From assembly GCA_012840385.1 (NCBI GenBank), contig DULK01000049.1, positions 1-46,765 of the forward strand: a DNA stretch of 46,765 nt, read 5' to 3'. The notes under the pieces were generated by a model. It was not told the DNA's origin, did no database searches, and worked only from the letters and a program-made list of their open reading frames with translations. This DNA is from Syntrophomonadaceae bacterium (lineage in GTDB: Bacteria; Bacillota; DSM-12270; Thermacetogeniales; Thermacetogeniaceae). A program made the position numbers and the translations under genes. How positions within the stretch are numbered: position 1 is the stretch's first letter; each line of letters starts with the position of its first letter. Positions 1-46,765 of the stretch are shown piece by piece.

Positions 1-708
1 GTCAATGGTAACCATTACATCAGGGGACTCAGATTTTAGAACAATCCTGATCAACTCGTGATCGGCGAGAATGAACGGACGGGCGTATAGCGTATGCGGG
101 CAGATCGGGGTGACGATCAGAACTCCCAGGTCCGGCCGGACGATCGGCCCCCCGGCTGAAAGAGAATAAGCGGTGGAACCGGTGGGAGAAGCAGCAATGA
201 TGCCATCCGCCCGGTACGTAGCAAGATACTCGTCCCCTACGTAAGTCTCCAATCTGATAATCCGGGAAAGAGGCCCCTTTGTGATCACAACGTCATTCAA
301 GGCATAAAAACTGGCTACAGACACTCCTTCACGCCGCACTTCAGCGGAGAGCATCATGCGCTTTTCAATTATGTAATCCCCCTGGAGCAACCTCTCCAGG
401 CACGGAAACAGATCCGCCATCTCCAAATCGGTCAGGAATCCCAGGTGACCTAAATTAACCCCTAATATTGGTATTCCCGTCCCTGCGAATGAGCGGGCCG
501 CCCCCAGGAGGGTACCGTCTCCCCCTAAAGTAATAATTAAATCTACCTCCTCTGTAAACTTCATCTCGGGACAGGGAAGGTTACCTTCACCAGAACTCTG
601 GGGCATAACCACTTTTATATTTCGCTTGACAAACCAATCTGTAAGAATCCGGAGAAACTTACCGCCCCGGGTTTTCTTAAAATTTACTATCAGGCCTACC
701 CGTTCCAT
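1..708 (-). CDS. nadK: NAD kinase, partial (3' end outside window)
   Basis: Makes NADP+ by ATP-dependent phosphorylation of NAD+, in the cytoplasm. The frame is open from an ATG at 706-708 to the window edge (236 codons, no stop reached), so the C-terminus is missing. The signature GGDGT lies at residues 62-66, the ND dinucleotide-binding pair at about 138-139, and the TPTGSTAYSLSAGGP segment at 174-188; these are the diagnostic NAD kinase motifs. It follows tlyA by only 30 bases and is the last visible gene of the ispA-dxs-tlyA-nadK transcript, an order common in Firmicutes (often followed by argR and recN, not visible here). Assignment is secure; only the C-terminal part is unseen. Confidence 0.95.
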   Translation of the reverse strand, partial: MERVGLIVNFKKTRGGKFLRILTDWFVKRNIKVVMPQSSGEGNLPCPEMKFTEEVDLIITLGGDGTLLGAARSFAGTGIPILGVNLGHLGFLTDLEMADLFPCLERLLQGDYIIEKRMMLSAEVRREGVSVASFYALNDVVITKGPLSRIIRLETYVGDEYLATYRADGIIAASPTGSTAYSLSAGGPIVRPDLGVLIVTPICPHTLYARPFILADHELIRIVLKSESPDVMVTID

Positions 709-738
709 CTTAAGCCTCCCAACTTTGGCTGATTACTG

Positions 739-1578
739 TTACGTATGCCCGTCCAGCAAGGCTTCGTGCGCGGCTGCTACAACACACCGGACTTCCTCGG
801 GGGAAAGCCCTGCGGTAAACCCGCCATCTCCTGTTGTCATCCATAAAAAAAATTCCAAATTCCCGTCTGCTCCTAATAGCGGTGAATAGGTCAACCCCTT
901 GATATGAAAGCCTAATTCCCGGCTTGTTTTGATGATACGCTCAAGCACCTGGCAATGTACCTCAGCGTCTGTTACGATACCGCCCTTTCCCACATAATCA
1001 CGCCCGGCTTCAAATTGCGGCTTTACGAGGGCTACAACCTCTCCCCCGTTATTGAGCAGCCTCTTTACCGCCGGCAGCACCTTTTCGAGGGAAATAAAGG
1101 AGAGGTCAAGGGTCACCAGATCAACCCGGGTACCCAAGTCCTCGGGCGTCAGGTAGCGAAGATTTGTTCTTTCATACACTGCAATACGCGGGTCCTGGCG
1201 CAACTCCCAGGCAAGCTGTCCATAGCCCACGTCAACGGCATAAATCCGCCGCGCCCCCTTTTTTAACAGACACTGCGTAAAGCCCCCGGTCGAGGCACCG
1301 GCATCAAGCGCTATCTTGTCGCTGACAGTTATACCGAATTTACGGAGGGCATCTTCCAGTTTCAGACCGCCTCGACTTACATAGGGGCAGGGATTCCCTC
1401 TGACTTCAATCTCCCCACCGGGATCGACGAAAGTGCCCGGTTTTTCTATGCGCCGTCCCTGGTAAAAAACAAGCCCTGCCATAACAGCCCTCTTGGCCTG
1501 TTCCCGGCTCGAAAAATATGCTTTATCTACCAGCAGTGTATCAATCCGAACCTTGCCACGGGAACCCAAGCTTACCAA
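739..1578 (-). CDS. tlyA: TlyA family rRNA 2'-O-methyltransferase (hemolysin A-like)
   Basis: Predicted S-adenosylmethionine-dependent 2'-O-methyltransferase of 16S/23S rRNA (TlyA/YqxC family). An S4 RNA-binding domain covers roughly residues 8-65 (RIDTLLVDK, then GQRI-like GRRIEKPG). An FtsJ/RrmJ-type methyltransferase domain follows, with the SAM-binding [11 protein letters not shown] at 91-101, DLSFISL near 160 and VKPQFE near 186. At 279 residues the length is typical. The reading frame begins with TTG at 1576-1578, overlapping the dxs stop; a second TTG three codons in is equally possible, so the exact start is uncertain. It is translationally coupled to dxs in the isoprenoid operon. The old hemolysin name reflects history, not a demonstrated toxin role. 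Confidence 0.92.
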
Positions 1579-3434
1579 CCCTTTGCTTTAACGAAATCAA
1601 CGATCCCCTGCGCATCCAATCCGTAATGTCGGCGAAGAAGATCAGGCGCTCCATGTTCTACAAAGCAGTCGGGTATTCCAATCCTTGCAACTTCACCCCT
1701 AAATCCCCGCTCTGTTAAGAACTCCAGGACGGCGCTTCCAAAACCCCCGGCCAGGACATTTTCCTCAAGGGTAAGCACCCGCCCGGTTTTCTCCGCCCAT
1801 TTCAGAATCAGGTCTTCATCCAGGGGTTTCACGAAACGGCAGTTGATGACCGCTACCGAGCAGTTATCCTTCTCCAGCTGTTCGGCTGCTTCGAGAGCGG
1901 CATAAACCAGCGGCCCCACTCCAAATATGGCCAGATCCTTCCCTTCCCGCAGGACCTCGCCCTGCCCCGGAGTAATGGACTCGGGCTTGTACTCAAATAC
2001 AAGATTATTCCCATTACCTCGCGGGTAACGTATTGCCGTCGGTCTTTTATAATCAAGGGCGTTCGCCAGCATAACCGCCAGTTCATTCTGGTCCTTGGGA
2101 GTCATGATGATCATACCCGGAATGCTTCTTAAATAGGACAGATCAAACAGGCCCTGGTGTGTTTCCCCGTCTTCTCCAACAATCCCCGCCCGGTCCAGGG
2201 CAAAAACCACGGGAAGCCCCTGCAGAGCAACGTCATGGACAATCTGGTCATAGGCCCGTTGCAGGAAAGTCGAATAGATGACCACCACCGGCTGGTAGCC
2301 GCCGCGGGCCAGGCCGGCAGCAAGGGTTACGGCGTGCTGTTCTGCAATACCCACATCGAAAAATCGTTTGGGAAATTTCCGTGCAAAGTTGCTCAACCCT
2401 GTCCCGTCGGTCATCGCCGCGGTAATCGCCACCAGGCGTGGATTTTTTTCCGCAAGGCGGCATATGCACTCTCCGAAAACCTGGGTATAAGTAGGAGCCG
2501 GACCCTTTGAGTAAGGTACTCCGGTCTTTAAATCAAACGGACCAATGCCGTGGAATTTGTCCGGGTTCTTTTCTGCGGGAGTGTACCCCTTCCCCTTTTT
2601 GGTGTAAACGTGTATCAGGACCGGCCCCGATAACATTTTCGCCCGCTCAAAAACCTGATGCAATAGCTTGATGTTATGCCCGTCGATTGGGCCCAGGTAG
2701 GTAAAGCCCAATTCCTCAAAGATGATTCCGGAAACAAGCAGGTACTTGATACTGTCTTTGAAGCGTTCAACCGCTTTGACCATGCGCGGCCCTATATTGG
2801 GAATGCGACGGAGGATTTCCTCAATCTCCTCTTTGCTCCTGTGGTAGAGGGGGTCTGTCCGCAGCCTGCTCAGATAGCCGGCCATGGCTCCTACATTTTT
2901 GGTTATCGACATTTCGTTATCATTAAGCACCACAATCAGCCTTGTCCCCAACTGTCCCGCATGGTTCAAGGCCTCATAGGCCATTCCGCCCGTTAAGGCA
3001 CCGTCACCGATAACAGCCACCACCGAAAAATTGTCTCTGTCTAAATCCCTCGCCAGCGCCATGCCAAGGGCAGCAGATATCGATGTGCTGCTGTGTCCTG
3101 TTTCAAAACAGTCATGGATGCTCTCTCGCAATTTTGGAAAGCCGCTCAGGCCTCCATATTGTCTTAATGTGGAAAACTGTTTGCGACGTCCTGTGAGGAT
3201 TTTATGGACGTAAGACTGGTGCCCAACATCCCAGATGATCTTGTCGCGAGGTGAGTTAAAAACAAGGTGAAGGGCAATGGTCAGTTCCACCACACCAAGA
3301 TTAGGTGCCAGGTGCCCTCCTGTTTCGGCAACAGTCTGAAGCACGTAGGCCCTGATTTCATGAGCCAGGGTTTCCAACTCTGAGAAGGACAGCTTGCGTA
3401 AATCGGAAGGGCTTTCAATTCGCTCTAAGATCAC
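1572..3434 (-). CDS. dxs: 1-deoxy-D-xylulose-5-phosphate synthase
   Basis: First enzyme of the MEP isoprenoid pathway: condenses pyruvate and glyceraldehyde 3-phosphate to DXP using thiamine diphosphate and Mg2+. The 620-residue protein has the expected three-domain transketolase layout: [12 protein letters not shown] near 41-52, the ThDP/Mg motif GDGALTGG at 143-150, the pyrimidine domain with [15 protein letters not shown] around residue 420, and a C-terminal transketolase domain. The start is GTG at 3432-3434, overlapping the oapA stop in a GTGA arrangement that implies translational coupling. It is placed downstream of ispA, the OLE RNA and oapA, so precursor supply and prenyl elongation share one locus. 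Confidence 0.97.
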
Positions 3435-4018
3435 TTTTTTTTCACCCTTTCTCCTTTTGCGGGGTGAAATATTTCGTATCCCGTGAGCCTTTCAATCCAT
3501 GCCAACAACTGGCCGATTCGGAACATGATCTCCGTGGCTTCTCTGAGAGCAATCCCCTTTCCTAAAGCCTTTCCTCCCACAGACAATGCTGCCACAAAAC
3601 CTGTCATGACCGTCGTCAATAAACCCGATTCAATGCCCGGCCGGTTAGCAAGGAGGCGAAAAACTATCACCGTACCCAGTGATCCTGCAAGGGTACTGGA
3701 AATATCCCCCATCACATCACTGCAGATCACGGCAACCTGATCGGCATTTTTGATCAACCTTACTGCCTGGCGTGCCCCCATTACCCTGTTGGCCGCCCTT
3801 GCATTCAATGGACTCAGCTCTGCCGCAGCAGCGGCGAACCCGATCATGTCGAAAATGATCCCGATAAGAATAACCAGCAGCAAAAGGAGAAAGGCTAAGA
3901 AAAGAACGACAATTTGCCGCATGAGCACTTCTGCCAAATAGCTGAAGAGCAAGCTGAAGCAAAAGGTCAAAATGGCGTAACGCAAACCGGAGCGCAGCCA
4001 TTTAGTTTGTTCCGGCAT
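3431..4018 (-). CDS. oapA: OLE-associated membrane protein OapA (DUF21/CorB-like)
   Basis: Small integral membrane protein of 195 residues with at least three hydrophobic stretches (about 10-35, 36-65 and 125-150), and a DUF21-like segment ([22 protein letters not shown], then [16 protein letters not shown]). Known of the family: OapA binds OLE RNA and carries it to the cell membrane, and DUF21 proteins relate to CorB/CNNM magnesium transport proteins. Here it lies directly downstream of the OLE RNA and overlaps dxs by four bases, the arrangement described for oapA. Outside this context it would simply be called a CorB-like membrane protein; the RNA next to it makes OapA the better call. Confidence 0.85.
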
Positions 4019-4087
4019 ATTTTTCAGTCACCCATAAAAAAATAACGGTTAATTAAGGATATATCAAAATTTTTACGAGGTGGGAAT

Positions 4088-4700
4088 TAAGTGGGTGGCC
4101 ACCCGCCGGGTAAATATTGTGGCTTAGGTCTAGCAGGTTTTCCCAACGAGGCACCAAAACGTCGCCGTTCTGGCGGTTCCCCTTTAAGCCTGTTCTGTTT
4201 CGTTGCCGAAAACAGGGCTAGATTACCACTTAGTCCACACTTTAATCCCCAGCGGGCGCTGCGATGTGCAGACAGTCTAGGAGATTTCCTCAACGGTTCA
4301 ACCGACTTCTAGCCTCTTTTGCAGGGAAGGTTTCAGACAGTCTCTCGTGGTGTCCAGGGCCCTGGAACCACGAGGCCTTTTTTGTCATCCACCAGCCCCA
4401 CTCAAGGCAGGCTATCCGGCATGCTTTACTGCATCCCGGTTCAACCCTGAGCCGTGGTCTGTATCCCACGAACTAGGGCCTCCGCGGAGGAAGGGTCAAC
4501 GCCTACATGCCTTTGTAGATCGCCCTTCCCCCTTAACTCCCGGTACAAACCCCCGAATGGGCCTCGGAAGCCGGCACCGGGAACTTCATCGATATGCCCG
4601 TGACGGATTTTTAGGCCCGCCTTTGAAATCGGCTGTCCCGACTAGAATACTGCACCACCCACCATTAATTCACTTCAGGCCGGTAATGTCCGGCTATTGA
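4088..4700 (-). ncRNA. ole: OLE RNA (ornate, large, extremophilic)
   Basis: This 730-bp stretch between ispA and oapA has no credible protein gene but is rich in G+C stems. It is headed on the minus strand by a consensus promoter (4707-4735), predicting a start near 4700; distance to the end of structured sequence near 4088 gives about 610 nt, the known size of OLE RNA. Visible stems include 4344-4351 with 4367-4374 (CTCGTGGT/ACCACGAG, inner CCAGGG/CCCTGG) and the palindrome at 4093-4104. Known context for OLE RNA is between ispA and oapA-dxs in anaerobic, thermophilic or alkaliphilic Firmicutes, which is what is seen here. The exact ends are inferred; the family call rests on size, position and partner gene, not on a covariance search. 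Confidence 0.85.
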
Positions 4701-4706
4701 TGTAAC

Positions 4707-4735
4707 ATTATAACATAACTTATATTTACAAACAA
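4707..4735 (-). promoter_or_regulatory. sigma-A-type promoter of the OLE RNA
   Basis: On the minus strand, TTGTTT (4730-4735) and a perfect TATAAT (4707-4712) are separated by 17 bases. The predicted start, about seven bases past the -10 box, is close to 4700, the proposed 5' end of OLE RNA. Transcription would probably continue into oapA, dxs, tlyA and nadK, since no terminator is seen before oapA. Confidence 0.75.
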
Positions 4736-4748
4736 ATTTTCGTATTGT

Positions 4749-5636
4749 TCAGGATTTCCGGTGCAGTAAGTAGCGCACCGTTTCCCTTAAAAACTCCGCA
4801 CGCGATCCGAACATTTCGAGACTATGCAAAGCCTTCTTCACTTGCTCGGCGGCTAAGCTGCGCGCCTGTTCTATTCCAAAGACCGCCGGGTAGGTAGCCT
4901 TCTTTTTGACAAGGTCGCTTTTTACAGGCTTTCCCAGCTCTCGTTCGTCACCCGTAATGTCTAATATGTCATCGGTGATCTGAAAGGCTAAGCCAAAAGC
5001 GGCGGCGTAGTCCGTTAATGCCTGCAACTGGAGTGCATCTGCCCCCGCCAGCAAAGCACCTGAGCGCACGGCTACGCGAAACAGAGCCCCGGTCTTGTGT
5101 TCGTGTATGTAAGCAAGGGTATCGGACACCACCTGAATCCCCTCGGACTCGAGGTCCACCACCTGCCCCCCGATTAGCCCTTCGGTTCCCGCGGCCCTGC
5201 TCACCTCTTCGACGATCTTTACAATCAGCCCGGCGTCAAAACCCTCTTCTTTCAGGCCACTCAAAGTCTGAAAGGCCAGGGTCAGCAATGCGTCACCGGC
5301 GAGAATCGCCACCGCTTCACCGAATACTCTGTGGCATGTGGGTTTACCCCGGCGGTAATCATCATCGTCCATTGCCGGCAGGTCATCGTGAATCAAAGAG
5401 TATGTATGAATCATTTCCAGTGACGCCGCTACCGGAAGAACCCGCTTTGGCTCCATATACAGCAACTCGGCAACAGCCAGGACAAGCGCCCCTCGCAAAC
5501 GCTTCCCACCCGCAAACAGGCTGTACCTCATGGCCTCGTGGATTTTAGGCGGGTACTGGGAGGCCGGAGGGAGATAACGGTCTAAAGCAGCGTTGATCAT
5601 GGCTGCTTTTTGAGCCAGTTCCCTTTCCCAGTTCAC
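4749..5636 (-). CDS. ispA: Polyprenyl (farnesyl/geranylgeranyl) diphosphate synthase
   Basis: Chain-elongating prenyltransferase that adds IPP to allylic diphosphates, supplying precursors for quinone and undecaprenyl synthesis. The first Asp-rich motif DDLPAMD is at 84-90, the second (DDILD) near residue 221, and the GGKRLR substrate-binding segment at 43-48. At 295 residues it matches bacterial IspA. Product chain length cannot be fixed by eye. The start is GTG at 5634-5636, overlapping the xseB stop (GTGA). The gene sits between xseB and the OLE RNA, the classic Firmicute order. Confidence 0.95.
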   Translation of the reverse strand: MNWERELAQKAAMINAALDRYLPPASQYPPKIHEAMRYSLFAGGKRLRGALVLAVAELLYMEPKRVLPVAASLEMIHTYSLIHDDLPAMDDDDYRRGKPTCHRVFGEAVAILAGDALLTLAFQTLSGLKEEGFDAGLIVKIVEEVSRAAGTEGLIGGQVVDLESEGIQVVSDTLAYIHEHKTGALFRVAVRSGALLAGADALQLQALTDYAAAFGLAFQITDDILDITGDERELGKPVKSDLVKKKATYPAVFGIEQARSLAAEQVKKALHSLEMFGSRAEFLRETVRYLLHRKS

Positions 5637-5875
5637 TTCTGCCTGCCTCCCCCATCCTGGCCGCCGAGCCAGGAAGGAGCTTCTGCATAATAGTCCTCCA
5701 TCAGGACCTCGATCTGCTCTTCAAACTTGTTAAGCTTTGTGATGCACAGGCGTAGCAATTTAACCCCCTCTTGAAAGGCTGCAAGGGCCTCGTCAAGAGT
5801 CATCTCTCCCTGTTCCAACTCCGCAACAACCCTTTCCAATCGCGCCAGGGCTTCCTCAAAGGCTAACTCATCCAT
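5633..5875 (-). CDS. xseB: Exodeoxyribonuclease VII small subunit
   Basis: Small subunit of exonuclease VII, which degrades single-stranded DNA to oligonucleotides in the cytoplasm. The 80-residue protein shows the family pattern LAFEEALARLERVV, then LEQGEMTLDEALAAFQEGV, predicted as two helices forming a coiled coil with XseA. It overlaps xseA by eight bases and ispA by four, so the three are probably translationally coupled. Confidence 0.95.
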   Translation of the reverse strand: MDELAFEEALARLERVVAELEQGEMTLDEALAAFQEGVKLLRLCITKLNKFEEQIEVLMEDYYAEAPSWLGGQDGGGRQK

Positions 5876-7088
5876 GCTGGTCCTCCTTTATTTCTTTAAC
5901 CAGGCAATGCATGCTTCCGTCCCCTAAAATCACATCAACCAGTTCCCCTACACCGGTCTCTCGAATCCCCTTGATGATATTACCTGTAGAATGGTTGCGG
6001 CAAATACTGTAACCCCGTTTCAAAATTGCAAGAGGACTAAGGGCATCCAACTTACCCGCGATCAGTTCGGTTTTCGCCCTGGCATTCATGGTTATTGCCC
6101 GCGTTCTATCAAGCAAACGCCGGTTTAGAAAACCTACTTGCTGCTTATGGAGCAACAGGCGACTTTGAACAGAACGCGGCAGGCTTCGACCGGCAATTGT
6201 CTTGAGCTTTTCCCGTTTTTCCTTGAGACCCCGGTTAACAGCCTGCATCAAGCGGCCCTGAAGGTTGAATACTCGCCGCTCCAGTTCCCGGCGGTCCGGC
6301 ACGACAATTTCGGCAGCAGCAGAAGGGGTCGGCGCCCTTAAATCCGCAACAAGATCGGCGATGGAGTAATCCGTTTCATGCCCCACAGCACTCACAACGG
6401 GGATATGCATACGAAAGATCGCCCGGGCAACTTCTTCTGTGTTAAACGCCCAAAGTTCTTCGAGCGATCCCCCACCCCGGCCGACGATCACCACATCGAT
6501 GTCATCACGCCTGTCGAGCGCCGCTAGAGCTGCCTGAATCTCCCCTGGCGCCTGCTCCCCCTGGACGGCGGCAGGAGCCAAAACAATCGGCATCTGTGGG
6601 AAACGCCGTCTAATCACAGTGACAATATCGTGCCATGCCGCCCCGTTCGGAGATGTGACAACCCCCACCTTGCGTGGCAAAAAAGGAATCGGTTTTTTAT
6701 GCTCTACGGCAAAGAGCCCTTCCGCCTCCAGCCTGTCTTTCAGCAGGCAGTAGGCCAGATAAAGGGCTCCCATACCATCCGGCTCTAACTCCTCCACATA
6801 TAGCTGGTAGCTTCCGTCTCTCTCATAGAGGCTGATGTACCCGCGCACCAGGACATTCATCCCGTTTGCAGGTAAAAAATCCAGCAGGCAGGCTCGGGAA
6901 CGGAACATGACACACCGCAGGCTGCTTGAATCATCCTTCAGGGTAAAGTATATATGTCCAGAGGTATGGCGCTTAAAATTAGAAATTTCGCCGCGAATCC
7001 AGAGGTCGGAGAGCAGTGAGTCAGATTCCAGGAGATTCCGGATATAACCGGTGATCTCCCCTACCCGGTAGATCCTGCGCAGCACCAC
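5868..7088 (-). CDS. xseA: Exodeoxyribonuclease VII large subunit
   Basis: Catalytic subunit of exonuclease VII. The 406 residues comprise an N-terminal OB-fold (about 5-100, with LWIRGEISNFKRHTSGHIYF), the exonuclease core (VGVVTSPNGAAWHDI, VIVGRGGGSLEELWAFN, VSAVGHETDYSIADLVADLRAPTPSAAAE) and a coiled-coil C-terminus that meets XseB. The start is GTG at 7086-7088, sharing bases with the folD1 stop (TAGTG). Confidence 0.96.
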   Translation of the reverse strand: MVLRRIYRVGEITGYIRNLLESDSLLSDLWIRGEISNFKRHTSGHIYFTLKDDSSSLRCVMFRSRACLLDFLPANGMNVLVRGYISLYERDGSYQLYVEELEPDGMGALYLAYCLLKDRLEAEGLFAVEHKKPIPFLPRKVGVVTSPNGAAWHDIVTVIRRRFPQMPIVLAPAAVQGEQAPGEIQAALAALDRRDDIDVVIVGRGGGSLEELWAFNTEEVARAIFRMHIPVVSAVGHETDYSIADLVADLRAPTPSAAAEIVVPDRRELERRVFNLQGRLMQAVNRGLKEKREKLKTIAGRSLPRSVQSRLLLHKQQVGFLNRRLLDRTRAITMNARAKTELIAGKLDALSPLAILKRGYSICRNHSTGNIIKGIRETGVGELVDVILGDGSMHCLVKEIKEDQHG

Positions 7089-7945
7089 TAGCAGGCCCCG
7101 GCCTTTTGTTTAGCGGCCAGCACCAGGTTGTAAATCAGCATAATTATCCGCATCGGTCCGACACCGCCGGGAACAGGTGTGATGTAGCCCGCCACCTGGG
7201 CGGCGCTGTCGTAATCAACGTCACCGATCGATTTGCCGTCCACAAAATTGGAACCGGTGTCGATGACTATCGCTCCCGGCTTGATCATATCGCCGGTAAT
7301 CGCCCTCGGCCTGCCCACCTCGGTAACAATGATATCCGCTTGCTTTGTATACGGAACGAAATCTGAATCGGGGTGTACCAGGGTAACCGCACATCCTTTT
7401 TCAAACAGCAGAACGGTCACGGGTTTGCCGATTTCGATTGACCACCCCACCACTACGGCGTGCTTACCCTTAAAATCGATACCGAGGTTCTCAAGTATTC
7501 TGATACAGGCATATGCTGTAACACCCAGGTAGCACTTGTCCCCGATCACCATGTTACCGATGTTCACAGGATGGAAGGCATCCACGTCCTTTTCCGGCAA
7601 TATGGCGTTCATCACCTGCTTTTCATACTGGTGCAGATGATGTGGCAGGGGAAGCTGAACCAGGATGCCATGCACCTTATCATCCCGGTTCAGTTTATCC
7701 ACCAAAGCCATCAACTGATCGATAGTGGTGTCTTCCGGCAGGTGGTGAACCTCGGCAAAGCCTCCCACAGCTTCGCAGTTTTTAGCCTTGCTCCTTACAT
7801 AAAGGGCGGAATCCTCGGCGTCCCCCACCAGAATCAGGGCCATATGCGGGGTTACCCCCTTTGCCTTCAGCTCTTCTACCTCTTTAATCAACTGCTGTTT
7901 AATCTCCTCGGCCATCGCCTTACCGTCAATGCGAACCGCTGCCAT
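7088..7945 (-). CDS. FolD-like protein 1, altered dinucleotide site
   Basis: Member of the FolD family (5,10-methylene-THF dehydrogenase / methenyl-THF cyclohydrolase). The start at 7945 is preferred over the ATG at 7954 because GGAGG lies nine bases before it, against four. The 285 residues keep Y49 and the catalytic lysine K53 (YVRSK), VQLPLP at about 96-101, KDVDAFHP at 119-126 and TPVPGGVGPM near the C-terminus. The NADP motif, usually GRSxIVGxP, reads GWSIEIGKP at 167-175, and the usual HSxT reads HPDS at about 191-194. The active-site lysine needed for cyclohydrolase is present while the cofactor site is unusual, so this copy may be mainly a cyclohydrolase (inference). It overlaps xseA and lies 98 bases after folD2. 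Confidence 0.85.
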   Translation of the reverse strand: MAAVRIDGKAMAEEIKQQLIKEVEELKAKGVTPHMALILVGDAEDSALYVRSKAKNCEAVGGFAEVHHLPEDTTIDQLMALVDKLNRDDKVHGILVQLPLPHHLHQYEKQVMNAILPEKDVDAFHPVNIGNMVIGDKCYLGVTAYACIRILENLGIDFKGKHAVVVGWSIEIGKPVTVLLFEKGCAVTLVHPDSDFVPYTKQADIIVTEVGRPRAITGDMIKPGAIVIDTGSNFVDGKSIGDVDYDSAAQVAGYITPVPGGVGPMRIIMLIYNLVLAAKQKAGAC

Positions 7946-8043
7946 ATCATACAACCTCCTTGTTCGTGTATAAAAATCTCAGATAAGGAAAGAGAACTGG
8001 ACCCTCCCGCGTCCAGTTCTCCGGTCAGACACAAGTTCGTTTT

Positions 8044-8913
8044 CTAACCTCTTTTTTCCAACTGCCACTTGGCAGCTTCCACGGTATTCTTCATCAAGAT
8101 AGCTGTTGTTGCAGTTCCTGCGCCGCCCGGGACAGGGGTAATCCACGAAGCTTTTTCTTTTGCCACCTCGAACTCCACGTCGCCAACGATCTTCCCGTCT
8201 TTTGTGGGATTGATCCCGATATCGACAACAATGGCGCCCTCTTTAATCCAATCTCCCTTGATGAGTTCAGGCACACCCACTGCAACCACTAAAATTTCGG
8301 CCCTTCTGACGTGTTGCTCTGTTAATCCTCTCTTACCGGTTGCAATATGGCAGATAGTTGTAGTGCCAAAGCTGTTCAGGAGAAGCAGCGCAGCCGGTTT
8401 CCCGACGATGTCGCTGTGCCCGACCACAACAACCTCTTTACCGTAAATATCGACACCTGTCGATTTAATCAATTCGAAAGCACCAAGGGCGGTACACGGC
8501 ACCAATCGGGGTTTCCCGAAGGTAACCAGGCCCATATTTGTTGGAGTGACGCCCTCTACGTCCTTCTCGTAGGCAATGCTCCACTGACAAACCTTACCGT
8601 CGATCTGTGGTGGAACAGGCATCTGAAGGATGATGCCGGAAACGTTCGGGTCGGCATTAAGACCTGCAATATGCTTCAGGAGTTGCTCCTGAGTCGTATC
8701 TTCCGGAAGTTCCTGAAGTTCGTATTTGATTCCGCATTTCTCCGCATTCTTCGCCTGGGCATTTGTATAAACCCGTGAGGCATCGTTCTTCCCTACCTGG
8801 ATGGCCACCAGGCTCGGATTAACACCTTTAGACTTTAATTCCTCAACATCCTTGACGACCTCTTCCCGAATCTTCTCTGCAAGAGGTTTCCCCAACAATA
8901 GTTGAGCCGCCAT
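8044..8913 (-). CDS. FolD-like protein 2, catalytic Lys replaced by Gln
   Basis: Second FolD family member, 289 residues, clearly diverged from its neighbour. At the position of the catalytic lysine (Tyr+4 in YxxxK) it has Q53 in YTNAQAK; lysine 55 is not at the same spacing. The nucleotide motif is GHSDIVGKP (165-173, otherwise canonical), DIGIN is intact, and the terminal motif is PVPGGAGTATT rather than PVPGGVGPMT. In the human enzyme, changing this lysine to Gln abolishes cyclohydrolase but leaves dehydrogenase activity, so this may be a monofunctional dehydrogenase; the Arg to His change in GRS could favour NAD over NADP (both inference). RBS GGGAGG precedes the ATG. It starts a new transcript after the nusB terminator. 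Confidence 0.85.
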   Translation of the reverse strand: MAAQLLLGKPLAEKIREEVVKDVEELKSKGVNPSLVAIQVGKNDASRVYTNAQAKNAEKCGIKYELQELPEDTTQEQLLKHIAGLNADPNVSGIILQMPVPPQIDGKVCQWSIAYEKDVEGVTPTNMGLVTFGKPRLVPCTALGAFELIKSTGVDIYGKEVVVVGHSDIVGKPAALLLLNSFGTTTICHIATGKRGLTEQHVRRAEILVVAVGVPELIKGDWIKEGAIVVDIGINPTKDGKIVGDVEFEVAKEKASWITPVPGGAGTATTAILMKNTVEAAKWQLEKRG

Positions 8914-9146
8914 TTTTCATCCTCCCTTATTTATATGATATTTAGTAAAATAAGCCGAGCCTTTACTTCTCTCACCTCCCAGGAGTTTCGGGTTCCTGTA
9001 TACGGCAAATAACCTCACCTATCCGGTTCCGGACCCCAATAAGTAAAACCTAAATACGCACACGCAAAGCATACACACATATAAGTCTTATTCGTGAAAA
9101 ACCTTCCGAATTCCTGCCTTGAGAGCAAAACTTTCTTCAATTTTTA
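8914..9146. other. Intergenic leader upstream of folD2
   Basis: About 230 bases between folD2 and the nusB terminator. On the minus strand there is a short CAGGA/TCCTG hairpin around 8981-8999 but no recognisable gene. I looked for THF and ZTP riboswitch consensus elements, which would suit a folate gene, and did not find convincing ones. No clear sigma-A promoter was found, although one is expected here. Confidence 0.4.
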
Positions 9147-9186
9147 ACCAAGATAAAACCCCGGCTTAGCTTTTCTAACCGGGGTT
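9147..9186 (-). terminator. Rho-independent terminator overlapping nusB 3' end
   Basis: Minus-strand hairpin with arms AACCCCGG (9179-9186) and CCGGGGTT (9157-9164), extended inward by TTAG/CTAA pairing, followed by TTATCTT. The nusB stop codon (9175-9177) lies inside the hairpin, so the last codons of nusB form the 5' arm. This ends the Asp23-nusB transcript before folD2. Confidence 0.85.
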
Positions 9187-9588
9187 GGCCGCCAGCTCCT
9201 TTGCAATTCTCCCCAGAACTCCATTGATAAACCGTGGGGCATCCTCGTCACTGTAAGTCTTGGCAAGCTCCAGCGCTTCATCTATCGCCACGTTGAGAGG
9301 GGTTTCATGATAATACAGCATCTCATAAAGACCCAGCCTCAAAATGTTGCGATCAACATTCGCCATCCGAGGCAGGTCCCAGTCGCTGGAATACTGCTTG
9401 AGATAATCGTCGATTTCTTTTCGATGCGCCAGAGTCCCCTCCACCAGGGCCCGGGCAAAAGCACCTGTTTCCTCGCTTACCTGAGACTCGCTCAATGTGT
9501 ACTCCAGGGCACGCTCCGGTTTGATCTTTCCCACGTCAACCTGAAACAAAACCTGTAATGCTATTTCCCTGGCCCGCCGCCTTCCCAA
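9175..9588 (-). CDS. nusB: Transcription antitermination protein NusB
   Basis: NusB pairs with NusE/S10 in antitermination complexes, mainly on rRNA operons. The 137-residue all-helical protein begins MGRRRAREIALQVLFQVD, the family N-terminus, and contains NVAIDEALELAKTY and FINGVLGRIA near the C-terminus. Last gene of the DUF2273-AmaP-Asp23 transcript by position, 36 bases after the DUF2273 gene, with a terminator built into its 3' end. Confidence 0.95.
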   Translation of the reverse strand: MGRRRAREIALQVLFQVDVGKIKPERALEYTLSESQVSEETGAFARALVEGTLAHRKEIDDYLKQYSSDWDLPRMANVDRNILRLGLYEMLYYHETPLNVAIDEALELAKTYSDEDAPRFINGVLGRIAKELAANPG

Positions 9589-9623
9589 TAATAACCCTCC
9601 TTACCATCTTTGCTTCGGGCCTA

Positions 9624-9857
9624 TCAACGCTCGCCGAAGATGCGATCCCACCAGTCCCCCGGACTCCCATCGTCATCAAAGCGCTTTCCCAAAAAATATC
9701 CGATCAGGATACAGAAGATTATAAAAACAGTTTTCCAAAAGCCAAATACAATTATTAACAGCCCTATGATAAGTCCAAATACAGCACCCAGGACTTTACC
9801 CCGGTGCGTTTCTAGAAGCTCCTGTATAATTTCCAGAAATGTTCTACCGCCCCACAT
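9624..9857 (-). CDS. DUF2273 small membrane protein
   Basis: A 77-residue protein with two hydrophobic segments (about 21-38 and 41-56, with GAVFGLIIGLLIIVFGFWK and IIFCILIGYFLGKRFDD), then an acidic, Trp-containing tail. This fits the DUF2273 family, usually encoded next to amaP and asp23 in Gram-positive bacteria, as here. A role in the membrane anchoring of the Asp23 complex is inferred from context. Confidence 0.8.
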   Translation of the reverse strand: MWGGRTFLEIIQELLETHRGKVLGAVFGLIIGLLIIVFGFWKTVFIIFCILIGYFLGKRFDDDGSPGDWWDRIFGER

Positions 9858-9887
9858 CCGATATCCCTTCTTTCTGTTGTGCCGCCA

Positions 9888-10433
9888 TCATTCAACCCGT
9901 GCGCGGGGCTCTATAGAAACACTGTCGACGCGTACACCTACCTGGAGGACATGTACCCCTGCCTTTTCCTCCAGGTACTCCTGTACGATCTGCTGTATCT
10001 CCCGGGTTACAGACGGAATATGAGCCTCCGGATTTACATTCAGGTGAAGGGATATTCTCAGGCCATCGCGGTCACAGCGCAAAACCGGTTTAACTTCACG
10101 GACATCTCTCACCTGACGGGCAGAGCGGCGAATCAGGTTTTCAAGCGCGGATGCCGCAATCTCAACCCTACCCAGACCAGTCTCCTGGATGGTTATTTCA
10201 TGTTCCCGGCTCCTGCTGAATGCTGTAGATAAAAGCTGTAAAGACATAATAAGTAGAAATACACAGGTGATTATCGCACCCCAGCGGCTGGCGGGGTCCG
10301 CTTTAAAAGCCGACATGATATTGGTAGGAAATGTCCATCCCAGCAAGAGAGCAATGGCTACACCGGAAGAAACAAAGACGATTAAGGAAAAAAACACAAG
10401 GAGTACCCGGTATGGCAGATGCGTGTATCTCAT
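9888..10433 (-). CDS. amaP: AmaP-like alkaline shock response membrane anchor
   Basis: A 181-residue protein with two N-terminal transmembrane helices (about 9-31 and 50-68), then a soluble domain resembling Asp23 (GRVEIAASALENLIRRSA, RISLHLNVNPEAHIP, VQEYLEEKAGVHVLQVGV). AmaP anchors Asp23 at the membrane in staphylococci. It overlaps the asp23 stop by four bases, and a DUF2273 protein follows, giving the standard three-gene envelope module. Confidence 0.82.
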   Translation of the reverse strand: MRYTHLPYRVLLVFFSLIVFVSSGVAIALLLGWTFPTNIMSAFKADPASRWGAIITCVFLLIMSLQLLSTAFSRSREHEITIQETGLGRVEIAASALENLIRRSARQVRDVREVKPVLRCDRDGLRISLHLNVNPEAHIPSVTREIQQIVQEYLEEKAGVHVLQVGVRVDSVSIEPRARVE

Positions 10434-10822
10434 TTTACCCGTTGCTCTTCCTGGGGTTCCGGGAACGAAACACCCTGAACATGAACATTGACCTCGACAA
10501 CGGCCAGCCCTGTCATGCTCTCAATTGCCTCTTTGACATTCTCCTGCACCTGAACTGCAACATCAGGAATTCGTACGCCATATTCGACGATCACAAAGAG
10601 ATCAACCGCGGCCTCCCGTTCACCCACTTCAACCTTGATACCCCGGGCTAGATTGCGCCTCCCGAGCATCTCTGCGATGCCGCCGGCAATGCCCCCGCTC
10701 ATGCCTGCAATGCCCTTTACTTCGGTAGCAGCCAGACCGGCGATCACCGCCACCACCTCGTTGGCGATCCGCACCGCTCCCAACGGAGTGCGGCTTGTCT
10801 CCTCAATCTTGCTTTCGACCAT
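10430..10822 (-). CDS. Asp23/Gls24 family envelope stress protein
   Basis: A 130-residue Asp23/Gls24 domain protein: GAVRIANEVVAVIAGLAATE, then GIAGM, GIKVEVGEREAAVDLFVIVEYG, and VEVNVHVQGVSF. Family members are abundant, membrane-associated through AmaP and linked to cell-envelope stress. A consensus promoter lies about 55 bases upstream (10875-10903), and a GGGGGTGACCGG stretch precedes the ATG. First gene of the asp23-amaP-DUF2273-nusB unit. Confidence 0.9.
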   Translation of the reverse strand: MVESKIEETSRTPLGAVRIANEVVAVIAGLAATEVKGIAGMSGGIAGGIAEMLGRRNLARGIKVEVGEREAAVDLFVIVEYGVRIPDVAVQVQENVKEAIESMTGLAVVEVNVHVQGVSFPEPQEEQRVK

Positions 10823-10874
10823 TTCCCGGTCACCCCCAAAAAATTAATTGCTAATTATGCCCAGTCTTAGCCTC

Positions 10875-10903
10875 ATTATACCGAAGGAATGGCGTAATTG
10901 CAA
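10875..10903 (-). promoter_or_regulatory. sigma-A-type promoter of the asp23 operon
   Basis: Minus-strand TTGCAA (10898-10903) and perfect TATAAT (10875-10880) separated by 17 bases, between the accC stop (10911) and the asp23 start (10822). This makes asp23-amaP-DUF2273-nusB a unit separate from accC. Confidence 0.75.
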
Positions 10904-10910
10904 AGAAAAA

Positions 10911-12257
10911 TCATTCTTCCTCCAGGCATCGCTGGACAAAATGGGTATCTACCGAGCCGGTTACGAAATATGGGTTTTCCATGATGCTCAGCAAAAAAGG
11001 TATCGTCGTTTCCACACCTTCTATCCGGAACTCCCTCAGGGCCCGCTTCATTCGCTCGATGACCTCGTGGCGATTCTTTCCCCAGGTGATCAACTTCGCG
11101 ATGAGGGAATCATAGTAGGGTGGTATGCTATAGCCCGGGTAAATCCCGCTGTCGACCCGCACTCCGAATCCGCCGGGGGGCAGGTAGTTTTTTATAACAC
11201 CCGGACACGGCCGGAAGTTGAAATTGGTATCTTCGGCATTGATGCGGCACTCCAGGGCCACACCATTGGGCTTGATGTCCTCCTGCTTGAAACCCAAGGG
11301 TTCTCCCGCCGCAATTTTAATCATCTCCGCCACAAGGTCGATTCCGGTGACCATTTCGGTTACCGGGTGTTCCACCTGAATCCGGGTGTTCATTTCGATA
11401 AAATAATAGTTTCCCAACCTGTCGAGCAAGAACTCAACAGTACCCGCTCCCACATAATTTACGGCCTGTGCCGCCCGTACGGCGGTAGCCCCCATTTCTT
11501 CCCTCAACTGTTGGGTCAGTACAGGACAGGGTGTTTCCTCGATCAACTTCTGATGCCTGCGCTGAATGGAACAATCCCGTTCTCCCAGGTAAACCGCATT
11601 TCCGAACTTGTCTGCCAGTATCTGTATTTCCACATGCCTGGGTTCGAGCAGGTACTTTTCAAGATATATCCCGCCGTCTCCGAAAGCGGCTTCTGCCTCA
11701 GCCCGGGCTGTCCGGACGGATCTTTCCAGTTCCTCGCTGTTTAAGGCAATCCGCATCCCGCGGCCTCCCCCTCCTGCAGAGGCCTTGATGATGACAGGAT
11801 ACCCGATGGCTTCGGCAATTTCCGCGATTTCCCGTTCCCTGGTTAGAAGCCCCGGAGAGCCCGGCACAACAGGAACCCCTGCCTTAATCATCAACTCGCG
11901 GGCACGAGCCTTCGCACCCATGTCCTCGATCGCCGAAGCGGGAGGGCCGATGAATGTTATTTTCTGTCTTTCGCAGATCTCAGCAAAGTACGGGTTCTCG
12001 GCAAGAAAGCCGTAACCAGGATGAATCGCCTCCGCACCCTTCATCTCCGCTGCGCTGATGATGTTTGGAATATTTAAATAGCTCCGACCCGGCGGGGGAG
12101 CCCCGATACAAACCGCTTCGTCAGCCATCTTTACATGCAGTGCTTCGCGATCCGCTTCGGAGTATACGGCGACGGTCTTTATTCCCATCTCCCGGCAGGT
12201 GCGAATAATCCTGACCGCAATTTCACCCCGGTTAGCCACGAGAATCTTTTTGAACAC
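10911..12257 (-). CDS. accC: Biotin carboxylase subunit (AccC/PycA type)
   Basis: ATP-dependent carboxylation of carrier-bound biotin. The 448 residues show the ATP-grasp fold: N-terminal [19 protein letters not shown], the glycine-rich loop [13 protein letters not shown] near 160-172, [12 protein letters not shown] near 230-240, and [15 protein letters not shown] near 288-302. The start is GTG at 12255-12257 after GAGGAGG. It follows a carboxyltransferase-AccB fusion in the same direction, so the most likely partner reaction is pyruvate carboxylation rather than acetyl-CoA carboxylation; no accA or accD is seen. A terminator-like hairpin lies between the two genes. Confidence 0.93.
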
Positions 12258-12281
12258 GAAAAAACCTCCTCAAAACTCCTC

Positions 12282-12311
12282 AAAAAGTAAGACCGCATGC
12301 AGGACATGCGG
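12282..12311 (-). terminator. Terminator-like hairpin between pycB-accB and accC
   Basis: Minus-strand stem CCGCATG (12305-12311) and CATGCGG (12293-12299), loop TCCTG, followed by TCTTACTTTTTG. It sits in the 79-base gap between the fusion gene and accC. Strength is modest; it may be a partial terminator that sets the ratio of the two subunits (inference). Confidence 0.5.
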
Positions 12312-12336
12312 CACAAAGATGCTGCTCCAGCCCAAG

Positions 12337-14289
12337 CTACTTCTCAGGCGCGATCAGGAAAAGGACCTGACCGTATTCGACCGGCTCCGCGTTCTCAACG
12401 AGAATCTCCACTACCTCACCTGCACATTCTGCCTCTATCTCGTTCATCAACTTCATGGCCTCAATGATGCAGAGAGTATCCCCTTTCTGCACCTTCGACC
12501 CCACCTCAACAAAGGGAGGTGCATCAGGCGCAGGCGCTCGATAGAAGGTCCCCACCATAGGGGCTACCACTTCCACCAGGTTAGCCGCTCTTTTCGCAGG
12601 GACTTGTTCCGATGCCGGAGCAGGTTCCGGAGCACTGCTCGAACTTAAAGGAGCACACTCAGTCGCCGGTTTACTCTTTGCAGTGCCTTCAAATGCAACC
12701 GGTGATCCCTGGAAAACACCCTTTCTAATGTTAACCTTCATGGAACCCGTTTCAATATGTAGCTCGTTGACGTCCATTTCGTGAATCAGGCGGATAAACT
12801 CTTTGACATCCTCGACATTCATCTCTCCGTCCTCCCTGGAGGCCTGCTGGGTCTTTGATTTGACAACCGGTGTTGCTGCCTGTTGCTTTTTCCCCTTTTC
12901 CTGAGCTGGAGGCGCTTCTTTTTGTGCTTCGGCAACAGTTTGAATTTCACCGGTGCGCAGCTGCTTCCGGTATTCAAAAAATTTCCTGGCTATCTGAGGA
13001 AAAAGAGCGTAAGTGATGTAGTCTTCGTCGGATTCGGCGAGATCTTTGATTTCCTCCTTCATTTTCTCAAACCTGCATTCAAGCAGGTCCGCCGGGCGGC
13101 AGGTAATAGGCTCCTCATCGCCTATAATGAGCCGTTTGATCTCTTCCTTAATTGGAGCAGGCGGCCTCCCGTAATAGCCCCTGACGTAATCCTTGACCTC
13201 CTGAGGAACCATTTTATATCGTTCACCAAGCAACACGTTCAGCACCGCCTGCGTCCCCACCACCTGGCTCGTCGGGGTAACCAGTGGTGGGTATCCCAGT
13301 TCCTCCCGTACCCGCGGGATCTCCTCAAGGACTTCATTCAGGCGATGCAAAGCCTTCTGTTCCTCAAGCTGGATGACAAGGTTGGTGATCATCCCTCCGG
13401 GCACCTGGTGATCAAACACCTTCATGTCGTTGATCCTGGTCACACCGCGCTCGAAGCCGCGGCGGCGACGCAGCTCTTCCCAGTAGTTGGATATTTCAAA
13501 AAGGTGGTGCAGGTCGAGGCCGGTATCCCAGGGTGTTCCCTGCAGGGCCCGTACCAGTGTTTCCACAGGCGGCTGGGAAGACCCGAAAGCGAGTGGTCCG
13601 GAACAGGCGTCGAAAACGTCAACCCCCGCTTCAACGGCCTTCAGACAGGCTCCGATGGCCATGCCACCGATATAATGGGTATGAAGCTGAATGGGTATAT
13701 CCAGTTTTTCTTTGAAAAGAGATACAAGCTCATAGGCTGCGTAAGGGGAGATCATCCCTGCCATATCCTTGATACAGATCGAATCGGCACCCATATCCTG
13801 AAGCCGGAGGGCGGTTTCCAGGTAGTGCTCGTAAGTATGCACAGGGCTGAGGGTATAAACCACACAGGCCTGAACATGCTTTCCGGTCCTCTTCACGGCC
13901 CGTACCGGCACCTCCAGGTTGCGGACATCATTCAGGGCGTCAAAAATCCGGAAGATATCAATCCCGCACTCTGCCGCCTTGTCTACAAAAGCGACCACCA
14001 CATCATCGGGATAGTTGGTATAGCCAACTATATTCTGACCCCGCAGGAGCATCTGGAGCGGTGTTTGTTTAACATATTTTTTAATTATCCTGATCCTGTC
14101 CCAGGGATCCTCATTCAGGTAGCGGATGCAGACGTCAAAGGTTGCTCCTCCCCACATCTCCAGTGAAAAATAGCCTACCTTATCAAGATGCTGCAGAATC
14201 GGAACCATATCTTCCGACCGCATCCTCGTGGCCCAAAGGCTCTGATGAGCATCCCGTAAAGTGGTATCAGTAATAGCCGGCCTCTTCAC
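12337..14289 (-). CDS. Carboxyltransferase (PycB/OadA) fused to biotin carrier AccB
   Basis: Two-part protein of 650 residues. Residues about 1-475 are an HMGL-like carboxyltransferase of the pyruvate carboxylase B / oxaloacetate decarboxylase alpha type ([56 protein letters not shown]). Residues 490-650 are a complete AccB, including its own N-terminal [18 protein letters not shown], an Ala/Pro linker and the biotinylation motif EAMKLMNE with lysine near 613. With AccC it should carboxylate pyruvate to oxaloacetate; no Na+-pump beta subunit is visible, arguing against a decarboxylase pump. The start is GTG at 14287-14289 after GGAGAGG; an upstream TTG at 14313 is open but lacks a suitable RBS. 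An internal RBS and ATG mark the old accB start. Confidence 0.88.
12820..12837 (-). promoter_or_regulatory. Internal ribosome binding site and start for free AccB
   Basis: Within the fusion gene, AGGGAGG (12831-12837) lies eight bases before an in-frame ATG at 12820-12822. That ATG opens the AccB module (MNVEDV). Translation from here would give a separate 161-residue biotin carrier. The site may be functional or a relic of gene fusion by stop-codon loss. Confidence 0.55.
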
Positions 14290-14351
14290 AGGTCCTCTCC
14301 ACCCTTTCAACAACGAACTGCGAGATTTCCAAAACCAAAATATTAAAGAAA

Positions 14352-14380
14352 ATTATATCTTTAATCACCTTATAATACAA
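14352..14380 (-). promoter_or_regulatory. sigma-A-type promoter of the carboxylase operon
   Basis: Minus-strand TTGTAT (14375-14380) and perfect TATAAT (14352-14357) at 17-base spacing, upstream of the carboxyltransferase-AccB gene. The predicted start is near 14345, about 55 bases before the GTG start. Confidence 0.78.
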
Positions 14381-14404
14381 GACTAACGCCAGCAGGTGCC
14401 ATAA

Positions 14405-14422
14405 ATGTATACAGGTATACAT
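14405..14422. promoter_or_regulatory. Perfect palindrome, possible operator
   Basis: ATGTATAC (14405-14412), AG, GTATACAT (14415-14422): a perfect 8-base inverted repeat with two-base spacer, centred about 68 bases upstream of the predicted carboxylase transcription start and just past the spoIIIAH stop. The two-base loop makes an RNA hairpin role unlikely; a dimeric regulator site (GntR-like TGTATAC half-sites) is plausible but unproven. Confidence 0.45.
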
Positions 14423-14424
14423 AT

Positions 14425-14952
14425 TCAGGGCTTTGCCATCACAAAAACATTCCCCGGCTCTAATCCTGTTGCCCTGGCCACGATCTCCGCTATTCTTTCA
14501 GCGTCCGACCGCAGGAGTGAAGGTGCCTGGACGATTACTGTTGCCATCTTTGATTGGAGCATCACCACCGCATCCTTATACCCTCGCGCCATGATGAGCT
14601 TTTCAATTTCAGTTTCCTTGCCCAGGCTGTCGGTGATCTGCATTATATCCTTCTGAGCCCGATCCCGCACTTCGGCACTGGAATCCGGATTATTTGCAAT
14701 CTCCTTTAAAATCTCGATCTGCCGGCTGCAAATGCGATCCCTGGTAAGACGACAATCCACGAAAAACTCCTTTCCACCGTTCTGAGGGCCGACCTGTTGC
14801 CTCCTGGAAGTTACATTCTTCTCATCAACTTTAACTTCAACGGGAGAATGTTTATATACCTCTTTTTTTAGCAACACCCATCCTCCGGCCAGCACAACCA
14901 GAGCCAGGCAACATACCGCCAGTTTTTTTCTATTTAACGTAATTGAAATCAT
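14425..14952 (-). CDS. spoIIIAH: Stage III sporulation protein AH
   Basis: Mother-cell protein that pairs with forespore SpoIIQ to form the channel linking the two compartments during engulfment. The start at 14952 (MISITLNRKKLAV) is chosen because it opens directly onto the signal-anchor helix (about residues 10-27); the frame is open further upstream but that part overlaps spoIIIAG. The soluble region ends with the ring-building fold (VVMLQSKMATVIVQAP, IVARATGLEPGNVFVM). About 175 residues, starting four bases after the spoIIIAG stop. Last gene of the spoIIIA operon. Confidence 0.9.
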   Translation of the reverse strand: MISITLNRKKLAVCCLALVVLAGGWVLLKKEVYKHSPVEVKVDEKNVTSRRQQVGPQNGGKEFFVDCRLTRDRICSRQIEILKEIANNPDSSAEVRDRAQKDIMQITDSLGKETEIEKLIMARGYKDAVVMLQSKMATVIVQAPSLLRSDAERIAEIVARATGLEPGNVFVMAKP

Positions 14953-14956
14953 TTCT

Positions 14957-15583
14957 TCACCAGCTTTCTTTAGCGAGTACGGTGACTTTATGGGGGGGTA
15001 TGTCGAGCAGTGTTTCCACCGCCTGGGCCAGTTTCTCCCGAAGTTCGGGATCTTTCGCCCCCTCTGCAAGGACGAGGACTCCGGCTACTTCAGGGCGCTT
15101 CGCTTTGATGAGAACAGGATCATCCTTTCCTCCGTTTAGCGTTTCGGCAAATACAAGGCTTCCCTGCTCATTGACCTCCGTCGTCTTCCGGTTTCCCCCG
15201 GCCTGGTCTTTCTCCTCGATTATCCTGTTCTGCTTGTTGATATTTTGCGCAAACACGTTTTCCTGCCCCGAAGACAGCGTCACCGTTACCTGCACACTGC
15301 CCGCACCCGCAACAGAACCCAAAACCTTTTCAAGCCGGCTCTCCAGCTCCTTTTCTGCCGCCGTCAGGCTGTCGTCCCTTTGCACCTCCTCTTTGGCCGG
15401 TGCGGGAGGTGAGGTGGTAGAAGCAGCAGGATTGATAAGGGATCCTGCAACAATGAGCAAAGCCACCCCTCCTCCGAGCAATACCAACAACCGCCACAGA
15501 TTTGAGACGCGTCCGGGGAAAAATCCTTTTCCCTCCCCTAAATTTCTCCACCATTTGTCCAGGATACCTTTCAACTCCGTCAT
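14957..15583 (-). CDS. spoIIIAG: Stage III sporulation protein AG
   Basis: Component of the SpoIIIA-SpoIIQ channel; SpoIIIAG forms a large ring in the intermembrane space. One N-terminal transmembrane helix (about residues 27-46, WRLLVLLGGGVALLIVAGSL), a Ser/Pro linker and a ring-building domain (LESRLEKVLGSVAGAGSVQVTVTL and VAGVLVLAEGAKDPELREKLAQAVETLL). Two starts are possible: GTG at 15592 or ATG at 15583; the ATG is preferred because AGGTGGG lies just upstream of it. An unusual ~270-base gap separates it from spoIIIAF. Confidence 0.92.
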   Translation of the reverse strand: MTELKGILDKWWRNLGEGKGFFPGRVSNLWRLLVLLGGGVALLIVAGSLINPAASTTSPPAPAKEEVQRDDSLTAAEKELESRLEKVLGSVAGAGSVQVTVTLSSGQENVFAQNINKQNRIIEEKDQAGGNRKTTEVNEQGSLVFAETLNGGKDDPVLIKAKRPEVAGVLVLAEGAKDPELREKLAQAVETLLDIPPHKVTVLAKESW

Positions 15584-15592
15584 CCGTCCCAC

Positions 15593-15861
15593 CTACCATA
15601 ATAAGATGCCAGAAACAGGATGTCGGAGGTCTGAAATAAGAAACAGCCTCCTGCCACACCCTGCCCTTTACTTCGATACTTGAGACAGCCGCCTGACTTC
15701 GACACCTGTTTCGCTTCGGCTGCCGTTAGCTGCTCTTTGTCGAGGGCGAGATAACAACCTCCCTGCACCTGCAAGGATAATGATGGTGCCACCATGGCGG
15801 CATGAGCGTATAAGCAAGCAACTCTTACCGATTATGCTTGAATAACTATCAGACATGAGAG
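15593..15861. other. Unusual gap inside the spoIIIA operon
   Basis: The 269 bases between spoIIIAF and spoIIIAG are unexpected, because these genes are normally nearly contiguous. On the minus strand a 71-codon frame (15580-15795, starting MVAPSLSLQVQGGCYL) and a 62-codon frame (15668-15856) are open, but neither has a good RBS or a recognisable family. I see no inverted repeats or transposon ends. Confidence 0.5.
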
Positions 15862-16500
15862 TTACCTGAAAGAACCCATGTTCACAACCACCTGCTCAGG
15901 ACGCAGCCCGAACAGGGATACCACAGTGTCATGCACCCGGGCAGACAGATCTCCGGACTCCGGAGGAGTGGTCTGCGTTTGCTGCGGACCGCCATCCAGA
16001 TGACTCCCGATGATGCCGATATTTTCAACCGGTTTTATTTGGGAGAGGTCGCCATTTTTTTGGCCGGGTTGAACAGTCACAAAAATCTTATCAACAGTTC
16101 CCTCCGCCTGTTGCAGCGGGGTACCGGCCAGGGTTACCCGGGCCTTCGCCGCCTGCACACCCGGCACCAGGCGTGCAACAACGGCTACCTGCTCTTCCAG
16201 CCGCTTTACATAAGCGGTGCGCGCCTCCTCGAGATTGGTTTGTTGTAAGGCCTTCCCCTGCTTCAAAATGGAGTCGAGCTGCATTGTCCCTGCATCCTGC
16301 TTTTCAGAGATACCGACGTTCAGAACCGGCGCCTGACGAAAAAAGGCGACTACAGGATTTAAGACGGCCACCAGCACAAACAGGCCTAGAATCACCTGAA
16401 GGAATTTGCGAGTTTCCCTCAACGGCAAAAGCATTTCCAGAAATCCCGCCAGGAGAACAAGGAAAACTAAACTCCTGACCACCGCCCGTATCGTTTCCAT
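15862..16500 (-). CDS. spoIIIAF: Stage III sporulation protein AF
   Basis: Membrane component of the sporulation channel. Two N-terminal hydrophobic helices (about 8-25 and 34-52: LVFLVLLAGFLEMLLPL, FLQVILGLFVLVAVLNPVV), then a ring-building-like soluble domain ending with LSARVHDTVVSLFGLRPEQVVV. 212 residues, normal for the family. Follows spoIIIAE by 13 bases. Confidence 0.9.
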   Translation of the reverse strand: METIRAVVRSLVFLVLLAGFLEMLLPLRETRKFLQVILGLFVLVAVLNPVVAFFRQAPVLNVGISEKQDAGTMQLDSILKQGKALQQTNLEEARTAYVKRLEEQVAVVARLVPGVQAAKARVTLAGTPLQQAEGTVDKIFVTVQPGQKNGDLSQIKPVENIGIIGSHLDGGPQQTQTTPPESGDLSARVHDTVVSLFGLRPEQVVVNMGSFR

Positions 16501-16513
16501 AGAACCAGCCCCA

Positions 16514-17707
16514 TCATCTCAGCATTACGGTGAAGTTCCCAAGCCCCACTACGATTGCCAGAGCGATAAAGAACATCAGCCCCACTGCTGCAACCGCAGC
16601 AAAAACGATAAAGAGGTAATTTCCGAGGAGGTTGAGAGATTCCCCCAACCTCTGGGCTCCCAGAGGCTGCATCAATGCCGCCGCCAGACGGTAGATAACG
16701 GCGGCGGAAAGGATCTTCACCACCGGAAGGGCGCACATAAAGAAGAGTGTCAAGGTCCCCAGGACACCCACGGCGTTTTTGAGGAAGAGGGAGCACCCCA
16801 TCACCGCTTCTACTGCGTCTGATAAAACTCCACCAACCACGGGAACAAAGGCTCCTGTTAGAAACTTGGCGGTTCGCAGACCGATCCCGTCGGTAACCGC
16901 CCCTGCAACACCTTGAATCCCGAGAATACCGATAAAGAGAGTTAAGAAGAGGGTGATTAAAGCCACACTGCCGTCCCTGAACAGTTCCGCCAGGCGTGAA
17001 ACCTGAAACCGTTCCGAAACATGGCTGACAATACCGAGAATTGCAGCGCAAAAAATTAAAGGAAAAACTATGTTGCGGATGAGAGTTCCCAAAAGGTTAA
17101 GGGAAATAAAAATGACCGGATGCAGCAAAGCAACCGAGGTGAGACTACCCAGCGCGGCCATCAGTGTCAATAAAACCGGAATGATGGATTGCATAAATCC
17201 AACCATATTTCCAATGGCTTCCCTGCCTGTGTTGAGGGCCAGAGTAAAAGAAGATAGCGCAACCGTCAGCAAGCCGAGCACACCTATCCCATGTGCCAGC
17301 TGGGCAACTGTATTTTTTTCAAAGGCCCCCTGCAGCTGTTCGAGCAACGCCAGAATGGTTCCGAGCACCAGGAGTTTCCCTAAAAGTGCCGAATGGGTTA
17401 AAACTTCACGAAATAAAAAATCAAGCAGGGATTTAAAAACACTTGCCAGGTTCAAATCAAGCTTCCCGCGGCGTATCGAATCCAGGACCTTTTCCAGGCT
17501 GAACCCGGACAGCTGGTTATGGAGATCTTGGTCAACTCTTTTGATAAAGGATTCAAGCTCCCCGAGATTTAATTTCTCGAACTGCTCGGCCACGAACTGC
17601 TCCGGCTCCGCAGTGGTTGCGGCAGCTGCGGCAGCAGGACGGGGGAAGAACAATAAGAAAAATAACGTTACGGCCAGCAGGGCACGGCGTGCCCGGCGCT
17701 GAATCAT
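16514..17707 (-). CDS. spoIIIAE: Stage III sporulation protein AE
   Basis: Polytopic membrane protein of the SpoIIIA complex, proposed transporter-like subunit. Signal-like N-terminus (ALLAVTLFFLLFFPRPAAA) cleavable after Ala-rich residues, a soluble segment to about 95, then seven or eight hydrophobic helices. The FGSLSGFSL-like region (HNQLSGFSLEKVLDSIRRG) and GAFVPVVGGVLSDAVEAVMGC are characteristic. 397 residues. Confidence 0.93.
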   Translation of the reverse strand: MIQRRARRALLAVTLFFLLFFPRPAAAAAATTAEPEQFVAEQFEKLNLGELESFIKRVDQDLHNQLSGFSLEKVLDSIRRGKLDLNLASVFKSLLDFLFREVLTHSALLGKLLVLGTILALLEQLQGAFEKNTVAQLAHGIGVLGLLTVALSSFTLALNTGREAIGNMVGFMQSIIPVLLTLMAALGSLTSVALLHPVIFISLNLLGTLIRNIVFPLIFCAAILGIVSHVSERFQVSRLAELFRDGSVALITLFLTLFIGILGIQGVAGAVTDGIGLRTAKFLTGAFVPVVGGVLSDAVEAVMGCSLFLKNAVGVLGTLTLFFMCALPVVKILSAAVIYRLAAALMQPLGAQRLGESLNLLGNYLFIVFAAVAAVGLMFFIALAIVVGLGNFTVMLR

Positions 17708-17728
17708 GTGCAGCCCCCCATTTTCTCC

Positions 17729-18118
17729 TCAAGGAAGCAACCGGATAATAATCTCCAGGATAGCCGCGAAGATGGGCAATGCCAGGATCATAATCAGTAT
17801 TTTCCCCGCCAGTTCTATCTTGCTTGCAATGGTACCTTCCCCCGCATCCCGGCAGATCTGGGCACCGAACTCGGCTATGTAAGCAATTCCCATGATCTTT
17901 AAAAGGGTGACCAGGTACAGTTCATCCACATTAGCGCGCCTTGTGAGGTCGCGAAAAACCGTAAAAATCGCCCCCATCTTCCCCAGAACCAGGATAAAGA
18001 CCAGGATTCCGAAACCAAGCCCTAAAAACAGTGCCATTTCACGGCGGTTCTCTCGCAGCAGTACCGCAAAAACGGCAACGATGAGACCGAGACCAACTAT
18101 CTGAAGGATCTCCACCGC
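17729..18118 (-). CDS. spoIIIAD: Stage III sporulation protein AD
   Basis: Small membrane protein with three to four helices (VEILQIVGLGLIVAVFAVLL; ALFLGLGFGILVFILVLG; VTLLKIMGIAYIAEFG; ILIMILALPIFAAILEIIIRLL). The GTG at 18118 is chosen as start because GGAGGG lies six bases before it; the frame is open for five more codons upstream. Part of the SpoIIIA channel complex; similar to SpoIIIAC at the C-terminal half. Confidence 0.92.
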   Translation of the reverse strand, partial: AVEILQIVGLGLIVAVFAVLLRENRREMALFLGLGFGILVFILVLGKMGAIFTVFRDLTRRANVDELYLVTLLKIMGIAYIAEFGAQICRDAGEGTIASKIELAGKILIMILALPIFAAILEIIIRLLP

Positions 18119-18129
18119 ATTCCCTCCTC

Positions 18130-18327
18130 TCAAAAGAGGCGGAAAACCGAACGTACCATGTTGTACAACTGGTTGATCAGCTGCACCACCATAATCAGAA
18201 CCACAACCACACCTGCCAGGGTCAGCATCTGAGCCTGCTCCTCTTTGTCGGCCTGCTTTAGGATAATGTGTAAAACAGAAATAAGAATGCCGATACCGGC
18301 AATTTTAAAAATAATGTCTACGTTCAT
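18130..18327 (-). CDS. spoIIIAC: Stage III sporulation protein AC
   Basis: A 65-residue protein with two helices (FKIAGIGILISVLHIILKQ and MLTLAGVVVVLIMVVQLI), typical SpoIIIAC length and pattern. Its 3' end touches the 5' region of spoIIIAD, consistent with coupled translation. Confidence 0.93.
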   Translation of the reverse strand: MNVDIIFKIAGIGILISVLHIILKQADKEEQAQMLTLAGVVVVLIMVVQLINQLYNMVRSVFRLF

Positions 18328-18348
18328 TGCAATACCCCTCTCTTTCTT

Positions 18349-18873
18349 TCACAGGAGCAACAAAACAATACTGATTCCCAGCAGAAACCCTCCATAACGC
18401 CAGAGGCGCTCATTTTTCTCCCGCTCCCGCTGTGCCTTTTCTTCTTCCTTGCGCAGGTGCAGAGAGGTTAAGGCGATTTTTTTATGCTGTTCCTGCCTGT
18501 CTGATGCCCCCAACCCCTCACCGAAAGCGCGCAGCACAGCATAATCGTCCCCGTCCAAAGCTGTCCCCCTGAACTCCTCATCCAGGGCCCGGCTCCAGGC
18601 TTCTCCGGCGGTATAACCCCGGGATGACTCCAGCAGCGCTGCCGCGGCCGAAAAAATCCGGCTTACTGCCGTATCTCCTGCTTGTCCAATTTTTCTCAAT
18701 GCGGCAGGTAGTGGCGTGGCCGCGTACATGATTTCCGTGTCAAGCACCTGCAGGGCATCCTGCAAGGCGCGCAACTGGCGGGGACGCAGTGAGTAATAGG
18801 AAGCAATATTCATTCCTGCCATGCCTGCGGAAAAAATCACCAGAAAAGCGCCGATCAGCTTAAACAGAGACAT
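18349..18873 (-). CDS. spoIIIAB: Stage III sporulation protein AB
   Basis: A 174-residue protein related to type II secretion GspF. N-terminal helix (LIGAFLVIFSAGMAGMNIA), a cytoplasmic four-helix part with RPRQLRALQDALQVLDTEI and FGEGLGASDRQEQHKKI, and a C-terminal helix (YGGFLLGISIVLLLL). Overlaps the spoIIIAA 3' end by 14 bases. Confidence 0.93.
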   Translation of the reverse strand: MSLFKLIGAFLVIFSAGMAGMNIASYYSLRPRQLRALQDALQVLDTEIMYAATPLPAALRKIGQAGDTAVSRIFSAAAALLESSRGYTAGEAWSRALDEEFRGTALDGDDYAVLRAFGEGLGASDRQEQHKKIALTSLHLRKEEEKAQREREKNERLWRYGGFLLGISIVLLLL

Positions 18874-19852
18874 TCACCCCTCGCAGCAACCTTTTGTTCT
18901 CATCCCAGACCCCTTCGAGCGTTCCCGGCCCCTTTCTCCTGCTCAGGAAAACATAGCGCCGGAAAACCCGCTGCTCGATAAGTTCCCGCAGGTAGGGACG
19001 CTGCTCCATTTCCTCCCAGCAGGAGGCGTGCGCCGTCGCCAGTATGCTGACACCGGTGTTGACCATTTCCCAGAGGGCGGCCACGTCTTCGGAGCGGCCG
19101 ATTTCGTCGGTGGCAATGACCTGAGGAGCCATCGACCGCAGCAGCATCACCATTCCCACGGCTTTCGGACAGCAGTCCAGCACATCCACTCTCGGCCCCA
19201 AATCATGCTGAGGAACACCCTGAAAACAGGCGGCCAGTTCACTCCTCTCGTCAACCACCCCCACCGAAAGGCCCGGGAAGTTCAAAGCGGGCAAACCATA
19301 ACTCAAGGATCTAACGAGATCCCTGAGAATGGTAGTCTTACCCGCCCGGGGAGGTGATACGAGCAGGGTATGGTAAGGCCGTTTCTCCTGAAAGTCAAGA
19401 ATAAATGGCAGCAGCTGGCGAGCAGCGCCGGGGACGGCCCGGGCGATTCTGATATTTAAACTGCTGATGTCCCGCATGGTTTTCAAGACTCCTCCGTCCA
19501 AAACAGCCCTGCCTGCCAGGCCGACACGGTGTCCCCCGGGCAGAGTAATAAAACCCTGGCGGAGCTCCTCCTCATAAGCATAAAGCGAGCCCTGGCTGAT
19601 CAACTGCAGCGTTTTCAATATATCTTCCTCCGAAACCATGTACGCTTCCGAAGGAGTATAAACCGGTTCCCCCCTGATGTTTAAGAAACACTCCTCCTGA
19701 TGGTAACGCACGGCCAGGGGGCGTTCACGACGAAGCCGGATTTCCTCGAGCCCCTCAACAATAAACGAGGGAAGCCTTTCAAAGATTGCCTTCAGAGCAG
19801 GAGCAACCAGGGGCAAGATCTGGCAGATCCCTGATTCCATGAGGCTAGGCAT
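18860..19852 (-). CDS. spoIIIAA: Stage III sporulation protein AA (ATPase)
   Basis: Cytoplasmic AAA-type ATPase thought to power the SpoIIIA-SpoIIQ channel. The Walker A motif PPRAGKTT is at 167-174, Walker B-like VGVVDERSELAACF near 232-245, and VIATDEIGRSEDV near 282-294; the N-terminal domain resembles secretion ATPases (EEIRLRRERPLAV). 330 residues. RBS AAGGGG precedes the ATG at 19852. First gene of the eight-gene operon, normally under mother-cell sigma-E. Confidence 0.95.
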   Translation of the reverse strand: MPSLMESGICQILPLVAPALKAIFERLPSFIVEGLEEIRLRRERPLAVRYHQEECFLNIRGEPVYTPSEAYMVSEEDILKTLQLISQGSLYAYEEELRQGFITLPGGHRVGLAGRAVLDGGVLKTMRDISSLNIRIARAVPGAARQLLPFILDFQEKRPYHTLLVSPPRAGKTTILRDLVRSLSYGLPALNFPGLSVGVVDERSELAACFQGVPQHDLGPRVDVLDCCPKAVGMVMLLRSMAPQVIATDEIGRSEDVAALWEMVNTGVSILATAHASCWEEMEQRPYLRELIEQRVFRRYVFLSRRKGPGTLEGVWDENKRLLRGVNVSV

Positions 19853-19885
19853 AGGTCATTCCCCTTATTTTATTCCTGGACTTGC

Positions 19886-19919
19886 CTTATATATATTTAG
19901 TTCTTGGCCGGTTTATGAA
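19886..19919 (-). promoter_or_regulatory. Possible sigma-E promoter of spoIIIA
   Basis: On the minus strand TTCATAAAC (19911-19919) and AATATATA (19890-19897) have the spacing and character of a sporulation sigma-E/K promoter (consensus about TCATATT and CATACAAT). It lies 40-70 bases before spoIIIAA. The match is partial; that spoIIIA is sigma-E-driven is family knowledge. Confidence 0.35.
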
Positions 19920-19940
19920 AAGGAGGGGTTCGGAAGGAGA

Positions 19941-19967
19941 AATAAAAAGCCCCATACCTGGGACTTT
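19941..19967 (-). terminator. Terminator after the zinc-ribbon protein gene
   Basis: Minus-strand hairpin AAAGTCCC (19960-19967) with GGGGCTTT (19946-19953), loop AGGTAT, followed by TTATTT. It separates the efp/zinc-ribbon transcript from spoIIIA. Confidence 0.75.
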
Positions 19968-19999
19968 AAATAAACTATTTTCAGCGGTTAACAGAAAAT

Positions 20000-20506
20000 T
20001 TAAAGGTCTTCAGAGTCTTCTGCCCTGTCAGCGTGCCATGCAGGTCTGCCTGACCTTTGCGGCGGTGGCATGGAACCATCGTTGACATAGACCACCTCGT
20101 TGCAATTCGGGCAGGTTACTTCAATAACATCTTCTTCATCGACAATGTCCGCATCAAAGCAGATGATGTCGTGACACTTGGGACACTCTACTTCAACATA
20201 CTCGATGTCGTCATCTTCGTCGCATTCGTAATCCGCTTCATCCTTATTTTCATCCTCTTTATTTTCCGCGTCGTTGCTTTCTTCCAGATCAAACTCATCC
20301 TCGTCACCGTATAAATCCTCATCAATGCTTTCCAGGTAGTCTTCCAGATCCTCCTGGCCGGCCCGCACCTCCTCTACCTCGTCTACCAGGTCCCCCAGGA
20401 TATCGATGATCTGCTTGATAATTCTCGCCTCTTCCCTGCCCTCTTCAAATTTAAGGCCCTCCGTCAGGCCCTGAAGATAGGCGATCCTTTCCCGTAAATC
20501 TTCCAT
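20000..20506 (-). CDS. Acidic CD1247-type protein with zinc ribbon
   Basis: A 168-residue protein of a family known from clostridia (CD1247 N-terminal domain); function unknown. Start at 20506 (MEDLRERIAYLQGL), because AGGAGGTC lies six bases before it; an open frame continues 13 codons upstream without an RBS. Residues 1-60 form predicted helices/coiled coil (LQGLTEGLKFEEGREEARIIKQII), 60-105 are almost entirely acidic, and the C-terminal part carries two CxxC pairs (CPKC, CPNC) resembling a zinc ribbon. Follows efp; the link to translation is only positional. Confidence 0.7.
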   Translation of the reverse strand: MEDLRERIAYLQGLTEGLKFEEGREEARIIKQIIDILGDLVDEVEEVRAGQEDLEDYLESIDEDLYGDEDEFDLEESNDAENKEDENKDEADYECDEDDDIEYVEVECPKCHDIICFDADIVDEEDVIEVTCPNCNEVVYVNDGSMPPPQRSGRPAWHADRAEDSEDL

Positions 20507-20535
20507 TTTTTGACCTCCTGAAACCTTTTTTCCTA

Positions 20536-20563
20536 TTATACCCATCTAAAGCCAGATCTAAAC
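20536..20563 (-). promoter_or_regulatory. Weak promoter candidate before the zinc-ribbon gene
   Basis: Minus-strand TTTAGA (20558-20563) and perfect TATAAT (20536-20541), 16-base spacing, overlapping the efp stop. Only the -10 box is strong, so the gene may also be read from the upstream operon. Confidence 0.35.
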
Positions 20564-21115
20564 CCGCTCCAGATACTCTCCGGAGCGTGTATCCACCCTC
20601 ACCACATCTCCAACTTCCACAAAGAGTGGCACCTGGATTGTAAGCCCTGTTTCCAAGGTAGCAGACTTCGTTCCACCTGTCGCCGTATCGCCGCGCACTC
20701 CGGGATCTGCAGCAACCACCTCAAGCTCTACAAAATTGGGCAGTTCCACTCCGATCAGGTTTCCCTCATGGGTGAGGAGGTAGATATTCATATTCTCCTT
20801 TAAGTACTTCACATTGTCTCCCAGTTGCTCGGTTGTAAGGCTCACCTGCTCGTAAGTCTCATTGTCCATAAAGACAAAGGAATCCCCTTCACGATAAAGA
20901 TACTGCATTTCCTTTCTTTCCAGGTGCGCCCTCGGTAGCTTCTCCCCGGCTCGAAAGGTGCGCTCGATAACTGCACCTGTTCTGAGATTCTTCAGCTTTG
21001 AGCGCACAAATGCCGAGCCCTTTCCCGGTTTGACATGCTGAAAATCCACAACCGTGTAAATGTCCCCTTCAACCTCAATTGTTAGACCTGTCCTGAAATC
21101 ATTCGTTGAAATCAT
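20558..21115 (-). CDS. efp: Elongation factor P
   Basis: EF-P relieves ribosome stalling at polyproline stretches. 185 residues with the KOW-like N-terminal domain ([20 protein letters not shown]), tip lysine at K32 (PGKGSAF), and OB domains ([45 protein letters not shown]). RBS AGGTGGGAAG before ATG. A small CCTGTT/AACAGG hairpin lies upstream near 21143-21157. Follows the Xaa-Pro peptidase in a widespread Firmicute arrangement. Confidence 0.97.
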
Positions 21116-21193
21116 CTTCCCACCTGGCTCATTTCACCTGTTAGCAACAGGCCAGGATTCGCTCCTTTCATCAAATTATGTCTAACTTATGAA

Positions 21194-22267
21194 TTAAACA
21201 ACAATGAGTTCCTTTTTTAAAGGCGTCAGGATTTCACAGCCCTTGTCCGTAACCAGAACGGTATCCTCGATCCGTACACCTCCCCAACCCGGTAGATAGA
21301 CACCTGGCTCCACGGTGACCACCATACCCGCTTCCAGCACCAGTTCCCCGCCGGGGGCAAGCCTTGGCTCCTCATGAACTGCCAGCCCAACCCCGTGGCC
21401 GAGGCTGTGCGAAAAATATTCACCGTAACCGGCTTTTTCTATAACCCGGCGCGCCGCTGCATCAGCCTCGCCGGTCGTTATTCCAGCTCGAATTAAATCA
21501 AGGGCGTTCTGTTGGGCGTCTTTTACCACTTCGTATACTTCCCGCTGCTTTGCATTATAGTGGCCGAGAGCAACCGTCCTGGTAAGATCCGCGGCGTAAC
21601 CCCGGTAGGTCGCCCCCAGGTCAAGCACGATCAACTCACCAAGCCCGATCCGCTTCTCGGATGCGGAACCATGGGGCAAGGCACTCCGCTGCCCGCTGGC
21701 CACTATCGTATCGAAGGCAGGAAGCCCTGCGCCTTGGGAACGCATAAAAAATTCCATGACACCCGCGGCTTCCTGTTCCGTCATACCTTCCCTCAGTTCT
21801 CCCAGGAGGTGACGGAAAGCCGCACAGGTGATGATTCCGGCCTCCCTGATCATGGCGATCTCTTCCGCATCCTTCACCATCCGCATCTTTTCCACCAAGC
21901 CGCTCACCGGTCGCAGCCGGATCTGGGGAAGTTGCTCCTGAATCTGCCTAAACTGCCGGTAGGTCAGATAATTCTCTTCAAAACCCAGCTCAATGTGCCG
22001 TCCCCCGTAAACCTCCGTCAATGCTTCCAGAAATGTTTTCCTGACGAGTTTCAGATCCCAGTCAGGGGCTTCAGCGTGCGCCTGTTCCACAAACCTTCCG
22101 TCTGTGAATAAACAGGCCGTGTCAGAGGTCACAATGAGGGCACCTTCACCGGTAAAACCGCTTATATACCTTCGATTTTCCGGCTGCATCACCAGCAGCG
22201 CTTCCAGACCCTGAGCCGCCAAAATGCTCCGTAGTTCGGCCAATCTCCGGGAGTAATTAACCGTCAT
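21194..22267 (-). CDS. Xaa-Pro aminopeptidase family M24B
   Basis: Cleaves the N-terminal residue before proline; creatinase/prolidase fold with a two-metal site. N-terminal creatinase-like domain (about 1-130) and catalytic domain with ligands in VLDLGATYRGYAADLTRT (two Asp), SHSLGHGVGLAVHE (His), TVEPGVYLPGWGGVRIEDTV (two Glu). 357 residues. Starts seven bases after the aroQ stop and precedes efp, a common pairing in Firmicutes. Confidence 0.93.
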   Translation of the reverse strand: MTVNYSRRLAELRSILAAQGLEALLVMQPENRRYISGFTGEGALIVTSDTACLFTDGRFVEQAHAEAPDWDLKLVRKTFLEALTEVYGGRHIELGFEENYLTYRQFRQIQEQLPQIRLRPVSGLVEKMRMVKDAEEIAMIREAGIITCAAFRHLLGELREGMTEQEAAGVMEFFMRSQGAGLPAFDTIVASGQRSALPHGSASEKRIGLGELIVLDLGATYRGYAADLTRTVALGHYNAKQREVYEVVKDAQQNALDLIRAGITTGEADAAARRVIEKAGYGEYFSHSLGHGVGLAVHEEPRLAPGGELVLEAGMVVTVEPGVYLPGWGGVRIEDTVLVTDKGCEILTPLKKELIVV

Positions 22268-22273
22268 CTCAGG

Positions 22274-22723
22274 CTACCTTCTTTCCTTTTGCGATATAAT
22301 CTGGCAGGCGGCGGTAAGGGCGAGGCTGTAGCCGAGCGGGCCGAAACCCGTGATCTGGCCGACGGCAGCAGGTGCCGTCACAGACCTGCACCGCCAGTCT
22401 TCCCGGGCATAGATATTGCTCAAATGCACCTCGATTACCGGGATGTTAACGGCTCTGAGGGCATCGTACAGAGCATAGCTGTAGTGGGTCAATGCCCCAG
22501 GATTGATAATGATGGCATCAAAGCTTCCTCTGGCAGCGTGGATCCGATCGATCAGATCCCCCTCATGATTCGACTGGTAAAACTCTACATCCACCCCTGC
22601 AGCCTCCCCCTGCCTGGTTAAAGCGCGGTTGATCTCTGCAAGAGTGATTTTCCCGTAGATCTCCTCCTCACGCTCCCCAAGCAGGTTAAGGTTGGGACCG
22701 TTGACAACCAGTATGCGCGCCAC
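22274..22723 (-). CDS. aroQ: Type II 3-dehydroquinate dehydratase
   Basis: Third step of the shikimate pathway. 149 residues with NGPNLNLLGERE at 8-19, catalytic Tyr in EIYG (about 22-24), NPGALTHYSYALYDAL near 75-90, and EVHLSNIYAREDWR near 99-112. It lies away from the aroEBCK group seen at 38-41.7 kb, but completes the same pathway. Confidence 0.95.
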   Translation of the reverse strand: MARILVVNGPNLNLLGEREEEIYGKITLAEINRALTRQGEAAGVDVEFYQSNHEGDLIDRIHAARGSFDAIIINPGALTHYSYALYDALRAVNIPVIEVHLSNIYAREDWRCRSVTAPAAVGQITGFGPLGYSLALTAACQIISQKERR

Positions 22724-22746
22724 TTGAAACCTCCAGAAAATCGTTG

Positions 22747-24102
22747 TTATTGCCCGCTCACCGTCAACCCGGAAACACGGATGGTAGGTGCTCCGGTGCC
22801 GATGAAAAAGCGAAGGTCATTTCCTATTAAATCAATGTTCTCCAGCAATTCCAGGATATTTCCAGCAATTACCATTCCCCGTACCGGTATAGTTAATTCG
22901 CCGCGTTCTATCCAGATTCCTGCCGCACCCACCGAAAAATCGCCGGATACGGGATTGGCGGTATGCATACCCATCACTTCCGTGAGATAGAGGCCGCTTT
23001 CTGTGTTTTTGATAATATCCCGCGGGTCCTTTTCGCCGGGAGCGAGGTAAAAATTCGTGGTTCCCACTTCCGGAGGCGATTTATAAGAACTCCGGGCAGC
23101 ATTTCCCGTGGAGGAAACCCCCTCCCTGGCCCCGGTATACGAGTTGTGAAGAAAGCCCTGCAATGTTCCCTTCTTGATAAGGAATGTGCGCTGACTGGGA
23201 ACCCCCTCTCCGTCGAAGGGAGAACTCATTAACCCCTTTGGAAGAGTGCCGTCGTCGATCACGGTCACCCCTTCGGCGGCAACCCTCTGCCCAACCCTCC
23301 CTGCAAAGAGGGAGCGGCCCTTCTGAACGGCATCGGCTGAAAGGGCGGAAGCAATCAGCCCGAGAAAATTTGTGACCACATAGGGGTCAAAAACAACGGC
23401 TGTGCGCCTGGTTTCCAAACGGCGTGCCCCGAGCATCCGGACCGCCTTAAAGGCGGCCTCCCGCCCGATGGCCTCCGGATCGAGCTCATCAAACTTGCGG
23501 GTAAAATACAGTCCAAACCCGGTCTGCTGATCACCATCATCCCCGGCCACCAGCGAGGCATAACCGCCGCATAGCGAGCCCCGGTACGAAGCCAGTATCC
23601 CGAGAGAATTGGCGATAGTTACGTGGTATTGCGCCTCCTGATAGCTGGCTTGCTCCGTAATCCGGACCCGGCCGTCGTAGCCGCGCCCGCTCTTCTCTAT
23701 TTCCTGCGCCAGCCTGATTTTCTCTTCCAGGGGTATCTCCTGCAGCCGGCGATCCTCCAATTCCATCTCAGGATAGGCTTCAGGAGGCGCCGGGAACACA
23801 TTGTTCAGATCTGGGCTTCCAATCCGGGCGTTGGCAAGGGCTGCCCGGACGGTTTCCCTGATCGAATCCAGACCCAGATCGGAGGTGTAGGCAAAACCCA
23901 GGCGCCCTTCCTTTATCAGCCGGATGCCGATGCCACTCTCCCGGGCAACTTTCAGGTTTTCCACTTCCCCGTTCCTGACCTCTATCACAAGCTCATGGTT
24001 TTTGGAAAAAAAGGCGTCCGCCAGATCAGCACCGTACCGCTTCGCATCTTCAACTGCGGCAGCCACCAGATCGCGATCGTTCAGTTTTTCAACCTCGATC
24101 AT
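22747..24102 (-). CDS. pmbA: TldD/PmbA family protein, TldE-type partner
   Basis: Partner subunit of the TldD/E metalloprotease that processes or degrades peptides. 451 residues from ATG 24102 (MIEVEKLND), chosen because AGAGGG lies eight bases before it; a GTG three codons earlier is also open. It lacks the HExxxH zinc motif, as expected for PmbA/TldE, and keeps RESGIGIRLIKEGRLGFAYT, GRVGQRVAAEGVTVIDDGTLPKG, FDGEGVPSQRTFLIKKG and GNIL-ELL near the end. Overlaps tldD by 14 bases. Confidence 0.92.
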   Translation of the reverse strand: MIEVEKLNDRDLVAAAVEDAKRYGADLADAFFSKNHELVIEVRNGEVENLKVARESGIGIRLIKEGRLGFAYTSDLGLDSIRETVRAALANARIGSPDLNNVFPAPPEAYPEMELEDRRLQEIPLEEKIRLAQEIEKSGRGYDGRVRITEQASYQEAQYHVTIANSLGILASYRGSLCGGYASLVAGDDGDQQTGFGLYFTRKFDELDPEAIGREAAFKAVRMLGARRLETRRTAVVFDPYVVTNFLGLIASALSADAVQKGRSLFAGRVGQRVAAEGVTVIDDGTLPKGLMSSPFDGEGVPSQRTFLIKKGTLQGFLHNSYTGAREGVSSTGNAARSSYKSPPEVGTTNFYLAPGEKDPRDIIKNTESGLYLTEVMGMHTANPVSGDFSVGAAGIWIERGELTIPVRGMVIAGNILELLENIDLIGNDLRFFIGTGAPTIRVSGLTVSGQ

Positions 24103-25498
24103 CGCAATCACCCTCTTCTTCGAGAATACCGCCCACGATCAGTTCCGGAATCCGGATGGTCGGCTGGGCGTCGGAGACCGGTACCCCCTGCCCGTCTTTG
24201 CCGCAGATTCCTATGGAAAATCCAAAATCCCTTCCTATCATATCGATCTGCTTCAGCACTTCCGGCCCGTTTCCCGTCAGAGTGGCGCCTCGCACAGGAA
24301 CGGTCGCTTCACCATCCTGGATCAGATAACCTTCCGTAACCTCAAAAACAAAGTCCCCGTTGGTGGTATTCACCTGACCACCCCCCATGCGGCGGACGAG
24401 CAGGCCGGCCCTGGTTTCCCTGATGATCTCGTCAGGTGAGGCATCGCCCGGAGCAAGGTAGGTATTGGTCATCCTGGGAATCGGCCTGTGCTGGAAGGAT
24501 TCCCGCCGGCCGTTCCCCGTCAAACCGGCCCCCTCCCTGGAGGCGGTAATGCGGTCGTACATATAGCCGCGCAGGATCCCGCCTTCAATCAGAACCGTCC
24601 TCTGCGCAGGGTTCCCCTCGTCATCGAAGCGGAGCGTCCCAAATTTCCCCTGCAGGGTTCCGTCATCCACTACTGTCACAAGCTCCGAGGCCACCTGTTC
24701 CCCCTGCCTGTTGGCGTAAACCGAGAGGCCCTTTTGGGCGAGGTCCGCTTCCAGGCCATGGCCGCATGCTTCGTGAATCATGGTGCCTCCTGCCTCTCCC
24801 GCCAGGACCACAGGCATTCGTCCCGCAGGGGCTCGCCTGGCGTTGAGCATCAGAAGCGCCCTCCTGGCCGCCCGGCGCCCCAGGTCCACAGGTTTCTCCT
24901 CGTCAAAGAGTTCCAGCCCCTGGGTTCCTCCGGCCGATTCATATCCCGTCTGGATTACCTGGCCCTCTGCAGCCACGGCATTGACAGAAAGACGGCTCCG
25001 AATCCGCTCGTCCTCAACATATACCCCATCCGTATTGGCTATCGTTACCCTCTGCGTCACATCCCCGTAACCTACCGTCACCTGGCGCACCAGTTTGTCG
25101 TCAACGCTCCTGGCCGCCTCTTCCGCGGCCCTTACAAGCTCTGCCTTTTCCTCGATGCCTTCCTCCTCCGGACGCCGCTTCACCGGCAGCTTAACCGGGG
25201 ATTCCCTGCGTACGAGGGGAATGGTTTCGACCGGGTTCTCCCTGGCCGCTTTCCCTACACGCTCCGCCAGTTTTAGCAGTTCTTCTTTTTTCAAAACATT
25301 GGTGTAGCCGTAGGCGGTATTTTCGCCCCGGATCACCCGGATACCGGCGCCCTGCTCATGCCCGGTGATGACACGCTCGATTTTCCTGTCCTCACAGCCG
25401 ATTTTTGTGCTTCTTTTGTCTTCAATAAATATTTCCGCGAAATCGCCGCCCCTCCGGGCGACCTGCAAAATCTCTTCAAGATCCGCCTTTGAAAGCAT
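24089..25498 (-). CDS. tldD: TldD metalloprotease subunit
   Basis: Catalytic subunit of the TldD/E complex. 469 residues with zinc motif HEACGH at 242-247, GAGIRVIRGENTAYGYTN at 50-67, VTVVDDGTLQGKFGTLRFDDEGNPAQRTVLIEGG in the middle and GYLIQDGEATVPVRGATLTGNG near the C-terminus. First gene of a run tldD-pmbA-aroQ-pepP-efp-zinc-ribbon protein, with a strong promoter at 25538-25566. Confidence 0.94.
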   Translation of the reverse strand: MLSKADLEEILQVARRGGDFAEIFIEDKRSTKIGCEDRKIERVITGHEQGAGIRVIRGENTAYGYTNVLKKEELLKLAERVGKAARENPVETIPLVRRESPVKLPVKRRPEEEGIEEKAELVRAAEEAARSVDDKLVRQVTVGYGDVTQRVTIANTDGVYVEDERIRSRLSVNAVAAEGQVIQTGYESAGGTQGLELFDEEKPVDLGRRAARRALLMLNARRAPAGRMPVVLAGEAGGTMIHEACGHGLEADLAQKGLSVYANRQGEQVASELVTVVDDGTLQGKFGTLRFDDEGNPAQRTVLIEGGILRGYMYDRITASREGAGLTGNGRRESFQHRPIPRMTNTYLAPGDASPDEIIRETRAGLLVRRMGGGQVNTTNGDFVFEVTEGYLIQDGEATVPVRGATLTGNGPEVLKQIDMIGRDFGFSIGICGKDGQGVPVSDAQPTIRIPELIVGGILEEEGDCDDRG

Positions 25499-25537
25499 CC
25501 TGCTCCCTCACTTGAAACTGGTATAATTTACTTTATC

Positions 25538-25566
25538 ATCATACTCCCGCCAGCTTTTATTGTCTA
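25538..25566 (-). promoter_or_regulatory. sigma-A-type promoter of the tldD-pmbA-aroQ-pepP-efp run
   Basis: Minus-strand TAGACA (25561-25566) and TATGAT (25538-25543) at 17-base spacing, about 40 bases before the tldD ATG. Only five mismatch-free positions are lacking from full consensus, making this one of the better promoters in the window. Confidence 0.78.
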
Positions 25567-25595
25567 CTTTTTCCGCTCCCCCTATACAAAGTAAG

Positions 25596-25622
25596 ACCCG
25601 GAGCGATCCCCCTGCCCCGGGT
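25596..25622 (-). terminator. Possible terminator of the pilus operon
   Basis: Minus-strand ACCCGG (25617-25622) and CCGGGT (25596-25601) enclose a 15-base loop, followed by CTTACTTTG. It is located 12 bases past the last pseudopilin stop and before the tldD promoter. The large loop and weak U-run lower confidence. Confidence 0.4.
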
Positions 25623-25633
25623 TGACACATTTA

Positions 25634-26158
25634 TTACGGGGAAATCTCCCAACTCTCAGGAGGTTGGTCGCTGCTCCGCACCCTTCCGGTTATCGAGGCT
25701 ATGATCACATATTTGAACCTCGACGTTACCTTATCACGAAGTGTAACCGTGCCACCTCGCGGCCAGGGCAGTCCCTTTGCCGATATGAGAAGCTTATTAC
25801 CATCGAAATTGGTATATTCAATGGCCACTGTATCCGGAAGATGAACAACGGCAATTGTAACATCCGGAGAAGCCGTTTTTCTGATATAGTAGGTTCCGTT
25901 TGATCTATTAAACAGGATAAAATACTTGTCACACTGCTCGCTGAGGGCACGCTGCTGCAGTTCCCGGATGTCCTGGACGAGGCGGTCTGCGGCCATTTGC
26001 AGATTTGCACCCGCCATGAACCGCTGCAACCCAGGAGCAACTCCCACCAGAAGGATGCCTGCGATCAGCAGTGTGATGGTTGTCTCCAGCAAGGTATACC
26101 CGTTAGAGCAAAGCCTTGTTCTTCTCCTGTTGTCCGGTCCGGGCATACACCGTATCAC
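25634..26158 (-). CDS. Type IV pilus minor pseudopilin (GspH/FimT type)
   Basis: A 174-residue pseudopilin with a class III prepilin signal: processing after Gly in SNGYTLLETTITLLIAGILLV, with Glu at +5 of the mature protein, then an extracytoplasmic domain. It overlaps pilD by four bases and is the last gene of the pilus operon. Minor pseudopilins help start pilus assembly; the exact role is not determinable. Confidence 0.8.
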   Translation of the reverse strand: MIRCMPGPDNRRRTRLCSNGYTLLETTITLLIAGILLVGVAPGLQRFMAGANLQMAADRLVQDIRELQQRALSEQCDKYFILFNRSNGTYYIRKTASPDVTIAVVHLPDTVAIEYTNFDGNKLLISAKGLPWPRGGTVTLRDKVTSRFKYVIIASITGRVRSSDQPPESWEISP

Positions 26159-26925
26159 CCTGAAAAGAAACGAAAATACCAGCCGATGATCCCATTACCC
26201 CACAGCAAAGCGATGATGGAACCAAGGGCGATAAACGGCCCGAAGGGAATTGGATCTTTTCTACCTTTAATGCGGAAAGCCAGCAGCACAACCGCCAGTA
26301 ACCCCCCCAGGCAAATACCGATAAACAATCCCAGCGGAGCAAGCGGCCACCCCAGGAAGAGACCTGTGGCAAACGCAAGCTTGATATCCCCGCCGCCCAT
26401 CCCTCCCCCGCTCAGCACTGCTATCAGAAACAAAAACCCGCCGGTCGCTGCGGCGCCAACCAGGGCGGAAAAAGCCCCCACATCCCCGGCTGCCACCCCC
26501 AGGACAATGCCGCCCAGTAAAGCTGTTATTACAAGGGAGTTCGGAATGAGGTAGTGCTGCAAGTCGATAAAAGTGGCTGCTATCAACACAGCACTCAAAA
26601 AAAGGTACTTGGCGAGAGCTGCCGTAACCCCGAAGCGCCAAAACAACACCGAAAAAAGCAGCCCTGTCAGCAACTCCACGCCGGGATAAAGCCACGATAT
26701 CCGGGCACCGCAGGTGCGGCACCTTCCCCGGAGCAGAATAAAGCTTACCACCGGCAGGAGATCGTACCATGCCAGCACATGACCACATGCGGGACAGCGG
26801 GATCTCCCCCACAGGATAGATTCCCCCCGGGGGAGCCGGTAGATCACCACATTTAAAAAGCTTCCGATGCACATTCCTAAAAGTGTGATGATAACTGCAT
26901 TGAAAACAAAAGCCTGTTTTCCCAA
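26155..26925 (-). CDS. pilD: Prepilin peptidase / N-methyltransferase
   Basis: Cleaves and methylates prepilins at the membrane. 256 residues, polytopic, with an N-terminal GSFLNVVIYRLPRGES, the zinc-binding CPAC...CRTC pairs, and catalytic Asp residues in FIDLQHYLIPN and GGGDIKLA. All substrates in this operon carry G/F/T/L/E processing sites. Confidence 0.95.
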   Translation of the reverse strand: MGKQAFVFNAVIITLLGMCIGSFLNVVIYRLPRGESILWGRSRCPACGHVLAWYDLLPVVSFILLRGRCRTCGARISWLYPGVELLTGLLFSVLFWRFGVTAALAKYLFLSAVLIAATFIDLQHYLIPNSLVITALLGGIVLGVAAGDVGAFSALVGAAATGGFLFLIAVLSGGGMGGGDIKLAFATGLFLGWPLAPLGLFIGICLGGLLAVVLLAFRIKGRKDPIPFGPFIALGSIIALLWGNGIIGWYFRFFSG

Positions 26926-26942
26926 TTCAGTACCTCTCGTCG

Positions 26943-27791
26943 CTATTGCTGCGGTTGTCTAAGCTGCTTCTGTTCCGGCTGAGTCGCGGCCGGATTAGCC
27001 GGGGACACCGGTGAACCGCCCTGCACCTGCACCTGCCCCTGCCCGCTTACCGGGGCCGCAGACTGAGGCGGCGGTGGCAGCTTCAGGCGCCCGGACAGCT
27101 CGGGAACGGGAGAGACGGCGCCCGCCGGCTGAAAGGCGTTCCCTCTCCCCCGCAGCCACCCGGCCAATTGCTCCAGCTGCAGCCTGGCCTCCGGAGTTTT
27201 CGCGGAATAAATAATAAGCCCGATCTCCGCCCTTACACCTCCGCCGGCAGCATCACCCGCCGCAGAGTATGACTGCGAAGATGCAGCCGGAGACTGGGAA
27301 GCCTCGATGGCTTCGACCTTCAAACTCCTGACTTCGGTTAAGTTCTTCAACGCCTGGTTTTCCAGGTTGTTTATAAAGGCAAGCACATCCAGGTAGTTGC
27401 CCCGGACGATCACTTTGAGGGGTATTTCCAGGGAATGTCTGTTGGTGATGATACTACCCGGTTCAACACTGGTAATGTCAATATTTCCTGCAGCCGACCT
27501 CAAGCCCAATAGAATAATGTCTGCGCCGTCCCGCATCTCGGTTTTAAAGGGTTCGCCTGTCTTATCCTTTTCCTGCTGTGCCGCCTGGAGTCTGGTCATT
27601 TCCGTTTTTAAGGCGGCTGCGGTCGACCGGGCCCTGGCCAGCTTCGCCTTCTCCGCCGCCAGCTCACTCTTCACCCGGGCGTAAGCTTTGATCTGCGGAG
27701 ACAAGATAAAGGAGTAGACCGCATAAATCCAGACGGCCACCAGCAGGGCGACCAGCAAGAACCTGTCCCTGGAACTCAGCTTTTCCCACAT
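26943..27791 (-). CDS. pilO: Pilus alignment protein PilO-like
   Basis: A 282-residue protein: one N-terminal transmembrane helix (about 11-29), coiled coil (about 32-75, KAYARVKSELAAEKAKLARA), a PilO-like ferredoxin fold (VIVRGNYLDVLAFINNLENQ), then a Pro/Gln/Ser-rich tail of about 80 residues that is longer than usual. It bridges the inner assembly platform with PilN. Position after pilN and before pilD supports the call. Confidence 0.78.
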   Translation of the reverse strand: MWEKLSSRDRFLLVALLVAVWIYAVYSFILSPQIKAYARVKSELAAEKAKLARARSTAAALKTEMTRLQAAQQEKDKTGEPFKTEMRDGADIILLGLRSAAGNIDITSVEPGSIITNRHSLEIPLKVIVRGNYLDVLAFINNLENQALKNLTEVRSLKVEAIEASQSPAASSQSYSAAGDAAGGGVRAEIGLIIYSAKTPEARLQLEQLAGWLRGRGNAFQPAGAVSPVPELSGRLKLPPPPQSAAPVSGQGQVQVQGGSPVSPANPAATQPEQKQLRQPQQ

Positions 27792-28448
27792 TCAGCTCAC
27801 ACCTTTGAGGAATGCAGTTATTTCAAACTGAATACCGTCGGTCCCTTCTCCGACCTTGTCCAGCCTGACCTCCAGAAAATAAGGCAGGCGGGTGAGGCCG
27901 TTGATAAAGACCCCGATCGATGCCACGGTGCGGGAACTCCCTTTGAAGATTACGGCGTTCGGGCGAGGCACCGCTTCCGGTTGCTTGGCAGCGCTGCTGT
28001 TTCCGGAAACCTGCCTTTGAGCCGGACCACCAGTCTGTGAACCCTGCCCCGCCGCTTTCTGCTCCGGCTGCTTATAGGTGAGCTCAAGACCAACCAGCCA
28101 TAAATCCACGGGCATGATCCGGTTGATATCCACCAGCAGGTCCGACCACTGCTTTCGGCTTCTTAAAATCAGATGGTATTCCTCAATGGTCCGCTCAAGC
28201 TCTACCCTCTCGGCCCTCATTTTCTCCACCCGGGCCGCTACCGGGTTTACGGCGGCCAGCTCCACCTTCGTTGCGGACAGTTCGTTTTTCGCGTTATAAA
28301 AGCTGATGATAAAGACACCGTAACTGCCGAGGATTACGGCAATAAGAAGGACAACGCCGGTGATGGTTAGCAGACGGTGCACATCTACGATTTCCTCACG
28401 CTGCAGCTTTGGAGGCAGAAGGTTGACTTTGTAATTGAGTCCAGTCAT
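27792..28448 (-). CDS. pilN: Pilus assembly protein PilN-like
   Basis: 218 residues: short N-terminal cytoplasmic INLLP-like motif (KVNLLPPKLQREE) that binds PilM, one transmembrane helix (about 26-48), coiled coil, and a periplasm-side fold with WSDLLVDINRIMPVDLWLVGLE. A low-complexity Gln/Gly/Ser insert (about 130-165) interrupts the fold. Stop is adjacent to the pilO start. Confidence 0.82.
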   Translation of the reverse strand: MTGLNYKVNLLPPKLQREEIVDVHRLLTITGVVLLIAVILGSYGVFIISFYNAKNELSATKVELAAVNPVAARVEKMRAERVELERTIEEYHLILRSRKQWSDLLVDINRIMPVDLWLVGLELTYKQPEQKAAGQGSQTGGPAQRQVSGNSSAAKQPEAVPRPNAVIFKGSSRTVASIGVFINGLTRLPYFLEVRLDKVGEGTDGIQFEITAFLKGVS

Positions 28449-29492
28449 CTAGTAAATCCCTCTCATGGCCAAACCGAGAGCAATGGCATATGCGGGATCG
28501 AAGCCTTCACCTCCCGGCAGGGGAAGATCCACTGTTCCAATGCCAACCGGAATACCCAGTACATCCTGCATGAAAAGGGGCAGCCCTTTCAACTTGCTGG
28601 TTCCTCCGCTTAAAATTAAGCGTTCAACAGGAGCCCCCTCCTGAACAGAATAAAAATTCAGGGATCTCTGCACTTCACCGGCAATCTCCATGAGGCTTCC
28701 CCTCAGGATTTCCACCAGTTGCCTGCCACCGCTCAAGCTCCCAGCGTTATCCCTCAGAAGGCTGGCATCCTCTTGCATTTGCTGGGCCTCGGAGGCTCCC
28801 ACCCCCTGGGTATCCATAATCGCCCTGGTTAAAACACTCCCTCCGACGGGCAGCACCCGGACAAAACGGATTCTCCCGTTTCTGGTGATCACAAGGTGAG
28901 AGGTCATGGAACCAATGTCAATTACGGCAAGAGTTCCTGTGGTGTTCCTGCCGAAAAGCCGCCACAGGGCAAATACTTGGATGTCAAACGCCGTCACAGT
29001 CAGGCCTGCGCGGGAAAAAATGCCGTAATAGCGGTAAACGGTACTGGCCGGGACGGCCAGCAGCAGCACGTTCTGGCCCTCTTCGACGTCGCCGTCCCCG
29101 GTTTTGCCCTCGTCTAACCTGACATGCCTGAATATAAACTGATCCGAAGGTGAAGTCAGGTACTTTTCTATTTCGATTTCGGCGGCAGCCGCCAGCTCCT
29201 TATCGCTCATCAAGGGGAAGCGCACGACCCGGCTGATTACCTTTTCGCCTCCGATACAGGCGATCACCTCATGTATTCCCTCAGTCCTGACCCGGCTTAA
29301 AACCTCGACCAGATGCTCCTCGTCAAACTGTTCCGTCCAGACACCGGGAGGGCTCGGGTACTTCTTCAGGGAAACAATTTCAGCCATACCACCTGATATC
29401 CTGACTTCCACCACTTTGATCCAGTTGGTGCCGATATCCACACCGGTAAATTGGTTCTTGCGGGGCAATATCTTTTGTAGAAAATCCTTCAT
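28449..29492 (-). CDS. pilM: Pilus assembly ATPase-like protein PilM
   Basis: Actin-like cytoplasmic platform protein that binds ATP and PilN. Start at 29492 (MKDFLQKILPRKN) chosen because AAGGCGG lies just upstream; 24 further open codons toward 29564 look non-coding. Motifs: GVDIGTNWIKVVEV near 16-29, LAVIDIGSMTSHLVITRNG and ERLILSGGTSKLKGL near 290. 347 residues. A 22-base inverted repeat lies upstream (29570-29591). Confidence 0.88.
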   Translation of the reverse strand: MKDFLQKILPRKNQFTGVDIGTNWIKVVEVRISGGMAEIVSLKKYPSPPGVWTEQFDEEHLVEVLSRVRTEGIHEVIACIGGEKVISRVVRFPLMSDKELAAAAEIEIEKYLTSPSDQFIFRHVRLDEGKTGDGDVEEGQNVLLLAVPASTVYRYYGIFSRAGLTVTAFDIQVFALWRLFGRNTTGTLAVIDIGSMTSHLVITRNGRIRFVRVLPVGGSVLTRAIMDTQGVGASEAQQMQEDASLLRDNAGSLSGGRQLVEILRGSLMEIAGEVQRSLNFYSVQEGAPVERLILSGGTSKLKGLPLFMQDVLGIPVGIGTVDLPLPGGEGFDPAYAIALGLAMRGIY

Positions 29493-29564
29493 AATAACCG
29501 CCTTGTTGAGAAATTGCACTTTCGCATGATCCTGTGCAGCAAACCCATACCAGATTTTCGACAT

Positions 29565-29871
29565 TCACAATTGTTTACATGTGGTAACAATGATAATTCT
29601 CTACTTCATTCGATAATACTTCCAAAAATCCTGCATTTTTTGTTTTATAGCCTAAGTTAAAAAAACCACCATCCACATAGAATACTTCTGTCTCAGATGA
29701 TGTAGGCTAAGCGCGCCAGCTATTCTCCTTTTTTCAACCTTTATCCCGGATACGATAATACAATAAACCACCGGCGTTCCAGGAGGAACTGCCGACTGTT
29801 CTGCATTGAGATTAAATGTTAAATGAGCGTATTGATCAACAAAAAATCGGCTTTCCCGATCATGCAGAAAA
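29565..29871 (-). other. 307-base gap between pilX-like gene and pilM
   Basis: An open frame of 92 codons (29652-29930, ending ...KYSMWMVVFLT) overlaps the pilX-like 3' end but has no clear RBS and no recognisable family; it may be a small pilus gene or noise. The gap also holds an inverted repeat at 29570-29591 (ATTGTTTAC / GTAACAAT). Confidence 0.4.
29570..29591. repeat. Inverted repeat upstream of pilM
   Basis: ATTGTTTAC (29570-29578) and GTAACAAT (29584-29591) around a five-base spacer; possible regulator site or small hairpin in the pilM leader. No U-run on either side. Confidence 0.4.
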
Positions 29872-31083
29872 TCAACCTCCCTGCCAGCTCTTGATCGTAA
29901 CTTTCGGGTACGGGTTGTCTGGTATAGCACTGGTATCCTTGACCCTTTGAAAAAATTCCTTAAGGCTCCGCTCGACCAGATCGGGATCTGTTCTGATCTC
30001 TGTCTTCCCGCTGATTTTATTCTTATCTAGTCTTTGAGTAACAATGGATCCGAAAAGTTCTTTGTTGCCACTGCCACAATAAGAGCCACAGGCAACTATT
30101 ACGGCATCAATATCGCTGTTACCCTTCACAGAAACATCACCGAGGGCTATTAGCGTCAGTAATAACCCGTTTTCCCTGTCATTCCTCTGTAGATCCTCTA
30201 CAGAAATATCTCCTGTGGCAACAATTGTAGCTGGCACGAAATAGGTTCCTGAAATCGAAACATCCCCCTCAACAATATATAACCCATTTGCTTCCATACT
30301 TGCTATATCAAGAAAATCATCCTGTCCTTGACCTGCTCTTCTGCCATTACTGTCTTCACCAATTGTGATGCCTCCACTGAAACATTGCGTTGCATTGTCC
30401 CGGAACCAATTCATTGAAGGAAGTTTAGGAAAAGGTGGTATATAACTATAGTTGGGATATTTATCCTTAGAATTTATACGGTTATGCTTATCAGTTATCT
30501 CTCCTGAAGCAAACACAACAGCATTAATATCGGCGTTAGAACCAAAGGTAAGATCTCCATTGACAATCATCCGAGGTTTCTTACTCTGTCCGGCAGGAAG
30601 AAGGGTAAAGTTACCTACCACATCTGTATCAATATCAGCCGGAGTGTCAGGCAATATGCTCAGGCCGTTAAATACATCAGCCATTGTGGTTACCAGAACA
30701 CCCACTTCCAGTGTTTTGTAAGCTTCGCGGTATCTCCCCTTCGAGGTAATTTTCATCAGGCTGCCAATTTCATTCTGGGTATCGATATCATTAATGGTAA
30801 CCTCGTCGATCACCCCGTCGGCATAAGGTGCGTTATGTATGCTTAGTTCCTCAAAGCCGGGGTCTGGGTTGATGAACCTCTGCCGCAGGTCAGCCATGGC
30901 CATTTCGACGCCTGCCTCGGCGATATAATAAGCTTTCTTCTGCCATATGTCCCGGATAGCGTTCCTTCGCACTGCGGTGCTCAGTGTCACCGCCGCACTG
31001 CCGATTAATAAAATCACAGTGCTCAGTATTAGCACGAGTAGAAGCGCTTGTCCTTTCTTGTTTCGAGACATGTAGTACACCAT
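29872..31083 (-). CDS. PilX-like pilus assembly protein
   Basis: 403 residues. An N-terminal hydrophobic anchor (GQALLLVLILSTVILLIGSA) and the AYYIAEAGVEMAMADLR motif are typical of PilX N-terminal proteins. The C-terminal half contains repeated short beta segments (DGVIDEVTINDID, VNGDLTFGSNADINAVV, VEGDVSISGTYFVPATIVATGDISV, ALGDVSVKGNSDIDAVIVACG) resembling a right-handed beta-helix or bactofilin-like fold. Overlaps the next pilin gene by one base. Role: minor pilus component or scaffold. Confidence 0.72.
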   Translation of the reverse strand: MVYYMSRNKKGQALLLVLILSTVILLIGSAAVTLSTAVRRNAIRDIWQKKAYYIAEAGVEMAMADLRQRFINPDPGFEELSIHNAPYADGVIDEVTINDIDTQNEIGSLMKITSKGRYREAYKTLEVGVLVTTMADVFNGLSILPDTPADIDTDVVGNFTLLPAGQSKKPRMIVNGDLTFGSNADINAVVFASGEITDKHNRINSKDKYPNYSYIPPFPKLPSMNWFRDNATQCFSGGITIGEDSNGRRAGQGQDDFLDIASMEANGLYIVEGDVSISGTYFVPATIVATGDISVEDLQRNDRENGLLLTLIALGDVSVKGNSDIDAVIVACGSYCGSGNKELFGSIVTQRLDKNKISGKTEIRTDPDLVERSLKEFFQRVKDTSAIPDNPYPKVTIKSWQGG

Positions 31084-31598
31084 TATCCGCTCTCCCCAAC
31101 CCGGAGGTTAACCTCTGTGCTCAGCCGCACCTTCTCGCTCTTTCCCTTCTCCCCTTCGATGGTAATCGTGATGCTGTTCCCCTCCCTGGTAAAAACGAGT
31201 TTCGTGATGACGCGGCTGGTGACAGGAAGCCACGTATACCCGCCCGTACCTTCGATCTTCTCCTCAATCTCTCCCTTCTTCTCCCCCTCCTTCTTGTCGA
31301 GACGGTATCCGCTGCTCTTATCGTTGAATGAGAGGGTAAACTCGATGTGGGAACTGGGAACCTCATCTAGATTTTCTGGAATAATGGTGTCAGGTTTGGC
31401 CTGCTTTATTTTGAAGGCCATCCTGGCCGCTGCGATACGCAGGTTCTCCTGCACCTCGATCCTGTCACTCTCCCGGGCGTAGCTCTGGTAGCCGCTCAGG
31501 TAAAGGAGGGAGATGCCGGTTACGACAAAAGCCATGATGGTCAGGGCAATCAGCATCTCTATGAAGGTGAAGCCCTGGTCGCGGCGCACCCCCCTCAC
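31083..31598 (-). CDS. PilW-like minor prepilin
   Basis: 171 residues with a prepilin processing site (DQGFTFIEMLIALTIMAFVV), then YLSGYQSYARESDRIEVQENLRIAAARM, characteristic of PilW/GspJ-type minor pilins. Charged low-complexity stretch (KKEGEKKGEIEEKIEG) in the globular domain. Lies between pilV-like and pilX-like genes, the usual order of minor pilin clusters. Confidence 0.78.
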   Translation of the reverse strand: MRGVRRDQGFTFIEMLIALTIMAFVVTGISLLYLSGYQSYARESDRIEVQENLRIAAARMAFKIKQAKPDTIIPENLDEVPSSHIEFTLSFNDKSSGYRLDKKEGEKKGEIEEKIEGTGGYTWLPVTSRVITKLVFTREGNSITITIEGEKGKSEKVRLSTEVNLRVGESG

Positions 31599-32170
31599 CT
31601 CCTGAGCCTTTCGCTCGTGAGCGACACTTCCCGCTGTCTGTTTCCGGTCGCTTGATAGGTAACGGTGACGGTAACCGTGGCCAGATTGCCATTTGGCGCA
31701 ACAGTCACCTGGTAGGCATAGCCGGTGTCGACACCCTTGAAAATGGCATATGTAGTGGTGGTATCGGGTATGGTATCCCAGGCGCCCTCCACCGTGGCAG
31801 TACGCGTTGCGCCATTGTAATCCGCGATCTTCCGCACCTGACCGGCTCCCGTCCCGCCGGTAATGGCGATCGTCATCCCGTTGTAGCAGCCGTTGGCGTC
31901 GCTGGCCCCGGTCTCAAGTTGGATGGTGGTGGCCGTTCCGCTCTGCGCCGTCCCGAGCTGATCTTCGGGAATCGCCTTCACCTGCTCGAGTATCTCCTGG
32001 GCTACGTTGGCAGCCTCCACATCGTGGCGCGCCACCACCGTGTTCCTGCTCCCGGCCAGGAAAAGCCCCATCAGAGCAGCGCTGGTAAGTCCGAGAATGA
32101 CCAGGGCCACCATCACCTCAATCAGGCTCATGCCGCTTTTTCGCAATCTAAAATAGTCGTATATAGCCAT
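31595..32170 (-). CDS. PilV-like minor prepilin
   Basis: 191 residues; processing site in RKSGMSLIEVMVALVILGLTS, followed by NTVVARHDVEAANVAQEILEQVKAI, typical of PilV/GspI. Overlaps the PilW-like gene by four bases. The C-terminal part repeats Thr-rich beta strands. Confidence 0.8.
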   Translation of the reverse strand: MAIYDYFRLRKSGMSLIEVMVALVILGLTSAALMGLFLAGSRNTVVARHDVEAANVAQEILEQVKAIPEDQLGTAQSGTATTIQLETGASDANGCYNGMTIAITGGTGAGQVRKIADYNGATRTATVEGAWDTIPDTTTTYAIFKGVDTGYAYQVTVAPNGNLATVTVTVTYQATGNRQREVSLTSERLRR

Positions 32171-32316
32171 AAATAATAAAATTCACAAGAACTAATTTTT
32201 TCTACTATTTCAGAATTTTTTGATATCAGGAAATCTTTGTGATGGATAGTTTAATAAGAGGCCGTTTAAACAGCCCCTTTAAAGAATTCAAATTAACTTC
32301 AAATTTAATTTTACTC
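32171..32316. other. AT-rich gap after the major pilin with weak hairpin
   Basis: The 146 bases are much more A+T-rich than the neighbours. A minus-strand hairpin pairs 32271-32277 (GGGGCTG) with 32258-32264 (CGGCCTC, including G-U) around TTTAAA, without a good U-run. It may partly end or stabilise pilin mRNA, which would give pilin excess over downstream genes (inference). Confidence 0.4.
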
Positions 32317-32802
32317 TTATTCTGCGTTACCATCTGGATCAGTATCATTCGTTATTCTAATACCAGGTGGATCTATCAGTTCGCCATTTTTACATTCGGC
32401 AGCTACGACATACCCGCTTTGTTTCTGGACATTGCTATATCCTGTATAAACAACGCATGAATCGTTTTTAGAAGATACCACATATTTGTAATTTTGTCCC
32501 CATGGATCTTTTGTATCTAATGTAAATGAAGAAGTAGTACTTGATGCTTTCATGCCGGCATTTAAAAGCTCATCCTGGCTTACAGGATATGCTCCATTTT
32601 CAGAATAGTATGCATCTAACGCAGCCTGCATCGTGCTTATTTGTGCCTTCGCTTTTGCCACCCTCGAATTCTCGATATACCCCAAATAGAACTTGATGCC
32701 GCCTGCAATCAAGACTGCAATGATGATCAGGACGACCATCATTTCAATCATGGTGAAGCCCTTTTCGCTGCGCAAATACTTTTTCAGGTTCAACATTCGC
32801 AC
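32317..32802 (-). CDS. pilA: Type IV pilin, probable major subunit
   Basis: 161 residues; leader LRSEKGFTMIEMMVVLIIIAVL with processing after Gly and Glu at +5, hydrophobic helix continuing into YLGYIENSRVAKAKAQISTM, then a GspG-like domain with AALDAYYSENGAYP and DPWGQNYKY. Two cysteines (about 116 and 136) could form a disulfide. Lies just after pilC; more A+T-rich than the rest of the operon, common for pilins. Confidence 0.88.
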   Translation of the reverse strand: MRMLNLKKYLRSEKGFTMIEMMVVLIIIAVLIAGGIKFYLGYIENSRVAKAKAQISTMQAALDAYYSENGAYPVSQDELLNAGMKASSTTSSFTLDTKDPWGQNYKYVVSSKNDSCVVYTGYSNVQKQSGYVVAAECKNGELIDPPGIRITNDTDPDGNAE

Positions 32803-32866
32803 CTCTCCTCTCCGAATTTCATATCTTTCTCTGCATTCTTGCGTGAAATAAAACGCGTTTTTTCTT

Positions 32867-34108
32867 CTACGGCATTCCTCCGGGCATACCCCCTCCCTGT
32901 ATTGCTCCCGACAGGCCGAACAAAGGAAAATAGATGGAAATCGCTATAAACCCCACCAGGATGCCCACCACGGCGATTAAGAGGGGTTCCACGATGCTGG
33001 AGAGCCGGGCAATCATGGCCTCCACCTCCTGCTCGTAGAAGGCTGCCAGCTTTTCCAGCATGCTGTCCAGGGCACCGGATTCCTCACCGATGCCGATCAT
33101 GTTGACGGCCATCGGGGGAAAGATCTTGCTTTTGATGAGAACCGGCGCCATCCTTTCTCCTTCCTTGATATTGCGCATGGCTTCGGCGATTTCCTTGGCG
33201 GCAATTGAGTTTCCGACCGCCTTTTCCACCGTTTCCAGGGAGCGCAGCAGCGGGATTCCGCTCCTGAGCAAAGTCGCCAGCGTGCGGGAAAACCTGGACA
33301 CGATCGTCTTGGTTGCCAGGGGACCCACCACGGGGATCTGCAGCAGCAAACGATCAACAAACTTTCTGCCGCTTTCGCTGGCGAAACCCTGTCTTGCAGC
33401 GACAAACAACCCGGCCATTCCCGCCAGAAACAGGTACCAGTACCCGGTCAGGGCGCCGCTGATCCCCATCAGGATGCGGGTAGGCAGGGGAAGGACGGCT
33501 CCCGACTGGGCAAAGATGTCGGCAAAGATGGGAACGATCAGGGTGATCAGGACGAGCACGGACAGGAGAGCCATTCCGGCAATCATAGCCGGGTAGGCCA
33601 TGGCCGATTTGATCTTTTCCCTGAGTTGATGGTCCTTTTCGAAATGGACCGCCAGGCGCTCCAGCGTCTGTTCAATCGTGCCGCTGACCTCACCTGCAAC
33701 AAGCATGTTGATAAAGATCTCGGGGAGGTGCTCCCTGTAGCCGCGAAAGGACTCGCTCAGGCCTTTCCCCTTCTCGATCTCGCCCGCCACTTCAACAAGG
33801 ATGCCGCGCAGTTTTTTGTTCTCCGTCTGACCGGCCAGGATGTTGAGGCACTGGAGCAGAGGGATTCCCGCTCCGGCCATGGTGGCAAACTGCCGGCAGA
33901 AAACGGCAAGGTCCCGTACGGCAATTCTTCTTTTGAAAACCCTGTCAAGGTCGATATTTAAACTGCGCACCGGGCTTAATTTAACAACAAACAGGTTTTT
34001 TTCACGCAGGAGGGCGATGGCTTCTCCCGGGCTGCCGGCCTCAACTTTTCCGGTTATCAGCCGCCCGGAAAGGTTTCTCGCCCTGTAATTGTAAGAAACT
34101 CCTCCCAT
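32867..34108 (-). CDS. pilC: Pilus inner membrane platform protein PilC
   Basis: 413 residues, two T2SSF (GspF) domains: first around 65-190 (FCRQFATMAGAGIPLLQCLNIL), second around 265-390 (FSRTLATLLRSGIPLLRSLETV, MIGIGEESGALDSMLEKLA), three transmembrane helices, C-terminal one VGILVGFIAISIYFPLFGL. It anchors the assembly (PilB) and retraction (PilT) motors. Confidence 0.93.
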   Translation of the reverse strand: MGGVSYNYRARNLSGRLITGKVEAGSPGEAIALLREKNLFVVKLSPVRSLNIDLDRVFKRRIAVRDLAVFCRQFATMAGAGIPLLQCLNILAGQTENKKLRGILVEVAGEIEKGKGLSESFRGYREHLPEIFINMLVAGEVSGTIEQTLERLAVHFEKDHQLREKIKSAMAYPAMIAGMALLSVLVLITLIVPIFADIFAQSGAVLPLPTRILMGISGALTGYWYLFLAGMAGLFVAARQGFASESGRKFVDRLLLQIPVVGPLATKTIVSRFSRTLATLLRSGIPLLRSLETVEKAVGNSIAAKEIAEAMRNIKEGERMAPVLIKSKIFPPMAVNMIGIGEESGALDSMLEKLAAFYEQEVEAMIARLSSIVEPLLIAVVGILVGFIAISIYFPLFGLSGAIQGGGMPGGMP

Positions 34109-34110
34109 TC

Positions 34111-35211
34111 CTACCTGACCAGACCTTTCATCAGGATCTCCGGGTCACGCGCCCGGTTCAAAACCTCATCCCGACCGATTATCCCTTTCTGGTAAAGCTC
34201 CCGCAGGGACATATCAAGGGTCTGCATCCCGTAGCGTGCACCGGTCTGCATATGCGATAGTATCTGGTAGGTCTTCCCCTCCCTGATCAGGTTCCTCACA
34301 GCCGGGGTAGCGATCAGGATTTCCAGCGCCACAACCCGGCCGGGCTTATCCACCCTTGGAATAAGCTGCTGGGAGACAATCCCCTCGAGGGTGTCTGCCA
34401 GCTGGATGCGGATCTGCTGCTGCTGTGCCGGCGGGAAAACGTCGATGATCCGGTCGATGGTCTCGGCCGCTCCCGGCGTGTGCAGTGTGGCAAGCACCAG
34501 GTGGCCTGTCTCCGAAGCCGTGATTGCCGTGGCAATCGTCTCCAGATCACGCATTTCTCCAACCAGGATGACGTCCGGGTCCTCACGCAGGGCAGCACGC
34601 AAGGCGGCGGCAAAGGATCTGGTATCTCCTCCGATCTCCCGCTGGTTGACGATGCTGAGATTGTGCCTGTGCAGGTATTCGATCGGGTCTTCGAGGGTGA
34701 TGATGTGCAGCCTTTTTTCACTGTTGATGAGGTCGATCATCGCCGCCAGGGTTGTGGACTTGCCGCTGCCCGTAGGGCCGGTCACCAGCACCAACCCCTT
34801 TGGCCTTCTGGCAAGCTGCATGAGGGTATCCGGCAGGCCCAATTCCTGGAAGGAAGGGATACGGCTATTGAGCAGCCGCATGACCATGGCTATGCTGTTC
34901 CTCTGTTTGAAGACATTGACGCGCACCCTTGCCACACCCGGAACAGAGTAGGAAAAATCCAGTTCCCCTTTTTCCTGCATGCGGTTATACTGCTCCGGAG
35001 TCATGATTTGCCGCGCCAGCGCCTCCGTATCCGGAGGCGTCAGGTTCCTGATCTCCCCCGTATCAACAATGTCGAACTTCCCCGCCAGTTCCGGTGCGTC
35101 AAAGGGATAGAGAATGCCGTTTAGCCTTATAATAGGAGGCCTGCCAACTGTGATATGGACGTCCGATGCCCCAAGTTTTGCAGCCTGGGCAATAATATCG
35201 ACGGTATTCAC
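34111..35211 (-). CDS. pilT: Pilus retraction ATPase PilT
   Basis: 366 residues. N-terminal DIIAQAAKLGASDVHITVG, Walker A GPTGSGKSTT, Asp box LEDPIEY, Walker B ILVGEMRDLETI with catalytic Glu, His box ATLHTPGA, and the AIRNLIRE-like AVRNLIREGK. All retraction ATPase motifs are intact, in contrast to the second copy at 37016-38041. Confidence 0.95.
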   Translation of the reverse strand: MNTVDIIAQAAKLGASDVHITVGRPPIIRLNGILYPFDAPELAGKFDIVDTGEIRNLTPPDTEALARQIMTPEQYNRMQEKGELDFSYSVPGVARVRVNVFKQRNSIAMVMRLLNSRIPSFQELGLPDTLMQLARRPKGLVLVTGPTGSGKSTTLAAMIDLINSEKRLHIITLEDPIEYLHRHNLSIVNQREIGGDTRSFAAALRAALREDPDVILVGEMRDLETIATAITASETGHLVLATLHTPGAAETIDRIIDVFPPAQQQQIRIQLADTLEGIVSQQLIPRVDKPGRVVALEILIATPAVRNLIREGKTYQILSHMQTGARYGMQTLDMSLRELYQKGIIGRDEVLNRARDPEILMKGLVR

Positions 35212-36878
35212 GCTTTTTCCTCCCGAAAGACGACTCGCATGATTTCCTTGATCGTGGTTATCCCCTGCAGAGCTTTACTGATGCCGTCCTCTTTGAGCGG
35301 AACCATGCCTTCCAGCAGGGCAGCCTGTCTCAATTCCTCAACCCAAGCCCTCTTCAAAATGAGCTTCTGCAGGGCAGGCTTGACTGCAAGCACCTCGTGG
35401 ATTGCGATTCTCCCGCGGTAACCGGTCTGGTTGCACTGTTCGCATCCCTTTCCAACAAAGAAACCGTCGGGGCTCTCAACCCCTGCAAAGGCAAGCTCGG
35501 CCTCATCCGGCACATAGGGCTCCCGGCAGTTCGGGCAAATCCTGCGCACCAGGCGCTGGGCAACCACTCCAATGGCTGAAGAGGCCACCATAAAAGGCTC
35601 AACCCCCATGTCCACAAGTCTGGTCAGCGCACCTGGGGCGTCGTTGGTGTGGAGGGTGGACAGCACCAGGTGCCCGGTTGTGGCAGACCGGACGGCAATC
35701 TCCGCTGTCTCCAGGTCGCGTATCTCGCCGATCATGATCACATCGGGGTCCTGGCGCAGGATCGATCTCAGGTAGGTCCCGAATGTTGCGCCCGTTTTAA
35801 CATTGACCTGTATCTGGTTAACCCCCTCCAGCACGTATTCCACGGGGTCCTCGACGGTGATAATATTTTTCTCGACACTGTTGAGACTCTTCAAAGCGGT
35901 ATAAAGCGTGGTGGTCTTTCCGCTTCCGGTGGGTCCTGTGACCAGCACCATCCCGTATGAGCTTTTCAGAAAATTCATAAAGTATTTAAGGTTGTAATCG
36001 GAAAAACCAAGCTTATCAAGGGTTAAATTTTTGATGTTCTCTTTGTTGAGGAGCCGGATCACAACCTTCTCCCCGAAAATTGTCGGTACCGTGGAAACCC
36101 TCAGGTCCATATCGTAATGGAGCAGTTTCAACGGGATGCGACCGTCCTGGGGTAGCCTGCGCTCGGCAATGTCCAGGCTGGCCATTACTTTGACACGCGA
36201 AACCACTGCATGGCTCATCCTGCGGGGCATTTTCATGACATGGTGGAGCACTCCGTCAACCCGGAATCGCACCAGAACATGGTTTTCAAAGGGTTCAATG
36301 TGGATATCGCTCGCATCCTCCTCGATCGCCCTCATCAGCAGGGAGTTCACGAGCTTAATCACAGGTGCGTCGTCAACGATGTTCTCCTCTATTTTGACCG
36401 TTTCCTCTTCAGTCTCTTTTTCAAGCTCTTTAAGGGCCTCTTCCACCTCCGGAAGCCCGAAGTGTTTTTCTATCAAGGCATCGATCTCTTTGTCCGTAGC
36501 CTTTACCGGTTCAATGTCGTACCCTGTCAGCAGCCTGAGATCATCCATGGCCATAACATTGTAGGTATCAACCATGGCTACGAACAATCTGTTTCCCTCT
36601 TTTTTAACGGGAATCATCCTGTGCTTCCTCAGCAACTGTTCCGGTACGATCCTAAGCAGTTCGGAATCTATTTGCAGATCGATATTGTTCAGCCTTTCGA
36701 TACCAAGGACCTGATTCAGGTCATCCTCCGTGATCATCCCTAACCTTATCAAAACACGCCCCAGCAGTCCCCCTGTTTCGGCCTGGACGCGCAGAGCTTT
36801 CTCCAACTGTTTTCTGGTAATAATCCCTTTTTCAATTAGGGTTTCTCCAAGCAGTTTCCTTTTTGGGACCACAGCCAT
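35208..36878 (-). CDS. pilB: Pilus extension ATPase PilB
   Basis: 556 residues. N-terminal MshEN/GspE_N-type domain (LGETLIEKGIITRKQLEKAL, RLGMITEDDLNQVLG), a family domain that in several species binds cyclic di-GMP. Walker A GPTGSGKTT at 315-323, VEDPVEY, Walker B IMIGEIRDLETAE, LSTLHTND and a zinc-binding tetra-Cys cluster (CPNC...CEQC). Overlaps pilT by four bases; powers pilus extension. Confidence 0.95.
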   Translation of the reverse strand: MAVVPKRKLLGETLIEKGIITRKQLEKALRVQAETGGLLGRVLIRLGMITEDDLNQVLGIERLNNIDLQIDSELLRIVPEQLLRKHRMIPVKKEGNRLFVAMVDTYNVMAMDDLRLLTGYDIEPVKATDKEIDALIEKHFGLPEVEEALKELEKETEEETVKIEENIVDDAPVIKLVNSLLMRAIEEDASDIHIEPFENHVLVRFRVDGVLHHVMKMPRRMSHAVVSRVKVMASLDIAERRLPQDGRIPLKLLHYDMDLRVSTVPTIFGEKVVIRLLNKENIKNLTLDKLGFSDYNLKYFMNFLKSSYGMVLVTGPTGSGKTTTLYTALKSLNSVEKNIITVEDPVEYVLEGVNQIQVNVKTGATFGTYLRSILRQDPDVIMIGEIRDLETAEIAVRSATTGHLVLSTLHTNDAPGALTRLVDMGVEPFMVASSAIGVVAQRLVRRICPNCREPYVPDEAELAFAGVESPDGFFVGKGCEQCNQTGYRGRIAIHEVLAVKPALQKLILKRAWVEELRQAALLEGMVPLKEDGISKALQGITTIKEIMRVVFREEKA

Positions 36879-37015
36879 AACCGGAACTCCACTTTTTGTT
36901 ATGTATTATTAAATTACGCCAAGATTTGTAACTATCCTGCATGAAATGTGCAGCAGGATCGCTGCAGGAAGGTGATTCGGGAGTTTTCAGGAAGACAAAA
37001 GGAGTTGTTCAGCAC
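36879..37015. other. Gap upstream of pilB with hairpin
   Basis: The 137 bases hold a minus-strand hairpin (ATCCTGC / GCAGGAT) around 36934-36960 and A+T-rich sequence near 36895-36925. I looked for a GEMM cyclic di-GMP riboswitch and saw none; a promoter for pilB is possible but unclear. Confidence 0.35.
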
Positions 37016-38041
37016 TTATGGGTCCGATATCCTGTGCCGGCATATTATACCAGCATCCTCTAACTGTTTCAGGGAGGCTTCCATAGTTTGCATACCGTAT
37101 CTCCCGCCTGTTTCCATGGTCGAGCCAATTTGCTGGAACTTACCTTCTCTGATCAGGTTCCTGACGGCTGGAGTAACAACCAGGATCTCCACTGCAAGCA
37201 CCATACCTTTTCCGTCAACCCGCGGAATCAACCGCTGAGAGATTATCCCCTGAAGAACGGAGGCAAGCCTGGCAAGCACTTGGTGATGCCGGTGCGCCGG
37301 AAACATATCAATCAGGTCTTCTATGGTCTGAACGGCACCGGTGATATCGTAAGAGGCGAGGACAAGTTTGCCGGTTTCGGCCGCCCCAAGCGCCGCCGAG
37401 ACAGTATCCGATTCCTGCATCTTCCCTACCAGGATCACATCGGCGTCCTGGCGTACGGCTGAGCGCAAGCCGCCCGCAAAGGAGCCCGTATCTTCCCCCA
37501 CCTCACGCTGGTTGACAATTCCCCGCTTGTGCTTGTGAATATATTCGATGGGGGCTTCCAGCGTAATGATAAGGCAGGTGCGTTCACTGTTAACCAGGTC
37601 GATCATCGCCGCCAGAGTGGTGGTTTTTCCGCTTGCAGCGGGGCCTGTAACAAGAACCAGTCCATTGCGTCTCCTGGCGAGTTCCTTGACAACCTCGGGA
37701 AGCCCAAGCTCTTTAAAGCCGCGTATTTTTCCGGGAATTATACGAATTGCCGCGGCGCACCTACCTTGCTGGCGGTAGGCAATGCAGCGAAAACGGCTTC
37801 CATCCGGTAGCGTGTAGGCAAAAGCAATTTCTCCATCCTGTACAAAACTTCTCCACTGTTCCTCGGTGGCAAGGGAACGAAGGATCCTTTCGGTATCCCT
37901 GGCGGTGAGCGGCGGCAGTTCGATGGGAGAAAGGTGGCCGTTGACCCGGACAAAAGGAGGTGCCCCCGCAGACAAATGCAGATCCGAGGCGCCCATCTGG
38001 GCAGCGGTCCACAGAAGTTCAACGCTTTCCAACTGGCTCAA
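37016..38041 (-). CDS. Degenerate PilT paralog (likely inactive ATPase)
   Basis: 341 residues, similar along the whole length to PilT (LWTAAQMGASDLHLSAGAPP; AVRNLIREGKFQQIGS). Walker A is present as GPAASGKTT (133-141), but the Asp box is LEAPIEY (Ala163 for Asp), the Walker B region is ILVGKMQE with Lys207 where PilT has the catalytic Glu, and the His box ATLHT is replaced by ASYDIT (229-234). ATP may bind but hydrolysis is probably lost (inference). Overlaps aroB by four bases and precedes pilB; could modulate PilT or be decaying. Confidence 0.85.
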   Translation of the reverse strand: MSQLESVELLWTAAQMGASDLHLSAGAPPFVRVNGHLSPIELPPLTARDTERILRSLATEEQWRSFVQDGEIAFAYTLPDGSRFRCIAYRQQGRCAAAIRIIPGKIRGFKELGLPEVVKELARRRNGLVLVTGPAASGKTTTLAAMIDLVNSERTCLIITLEAPIEYIHKHKRGIVNQREVGEDTGSFAGGLRSAVRQDADVILVGKMQESDTVSAALGAAETGKLVLASYDITGAVQTIEDLIDMFPAHRHHQVLARLASVLQGIISQRLIPRVDGKGMVLAVEILVVTPAVRNLIREGKFQQIGSTMETGGRYGMQTMEASLKQLEDAGIICRHRISDP

Positions 38042-39141
38042 GACAGTTCACCTCTTTTTGCCCGGCACCTTTCAAGTGCGGACCTGATTACGTCCCGCCC
38101 GACATCGGCGTCAATGACCACTTGGCCAAGAGCAACGGGAAGCACAAAACGAGGCCTCCCCCCCTGAGCCTTTTTATCCCGCGGGAGAACCTCAATTATT
38201 TCCTCAGCCTTGAAGGGAATCCGGATCGGGAGTCCGGCATGCTCCAGGATGCCGGCCAGGCGCATAGTGAGGTCCGGGCCGCACAACCCCTTTTCCTCTG
38301 CAATTGCAGCAGCAGCCACCATCCCTGCCGCAACAGCTTCACCGTGTCTGTAAACCCGATATTCCGTCAGGACCTCAAGGGCATGCCCGATGGTGTGGCC
38401 GAAATTGAGGAACGCCCGCAACCCCCGTTCGGTTTCGTCTTTTTCAACGATTCCTGCCTTGATGACGCAGGACCTCTTGACAACCTCGATCAGCACCTCT
38501 TGATCGAGGGCGAGGATCTTATCCAGGTTTTCTTCCAGAAATTCAAAAAAGTCCTTATCCCGGATGACGCCGTACTTGATCACCTCGGCCAACCCGGCCC
38601 GTATCTCTCTCACCGGCAGGGTTTTCAATGTTGCGACATCCGCAAAAACAAGGCGCGGTTGGTAGAAGCAGCCGATCATATTTTTCCCAAGGGGATGATT
38701 GACGGCCACCTTCCCCCCCACCGAGCTATCCACCTGTGCCAGCAAGGTAGTCGGCACCTGTACCAAAGGGACGCCGCGCATATAGGTCGCCGCCACAAAA
38801 CCGGCCAGATCCCCGATCACTCCTCCGCCGAGGGCAACCACGGCGCTTTGCCGCTCCAATCCCCCCTCAAGGGCCTGGGTGTAGAGTTGTCCGGCAGATT
38901 CCAGGGATTTATACTCTTCACCGTCGGGCAACTCCCGGTAGAGAACCTCAAATCCTGCATCCCTCAACGCCCGGGTAACCTGCTCACCGTAGAGCCTCCC
39001 CACTACCTCGTTTGTAACAACAAAGACACGGGAGGCCAGAGAAAGGGGTGCAAGGTACCTTCCCAGGTGCGGCAACTGAGAAGATACGATAAAGATCGGA
39101 TAGCTGCGCTGGTCAAGGTTTACTTTAAGTTCTATTTCCAT
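38038..39141 (-). CDS. aroB: 3-dehydroquinate synthase
   Basis: Second step of the shikimate pathway: NAD- and Zn-dependent cyclisation of DAHP. 367 residues with GGGVIGDLAGFVAATYMRGV (about 105-124), PTTLLAQVDSSVGGKVAVNHP, and metal ligands in LAEVIKYGVI, GHTIGHALE and the HGEAVAAGM segment. Overlaps aroK by ten bases and pilT2 by four. Confidence 0.96.
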   Translation of the reverse strand: MEIELKVNLDQRSYPIFIVSSQLPHLGRYLAPLSLASRVFVVTNEVVGRLYGEQVTRALRDAGFEVLYRELPDGEEYKSLESAGQLYTQALEGGLERQSAVVALGGGVIGDLAGFVAATYMRGVPLVQVPTTLLAQVDSSVGGKVAVNHPLGKNMIGCFYQPRLVFADVATLKTLPVREIRAGLAEVIKYGVIRDKDFFEFLEENLDKILALDQEVLIEVVKRSCVIKAGIVEKDETERGLRAFLNFGHTIGHALEVLTEYRVYRHGEAVAAGMVAAAAIAEEKGLCGPDLTMRLAGILEHAGLPIRIPFKAEEIIEVLPRDKKAQGGRPRFVLPVALGQVVIDADVGRDVIRSALERCRAKRGELS

Positions 39142-39656
39142 CCCCTCTCCCTCAATACCGCAACGATTTTATCTACAACCTCTTGGATACCGAGATCCGA
39201 AGTGTCTATTTTGCAATCACAATCCTCATAATAGGGCGCCCTTTCCTGCAGCAGGTTCTCAATCTGTTCCATTAACCGCTCCCGATCTGCCAGCAGCGGC
39301 CGGTTGTTGTAGCACCGTACCCGCCGGGCGATCACCTCCGGCCTGGCCTGCAGCAGTACGATTACCCCGCTTTTTCGAAGGTTTTGCATGTTTTCCGGGT
39401 CCAAAACCACCCCGCCGCCGGTCGCGATCACCGTATTGCGGAAACCGGCAGCTTTTTTAACAAGAGCGCGCTCCTCCGCCCGAAAGCGTTGCTCTCCGTA
39501 TCGCTTAAAGATCTCATGGATTTTCAACCCGGTGGCGCGCTCGATCTCCCTGTCCGTATCGATGAAGTTCATGTTCAGCCGCGAGGCCAGCCGGCTGCCC
39601 ACCGCAGTTTTTCCCGCTCCCATGAAGCCGGTCAGGACGATGTTCCCCTTCTCCAA
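39132..39656 (-). CDS. aroK: Shikimate kinase
   Basis: Phosphorylates shikimate at the 3-OH with ATP. 174 residues; Walker A GFMGAGKTA at 10-18, FIDTDREIE with Mg/substrate Asp near 31-39, FRAEERALV near 58-66, and the shikimate-binding GGGVV near 80. Overlaps aroB, and lies 14 bases past aroC. Confidence 0.95.
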   Translation of the reverse strand: MEKGNIVLTGFMGAGKTAVGSRLASRLNMNFIDTDREIERATGLKIHEIFKRYGEQRFRAEERALVKKAAGFRNTVIATGGGVVLDPENMQNLRKSGVIVLLQARPEVIARRVRCYNNRPLLADRERLMEQIENLLQERAPYYEDCDCKIDTSDLGIQEVVDKIVAVLRERGWK

Positions 39657-39670
39657 TTTCTTTCACCCCA

Positions 39671-40855
39671 TCACACCTTTTCGAGATAAGCCCGGTATTC
39701 CTGCCATCTCAACCGGATCTCGTCCAGGGTATCCTTACCGAACTTTTCGAGCACAGCATCGGCCAGAACCCATGCCGTCACGGCTTCGGCAACAACGGCG
39801 GCAGCGGGTACCACGCACACATCGCTGCGCTCCACCGCAGCCCCGGCCTCTTCTTTCGTGAAAAGATCCATACTGGGCAGGGGATTACGCAAGGTAGGAA
39901 CGGGTTTTACCGCGGCCCTCATCACCAGAGGCTCCCCGTTGGTCATACCCCCCTCGATACCGCCGGCATGATTCGTAGGCCTGTAAAAGCCTCGACCCTT
40001 TTCATAACAAACCGGATCGTGGAACTTCGAACCCGCCAGGCCCACACCCCGGAAACCCAATCCGATCTCCACACCTTTCACCGAAGGAATGCTCATCAAA
40101 GCTGCTGCCAGGCGGGTGTCGAGGCGCCGGTCCCAGTGCACATGGCTCCCCAGGCCTGGGGGAAGGCCAAGGCAGATGACTTCAAACACCCCGCCCAGGG
40201 TGTCCCCGGCTTCCTGGGCCCGCTCGATCTCCTGGATCATCTCGCCGGCCTTCTCCCGATCAGCGCAGCCCACCGGAGACGACCGGGCAAGTTCGGCAAT
40301 TTCTGCGTATTCCTTCCGGTCAGCATCCGCCGTGTTGCAGTCTGCGACGCCGATCTGTACCACATGGCTGAAAATCATGCAGCCCAGATGCTCCAGCAGC
40401 ATCCTGGCAACCGTTCCGACGGCAACCCTGGCTGCCGTCTCCCTGGCGCTGGCTCTTTCCAGGACATTTCTTAAGTCTGTGTACCGGTACTTCAAGGCTC
40501 CCGCCAGATCGGCATGTCCCGGCCGCGGCCTGGTAATCCTCTTTTCAGCCTCTCTCTCAGCATTAATCTCCCCGGCGTCGGCAGACATCACATCATGCCA
40601 GTTTTCCCAATCCCGGTTTCTGATTACCAGAGTGATGGGGCTCCCCAGGGTCAGGCCCTTCCTGACCCCGGACAGGACCTCCGCTTCATCCCGTTCAATC
40701 TTCATGCGACCACCGCGCCCAAAAGAGGACTGCCGCCGCTTAAGCTGCTCGTCGATAACCTGCTTGTCCAGCGGCACACCTGCGGGAAAGCCCTCGATAA
40801 TAGCAGTAAGGGCCGGGCCATGCGATTCTCCGGCCGTTAAAAAACGCAGCATCAA
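39671..40855 (-). CDS. aroC: Chorismate synthase
   Basis: Converts EPSP to chorismate using reduced FMN. 394 residues, beginning MLRFLTAGESHGPALTAIIEG after one Met; signatures RPGHADLAGALKY (with the third-signature RASARETAARVAVG) and NHAGGIEGGMTNGEP are intact. Long Firmicute-type form. Lies 14 bases after aroE. Confidence 0.96.
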   Translation of the reverse strand: MMLRFLTAGESHGPALTAIIEGFPAGVPLDKQVIDEQLKRRQSSFGRGGRMKIERDEAEVLSGVRKGLTLGSPITLVIRNRDWENWHDVMSADAGEINAEREAEKRITRPRPGHADLAGALKYRYTDLRNVLERASARETAARVAVGTVARMLLEHLGCMIFSHVVQIGVADCNTADADRKEYAEIAELARSSPVGCADREKAGEMIQEIERAQEAGDTLGGVFEVICLGLPPGLGSHVHWDRRLDTRLAAALMSIPSVKGVEIGLGFRGVGLAGSKFHDPVCYEKGRGFYRPTNHAGGIEGGMTNGEPLVMRAAVKPVPTLRNPLPSMDLFTKEEAGAAVERSDVCVVPAAAVVAEAVTAWVLADAVLEKFGKDTLDEIRLRWQEYRAYLEKV

Positions 40856-40869
40856 ACCCTCTCCTCACT

Positions 40870-41736
40870 TCATGCTCCTAAAGCCTTTTCCGCCGCCACC
40901 CGCATCACCGCCACGGGCGCCTTCCGTTCCGTCCACAACTCAAATGCCAGTGCGCCCTGGTAAACAAGCATCCCGATTCCGTTGAAAACCCTGCAACCCC
41001 TGGCTTCTGCTTCCAGCAAAAGGCGCGTTTTCCTTGGGTTGTAGATGAGGTCATATACTATTAACCCCGGACGCAGGGCTGCCAGGTCCGGCAAAGGTAC
41101 CTCATTAGTATGGGGGTGCATACCGGCAGAGGTGGCGTTAACAAGCAGGTCCGCCCGGGCCAGCGCCCGCCTAAGGGCTATGCCCTGTAAATCGCCTGCT
41201 TCCACCTCACATGCCGCCGACCGGGAGATATCCCTGGCCAGCGCCTCGGCACGAGAAGAGTTTCTGTTAAATATCCCCAGGCTCTCCACTCCTCCTAAGC
41301 CAAGGGCATAGGCAACCGCCCGGGCCGCCCCCCCGGCCCCCAGGATCACTACACGACTTCCAACGGGATCAAACCCTGCATCTGCACGGAGGGACTCCAG
41401 AAATCCGGGGGCATCTGTGTTATAACCGATCAGGCGGCCTTCCCGGTTGACAACGGTGTTCACGGCACCGATGAGTCCGGCCTGTTCCTCTACCTCGTCA
41501 AGATATGCGAGCACATCTTCTTTATGAGGAATTGTGACGTTTGCTCCTCCCAGGCCCAAAGCCCTGATTGCCTTGACAGCCGCCGCCAGGTCAGCAACTT
41601 TTACATCAAAGGCGAGGTAGCAGCAGTTCAGACCCAGTTCCATAAATGCTTCGTTATGCATCAACGGCGAAACAGAATGCGCTACAGGGTGCCCAAATAA
41701 AGCGAAAACCTTGTCGTACTGTCCGGTACCTTTCAT
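40870..41736 (-). CDS. aroE: Shikimate dehydrogenase
   Basis: NADPH-dependent reduction of 3-dehydroshikimate. 288 residues; GHPVAHSVSPLMHNEAF at 15-31, NVTIPHKED with catalytic Lys near 70-78, GAVNTVV near 95, NTDAPGF near 110-116, and nucleotide loop GAGGAARAV near 137-145. RBS CAGGGAG before ATG. First gene of the aroE-aroC-aroK-aroB-pilT2-pilB... run. Confidence 0.95.
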   Translation of the reverse strand: MKGTGQYDKVFALFGHPVAHSVSPLMHNEAFMELGLNCCYLAFDVKVADLAAAVKAIRALGLGGANVTIPHKEDVLAYLDEVEEQAGLIGAVNTVVNREGRLIGYNTDAPGFLESLRADAGFDPVGSRVVILGAGGAARAVAYALGLGGVESLGIFNRNSSRAEALARDISRSAACEVEAGDLQGIALRRALARADLLVNATSAGMHPHTNEVPLPDLAALRPGLIVYDLIYNPRKTRLLLEAEARGCRVFNGIGMLVYQGALAFELWTERKAPVAVMRVAAEKALGA

Positions 41737-41836
41737 TTCGTCTCCCTGTACCTTTGATAACCACAGAATGCTTCAGATCCGCTCACCTAAAATTAAGCAG
41801 TCAAGTATGTTAGATTCACATGATATTTTCCATATC

Positions 41837-41865
41837 ACGTTAGCACAACATAAGCTTTTTGACAA
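41837..41865 (-). promoter_or_regulatory. Extended -10 promoter candidate of aroE operon
   Basis: Minus-strand TTGTCA (41860-41865) and TAACGT (41837-41842) at 17 bases, preceded by TGC as an extended -10. Strongly similar to the sequence at 43755-43800; see the promoter at 43771-43799. Confidence 0.55.
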
Positions 41866-41917
41866 CTTACAAGCTGCATGTAGTAAACTTCCGTTACCCA
41901 GGGCCAGAAACTACACC

Positions 41918-42145
41918 TCAAACCAGGTGACAGGTTGCCAGGTGTCCCCCGCCTGCATCTTTAAGTTCCGGTTCCTGTTCCCCGCAAATAACCTGGGCAA
42001 GACGGCAGCGCGTCCGGAAACGGCAGCCCGGTGGGAGGAACAATCGGGCTGGGTACATCCCCTTCCAGGATAATTCGCCTTCTACTCCTCGCAACCTCCG
42101 TGTCGGGTATTAGGATGGCCGATAGTAGAGCCTCTGTAAATGTGC
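41918..42145 (-). pseudogene. Remnant of peptide ABC transporter ATPase (OppD/DppF C-terminus)
   Basis: In two minus-strand frames one can read EALLSAILIPDTEVAR, RRRIILEGDVPSPIVPPTG, then (shifted by one base) CRFRTRCRLAQVICGEQEPE and GGGHLATCHLV before a stop at 41918. This is the conserved C-terminal tail of oligopeptide/dipeptide ABC transporter ATPases. No Walker motifs or upstream part remain, and the frame is broken near 42040-42045 and upstream near 42140. A decayed gene fragment between yqeG and aroE; the further stretch 42146-42275 may also be remnant but is not recognisable. Confidence 0.75.
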
Positions 42146-42275
42146 TCGGGGCTGAGGCCCACGGTGTTTTCTATCTGCCAGCAGCTTTTTGGCATCGTTA
42201 GCAGGTACGCTTTCGGCGATATCGATCTGGTTGCTGGTGCACATGCTCAGTCCGGTGTCGGCGCCTCGGGCACTT

Positions 42276-42767
42276 CTAAGACCGCTCATATAAAATTAAC
42301 CTCTCCAACAGGCGCACAAAGCGCGTCCCGATAAATTCATGCTTGCTGATCGGTGTCACCAGAATGGTGAGAAGCCCTAACCTGTTACCCCCGAGCATAT
42401 CGGTAAAAACCTGATCTCCAATAACGGTGGTTTCTTCACTCCGGGTCTGCATGAGTTCCATCGCCCGGAGAAAACTCCGGCGCCTGGGCTTCCGCGCCCG
42501 GGCGACAAAAGGAACCCGAACTGTTTCTGCGATTTTCCGCACCCGCTCGTCGGAATTGTTGGAGACAAAACATAACCGGAGACCTATCCTTTCGGCCCGT
42601 CGGAGCCACTCCACGGTTTGTCGGGACAATTCGGGGTTGTTCCACTCCGTCAGGGTATTATCGAGATCGATGATTACCCCCCGGATTCCATCACGGTAAA
42701 GCCGTTCGAGTGGTATGTCAAAAATTGAATTATAAATCTGTTTGGGGCGAAGCAAATCCAAGATCAT
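42276..42767 (-). CDS. yqeG: YqeG family HAD-type phosphatase
   Basis: HAD superfamily IIIA phosphatase; substrate unknown. Start at 42767 (MILDLLRPKQIYNSI) is chosen because GGAGG lies nine bases before it; an upstream frame to 42806 overlaps the radical SAM gene. Catalytic IIDLDNTLTEW at about 32-42 (D34, D36), SNNSDERV near 73-80, and VIGDQVFTDMLGGNRLG near 115-131. 163 residues. The radical SAM stop codon lies in its RBS, implying coupling. Confidence 0.9.
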   Translation of the reverse strand: MILDLLRPKQIYNSIFDIPLERLYRDGIRGVIIDLDNTLTEWNNPELSRQTVEWLRRAERIGLRLCFVSNNSDERVRKIAETVRVPFVARARKPRRRSFLRAMELMQTRSEETTVIGDQVFTDMLGGNRLGLLTILVTPISKHEFIGTRFVRLLERLILYERS

Positions 42768-42772
42768 TGCAG

Positions 42773-43702
42773 CTATCCTCCGGTTGAAATAACCCTGCCC
42801 GACCATTTGCTGCCCTGACGACTGTCCCGCCGATCGAGTTCTTTTTCGATAGCACCGATCACCTGCGCCTTGCCGACATTCCAGCGGGGTGCAATAAGAT
42901 AACTGGAATCCAGCACATCACCCATTAAACGATGAATGACAAGATCCGAACGCAGGTGTTCTAAAAAATCACAGACCAAGCCGACATACTCCATAAAGGT
43001 TAATGTCTTGACCTCTCCACGGCGATACATCTCTGCCAACGGTGTGTTTTCGATAACCTGAAGGTGGTGAATTTTTACTCCTTGAATCCCTTGCGAACTC
43101 AAGAAGACCGCCGTCTCCAGCATATCTTCCCGCGATTCTCCGGGCAGCCCCAGGATCACGTGTGCACAGAGGAGGATGCCCCTCCCCTGGCAGCGGGCAA
43201 CCGTATCCTCAAAATCATCCCGCCTGTGCCCACGGTTGATCAGATCGAGAGTACGATCATGGGCCGACTGGAGTCCCAACTCAAGCCATATGTGCCAGCG
43301 GCCTGCATACTCCTCCAACAGATCCAGCACCTCGTCCGGGACACAGTCAGGCCTGGTAGCAATGCACAATCCCACCACATCAGGTTCTTTCAGCGCCTGA
43401 TCGTAAAGAGATCGGAGCTTTTTAACAGGAGCATAGGTATTGGTGAAAGGCTGAAAATAGACCAGGTATTTGTTGCCCTCTTTTTGTTTTATCCTGGTCT
43501 TACCCTTGGTTATCTGTTCGTGCAAAGATGCCGGTTCGCTTTCTGCAACAGCGCTGAAACTGGGGTTCCAACAATAGATACAGCCTCTTCTGCCGATGTT
43601 GCCGTCCCGGTTAGGGCAGGTGAACCCGGCATGAACCGGAATCTTATGAACGCGGCATCCAAATCTTTGGCGAAAATAAGTGCTTAAAGCGAAATAACGC
43701 AT
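42773..43702 (-). CDS. Radical SAM protein, YtqA/TIGR01212 family
   Basis: 309 residues. The cluster motif is C29-x11-C41-x2-C44 (CPNRDGNIGRRGCIYC), the spacing of TIGR01212/YhcC-like proteins, which resemble the N-terminal part of Elp3. Further segments: FQPFTNTYAPVKKL, GLCIATRPDCVPDEVLDLL, WLELGLQSAHDRTLDLINRGH, HVILGLPGESREDMLET. Substrate unknown. It has its own promoter candidate at 43771-43799. Confidence 0.9.
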   Translation of the reverse strand: MRYFALSTYFRQRFGCRVHKIPVHAGFTCPNRDGNIGRRGCIYCWNPSFSAVAESEPASLHEQITKGKTRIKQKEGNKYLVYFQPFTNTYAPVKKLRSLYDQALKEPDVVGLCIATRPDCVPDEVLDLLEEYAGRWHIWLELGLQSAHDRTLDLINRGHRRDDFEDTVARCQGRGILLCAHVILGLPGESREDMLETAVFLSSQGIQGVKIHHLQVIENTPLAEMYRRGEVKTLTFMEYVGLVCDFLEHLRSDLVIHRLMGDVLDSSYLIAPRWNVGKAQVIGAIEKELDRRDSRQGSKWSGRVISTGG

Positions 43703-43770
43703 GCTACCCCTAGCTTTTCCGTGCCAAATTCAACTCATTCTTTATCAGAAAGGTATATATTTTCCTTATC

Positions 43771-43799
43771 AAATTAGCACATCACCGGGCTTTTGACAA
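43771..43799 (-). promoter_or_regulatory. Extended -10 promoter candidate of radical SAM-yqeG
   Basis: Minus-strand TTGTCA (43794-43799) and TAATTT (43771-43776) at 17 bases, with TGC immediately before the -10 box. A 44-base segment around it matches the aroE upstream region at 35 of 44 positions without gaps. Confidence 0.6.
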
Positions 43800-43930
43800 C
43801 TAAACCCGCTCTTTTCTGCCCCTTTTTTTCATGAGCGAAACAGGAATGACAAGCCTGTCAATGTGTGGAGGAAAATGCTTCAAATGACGCCCGGTTCGTC
43901 AGTAAATAATGAGTATGTATTGCTGGGAAT

Positions 43931-43958
43931 ACAAGAAAAACGGCCTTACGGCCGTTTT
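43931..43958 (-). terminator. Terminator downstream of sigK
   Basis: Hairpin AAAACGGCC (43950-43958 on the minus strand) with GGCCGTTTT (43937-43945), loop GTAA, followed by TCTTGT. It ends transcription of sigK before the radical SAM gene. Confidence 0.82.
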
Positions 43959-43991
43959 AGTTCTTTCCTAACAGCTCTTTTAGGTGAACAT

Positions 43992-44016
43992 AGACAAGAG
44001 AACCGTCCCCTTGTCT
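43992..44016. repeat. Imperfect inverted repeat at the sigK stop
   Basis: AGACAAG (43992-43998) and CTTGTCT (44010-44016) enclose AGAACCGTCCC. It overlaps the sigK stop at 44015-44017. Short palindromes of this character (GAACCGTCCCC core) recur in some Clostridia genomes, so this may be one copy of a dispersed repeat; only one copy is seen here. Confidence 0.5.
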
Positions 44017-44563
44017 ATCCTTCTGACAACTCTTTTAGGAGCTTTTTTATCGCTCGTTTTTCAATTCGTGATACGTAGCTTCGCGATATACCCAGGTAAC
44101 GAGCTATCTCCCGCTGTGTTCGTTTTAGACTGCCAAACAAACCATACCTGAGCTCCAGAACCTTGCGTTCCCGTTTATTGAGTTTCTTGACCTTTTCCAG
44201 CAAACGCCGCTCTTCAAAAAAATTTTCCACCATTTCGGAAATAGCCTCGGGACCGGTTCCCAGCACATCCATCAGGGTGATTTCGTTCCCTTCTTTGTCC
44301 GTGCCGATCGGATCATAAAGGGAAACTTCACTCCTATTCTTTTTAGATGCCCTGAGGAACATCAGGATTTCATTTTCAATACAGCGCGCTGCATATGTTG
44401 CCAGTTTAGTCCCCTTATCCATGTTAAAGGTGTTAATCGCTTTTATTAAGCCGATTGTGCCAATGGAAATTAAATCATCCGGGTCTTCCCTTGTTGCGTC
44501 AAATTTTTTGATGTTGTGGACTCGAAACAATGTTATTAGAAACCCCTTCATTCCTGTATTCAA
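44015..44563 (-). CDS. sigK: RNA polymerase sigma-K factor, 3' part of an interrupted gene
   Basis: Late mother-cell sporulation sigma factor. Homology to SigK begins at KKFDATREDPDDL (about 44509, perhaps from His at 44518) and runs to the stop: DLISIGTIGLIKAINTFN (region 2), KGTKLATYAARCIENEILM, DPIGTDKEGNEITLMDVLG, and a region 4 helix-turn-helix REIARYLGISRSYVSRIEKRA. The DKEGNE segment distinguishes SigK from SigE. Residues before KKFD come from the recombinase reading region, not from sigK; the open frame starts only because an ATG lies there. The N-terminal half (about 68 residues) is absent and should lie beyond the window, at the far end of an inserted element. On its own this fragment cannot make a sigma factor. 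Confidence 0.88.
   Translation of the reverse strand: MNTGMKGFLITLFRVHNIKKFDATREDPDDLISIGTIGLIKAINTFNMDKGTKLATYAARCIENEILMFLRASKKNRSEVSLYDPIGTDKEGNEITLMDVLGTGPEAISEMVENFFEERRLLEKVKKLNKRERKVLELRYGLFGSLKRTQREIARYLGISRSYVSRIEKRAIKKLLKELSEG
44499..44520 (-). other. Probable recombination junction (att site) in sigK
   Basis: Sequence CACAACATCAAAAAATTTGA on the minus strand is at once the last codons and TGA stop of the recombinase and the start of sigK homology (HxxKKFD). The crossover between element and sigK must lie here. Core bases cannot be fixed without the other end. Confidence 0.6.
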
Positions 44564-46148
44564 TCAATTTCTTCTTCAAGAGTTCGTCAAGAATCCCCAT
44601 GTAGGTCAGAATGACTTCTTCACCTTGAAATTCAACAATTATCTCACTAACGAGCATTTCAATAATGTTACGTTTTTCCCTGAACAAGAGAGCCTTTTTA
44701 TCTTCTTCCTCGCTCTCGATACCATGCTTTATGGTATTTATCAATCGATTTACTATATCTATGCTCCTGAGGTTTCTCCTCCTGGCGTTCAATAAGTTTT
44801 TGTATTTCTTTGCCTCGGCTTGAAGGCGTTCGATCTCCTGGTTTACTCTCGCCACATCGCTTCTCATTTCGTCCTCTGAGATGGTTTCTAGGACGAACAT
44901 CCTCTTGATCTTCTCTTTTTCTTTTTCCTTGACTTCTATTTGCTTATCAACCGCGTCCAGGGTCTTTCTGAGCGCTGCGGCAGCTGCATCCCCCTGTTTC
45001 TGGGCCGCCTTCAAAAACAATTCCGGGTTTAGAACCAGTTCTTTGATCTGATTCCATACATACCCATCAAGCATATCGGCCCTTATCGTTCTGGTGTCAC
45101 AGCCCCCGACTTCCTTACTTCCGAACTTTCTGGGATATTTATTGTTGCACCTGTAAACAGGATAGGTTTTTCCGTGGTCGCCGGGGTATGTGGTGCTAAC
45201 CCACGCATGCCCGCACTTACCGCATTTCAGCAGAGATCTGAGAAGATAGTCGTGCCTGATATGCCCGGAAAGGATCTTCCGGTTTCTGATCTTCTGTTGT
45301 TGAGCCATTTCAAAGAGCGCCTCATCAATAATGGCCGGAACCTCAACCTCGATCCATTCCGAACGGTCCCGGTACTCGTATTTTCTTCTCGGTTTTCCTC
45401 CCGCAGTTTTTTCACCTTTGAGCTTATGAAACCTTCGCCTGTTGTAATAATATCTCCCGACGTAAATTTCCGATGTGAGGATTCTCCTGATTGAGCTTGC
45501 ATTCCAGTACTTGTTTTCCCCTCGCTTGGGATAGCAGCCGAGCGCACACAATTTTTCACCGATCTGTCTCATGGTAAGCCGGTCGAAAACGTACCAGTTA
45601 TAGATCATCTTAACAAACTCTGCTTCTCTTTCGTTTATTACAAGTCGGCCGTCGGTCAGATCGTATCCGAAGGGAGGTACTCTCATGGGCATTACTTTTT
45701 GTTTTTTTCTTACCGTATCCAACCTCCCCCTTATGGTACGCTTCTTAATCTGGGAAAGTTCATATTGAGCGATGACCGATTGCATGTTGAAAAACAGCTG
45801 CCCTTCGGGTGTGTTTCGGTATTCTGTATCGACGAAAACCAATCGGACGCCATGTTTTTCGAACTCCCTGCAAACAATCAGTTTATCCGTAAGGTCTCTG
45901 CTCAGGCGATCAGGGTGCGTGCATATAACATGCGTTATAAAACCGAGGGACACATCGGTTCTCAGCCGGTTCATTGTCGGCCTGTCGATATCCTCCCCGG
46001 TCATTCCCTCTTCTTTATATATTTTTACCTCGTCTTTTGTAAACCCGAGTTCAAAAGCTTTTTTCAGGCAAAGTTCGATCTGTCCATCCAGGCTTGTACC
46101 TTCAGTAACCTGAAGTCCGGTCGAGACTCTTGCATATATCGCTATCAT
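44499..46148 (-). CDS. Large serine recombinase, SpoIVCA-like (excises sigK element)
   Basis: 549 residues. The resolvase domain (1-145) has catalytic Ser9 in YARVST, and THPDRLSRDLTD. Then the recombinase domain (about 155-260, PPFGYDL, WNASSIRRILTSEIYVGRYYYNRRR), a zinc ribbon (CGKCGHAW...CNNKY...CDTRT, about 315-360) and a coiled coil (about 395-465). This is the layout of B. subtilis SpoIVCA and of other skin recombinases. Its 3' end overlaps the sigK junction and it is read in the same direction as sigK. Expected role: excise the intervening element in the mother cell so that sigK is rebuilt. Confidence 0.92.
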   Translation of the reverse strand: MIAIYARVSTGLQVTEGTSLDGQIELCLKKAFELGFTKDEVKIYKEEGMTGEDIDRPTMNRLRTDVSLGFITHVICTHPDRLSRDLTDKLIVCREFEKHGVRLVFVDTEYRNTPEGQLFFNMQSVIAQYELSQIKKRTIRGRLDTVRKKQKVMPMRVPPFGYDLTDGRLVINEREAEFVKMIYNWYVFDRLTMRQIGEKLCALGCYPKRGENKYWNASSIRRILTSEIYVGRYYYNRRRFHKLKGEKTAGGKPRRKYEYRDRSEWIEVEVPAIIDEALFEMAQQQKIRNRKILSGHIRHDYLLRSLLKCGKCGHAWVSTTYPGDHGKTYPVYRCNNKYPRKFGSKEVGGCDTRTIRADMLDGYVWNQIKELVLNPELFLKAAQKQGDAAAAALRKTLDAVDKQIEVKEKEKEKIKRMFVLETISEDEMRSDVARVNQEIERLQAEAKKYKNLLNARRRNLRSIDIVNRLINTIKHGIESEEEDKKALLFREKRNIIEMLVSEIIVEFQGEEVILTYMGILDELLKKKLIEYRNEGVSNNIVSSPQHQKI

Positions 46149-46230
46149 CTTACTTCAGCGCTCCTTTGCCTTTCTCTTTGTCTCTGCCTTTTACTAGAAT
46201 GGGCTGGGCACCGCAACCGATGACAACGCA
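46149..46230. other. Leader upstream of recombinase
   Basis: 82 bases with no coding frame and no clear promoter; a sporulation-specific promoter for the recombinase is expected here or further upstream but cannot be recognised with confidence. Confidence 0.35.
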
Positions 46231-46440
46231 TTAGTTCGATATTAACGTATCTTTTCGTTGCCGTTTTGGCAAATACTGCCTGGTCATGCAGTTCTGCATC
46301 AAGATCTGAGCAACCTTCCCAACCGCTTCAAGAACCCGGTCACCAAGCCCTTGAAAATCCTTGAGAGCTTCTTCTAATTCTTCAGGAGTCATTTTTTCAT
46401 ACCTGTTGCAAATCTTTAACTTCTTCAATCCATCTCCCAC
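46231..46440 (-). CDS. Small hypothetical protein of the sigK element
   Basis: 69 codons: GDGLKKLKICNRYEKMTPEELEEALKDFQGLGDRVLEAVGKVAQIL, a helical acidic N-terminal part and a basic C-terminal tail (RQYLPKRQRK). No family recognised. The listed start is GTG at 46440; a TTG four codons in, after GGGAG, is an alternative. It could be a regulator or directionality factor of the recombinase (speculative). Confidence 0.45.
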   Translation of the reverse strand: MGDGLKKLKICNRYEKMTPEELEEALKDFQGLGDRVLEAVGKVAQILMQNCMTRQYLPKRQRKDTLISN

Positions 46441-46452
46441 CTCATTAAAAAG

Positions 46453-46487
46453 GTATTTTACCCCCCGCTTGTCTTAAGACAGGTAAA
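46453..46487. repeat. Inverted repeat between intron and small ORF
   Basis: Outer arms ATTTTACC (about 46455-46462) and GGTAAAAT (about 46482-46489) flank a perfect inner TGTCTTAAGACA palindrome; a C-rich stretch makes the pairing asymmetric. Could be a regulatory site of the recombinase leader or the target hairpin next to which the intron inserted. Confidence 0.45.
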
Positions 46488-46497
46488 ATATTCCCCA

Positions 46498-46765
46498 AAC
46501 GAGTAGGAGAAGCAGCCAGCCCCTTCTTCTCACACCATCGCACGTACCGTTCTTCGGTACACGGGAGTTCACCAAGTTTGACGGGGACTGATAGCATTCG
46601 GTTCAACTCATGAGGCTCTAAACTTCCCAGTAGACCATCACGCCGCCTCCGGCGGCACCAACAGAGTATGAAAATACCCGACGGGTCTACCGGCGAGCGA
46701 CCTATGGAAGGCCGGGTAACAGGACAGGCGAAGCGAGGATGACAGGTCGGGATGCGAGTACAGAC
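46498..46765 (-). mobile_element. Group II intron, 3' end (partial; domains V and VI)
   Basis: On the minus strand, a domain V-like hairpin (about 46536-46568; GUGUACCG AAGAA CGGUACGUGC pairing) is followed by GATGGTGTGAGA and a domain VI-like stem ending CCTACTCG at about 46500. This succession is the standard 3' end of many bacterial group II introns. Domain III/IV-like stems (GCCGCC / GGCGGC near 46650) precede it. The 5' part, any reverse transcriptase gene and the 5' splice site lie outside the window. The intron sits inside the putative sigK element, about 350 bases upstream of the recombinase. Confidence 0.78.

Follow-up and report, generated by a model that had tools for sequence, protein, structure and literature searches.

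A sigK gene split at codon 68 by a probable skin-type element in a Syntrophomonadaceae bacterium, and related splits across its class

Genes and features at the interrupted sigK locus

The window, meaning the whole 46,765-nucleotide stretch analysed here, is an entire contig (C37) of a draft Syntrophomonadaceae genome (105 contigs, 98.8% complete), and C37 holds no sequence past 46765. On the minus strand, positions 44018-44509 encode sigK from KKFD to its end, with the stop codon at 44015-44017 (Table 1). Against the SigK model TIGR02846 (cut-off 298.65 bits), the ORF with this part reaches 262.2 bits, from model position 62 onwards, which agrees with a preliminary description of this DNA in which the gene was said to start abruptly at KKFD. 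That description also saw the 3' end of a large serine recombinase running in the same direction upstream of sigK, with its stop codon inside the junction, and this is literally so: the recombinase TGA (44499-44501) falls within the sigK codons TTT GAC. The gene on the other side of sigK, for MnmL/YtqA, also neighbours sigK in the sister species G002.

Table 1. Features at the sigK end of the window
Feature	Positions	Strand	Remarks
tRNA-modification radical SAM protein MnmL/YtqA, host flank downstream of sigK	42773-43702	-	TIGR01212, 377 bits
sigK 3' part, codon 68 (KKFD...) to stop	44015-44509	-	NCBIfam SigK models; TIGR02846 positions 62-226
Large serine recombinase, 549 aa	44499-46148	-	Pfam PF00239, PF07508, PF13408
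Shared core CATCAA, attR crossover region	44508-44513	-	Also the last six bases of the 5' part (contig C92)
69-aa ORF, candidate recombination directionality factor	46231-46440	-	Directly upstream of recombinase; kept in both sister species
SpoIIID-like box TAAGACAAGC, putative	46467-46476	-	Upstream of 69-aa ORF
Element interior	46477-46633	-	In a sister species, homologous DNA runs straight on into C92
Contig end, insertion inside element	46634-46765		35-base stretch (46632-46666) repeated near end of C92

The recombinase ORF carries Resolvase, Recombinase and Zn_ribbon_recom domains, so that a resolvase domain with its serine, a recombinase domain and a zinc ribbon, as expected of a large serine recombinase, are all present, and the element encodes a site-specific recombinase of the family found on skin elements. 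Its relatives are 92%, 82%, 53% and 50% identical, and R7, S9, R81 and R84, which we take to be the catalytic residues, are invariant across the five recombinases aligned. The 69-aa ORF shows dN/dS values of 0.18-0.59 in three pairs, has no Pfam or PHROG match and does not resemble the small ORFs found in other elements, at hhalign probabilities of at most 2.5%. The putative SpoIIID-like box has the same ten bases in both sister species as in the window genome; it lies 328 bases upstream and thus outside the 300-base test. We found no phage gene among the cargo proteins scanned in the assembled part of the element, five in all: a DNA methylase, a periplasmic binding protein, a TIM barrel, an arginase-like and a zinc ribbon protein. 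Prophage-like content is known in the B. subtilis and C. tetani elements and is not required, gin-type elements being without it. Five element pairs elsewhere have inverted repeats matching at 20-21 of 22 bases; the window's genus gave none, the script having failed to locate an N arm there.

Rejoining of sigK and the sporulation gene set

A profile search located the sigK 5' part in the same genome, on the minus strand of contig C92 (L050 7377-7582). The join across C92 and C37 reads ...RLVAHI|INTISS, with CATCAA on both sides, so that the interrupted sigK has parts that can be joined in frame through a short core common to both, as in skin elements. The preliminary description had anticipated a minus-strand 5' half with the same core, and had named a missing N-terminal half as refuting its idea of a sigK gene split by a skin-like element with its own serine recombinase; the 5' part is present instead. 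Joined in frame, the two parts score 354.4 bits as SigK against 262 for the unjoined part, and the joined SigK of a sister species scores 360.2 bits (cut-off 298.65). Since the join raises the score in this way and the same codon-68 junction was found again in other species, the junction is not due to chance. As read from the translation of the 5' part, the SigK N-terminus is pro-sequence-like.

In the draft assembly of the window genome, the two sigK parts come on separate contigs, which counts against a skin-type element. In G002, the complete element of 4,384 b is contiguous on one contig, and the contiguity of C92 and C37 is shown by synteny with G001 and G002, as homology to the window up to 46633 gives way at L091 (G001:C80) 8751/8752 to homology to L050 from 512. 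In this sense, the sigK parts flank one continuous element directly in G002 and by synteny in the window genome, where an assembly gap intervenes; the element runs past the window end, and the window coordinates of its parts are correct.

A second intact sigK would also have spoken against the preliminary description. None was found in the window genome (98.8% complete draft), where no match passes the TIGR02846 cut-off; the best full-length match, located beside SigG, is SigE with 419.9 bits (cut-off 348.6). Sporulation should therefore need excision. SpoIIID is present (138.9 bits, cut-off 111.5), and so are SigE, SigG and SpoIIGA. Taken together, we regard a skin-type, developmentally excised element inserted at sigK codon 68 as very likely. 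The arrangement recurs: of the 34 genome loci with this recombinase, 20 have its end against a piece of sigK at codon ~68, and in two hosts the recombinases at that codon are 98.3% identical in bases and the sigK 3' parts 71.3%. Points against this reading are the inverted repeats missing from the window's genus, the place of the putative box beyond the 300-base range, the lack of similarity of the 69-aa ORF to other small ORFs, and a recombinase dS of 0.71 between the window genome and G002, higher than in the host flanks (0.26 and 0.36), so that the recombinase module may have been exchanged. Late in sporulation, sigma-E and SpoIIID would turn on the small ORF and the recombinase in the mother cell, the recombinase would cut out the element as a circle and rejoin sigK, and sigma-K would be produced as a pro-protein. 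Since the mother cell dies, the split gene would persist in the spore.

Alternative readings of the split gene

An unlikely alternative, compatible with a skin-type element, is that this is an ordinary mobile element with sigK as its integration site, excised for transfer, the rejoining in sporulation being incidental or brought about by other means. Such mobility is suggested by recombinases that have moved between genera, their bases being 97-98% identical in four of the five pairs compared. Some elements carry defence-type genes, and in 6 of the 34 loci the recombinase of the window lineage lies beside an intact sigK. In the window genome, however, no such intact copy was found, and SpoIIID-like boxes upstream of many recombinases in two lineages suggest that these are under sporulation control; a putative box region in a site-B element is TAGGACAATC. 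The box scan used a presumed SpoIIID consensus, whose letters a paper search did not find. A sigma-E pattern occurs at 5 of 16 site-B promoters versus 0.19% of random windows, although it was built after seeing the sequences and is not independent.

We consider it improbable that the element is stuck as a dead remnant, with sigK lost and sporulation no longer completed. No excision was seen, the window genome is a draft, and its SigF-like match on C5 reaches 307.4 bits, slightly under the family cut-off of 321.45. Against this, both sigK parts are strongly constrained while split: in the two species sharing the element, the 5' part has a dN/dS of 0 (9 silent and 0 replacement changes) and the 3' part 0.057, and such strong purifying selection makes a dead remnant unlikely. 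The recombinase is intact and constrained too (dN/dS 0.14), the sporulation regulators listed above are present, and the element is, as judged from arms and cargo common to the window genome and G002, older than the split between these species. Of the two outcomes that the preliminary description left side by side, control of late sporulation by DNA rearrangement is thus supported, with excision in the mother cell as its predicted step, and loss of sigK function is disfavoured.

That an assembly misjoin produced the split, an intact sigK being present after all, is hardly credible: the contig ends do share the 35-base repeat, but the same junctions stand on one contig in G002, and other genera also have junctions at codon 68, in one case on a closed chromosome.

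Known elements and split sigK across the class

Elements in sporulation genes were reportedly surveyed by Abe et al. in 2013. We assume that the B. subtilis skin site, near codon 117, would match our site B; the window site is codon 68. B. subtilis skin (SpoIVCA, with the directionality factor Skr) likewise splits sigK with a large serine recombinase. Its small ORF lies just upstream and overlaps the recombinase start, as in the site-B elements here, and a sigma-E promoter lies over 200 b upstream (PMC6957869); PMC517825 describes SpoIIID as activating sigK and spoIVCA, and skin as 48 kb and prophage-like, unlike the window element. According to PMC5025042, the Clostridioides difficile element skinCd, with CD1231 as recombinase and CD1234 as directionality factor, also splits sigK with a serine recombinase, its directionality factor is under sigma-E and SpoIIID, its recombinase is not mother-cell specific, and sigma-K lacks a pro-sequence, in contrast to the SigK N-terminus here; skinCd occupies a sigK region other than that of the B. 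subtilis element (PMC6957869). Alicyclobacillus phage MMB025, Clostridium tetani prophages and Clostridium perfringens phiS63 are also serine-recombinase elements in sigK, described as prophages or infectious phages with one insertion per gene (PMC13141910, PMC5553647). The MMB025 integrase is the top-listed phage match for one site-A (36% identity) and one site-B (40%) recombinase. The gin element in Bacillus cereus gerE resembles these elements in being non-phage, in a mother-cell gene, restored in sporulation and served by several recombinases, but these are three recombinases within one gerE element rather than several elements in one gene (PMC5595907). The window element is a variant of the already known skin system.

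We found three sigK sites (codons ~68, ~117 and ~145), one for each of three recombinase lineages. Culturable species with a split gene include Brevibacillus invocatus and a Thermacetogenium-type isolate. Some genomes have a three-piece sigK, in Anoxybacillus sediminis PCH 117 all on one closed chromosome, and two records imply four pieces; the middle piece of G001 is absent among the matches listed (down to about E 6e-11). Because each site has its own lineage, elements could stack and leave sigK in at least three pieces. A sigK split at several sites was not found in the literature searched, which covers few subscription journals. Arrays of intact and partial sigK also occur. An attP-like junction in Paenibacillus naphthalenovorans was first read as an excised circle; since the ends of its contig do not overlap, a tandem junction accounts for it equally well.

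Elements of only 1.78-1.80 kb were found in six genomes. Reading these as recombinase only was dropped, as 10 of 12 site-B elements have a small ORF, which ends about 25 nt inside the recombinase gene. In G001, the small ORF stops just before the recombinase start; in G018, a 53-aa ORF at this place was missed by the ORF script, probably through a recombinase start chosen further upstream. The small ORFs have no Pfam match and only two weak PHROG matches (E 0.0075 and 0.004; function unknown), and their treatment as one directionality factor family was dropped, profile comparisons giving probabilities of 2.5%, 1.3% and 0.3%.

With these observations, we lean slightly towards a sigK that is exon-like: three independent sites, each with its own lineage and small ORF, two or three elements at once in some species, removed by two or three SpoIIID-gated mother-cell excisions, the split being the normal state in the class and some genera being down to cassettes with little beyond a recombinase and one small ORF. 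To complete spores, cells probably must rejoin sigK. Accounts of programmed DNA rearrangement in spore-formers usually feature a single insertion per gene. Across the one class examined here, sigK is as a rule split (15 of 20 genomes), with separate recombinase clades at three sites of one gene. The smallest elements are natural minimal cassettes, ideal for studying the requirements of a skin element and the reasons for its retention by hosts, and with the recurrent SpoIIID-like box, convergent capture by the sporulation programme becomes open to direct test.

The interrupted sigK of the window's genome

In the draft genome to which the window belongs (G000; 2.70 Mb, 105 contigs, 98.8% complete), sigK lies in two parts, one at the end of the window, which is contig C37 in full, and the other on a second contig, C92. 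The preliminary description had proposed that a separate minus-strand 5' half with the same core bases should exist, and C92 carries it: a TTG start after GGAGGGG opens a reading frame whose N-terminus we read as pro-sequence-like and which runs to ...RLVAHI, where the sequence departs from sigK. CATCAA is common to both junction sides, and joining the parts there gives an unbroken SigK of 232 aa that scores 354.4 bits with the SigK profile TIGR02846 (cut-off 298.65), against 262.2 for the C part alone. A stop codon within the junction had also been described, and the recombinase indeed takes its stop from the sigK codons TTT GAC (window 44499-44501), so that on an excised circle its reading frame must end differently. 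The host genes downstream of the 3' part belong to the MnmL/YtqA and YqeG families.

Coordinates of the sigK parts and associated features
Feature	Location	Strand	Remark
3' part of sigK	window, 44018-44509 plus stop	minus	end of window
Large serine recombinase	window, 44499-46148	minus	three Pfam domains typical of family
69-aa ORF	window, 46231-46440	minus	end of window
5' part of sigK	contig C92 (7,781 b), L050 7377-7582	minus	G000
Type II DNA methyltransferase	L050 5380-7047		626.9 bits; G000 element
Anoxybacillus sediminis sigK pieces	NZ_CP064048.1, 2492347-2492556; 2485559-2485732; 2482464-2482811	minus
attP-form junction GTGTTCACAACCTCAACACGTTGTGAACAC in L111	L172: G310 contig C70, 1643-1672	minus	site-A arms joined directly

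A second intact sigK, named earlier as a sign of a dead remnant, was not found, the profile search of G000 giving zero matches over the cut-off. Its best full-length match, on C69, scores 419.9 bits as SigE (cut-off 348.6) and has SigG and SpoIIGA as neighbours, and a SigF-like match on C5 reaches 307.4 bits, slightly below its own cut-off. As a control, the same search in B. subtilis gives matches, none over the cut-off, as expected since its sigK is split.

Two sister genomes show how the pieces fit together. In G002 (CADDZA010000005, 'Clostridia bacterium isolate 27') one contig spans both sigK parts and, between them, an element of 4,384 b, with the 12-base core ACATATCATCAA common to both junctions and a recombinase 82% identical to that of the window. 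In G001 (CADDZD, 'isolate 25') the match to window 44508-46633 abuts base to base the match to C92 512-5201, which indicates that both G000 contigs are parts of one element, of about 9.6 kb on the two together; within it, they are separated by an insertion that was not assembled. Five cargo proteins occur on C92 and in G002, namely the methyltransferase, an arginase-like protein, a TIM barrel resembling xylose isomerase, a periplasmic binding protein and a zinc-ribbon protein (matches under cut-off), and no phage gene was recognised among them. In G001 (L163 2-2464) an ORF convergent to the methyltransferase might be a candidate nuclease partner.

Whether the rearrangement is live or sigK function was lost had been left as alternatives. 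We compared silent and replacement changes between G000 and G002, which have the element in common: the 5' part shows 9 silent and 0 replacement changes, and dN/dS is 0.057 for the 3' part, 0.14 for the recombinase, and 0.19 and 0.06 for the host genes mnmL and yqeG. The 69-aa ORF gives 0.22, and 0.59 and 0.18 in the other two pairs. Since a gene that cannot be joined should lose constraint, the strong constraint on both parts argues that sigK is not beyond rejoining, and a dead remnant is unlikely; SpoIIID is also present in G000. Against this counts the recombinase dS of 0.71, higher than the 0.26 and 0.36 of the flanking host genes, so that the recombinase module may have been exchanged.

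Split genes in the class and beyond

The class comprises 20 genomes in our collection, all in one family, and in it split sigK is the rule: 15 have split pieces, four (G003, G009, G014, G015) have a SigK match over cut-off, and G010 (84% complete) has neither. In an even phylum sample of genomes at least 90% complete, at least 214 of 299 have a match over cut-off. The splits fall at codons ~68 (site A; G000 and G002), ~117 (site B; 11 genomes) and ~145 (site C; G004), with both A and B in G001; the assembly of one class member, G005, consists of one contig of 2,939,057 b. Outside the class, G022, G158 and G034 have an intact sigK plus one extra part, at site A or B (62-226 in G022, 6-116 in G034).

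More than one element can occupy the gene. In Anoxybacillus sediminis PCH 117, whose closed chromosome gives no SigK match over the cut-off, three pieces lie in order, the middle one preceded by a site-A and followed by a site-B recombinase; the elements measure 6,650 and 2,771 b, and the joined SigK scores 371 bits. Paenibacillus naphthalenovorans PR-N1 is split at sites A and C (4-68, 62-144, 139-227; 364.7 bits joined), no site-C recombinase being seen on its short flanks, and G227 at A and B (13-67, 60-116, 109-226), with a serine recombinase before each of the last two pieces. In G001 the 5' part carries the A junction and the 3' part adjoins a site-B recombinase, with no middle piece among the matches listed. 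Viral-contig record L138 reads recombinase A, sigK 66-146, recombinase C, and IMGVR_UViG_2615840722_000003 reads consecutively recombinase A, sigK 66-118, recombinase B, sigK 115-147, recombinase C. The latter, together with Bacilli bacterium RYN_352 (62-129, 109-144, 138-227), would imply a four-piece sigK; the outer pieces of the former and the 5' piece of RYN_352 were not found. Beside recombinase C of this putative four-piece record lies an IetA/IetS-like defence pair, ATPase and subtilisin-like protease (L137 12161-15585).

Several Paenibacillus genomes have an intact sigK and extra 5' or 3' parts (L165, L166 in G041; L094, L167 in G217; L130, L161, L162 in G316). The extra parts read bear site-A element arms, and in G041 the intact gene is followed by seven partial copies in a stretch of about 90 kb. 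This would fit either elements that bring a complete sigK along or successive insertions that restore the gene. In Paenibacillus sediminis (L116 1-9900) sigK holds a 66-kb element, near whose end are three BrxC/BrxD-domain proteins, a BrxHI/SngC-like helicase and two tyrosine integrases, probably a defence island carried by the element.

Recombinase lineages and element ends

Recombinases were labelled by the adjoining sigK site (one site-B row, L105, sits 1.1 kb from its piece), and 67 entered the tree after removal of eight duplicate loci and of sequences shorter than 400 aa. All 22 site-A rows fall in one 37-row clade (support 100/99) with no B or C row inside, the 4 site-C rows form a single clade (100/100), and the 16 site-B rows need 2 changes; the tree program flags long branches at two joins. 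Among 34 genome loci with a site-A recombinase, its end abuts a sigK piece at codon ~68 in 20; the 3' part lies 1.4 kb on beside a similar arm in L117, an intact sigK 0.4-1 kb downstream in six, and a 5' part 0.5 kb downstream in L122. Six have no sigK in the locus: L102 and L113, where the sequence stops at a contig end at the att site, L132 and L134, which are broken genes, L111, with its attP-form junction, and L133 (Paenibacillus cookii), a true exception that runs into unrelated sequence. At L133 11600-11700 the C-side arm is intact and AAGAAATTGTATGATTC follows in place of sigK, suggesting either a secondary site or a rearranged sigK. In viral-contig loci, sigK is abutted in 2 of 14.

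The recombinases of Brevibacillus panacihumi and Paenibacillus sp. P25 share 98.3% base identity, far above the 71.3% of their sigK 3' parts, which indicates that the element crosses genera and repeatedly finds the same codon.

Inverted repeats at the element ends, scored as the best of 13 offsets, reach 20-21 of 22 bases in four Paenibacillus pairs and one Brevibacillus pair, and 20 of 22 in the L111 junction; they are weaker in two further Paenibacillus pairs (14-15), A. sediminis (13) and a Heliobacteriaceae MAG (12), and in G000 and G002 the script did not locate the N arm. The L111 junction, in which both site-A arms meet right after a second recombinase, may be either an excised circle or a tandem junction.

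Predicted control and relation to known elements

We searched 300 b upstream of the recombinases for a ten-base SpoIIID-like box, based on the SpoIIID consensus. It precedes 12/16 site-B, 14/22 site-A, 2/4 site-C and 8/24 other rows, against 13.1% of random windows (n=19,963). Related rows are not independent of one another, but lineages A and B, which both contain boxes of the form TAGGACAA or TAAGACAA, share no more than about 30% identity. The window and G002 recombinases have no match inside 300 b; in the window's genus a box of this form lies at -308 to -329.

In B. subtilis SpoIIID is an activator of both spoIVCA and the sigK 5' part (PMC517825), and in C. difficile sigma-E and SpoIIID control the directionality factor (PMC5025042). 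The B. subtilis directionality factor Skr is encoded by an ORF that precedes spoIVCA and overlaps it, and the sigma-E promoter lies >200 b upstream (PMC6957869). The layout at site B is the same: of 12 elements examined, 10 have a small ORF that stops about 25 nt into the recombinase gene and is a putative directionality factor. Nine of these ORFs, trimmed to 52-58 aa, share the core GG.G....A...L..K.L when aligned. Site-B elements of six class genomes (G007, G008, G016-G019) measure 1,778-1,796 b, with recombinases of 502-544 aa.

That sigK can harbour elements with recombinases and directionality factors is already known, as is that the gene is interrupted in different regions in B. subtilis and C. 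difficile (PMC6957869). Our literature searches found in print neither several elements in one sigK, nor a class with split sigK as the norm, nor sigK elements under 2 kb; newness is weakest for the last, since a supplementary figure of the same article is said there to include intervening elements of small size.
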